6,920 nucleotides of DNA, taken from Chloroflexota bacterium (lineage in GTDB: Bacteria; Chloroflexota; UBA11872). The stretch spans positions 1-6,920 of the forward strand of contig JAPOXI010000047.1 in NCBI GenBank assembly GCA_026707185.1, read 5' to 3'. The notes beneath the pieces are model-generated. The model worked only from the letters and a program-made list of their open reading frames with translations, searched no databases and was not told the origin of the DNA. Shown here in pieces: positions 1-6,920 of the stretch. The position numbers and the translations under genes were made by a program. The first letter of the stretch is position 1; each line of letters opens with the position of its first letter.

Positions 1-81
1 CTCGCCGTCATGGAAGTCAAAGGCCTCGTCCGCAACCTCGGCAGCGCCCACTACGTCACCGCCCGGCCCGCCGTTCACTGA
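1..81 (+). CDS. dprA: C-terminal end of a winged-helix protein, probably DNA-processing protein DprA (5' truncated by window)
   Basis: Frame 1 is open from the window edge to TGA at 79-81 and gives 26 residues ending MEVKGLVRNLGSAHYVTARPAVH. The pattern of a leucine/methionine-rich helix followed by E-x-K-G-L-V-R, then a short turn and a strand Y-V, is that of a winged-helix recognition helix plus wing. It closely resembles the small C-terminal domain of DprA, the protein that loads RecA on single-stranded DNA during transformation. Only the tail is visible, so the Rossmann-like DprA core cannot be checked. Another winged-helix protein (an ArsR- or MarR-type regulator, for instance) remains possible. 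It lies 59 bases upstream of secD on the same strand, so read-through into secDF is possible. Confidence 0.55.
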   Translation, partial: LAVMEVKGLVRNLGSAHYVTARPAVH

Positions 82-140
82 CGCGCCCCCGGCCCTCGCA
101 CGTATGATCAGCGCTGGTTTCGCGGGAGGTCGCAGAGTCC
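82..140 (+). promoter_or_regulatory. Short gap before secD with weak sigma70-type -10 candidate and Shine-Dalgarno
   Basis: This is the only non-coding stretch on the plus strand. TATGAT at 103-108 differs from TATAAT at one position. The best -35 candidate is CTGACG at 78-83 (4 of 6 matches to TTGACA), with a long 19-base spacer that overlaps the upstream stop codon, so the promoter call is weak. GGGAGG at 124-129 is a convincing ribosome binding site, 11 bases before the secD GTG. No terminator-like hairpin with a T-run follows the upstream gene, so secDF may also be transcribed from further upstream. Confidence 0.3.
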
Positions 141-1448
141 GTGCGTAGACGCCAGTGGGCCACGCTTGCCGTCATTGCCGTTATCTTCGGCATCGCCTTG
201 TACGTGTCGCTGCCCGGCACGCCCGGATTGCCTATCGAAGTTGCCGGCCGCGACTTGTCCGACCTGCGGTTCCGCCAGGGCCTGGACCTGCAGGGCGGCC
301 TTCACGTCCGCTTCCAGGCCAGCCCGCCGCCTGACCAGCAGTTGCTTGACGGCGATATGGACGCCGTCAAGCGCATCATCGAGAACCGGGTCAATGCCCT
401 CGGCGTGGCCGAGCCGCTGATCCAGATCGAGGGCGATAACCGCCTGATCGTCGAGCTCCCCGGCGTCGAGGACCCCGAAGAAGCCATCCGCGTCTTCCGC
501 CAGACTGGCCAACTCCTGGTCATCAACACCGGATTTGAGTTCATTGACGAGGGCACGCTGCTTCCGGCCGACCCTTCGCAGACCGTGCTTCGCGGTCGCG
601 ACCTGCGCGACGCCCGCGTCGGCTTTGACTCCCTGGGCGCGCCCATGATCGAGTTCGATCTGCAGCCCGACGCCGCCAACCGCTTCCAGACGTACACGGC
701 CAGCCACCTCAACGAGGTGCTCACCATCACCGTGGACGACGTGGTGATCAGTTCGGCCCGCATCGAGGCCGCCATCCGCGACAGCGGCGTCATCCGCGGC
801 TCGTTCACGGCCGACGAAGCCCGCAACGTCGCCATCCAGCTTCGTTACGGTGCGCTCCCGGTCCCGCTGGAAGTCGTCCAGACCCTGAGCGTCCGTCCCA
901 CCCTCGGTCAGGAGTCCCTGCAGGCCAGCCTGCGAGCCGGTGTGGTCGGCGCCCTCCTCGTCCTGGTCTTTATGGTCGCCTTCTACCGTGTGCCTGGCCT
1001 CGTGGCCGCCCTGGCGTTGATGGTCTACGCCTCCGTCGTCTTCGCCGTCTTCAAGCTCATCCCCGTGACGCTCACTCTTTCGGGCCTGGCCGGATTCATC
1101 CTGTCCGTGGGTGTGGCGGTCGACGCCAACATCCTGATATTCGAGCGCACGCGCGAGGAACTGCGCGCGGGCCGCGCCATCCGCGGCGCCATCGAATCGG
1201 GCTTCAACCGCGCCTGGCCGTCCATTCGCGACTCCAACATCTCCACCCTCATCATCTGTGCCGTGCTCTTTGGCTTTGGCAGCGGCGGCGTGCGCGGCTT
1301 TGCCGTCACCCTGGCCATTGGCGTCGCCGTCAGCATGTTCAGCGCCATTACCGTCAGCCGAAACCTGCTGCGCTTGACCATCGCCTGGCCGGTGCTTACC
1401 CGACCCCGTCTATTCGGCGCCGGTGCGACCCCGAGTTCTGAAACCTGA
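141..1448 (+). CDS. secD: Protein translocase subunit SecD
   Basis: SecD works with SecF at the membrane to pull exported proteins out of the SecYEG channel on the outer face, using the proton gradient. The 435-residue product has an N-terminal membrane helix (about residues 7-24) and the family signature GLDLQGGLHV (47-56). The periplasm-type P1 region includes E-N-R-V-N-A-L-G-V (81-89) and ends with TLGQESL (254-260). Five further hydrophobic helices lie between about 265 and 415. The RND-type motif V-D-A-N-I-L-I-F-E-R (327-336) carries the membrane aspartate D328 needed for proton coupling. The length matches the short SecD of many non-proteobacterial lineages; E. coli SecD is about 615 residues. 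The GTG start at 141 follows GGGAGG at 124-129. The stop TGA shares its last base with the secF ATG, so the two are translationally coupled. The identification is firm. Confidence 0.97.
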   Translation: MRRRQWATLAVIAVIFGIALYVSLPGTPGLPIEVAGRDLSDLRFRQGLDLQGGLHVRFQASPPPDQQLLDGDMDAVKRIIENRVNALGVAEPLIQIEGDNRLIVELPGVEDPEEAIRVFRQTGQLLVINTGFEFIDEGTLLPADPSQTVLRGRDLRDARVGFDSLGAPMIEFDLQPDAANRFQTYTASHLNEVLTITVDDVVISSARIEAAIRDSGVIRGSFTADEARNVAIQLRYGALPVPLEVVQTLSVRPTLGQESLQASLRAGVVGALLVLVFMVAFYRVPGLVAALALMVYASVVFAVFKLIPVTLTLSGLAGFILSVGVAVDANILIFERTREELRAGRAIRGAIESGFNRAWPSIRDSNISTLIICAVLFGFGSGGVRGFAVTLAIGVAVSMFSAITVSRNLLRLTIAWPVLTRPRLFGAGATPSSET

Positions 1449-2386
1449 TGTTTGCCATCACCTCGCGGCGCGGCTGGTGGTACGTGCTGTCCCTGGCGCT
1501 GATCGTGCCCGGCGTCGTCGCCCTTCTGACCGGTGGCCTGAAGCCGGGCATCGACTTCACCGGCGGCTCGCTAGTCCAGCTTCGTTTCGAGCAGGACATC
1601 ACGCAGCAGGCCATCCAGGCCACGGCCGTCGATGTCGGCTATCCGGGCGCAACCGTGCAGCTCACCGAAGACCGCGGCGCCCTGGTCCGCACGCCGCCCC
1701 TCGACGTTGAAGCCAAGGACGCCCTCGTCGACGCCATCCTTGAGCGTTCCGGCCCCGGCCAGGAACTCAGCTTTTCCACCATCGGACCTGTCGTGGGCGC
1801 GGAACTCACCCGCGCGGCCGCCATCGGCGTGGCCGTGGCCTCAGTCCTCATCCTGCTCTATGTCATGTGGGCCTTCCGCCGCATGGAGCGACCCGTCGTG
1901 CTTGGTCTGGCCGCCATCGGCGCCCTTCTGCACGACGCGCTGTTCATCCTCGGACTCTTCGCCGTGCTCGGCCACGTCGTCGGCGTGCAGGTCGACGCGC
2001 TTTTCGTCACCGCCATCCTTACGGTCATCGGCTTTTCCGTGAACGACACCATCGTCGTATTCGACCGGATTCGTGAGAACCGCCAGCGCCACCTCCGCCT
2101 GCCCGACGCCCAGCGCCCGAACTTCGAGCAGACGGTCAATTTCAGCGCCAACCAGAGCCTCACCCGCTCCCTCAACACCTCGCTGACCGCGGTCCTGGTG
2201 TTGCTGTCGCTCATCGTGCTGGGCGGACCCACGATCCGCCTGTTCGTCGTCGCCCTGGCCGCCGGGTTTCTGATTGGAACCTACTCGTCGATCTTCGCCG
2301 CCTCGTCAGCCCTGGTGTCCTGGGACCGCCGCGACGTTCCCCGCATCTGGGAACGATTTCGAAGCAAGCTGACGCTCGTCCGCTAG
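1448..2386 (+). CDS. secF: Protein translocase subunit SecF
   Basis: SecF is the partner of SecD in the proton-driven SecDF complex. The 312-residue protein has a first membrane helix at about 11-28 and the signature GIDFTGGSLVQL (34-45). A small external domain follows to about 108, then I-G-P-V-V-G-A-E-L (112-120) and five helices between about 124 and 290. The conserved L-H-D (161-163), the motif G-F-S-V-N-D-T-I-V-V-F-D-R-I (195-208) and R-S-L-N-T-S-L-T (240-247) are all present, so the protein appears functional. The ATG overlaps the secD stop by one base (TGATG) and has no clear Shine-Dalgarno of its own, consistent with coupled translation. The stop TAG at 2384-2386 overlaps the stop of the converging accB-like gene. 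Confidence 0.97.
   Translation: MFAITSRRGWWYVLSLALIVPGVVALLTGGLKPGIDFTGGSLVQLRFEQDITQQAIQATAVDVGYPGATVQLTEDRGALVRTPPLDVEAKDALVDAILERSGPGQELSFSTIGPVVGAELTRAAAIGVAVASVLILLYVMWAFRRMERPVVLGLAAIGALLHDALFILGLFAVLGHVVGVQVDALFVTAILTVIGFSVNDTIVVFDRIRENRQRHLRLPDAQRPNFEQTVNFSANQSLTRSLNTSLTAVLVLLSLIVLGGPTIRLFVVALAAGFLIGTYSSIFAASSALVSWDRRDVPRIWERFRSKLTLVR
2383..2386. other. Convergent gene junction: two stop codons sharing a palindromic CTAG
   Basis: The plus-strand bases 2383-2386 read CTAG. Bases 2384-2386 are the TAG of secF, and the complement of 2383-2385 is the TAG of the accB-like gene, so the coding regions overlap tail-to-tail by four bases. There is no intergenic space. No GC-rich hairpin followed by a T-run is visible on either strand within about 60 bases on each side, so an intrinsic terminator is not evident. 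Confidence 0.9.
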
Positions 2387-2832
2387 TCCGCGTCGGCGCT
2401 CCGTCGAAGTTCAGCCAGCGCCTGACCGTATTCAACAACCTCACCGTCGTGTACCAGCAGCCGTTCAACCACGCCGTCCTCGGGCACGCAGATGTCGTGT
2501 GCCACGCCCAGCACGTCCACGTATCCGATGGTCTGCCCTTCGTCGACGGCGTCGCCAACCCCTACGAGCGCCGGCGCGCCCGGTTCGCTCAGCGCCACGA
2601 ACACGCCAACCTGCTCCGACGTCACCACGACCAATCCGTCGGCCGCTGACTCGGCGTCGTCGGCCGCAGCCGTTTCGGCCGCGATTACGCCCAACGCGCT
2701 GGACCGCCGCACTCGGATGGTGCGTTCGGCGTCACCAACTTCAATCTCCTCGGCACCCGTCTCCCGCAGCAACCGGGCCAGGCGCGGAACATCCTCATCG
2801 AGCGCTGCTTCCCATTGCGGGTCAGTGGTCAT
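2383..2832 (-). CDS. BCCP-like (AccB-type) biotinyl-domain protein lacking the biotin-acceptor lysine
   Basis: The 149-residue product follows the architecture of the biotin carboxyl carrier protein of acetyl-CoA carboxylase. An amphipathic N-terminal helix plus strand (about 8-43, ending E-R-T-I-R-V-R-R) precedes an acidic Ala/Asp/Glu linker (51-65) and a biotinyl-type beta-barrel (about 67-143). The stretch from G76 to D94 (GVFVALSEPGAPALVGVGD) has the same length as the thumb-containing segment of E. coli BCCP. The hairpin that should carry E-A-M-K-M reads D106-V-L-G-V110, so the acceptor lysine is Gly109 (codon GGC, 2506-2508). No lysine occurs anywhere in the protein, which excludes biotinylation and lipoylation. 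A point error is unlikely: GGC differs from AAG/AAA at two or three positions, and the frame is continuous and matches the family on both sides. The ATG start is preceded by GAGG (2838-2841, 5-base spacing) and lies 18 bases after efp. The position matches accB in pepP/Q-efp-accB-accC clusters, but accC does not follow. Seen: fold-like sequence and missing lysine. Inferred: a regulatory or structural carrier homologue rather than a working BCCP. Confidence 0.82.
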   Translation of the reverse strand: MTTDPQWEAALDEDVPRLARLLRETGAEEIEVGDAERTIRVRRSSALGVIAAETAAADDAESAADGLVVVTSEQVGVFVALSEPGAPALVGVGDAVDEGQTIGYVDVLGVAHDICVPEDGVVERLLVHDGEVVEYGQALAELRRSADAD

Positions 2833-2850
2833 CGACGCCTCGCTTGGCCG

Positions 2851-3408
2851 TTAGACGCGGGTCTGGTATTCGCCGCTACGCGAGTCGATCCGCAGGATGT
2901 CACCAGTCTCAACGAACAGCGGGACCTGCACTTCCAGCCCGGTCGCAACCCGCGCCATCTTGGTAGCACCGGTGGCCGTGTCGCCTCGAATGCCGGGCTC
3001 CGTCTCCACAACCTCGATGTCCACATTGATGGGCAATTCAACGCCGAGCGGCGCACCTTCGAAGGACGTGATCTCCAGGTCAAGCCCGTCGGTCAGATAA
3101 TCGGCGGAATCGCCAACCGCGTCCGCGGACAGCGTCATGTCTTCGTAGGTCTCCATGTCCATGAAGTGGTAGCCGGAGGCGTCCTGATACAGGTATTGCA
3201 CCTTATGCGTATCCAGGATCACGCGCTCAAAGCGCTTTGAGGCCTGGAATGAACGATCGGTCGTCGACCCGCTGCGAACGTCGCGCACGCGCAGCCGCAC
3301 GTTCGCCGATCCTCGGCCAATCTTCTGGTGCTGGAAGTCGACGACCTGGCACAGGGCGCCGTCGATTCGTAGCACCCAGCCTCGCCGCAGTTCGCCCGCG
3401 TCAATCAC
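2851..3408 (-). CDS. efp: Translation elongation factor P
   Basis: EF-P binds stalled ribosomes between the P and E sites and relieves arrest at consecutive prolines. The 185-residue product has the three beta-domains of the family: an N-terminal KOW-like domain (about 1-62), a middle OB domain (about 65-125) and a C-terminal OB domain (about 129-185). The C-terminal domain carries the complete family signature from K150 to G169 (K-M-A...G-L-E-V-Q-V-P-L-F-V-E-T-G). The tip of the domain I loop reads Q28-K-I-G-R32-G-S-A-N, so the residue that is modified in other bacteria is Arg32, and the usual preceding proline is Ile30. Whether Arg32 is modified cannot be told; no EarP, EpmA/B or YmfI gene is in the window. 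The GTG start is set by an excellent AAGGAGG (3416-3422) seven bases upstream. It follows the M24 peptidase after 57 bases and precedes the accB-like gene by 18. Confidence 0.96.
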   Translation of the reverse strand: MIDAGELRRGWVLRIDGALCQVVDFQHQKIGRGSANVRLRVRDVRSGSTTDRSFQASKRFERVILDTHKVQYLYQDASGYHFMDMETYEDMTLSADAVGDSADYLTDGLDLEITSFEGAPLGVELPINVDIEVVETEPGIRGDTATGATKMARVATGLEVQVPLFVETGDILRIDSRSGEYQTRV

Positions 3409-3415
3409 GCATGAG

Positions 3416-3422
3416 CCTCCTT
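3416..3422 (-). promoter_or_regulatory. Strong Shine-Dalgarno that fixes the efp GTG start
   Basis: Read on the minus strand, AAGGAGG is followed by seven bases (CTCATGC) and then GTG. It is the best ribosome binding site in the window, fitting the high expression usual for EF-P. An ATG at 3410-3412 lies only three bases from it and out of frame; it opens a three-codon ORF (ATG CGT GAT TGA) that spans the true start. The 57-base gap 3409-3465 otherwise shows no convincing promoter. A TATGGT about 20 bases upstream of the Shine-Dalgarno is a poor -10 with no -35 partner. Confidence 0.75.
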
Positions 3423-3465
3423 GCCGACTCGACCATAGCCTGCCGGGTCGCGGGGCAGACGCCCG

Positions 3466-4527
3466 TCACTTACGAGCCTGCGTCAATACGTCAACGCCGT
3501 CGGCCTCAATCACCACCAGATCCTCGATCCGCACCCCGCCCCAGCCAGGCAGGTAGATGCCCGGTTCAACCGACACCACCGCGCCGGTCTTCAGAGAACC
3601 TGAGCCTCGCGGCGAGAGCGTGGGCGCTTCATGAATCTCAAGTCCCACGCCGTGCCCGGTCCCGTGTCCGAAGTTCTCGCCGAATCCCGCGTTGCCAATC
3701 ACCTGGCGGGCCAGCGAATCGGCTTCCCGCCCAGTCATCCCGGCGCGCGTCCCGGCCTCGGTGGCTAACTGCGCCTCCAGCACGATCCCGTAGATCTCTT
3801 CGAATCGGGCGTCCGCCGCCCCAGCCGTGAACGTGCGCGTGATATCCGAGCAGTACCCGTCCAGTCGAACGCCCAGATCCACAATCACCGGTTCGCCCGC
3901 GCCGATGGGCCGCAGACCTGGCGAATGATGTGCCATCGCCGCATTCGGCCCGCCGGCCACAATCGTCGGGAACGACGGCCCGTCCCCGGCTTCTCGAATC
4001 AGGCGCTCCAGCTCGAGCGAGAGTTCACGCTCGGTCATACCGGCCGCCACGGTATTGCCGGCTGCGGCCATCACGTCGTCTGCCAGCCGCACCGCCTCGC
4101 GCAGGAGGGCAAGTTCCGCTTCATCCTTGGCGACGCGCTGGTCCTCGACCGAACCATCGAGTGGCACAACCGGAATCTCGTGCGCCTCCTCGGCCAGTCG
4201 CTCCACCAGCTCGCGATGCTGCTTCAGCGACGTGTGCTCAGACTCCACGCCCAGCCGACCGATCGACCGCTCGCCAACCCAGGCCGCCACCACGCCGAGC
4301 GTGTCGACGTTTTCAATCACGTCGAATCCCGAGGCCTGGCGCGCCGCCTGTTCCGTGTAGCGGGAGTCAGTCACCAGCCTCCGGTCCCGCTTCGAGATCA
4401 GCAAGGTGGCCGCCGTTCCGGTGAATCCGCTGAGGTAACGCCGGTTTGCCTCGCCGGTCACCAGCATCGCGTCCACGCCCAGTTCATCCAGGCGCGACGC
4501 CAACCGCTCGGTGCGATTGGCCGTCAA
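3466..4527 (-). CDS. pepP: M24-family Xaa-Pro aminopeptidase / dipeptidase
   Basis: The product is a cytosolic two-metal peptidase of the creatinase/prolidase-like M24 family that removes N-terminal residues ahead of proline or splits X-Pro dipeptides. The 353 residues comprise an N-terminal creatinase-type domain (about 1-130, with the typical N-R-R-Y-L-S-G-F-T-G at 28-37) and a pita-bread catalytic domain (about 135-353). All five metal ligands can be placed: D217 (I-V-D-L-G), D228 (C-S-D-I-T-R-T), H292 (G-T-G-H-G-V-G-L), E321 (S-V-E-P-G-I-Y) and E335 (R-I-E-D-L). The conserved H201 of M-A-H-H-S-P-G is also present. The length is typical of the short PepP/PepQ-type enzymes beside efp in Gram-positive-like lineages; pepP and pepQ cannot be separated from sequence alone. 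The start is TTG at 4527, inside TTGA with the mltG stop (4-base overlap) and without its own Shine-Dalgarno, implying translational coupling. Confidence 0.93.
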   Translation of the reverse strand: MTANRTERLASRLDELGVDAMLVTGEANRRYLSGFTGTAATLLISKRDRRLVTDSRYTEQAARQASGFDVIENVDTLGVVAAWVGERSIGRLGVESEHTSLKQHRELVERLAEEAHEIPVVPLDGSVEDQRVAKDEAELALLREAVRLADDVMAAAGNTVAAGMTERELSLELERLIREAGDGPSFPTIVAGGPNAAMAHHSPGLRPIGAGEPVIVDLGVRLDGYCSDITRTFTAGAADARFEEIYGIVLEAQLATEAGTRAGMTGREADSLARQVIGNAGFGENFGHGTGHGVGLEIHEAPTLSPRGSGSLKTGAVVSVEPGIYLPGWGGVRIEDLVVIEADGVDVLTQARK

Positions 4528-5576
4528 TTCAGAAAGCGCTCGATATTCCGTGTGTGTTCCTCCAGCGTCTCCGAGAACGCGTGCGAACCGTCGCCGCGCG
4601 CGACGAAGAACAGGTAAGGCGTCGATTCAGGTCTGGCCGCCGCACTAATCGAGGCCAACCCGGGTGCGGCAATTGGCCCGGGCGGAAGTCCGTTGACCAC
4701 GTACGTATTGTACGGAGACTGCGTCCGCAGGTCGGCGCCCGTGATGTCCGCCTTCCACCACCGTCCCGCCGGGCCCGTGCGGCCAATCGCGTACTGCGCG
4801 GTCGGATCCGCCTGCAACGGAATCCCGCGCGCCAGCCGGTTGTGAAAGACCCCCGAAATGACCGCCCGCTCCTCATCCAGCACGGCCTCACGCTCGATAA
4901 TCGCGGCCAGGGTGACCATCTCATGCACCGTCAGACCGTTATTCGCCGCGTCGGCCCGGATTGCGGGCGTCACCACCTCGTCGAACCTGCGCAGCATGCG
5001 CTGAATCAGGTTCCGAGCGTTCGAGGTCCCGTCGATCTGATAGGTATCCGGAAACAGGTAGCCCTCCAGCGACTGCCCGGCCGGCAAACCTGCCAGAAAG
5101 TCGAATTCCGCTGCGAACGCCGGAACGCCGTCGCGCGCCAGCCGCAGAAACTCCAGGTCGTCAATCTCGGTCTGATCAGCCAGCCGCTCCGCCATTTCCT
5201 CCAGCCGCCAGCCTTCGGGGAACGTGAGCGTTTGGTCCACCGCCGCGGCGGTGCTGAGCGTGCGCACGATCTCATCCAAGGTCATGTCTGACCGCAGCAG
5301 AAACGTCCCTTGTCGAAACGCGCCCTCCAGCCCACGGCGTTCCACCAGGACTTGAAACAGGAGGTCACTGCGAATCAGGCTCGCCTCGCGCAGCCCCTGT
5401 GCAATGTCCGAAGCCGTCGCCCCAACGGGAATCGTGAACGGCACCGTACGGGCGGCGACCGCGGCCGGCGACTCAGCAAACCGGGCCGCGGCTGAATAGG
5501 CCAGCAACAGGACTCCGGCCAGCGTCAGCAGCCCAATCCCAAACGCCTGGGTGATCGCGCTGATTCGGCTCAGCAC
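4524..5576 (-). CDS. mltG: Endolytic peptidoglycan transglycosylase MltG (YceG-like)
   Basis: MltG is an inner-membrane lytic transglycosylase that cuts nascent glycan strands and is thought to set their length. The 350-residue protein has one N-terminal membrane helix (about 11-29), so the rest lies outside the cytoplasmic membrane. A LysM-like region follows (about 45-110), then the YceG catalytic domain. Diagnostic motifs are E-G-Y-L-F-P-D-T-Y (171-179), A-A-I-I-E-R-E-A (224-231) with E228 aligning to the catalytic Glu218 of the E. coli enzyme, and L-Q-A-D-P-T (254-259). S-P-Y-N-T-Y (287-292), G-L-P-P-G-P-I (296-302) and G-S-H-A-F-S-E-T (330-337) complete the set. The length is close to E. 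coli MltG (340). The GTG start overlaps the last seven bases of ruvX and has AGGAG (5586-5590) nine bases upstream. The ruvX-mltG pairing is frequently seen in bacteria. Confidence 0.96.
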   Translation of the reverse strand: MLSRISAITQAFGIGLLTLAGVLLLAYSAAARFAESPAAVAARTVPFTIPVGATASDIAQGLREASLIRSDLLFQVLVERRGLEGAFRQGTFLLRSDMTLDEIVRTLSTAAAVDQTLTFPEGWRLEEMAERLADQTEIDDLEFLRLARDGVPAFAAEFDFLAGLPAGQSLEGYLFPDTYQIDGTSNARNLIQRMLRRFDEVVTPAIRADAANNGLTVHEMVTLAAIIEREAVLDEERAVISGVFHNRLARGIPLQADPTAQYAIGRTGPAGRWWKADITGADLRTQSPYNTYVVNGLPPGPIAAPGLASISAAARPESTPYLFFVARGDGSHAFSETLEEHTRNIERFLN

Positions 5577-6031
5577 GGCCTCTCACTCCTCAGATAATCC
5601 AGCAGCAAAATCTCTGCAGCGCGTGCATCGACGTCAGCGTCGCCTGCCCCATCGCGCCGGGCGGCCTGTGTGGTCAAGTGCTCGTCCTTCCAGATCACAG
5701 GCTCGCAGCGGCCTTCAAGCAGCTGGGCAGCCCAGCGCCGGCTGCGCGCGGCCTGCGCGCTCTCCGTTCCGTCCGTATTCAACGGCAGTCCGATCACGAT
5801 TGTTGCGCCTGGATAGGCATCCAGAATCGAGCCCACCACATCACGGTCGGCGCTCCCGCCGGTCCGCTTCAGCACTTCGCGCATCGTGACGAACGATCCA
5901 CCCGCATCCGTGATTGCCACACCAATCCGCCGTTCCCCCAGGTCCAGTGCGCCAACCCGCCGCCCCAGAGCCGCTGGTGGCTGCTCCGGGTCAAGGGGTG
6001 GGCGTCGGGAGCGGCGCTTCGACCTGAACAT
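5570..6031 (-). CDS. ruvX: Putative pre-16S rRNA nuclease / Holliday junction resolvase-like RuvX (YqgF)
   Basis: YqgF proteins are RNase H-fold nucleases implicated in maturing the 5' end of 16S rRNA and in recombination. With the ATG at 6031 the product is 153 residues. The first strand is A-L-D-L-G-E-R-R-I-G-V-A (28-39) with the metal-binding D30; I-V-I-G-L-P-L-N-T-D-G-T (78-89) and K-D-E-H-L-T-T (115-121) with E117 follow, and D-A-R-A-A-E-I-L-L-L (135-144) carries D135. All three acidic positions remain. Between D-E-H-L-T-T and D135 there are 13 residues, against 21 in E. coli YqgF, so the usually basic loop is shortened. The start is uncertain. ATG 6031 overlaps the upstream gene by 41 bases and adds a basic, Pro-rich leader (MFRSKRRSRRPP). 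An ATG at 6079 would overlap by 89. A CTG at 5968 would give the usual short N-terminus (132 residues) but is a rare start. No good Shine-Dalgarno supports any of them. Confidence 0.88.
   Translation of the reverse strand: MFRSKRRSRRPPLDPEQPPAALGRRVGALDLGERRIGVAITDAGGSFVTMREVLKRTGGSADRDVVGSILDAYPGATIVIGLPLNTDGTESAQAARSRRWAAQLLEGRCEPVIWKDEHLTTQAARRDGAGDADVDARAAEILLLDYLRSERPC
5586..5590 (-). promoter_or_regulatory. Shine-Dalgarno for mltG inside the ruvX coding region
   Basis: AGGAG on the minus strand lies nine bases before the mltG GTG (5574-5576), within the last codons of ruvX. It supports the GTG start that overlaps the ruvX TGA by seven bases and indicates that mltG can initiate independently as well as by coupling. 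Confidence 0.6.
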
Positions 6032-6920
6032 CGATGCGGAATCCAATTCTCGGAAAGTTGGACGTATCGACGGGGTCATGCGTGACTGTCACCTGGTCCA
6101 CACCCGGCAGCGCGCGCAAGGCCAAGAGCCCTTCACCCAGCGAGCGCCCGGACACCGTGTCGCGCACTTTGTTGTGGTCGATCGTGTCCACCGCCTCGGC
6201 TATCGCATGCACGCGCAGATCGAGTAGTCCTTGTCGCTCACCCAGCACTTCAGTGTCTACCACCCGAACCGAGTCGATTTCGAATGACTGCCCCTCCAGC
6301 GAGTCCTGAAGACGCCGGCGCAGCACCGCTTCAAGATCCTCCGTAGCGAAGGCCGTGCCCAGCGCCCGGATCTCCATTGAAAGCGAAAGTTCCGCGGCGT
6401 GCTCATCGGCTACCGCGCTGAACTCCCGTCGCAGAACCTGGGGGTTCCCACTTGCCGGCGACCAGACGATGAGCGACTGGTTAGCCGGACGGTCGCGACG
6501 CAGGTGCTCAGTGGCCGCGCTCTGCAAGCGCTCGGTCAGCAGAGCATCCAGTTCAGTACGGTCGCGCTCGGACACCAGCGCCACTTCCAGCTCCGAGCCA
6601 CCCTCCAGCGGCTGCGGGTTGAATGCCTCCAGCGCCCCACCAAACGGACCGTCCACTGTCGTGATCGCCAGCGCGGGTGCATTACCGGCGAGGCCCGGCG
6701 ACTCGGCCGTCACCGCCACGATGGCCTCCCCGGGCACATCGCGGCCGCCAACCTGCAGCGTGGGTGGAACCAGAAACTCCGCATCCGTGAGGAATCCCGT
6801 CCCGTCGTCGGACATCACTCGTGTCCCTACCGGCAGCACCACGGCCTGGCGCGTGCGATTGCGAATCGTCACAAAGCCGGTGGCAACACCCTGGGCCTCT
6901 CGCCGACGTCCCGTTGTGGG
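5991..6920 (-). CDS. Baseplate-J-like (gp47-type) protein, C-terminal part; 5' end beyond the window
   Basis: The frame is open from the window edge to TGA at 5991-5993 (309 residues visible). A GTG at 6872 is not a credible start because similar sequence continues upstream through E-A-Q-G-V-A-T-G-F without a stop. The visible part starts with a beta-rich stretch of the form N-R-T-x(6)-P-V-G-T-x-V followed by G-x-x-F-x-T. It then has S-P-G-L-A-G-N-A-P and, after a short gap, N-P-Q-P-L-E-G-G. This combination is typical of the Baseplate J-like family, known from phage tail baseplates and from chromosomal proteins in Chloroflexota, Actinobacteria and Cyanobacteria. A mixed alpha/beta region follows, then R-S-L-G-E-G-L-L-A-L-R-A-L-P-G-V, a beta-strand end (F-P-R-I-G-F-R-I-D-V) and a Pro/Thr tail (PLPTPTP). 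No other tail or contractile-injection genes are nearby, so a stand-alone envelope or surface protein is more likely than a phage part. The family call is from pattern memory and the function is unknown. Confidence 0.6.
   Translation of the reverse strand, partial: PTTGRRREAQGVATGFVTIRNRTRQAVVLPVGTRVMSDDGTGFLTDAEFLVPPTLQVGGRDVPGEAIVAVTAESPGLAGNAPALAITTVDGPFGGALEAFNPQPLEGGSELEVALVSERDRTELDALLTERLQSAATEHLRRDRPANQSLIVWSPASGNPQVLRREFSAVADEHAAELSLSMEIRALGTAFATEDLEAVLRRRLQDSLEGQSFEIDSVRVVDTEVLGERQGLLDLRVHAIAEAVDTIDHNKVRDTVSGRSLGEGLLALRALPGVDQVTVTHDPVDTSNFPRIGFRIDVQVEAPLPTPTP

Follow-up and report, generated by a model that had tools for sequence, protein, structure and literature searches.

The 149-residue protein encoded next to efp in this Chloroflexota stretch is a homologue of the biotin carboxyl carrier protein (BCCP, or AccB), in which a glycine occupies the site of the biotin-accepting lysine. 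It belongs to a family of lysine-less copies that maintains the altered acceptor hairpin under purifying selection, and a second, lysine-bearing BCCP is present in each of the 13 closest genomes. We propose that the lysine-less protein probably serves acetyl-CoA carboxylase (ACC) as a dedicated subunit without catalytic activity, paired with a biotinylated partner. An earlier note on the window (the whole stretch of 6,920 nucleotides analysed here) had suggested a bacterial counterpart of the plant BADC proteins. The conserved lysine-less hairpin, the purifying selection, the partner in the 13 nearest genomes and the location of homologues between accA and accC all support that suggestion, and from these features we infer the function.

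Gene, fold and acceptor hairpin of the lysine-less protein

The window comprises secD and secF on the plus strand, which converge on a minus-strand row of a baseplateJ-like gene, ruvX, mltG, an M24 peptidase gene, efp and the 149-residue open reading frame (ORF). The features of interest are as follows:

2383..2832, minus strand: lysine-less BCCP homologue, 149 residues, ATG start with GAGG 5 nt before it
2704..2796, minus strand: end of the N-terminal helix and β-hairpin (residues 13-43), matched by alignment to the E. coli BCCP N-terminal domain; window-clade identity 0.91
2635..2703, minus strand: linker (residues 44-66), low pLDDT at 46-63; window-clade identity 0.52
2407..2634, minus strand: biotinyl-type domain (residues 67-142), assigned by Pfam, model and Foldseek
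2563..2598, minus strand: segment equivalent to the BCCP thumb (residues 79-90), 12 residues in the window protein
2503..2517, minus strand: former biotin-acceptor hairpin D106-V-L-G-V110, with the Gly109 codon GGC at 2506-2508
2422..2436, minus strand: V133-E-Y-G-Q137 motif, near-universal in non-lysine copies and absent from fabF-linked lysine copies
2851..3408, minus strand: efp (elongation factor P), immediately upstream of the lysine-less gene, its stop codon 18 nt before the ATG
3466..4527, minus strand: M24 peptidase gene, upstream of efp, a conserved neighbour
1448..2386, plus strand: secF, convergent, its 3' end overlapping that of the lysine-less ORF by 4 nt

The order M24 peptidase, efp, lysine-less BCCP and secF recurs in 12 of the 13 closest genomes (matches under 1e-45 in a scan of 400 genomes, which picked up both kinds of copy and is therefore no tally of lysine-less ones), and the thirteenth ends at a contig edge. 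No acc gene was found beside the lysine-less BCCP of the window lineage in the stretches examined. At the other end of the row, the Baseplate_J-like ORF (5991-6920, minus strand, E 2.8e-7) shares 89 nt with the ruvX ORF and adjoins ruvX-mltG in many of the relatives fetched. The loop encoded by the window efp (2851-3408, minus strand) reads K-I-G-R-G, the arginine of which, by comparison with E. coli EF-P, seems to stand at the modified-lysine position of many EF-Ps.

Codons 106-110 read GAC GTG CTG GGC GTG (positions 2517-2503), which together with the ORF list confirmed the hairpin D-V-L-G-V reported earlier, with Gly109 at the biotin-lysine site and no lysine among the 149 residues. The accompanying caveat, that total absence of lysine is weak evidence, was also well founded: at the lysine frequency of the six other window proteins (18/1804), zero lysine in the whole protein has a probability of 0.22, and the aligned homologues carry 0-5 lysines each. 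We therefore rejected the complete absence of lysine as evidence of selection.

Sequence searches and structure prediction place the protein inside the BCCP family. Pfam Biotin_lipoyl matches residues 70-142 (E 2.5e-9), and the best NCBIfam model is the BCCP model TIGR00531 (E 2.3e-15), whose score of 57.4 bits is below the cut-off of 115.2, a threshold that is missed as well by two lysine-bearing Chloroflexota partners (106.2 and 106.8). In a profile search, the best PDB sequence match was E. coli BCCP (4hr7_B, E 1.2e-16), covering residues 13-142 with the N-terminal domain included. In the AlphaFold2 model (mean pLDDT 78.1, pTM 0.50), an N-terminal helix spanning residues 5-25 is followed by a short hairpin at 29-42, and a disordered linker, whose residues 46-63 have pLDDT <50, leads to the biotinyl domain. 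Foldseek gave 1bdo as the top match (TM 0.89 by target length), the other closest solved folds being 5gua (archaeal BCCP), 9a87 (Arabidopsis BCCP1) and 4hr7. The model and Foldseek agree with the earlier view that the flanks of the hairpin still fit the biotinyl fold, and both sequence and model point to an N-terminal domain of the AccC-binding type. The E-x-M-K-M biotin acceptor is missing, as lysine occupies the site in none of the 67 aligned sequences. A lipoate-lysine hairpin is missing too, with Gly109 in its place and with BCCP models and chains outranking the lipoyl ones.

This alignment derives from a search of ~5.8 billion proteins that returned 67 entries, the window protein's own among them, and it comprises the window protein and 66 homologues. 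The acceptor hairpin reads DVLGV in 62 rows and EVLGV in one, and four are truncated or frameshifted there; the loss of lysine is therefore not an isolated one. An organism is given for four of the 67 entries, namely Chloroflexota or Chloroflexi in all four. A profile search extended the family to 680 homologues, the best 120 of which include a longer form with the same hairpin type.

Within the window clade (14 rows), the acceptor hairpin and the N-terminal part have the highest mean pairwise identities of the regions compared (0.95 and 0.91), as against 0.76 for the biotinyl domain overall and 0.52 for the linker. Residues D106, L108, G109 and V110 are invariant in 14/14 sequences, and none of the 14 contains an internal stop. 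Among 12 close sequences (the window and 11 genomes), the median dN/dS of the lysine-less gene is 0.146, ranging from 0.081 to 0.221 over 64 pairs with a finite estimate, compared to 0.127 over 44 pairs for the lysine-bearing partner and 0.047 over 54 pairs for efp. Purifying selection thus acts on the lysine-less protein much as on a functional accB. Together with the conserved hairpin, this supports the claim of a long-standing loss under selection. None of the three refuting outcomes named in the earlier note was observed, as no aligned relative has lysine at the site, dN/dS is not near 1, and homology falls inside the BCCP family. The related claim that the four neighbouring changes are conservative holds for the window clade, whereas the acceptor residue itself varies among lineages.

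The lysine-bearing partner across Chloroflexota

The earlier note had advised looking for a second, lysine-bearing accB, and one was found in each of the 13 closest genomes. This copy carries the sequence EAMKVFNE and comes after fabF in 12 of them; in the other (G291) the gene is cut by the contig end. Each of the 13 has a single biotin carboxylase; beyond this set, G331 gave three matches, and G085, which is excluded from the counts, none. A BirA-type biotin ligase (TIGR00121) was detected in 20/20 genomes tested, all 13 included. Judging from these relatives, the window genome itself presumably has a lysine-bearing partner.

The wider pattern was surveyed in 41 genomes, 40 of them drawn evenly from the phylum of G002 and the last being G002 itself, whose pair (locus L016) was known beforehand. 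A profile of both BCCP kinds was used, and matches under 1e-25 were taken as full-length. Full-length free-standing BCCPs numbered none in 15 genomes, one in nine and two in 17, so the arrangement does not extend to the whole phylum. All nine single BCCPs bear the lysine, and the two-BCCP genomes have exactly one lysine-bearing and one lysine-less copy in 17/17 cases (16/16 without G002).

A larger, non-random table of 95 Chloroflexota genomes, from which domains under 60 bits were excluded (as they were from the motif and acceptor-letter counts), contains a lysine-less BCCP in 79. Twenty-one of the tabulated genomes display lysine-less copies alone as no other locus of theirs was fetched, which does not amount to absence of a partner. 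The fabF-linked lysine copy occurs in 55 genomes, of which 54 also have a lysine-less copy; the exception is G036, where no full-length lysine-less copy was found. Wherever a second copy with an efp or acc neighbour accompanies the fabF-linked one, it is lysine-less (52/52), and no fabF-linked copy without lysine was found in the table. The lysine-less copies follow efp in 54 cases, have accA upstream and/or accC downstream in 22 (both in 15), and have no assigned neighbour in four. At the acceptor site, the 159 BCCP-type domains carry K in 80, G in 44, N in 20, Q in seven, R in five, D in two and H in one.

Thirteen tabulated genomes have a lysine-bearing copy beside efp. Whole-genome searches found neither a fabF-linked nor a lysine-less copy in these 13, a few shorter domain-only matches having been read. 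The efp linkage of the lysine-less copy therefore looks inherited. Five Chloroflexota genomes with an efp-linked lysine copy (loci L306-L309, L322-L324) have further lysine-bearing BCCP-like domains of the types EVMKLMHS and GVMK[TS]FH. A different arrangement is seen in G269 (L203 3257-4204 and L325), where a lysine-bearing and a lysine-less (EVLHI) BCCP are adjacent, and an efp-linked lysine-less copy (QSLNI) gives the genome two lysine-less copies.

Control genomes were taken from four other phyla (60, 60, 61 and 60 genomes). All 118 best-scoring BCCP domains classified there (29, 30, 30 and 29) bear the lysine, so that a lysine-less BCCP as a general bacterial trait is unsupported. A further 20 regions of the control phyla, picked as second copies or weaker matches, each contain a lysine-bearing copy; one genome (G522, phylum of G407) additionally has a domain whose acceptor position aligns to A, located in a 490-residue frame beside a lysine-bearing BCCP (L457). 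In G599, from another phylum, efp stands beside a lysine-bearing BCCP that is followed by accC. A Rhodospirillales metagenome-assembled genome (L028, 5172-9843) encodes a lysine-less BCCP-like protein (DVLGD) adjoining a carboxyltransferase of the pyruvate-carboxylase-B/OadA type, with a lysine-bearing BCCP and a biotin carboxylase in the surroundings. A protein search for its homologues recovered only itself among 55 candidates, and we therefore treat it as a separate case and claim no family.

The acc-linked class and the VEYGQ motif

A second class of lysine-less copies resides in the acc operon. The order accD-accA-lysine-less BCCP-accC, with fabF and the lysine-bearing accB further along, is complete in 11 genomes, including those of L016 and L014. 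In L016, NCBIfam identifies accD, accA, the biotin carboxylase and fabF, and both accB-like genes as BCCP; the fabF of L137 was confirmed likewise, and the remaining loci were labelled by tblastn with the L016 and L137 genes and the window genes as queries. The acc-class copy precedes accC, a slot that BCCP takes in 19/20 regions of other phyla. A homologue between accA and accC is stronger evidence for a link of the family to acetyl-CoA carboxylase than the gene order of the window.

The two classes differ in the thumb segment, which has a length of six residues in all 21 acc-linked lysine-less copies and 4-13 in the efp-linked ones, compared to 12 in 36/36 fabF-linked lysine copies. Given the shortened thumb of the acc-linked class, the two classes may not act identically and may differ somewhat in what they do.

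Downstream of the acceptor, we searched for the motif [VI]E[YF][GDNA][QEHD], which reads VEYGQ in the window protein. It is present in 51/54 efp-linked and 21/21 acc-linked lysine-less copies, the three efp-linked misses being LEYGQ, VQYGQ and VGYGQ. Among lysine-bearing copies, it is found in all 13 efp-linked ones and in 99/115 from the four other phyla, and in none of the 54 fabF-linked ones; the Chloroflexota domains without an assigned neighbour have it in 2/13 lysine-bearing and 3/4 lysine-less cases. Fisher tests of association are extreme, but they overstate independence as the genomes are related. Each member of the pair thus lacks a feature retained by most lone BCCPs, the lysine in one and VEYGQ in the fabF-linked other, as expected after complementary degeneration of duplicates. 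This reciprocal loss, which suggests that the fabF-linked lysine copy is incomplete by itself, is the main reason for thinking that both chains work together.

In a quick tree with the hairpin columns removed, the distribution of lysine-bearing and lysine-less copies requires at least two changes, with good support at few of the deep forks. The acc-linked and efp-linked lysine-less copies group with an SH-aLRT of 84. A single lysine-less clade was not rejected (p-AU 0.784), its likelihood being above that of the free tree. One locus (L146), which is the same as L016, was left out of the tree and of the motif counts.

Proposed role and relation to known carboxylase subunits

In the history that we envisage, an ancestral Chloroflexota accB would have been duplicated. 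The fab-operon copy beside fabF would have retained the biotin lysine and the thumb, whereas the copy beside efp, or between accA and accC, would have dropped the lysine without giving up its BCCP-type N-terminal domain, its biotinyl fold or the VEYGQ face. Both chains are predicted to sit on the biotin carboxylase AccC, the lysine-less one binding AccC and AccB. There it may hold or cap the AccC-AccB subcomplex, as in the "glue" model of BADC, and the lysine-bearing chain would carry the carboxyl group. According to a section of PMC10863985, AlphaFold2 models of E. coli ACC have the N-terminal domain of AccB attached to AccC only, and the biotinyl domain able to reach both AccC and AccA. In the E. 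coli complex, AccC is contacted by the side of BCCP that faces away from the thumb (PMC11926652). The section of PMC10863985 gives four AccB in the accepted make-up, with a dimeric form also reported. A lysine-less copy that has the N-terminal domain could occupy some of these four places. More tentatively, the carrier may even be split, with biotin and thumb on one chain and the VEYGQ face on the other, such that the enzyme needs both; this division would go back to a single event deep within the phylum, separate from the origin of plant BADC.

A lysine-less subunit of ACC could instead act as a brake, competing with biotinylated AccB for AccC and lowering malonyl-CoA under the control of separate, efp-linked expression. 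The retained N-terminal BCCP domain and fold would suit such a competitor, the window-class locus differs from that of the lysine copy in a way that fits independent regulation, and an inhibitory BADC model is reported in the consulted part of PMC11926652. The same text, however, argues against that model in plants. In other lineages the gene for the lysine-less copy stands between accA and accC, where one would hardly expect a brake, and the fabF-linked lysine copies without VEYGQ seem incomplete alone. We thus regard the brake as unlikely, and favour assembly over inhibition as the main role, because the acc-operon location and the reciprocal loss both fit a glue.

It is less probable still that the protein has left acetyl-CoA carboxylase, to act with EF-P or to serve as a binding protein of the efp operon. 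The steady efp neighbour, seen in 54 tabulated genomes and in all of the 13 closest but one, which reaches a contig end, speaks for such a role, but efp also adjoins a lysine-bearing BCCP in 13 Chloroflexota genomes and in G599, and the acc-linked class has the same type of hairpin and clusters, at a modest SH-aLRT, with the efp-linked lysine-less copies. A functionless, decaying duplicate or an assembly error is hardly credible. Although the acceptor residue differs among lineages (G, N, Q, R, D, H), as decay might produce, the fixed D, L, G and V at 106, 108, 109 and 110, the dN/dS of 0.146, the unbroken frames of the window clade and the conserved neighbours of lysine-less copies across 79 of the 95 tabulated genomes contradict it. 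For the family, both a pseudogene and an assembly error were rejected.

A non-catalytic ACC subunit paired with a biotinylated chain resembles plant BADC, which is also a BCCP homologue without the biotinylation motif, also a proposed non-catalytic ACC subunit, and also accompanied by a true BCCP in the same genome, as in our 13 closest relatives and 17/17 two-BCCP genomes. The Chloroflexota copies differ in being bacterial, in adjoining efp or being placed between accA and accC, in having several acceptor residues, and in having a lysine-bearing partner without VEYGQ. By analogy, it is plausible that the lysine-less protein works like BADC. We do not call it a BADC, a name that would imply common descent, and presume an origin independent of the plant proteins. 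In the abstract of PMC11926652, BADC is described as unique to the heteromeric ACCase of plants, and the paper reports it as the glue of the BC-BCCP subcomplex alongside a discussion of the rival inhibitory model.

Within the same phylum, Chloroflexus aurantiacus has an ACC of unusual architecture, with fused BC-BCCP, as described in the portion of PMC11077971 consulted; its BCCP domains have EAMKM, and that portion makes no mention of a lysine-less BCCP. Compared to AccB/BCCP proper (TIGR00531; 4hr7, 1bdo), the window protein shares the fold, the N-terminal domain, the VEYGQ-type motif and the efp-BCCP order, but it lacks E-x-M-K-M and scores 57.4 with TIGR00531 vs 106-107 for two Chloroflexota lysine-bearing partners. 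The AccE or epsilon subunits of bacterial acyl-CoA carboxylases are not known to be BCCP homologues. They are similar in being non-catalytic and serving complex formation, according to excerpts of PMC3199775 and PMC11926652, and differ in that a helix was detected in AccE/epsilon (excerpt of PMC3199775). Searches of the open-licence PMC literature, as far as its accessible text goes, turned up no account of bacterial BCCPs without the lysine.

In Chloroflexota, the label "biotin carboxyl carrier protein" can denote a protein incapable of biotinylation, and such labels occur among the matches. According to the part of PMC11926652 consulted, the role of plant BADC in ACC, assembly vs inhibition, is disputed. 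A bacterial counterpart, free of plastid complications, would allow a direct test of a dead carrier subunit in ACC, and the Chloroflexota offer for this a clear rule of presence and absence, numerous natural variants of the acceptor, and, as single-gene controls, genomes whose one BCCP bears the lysine.
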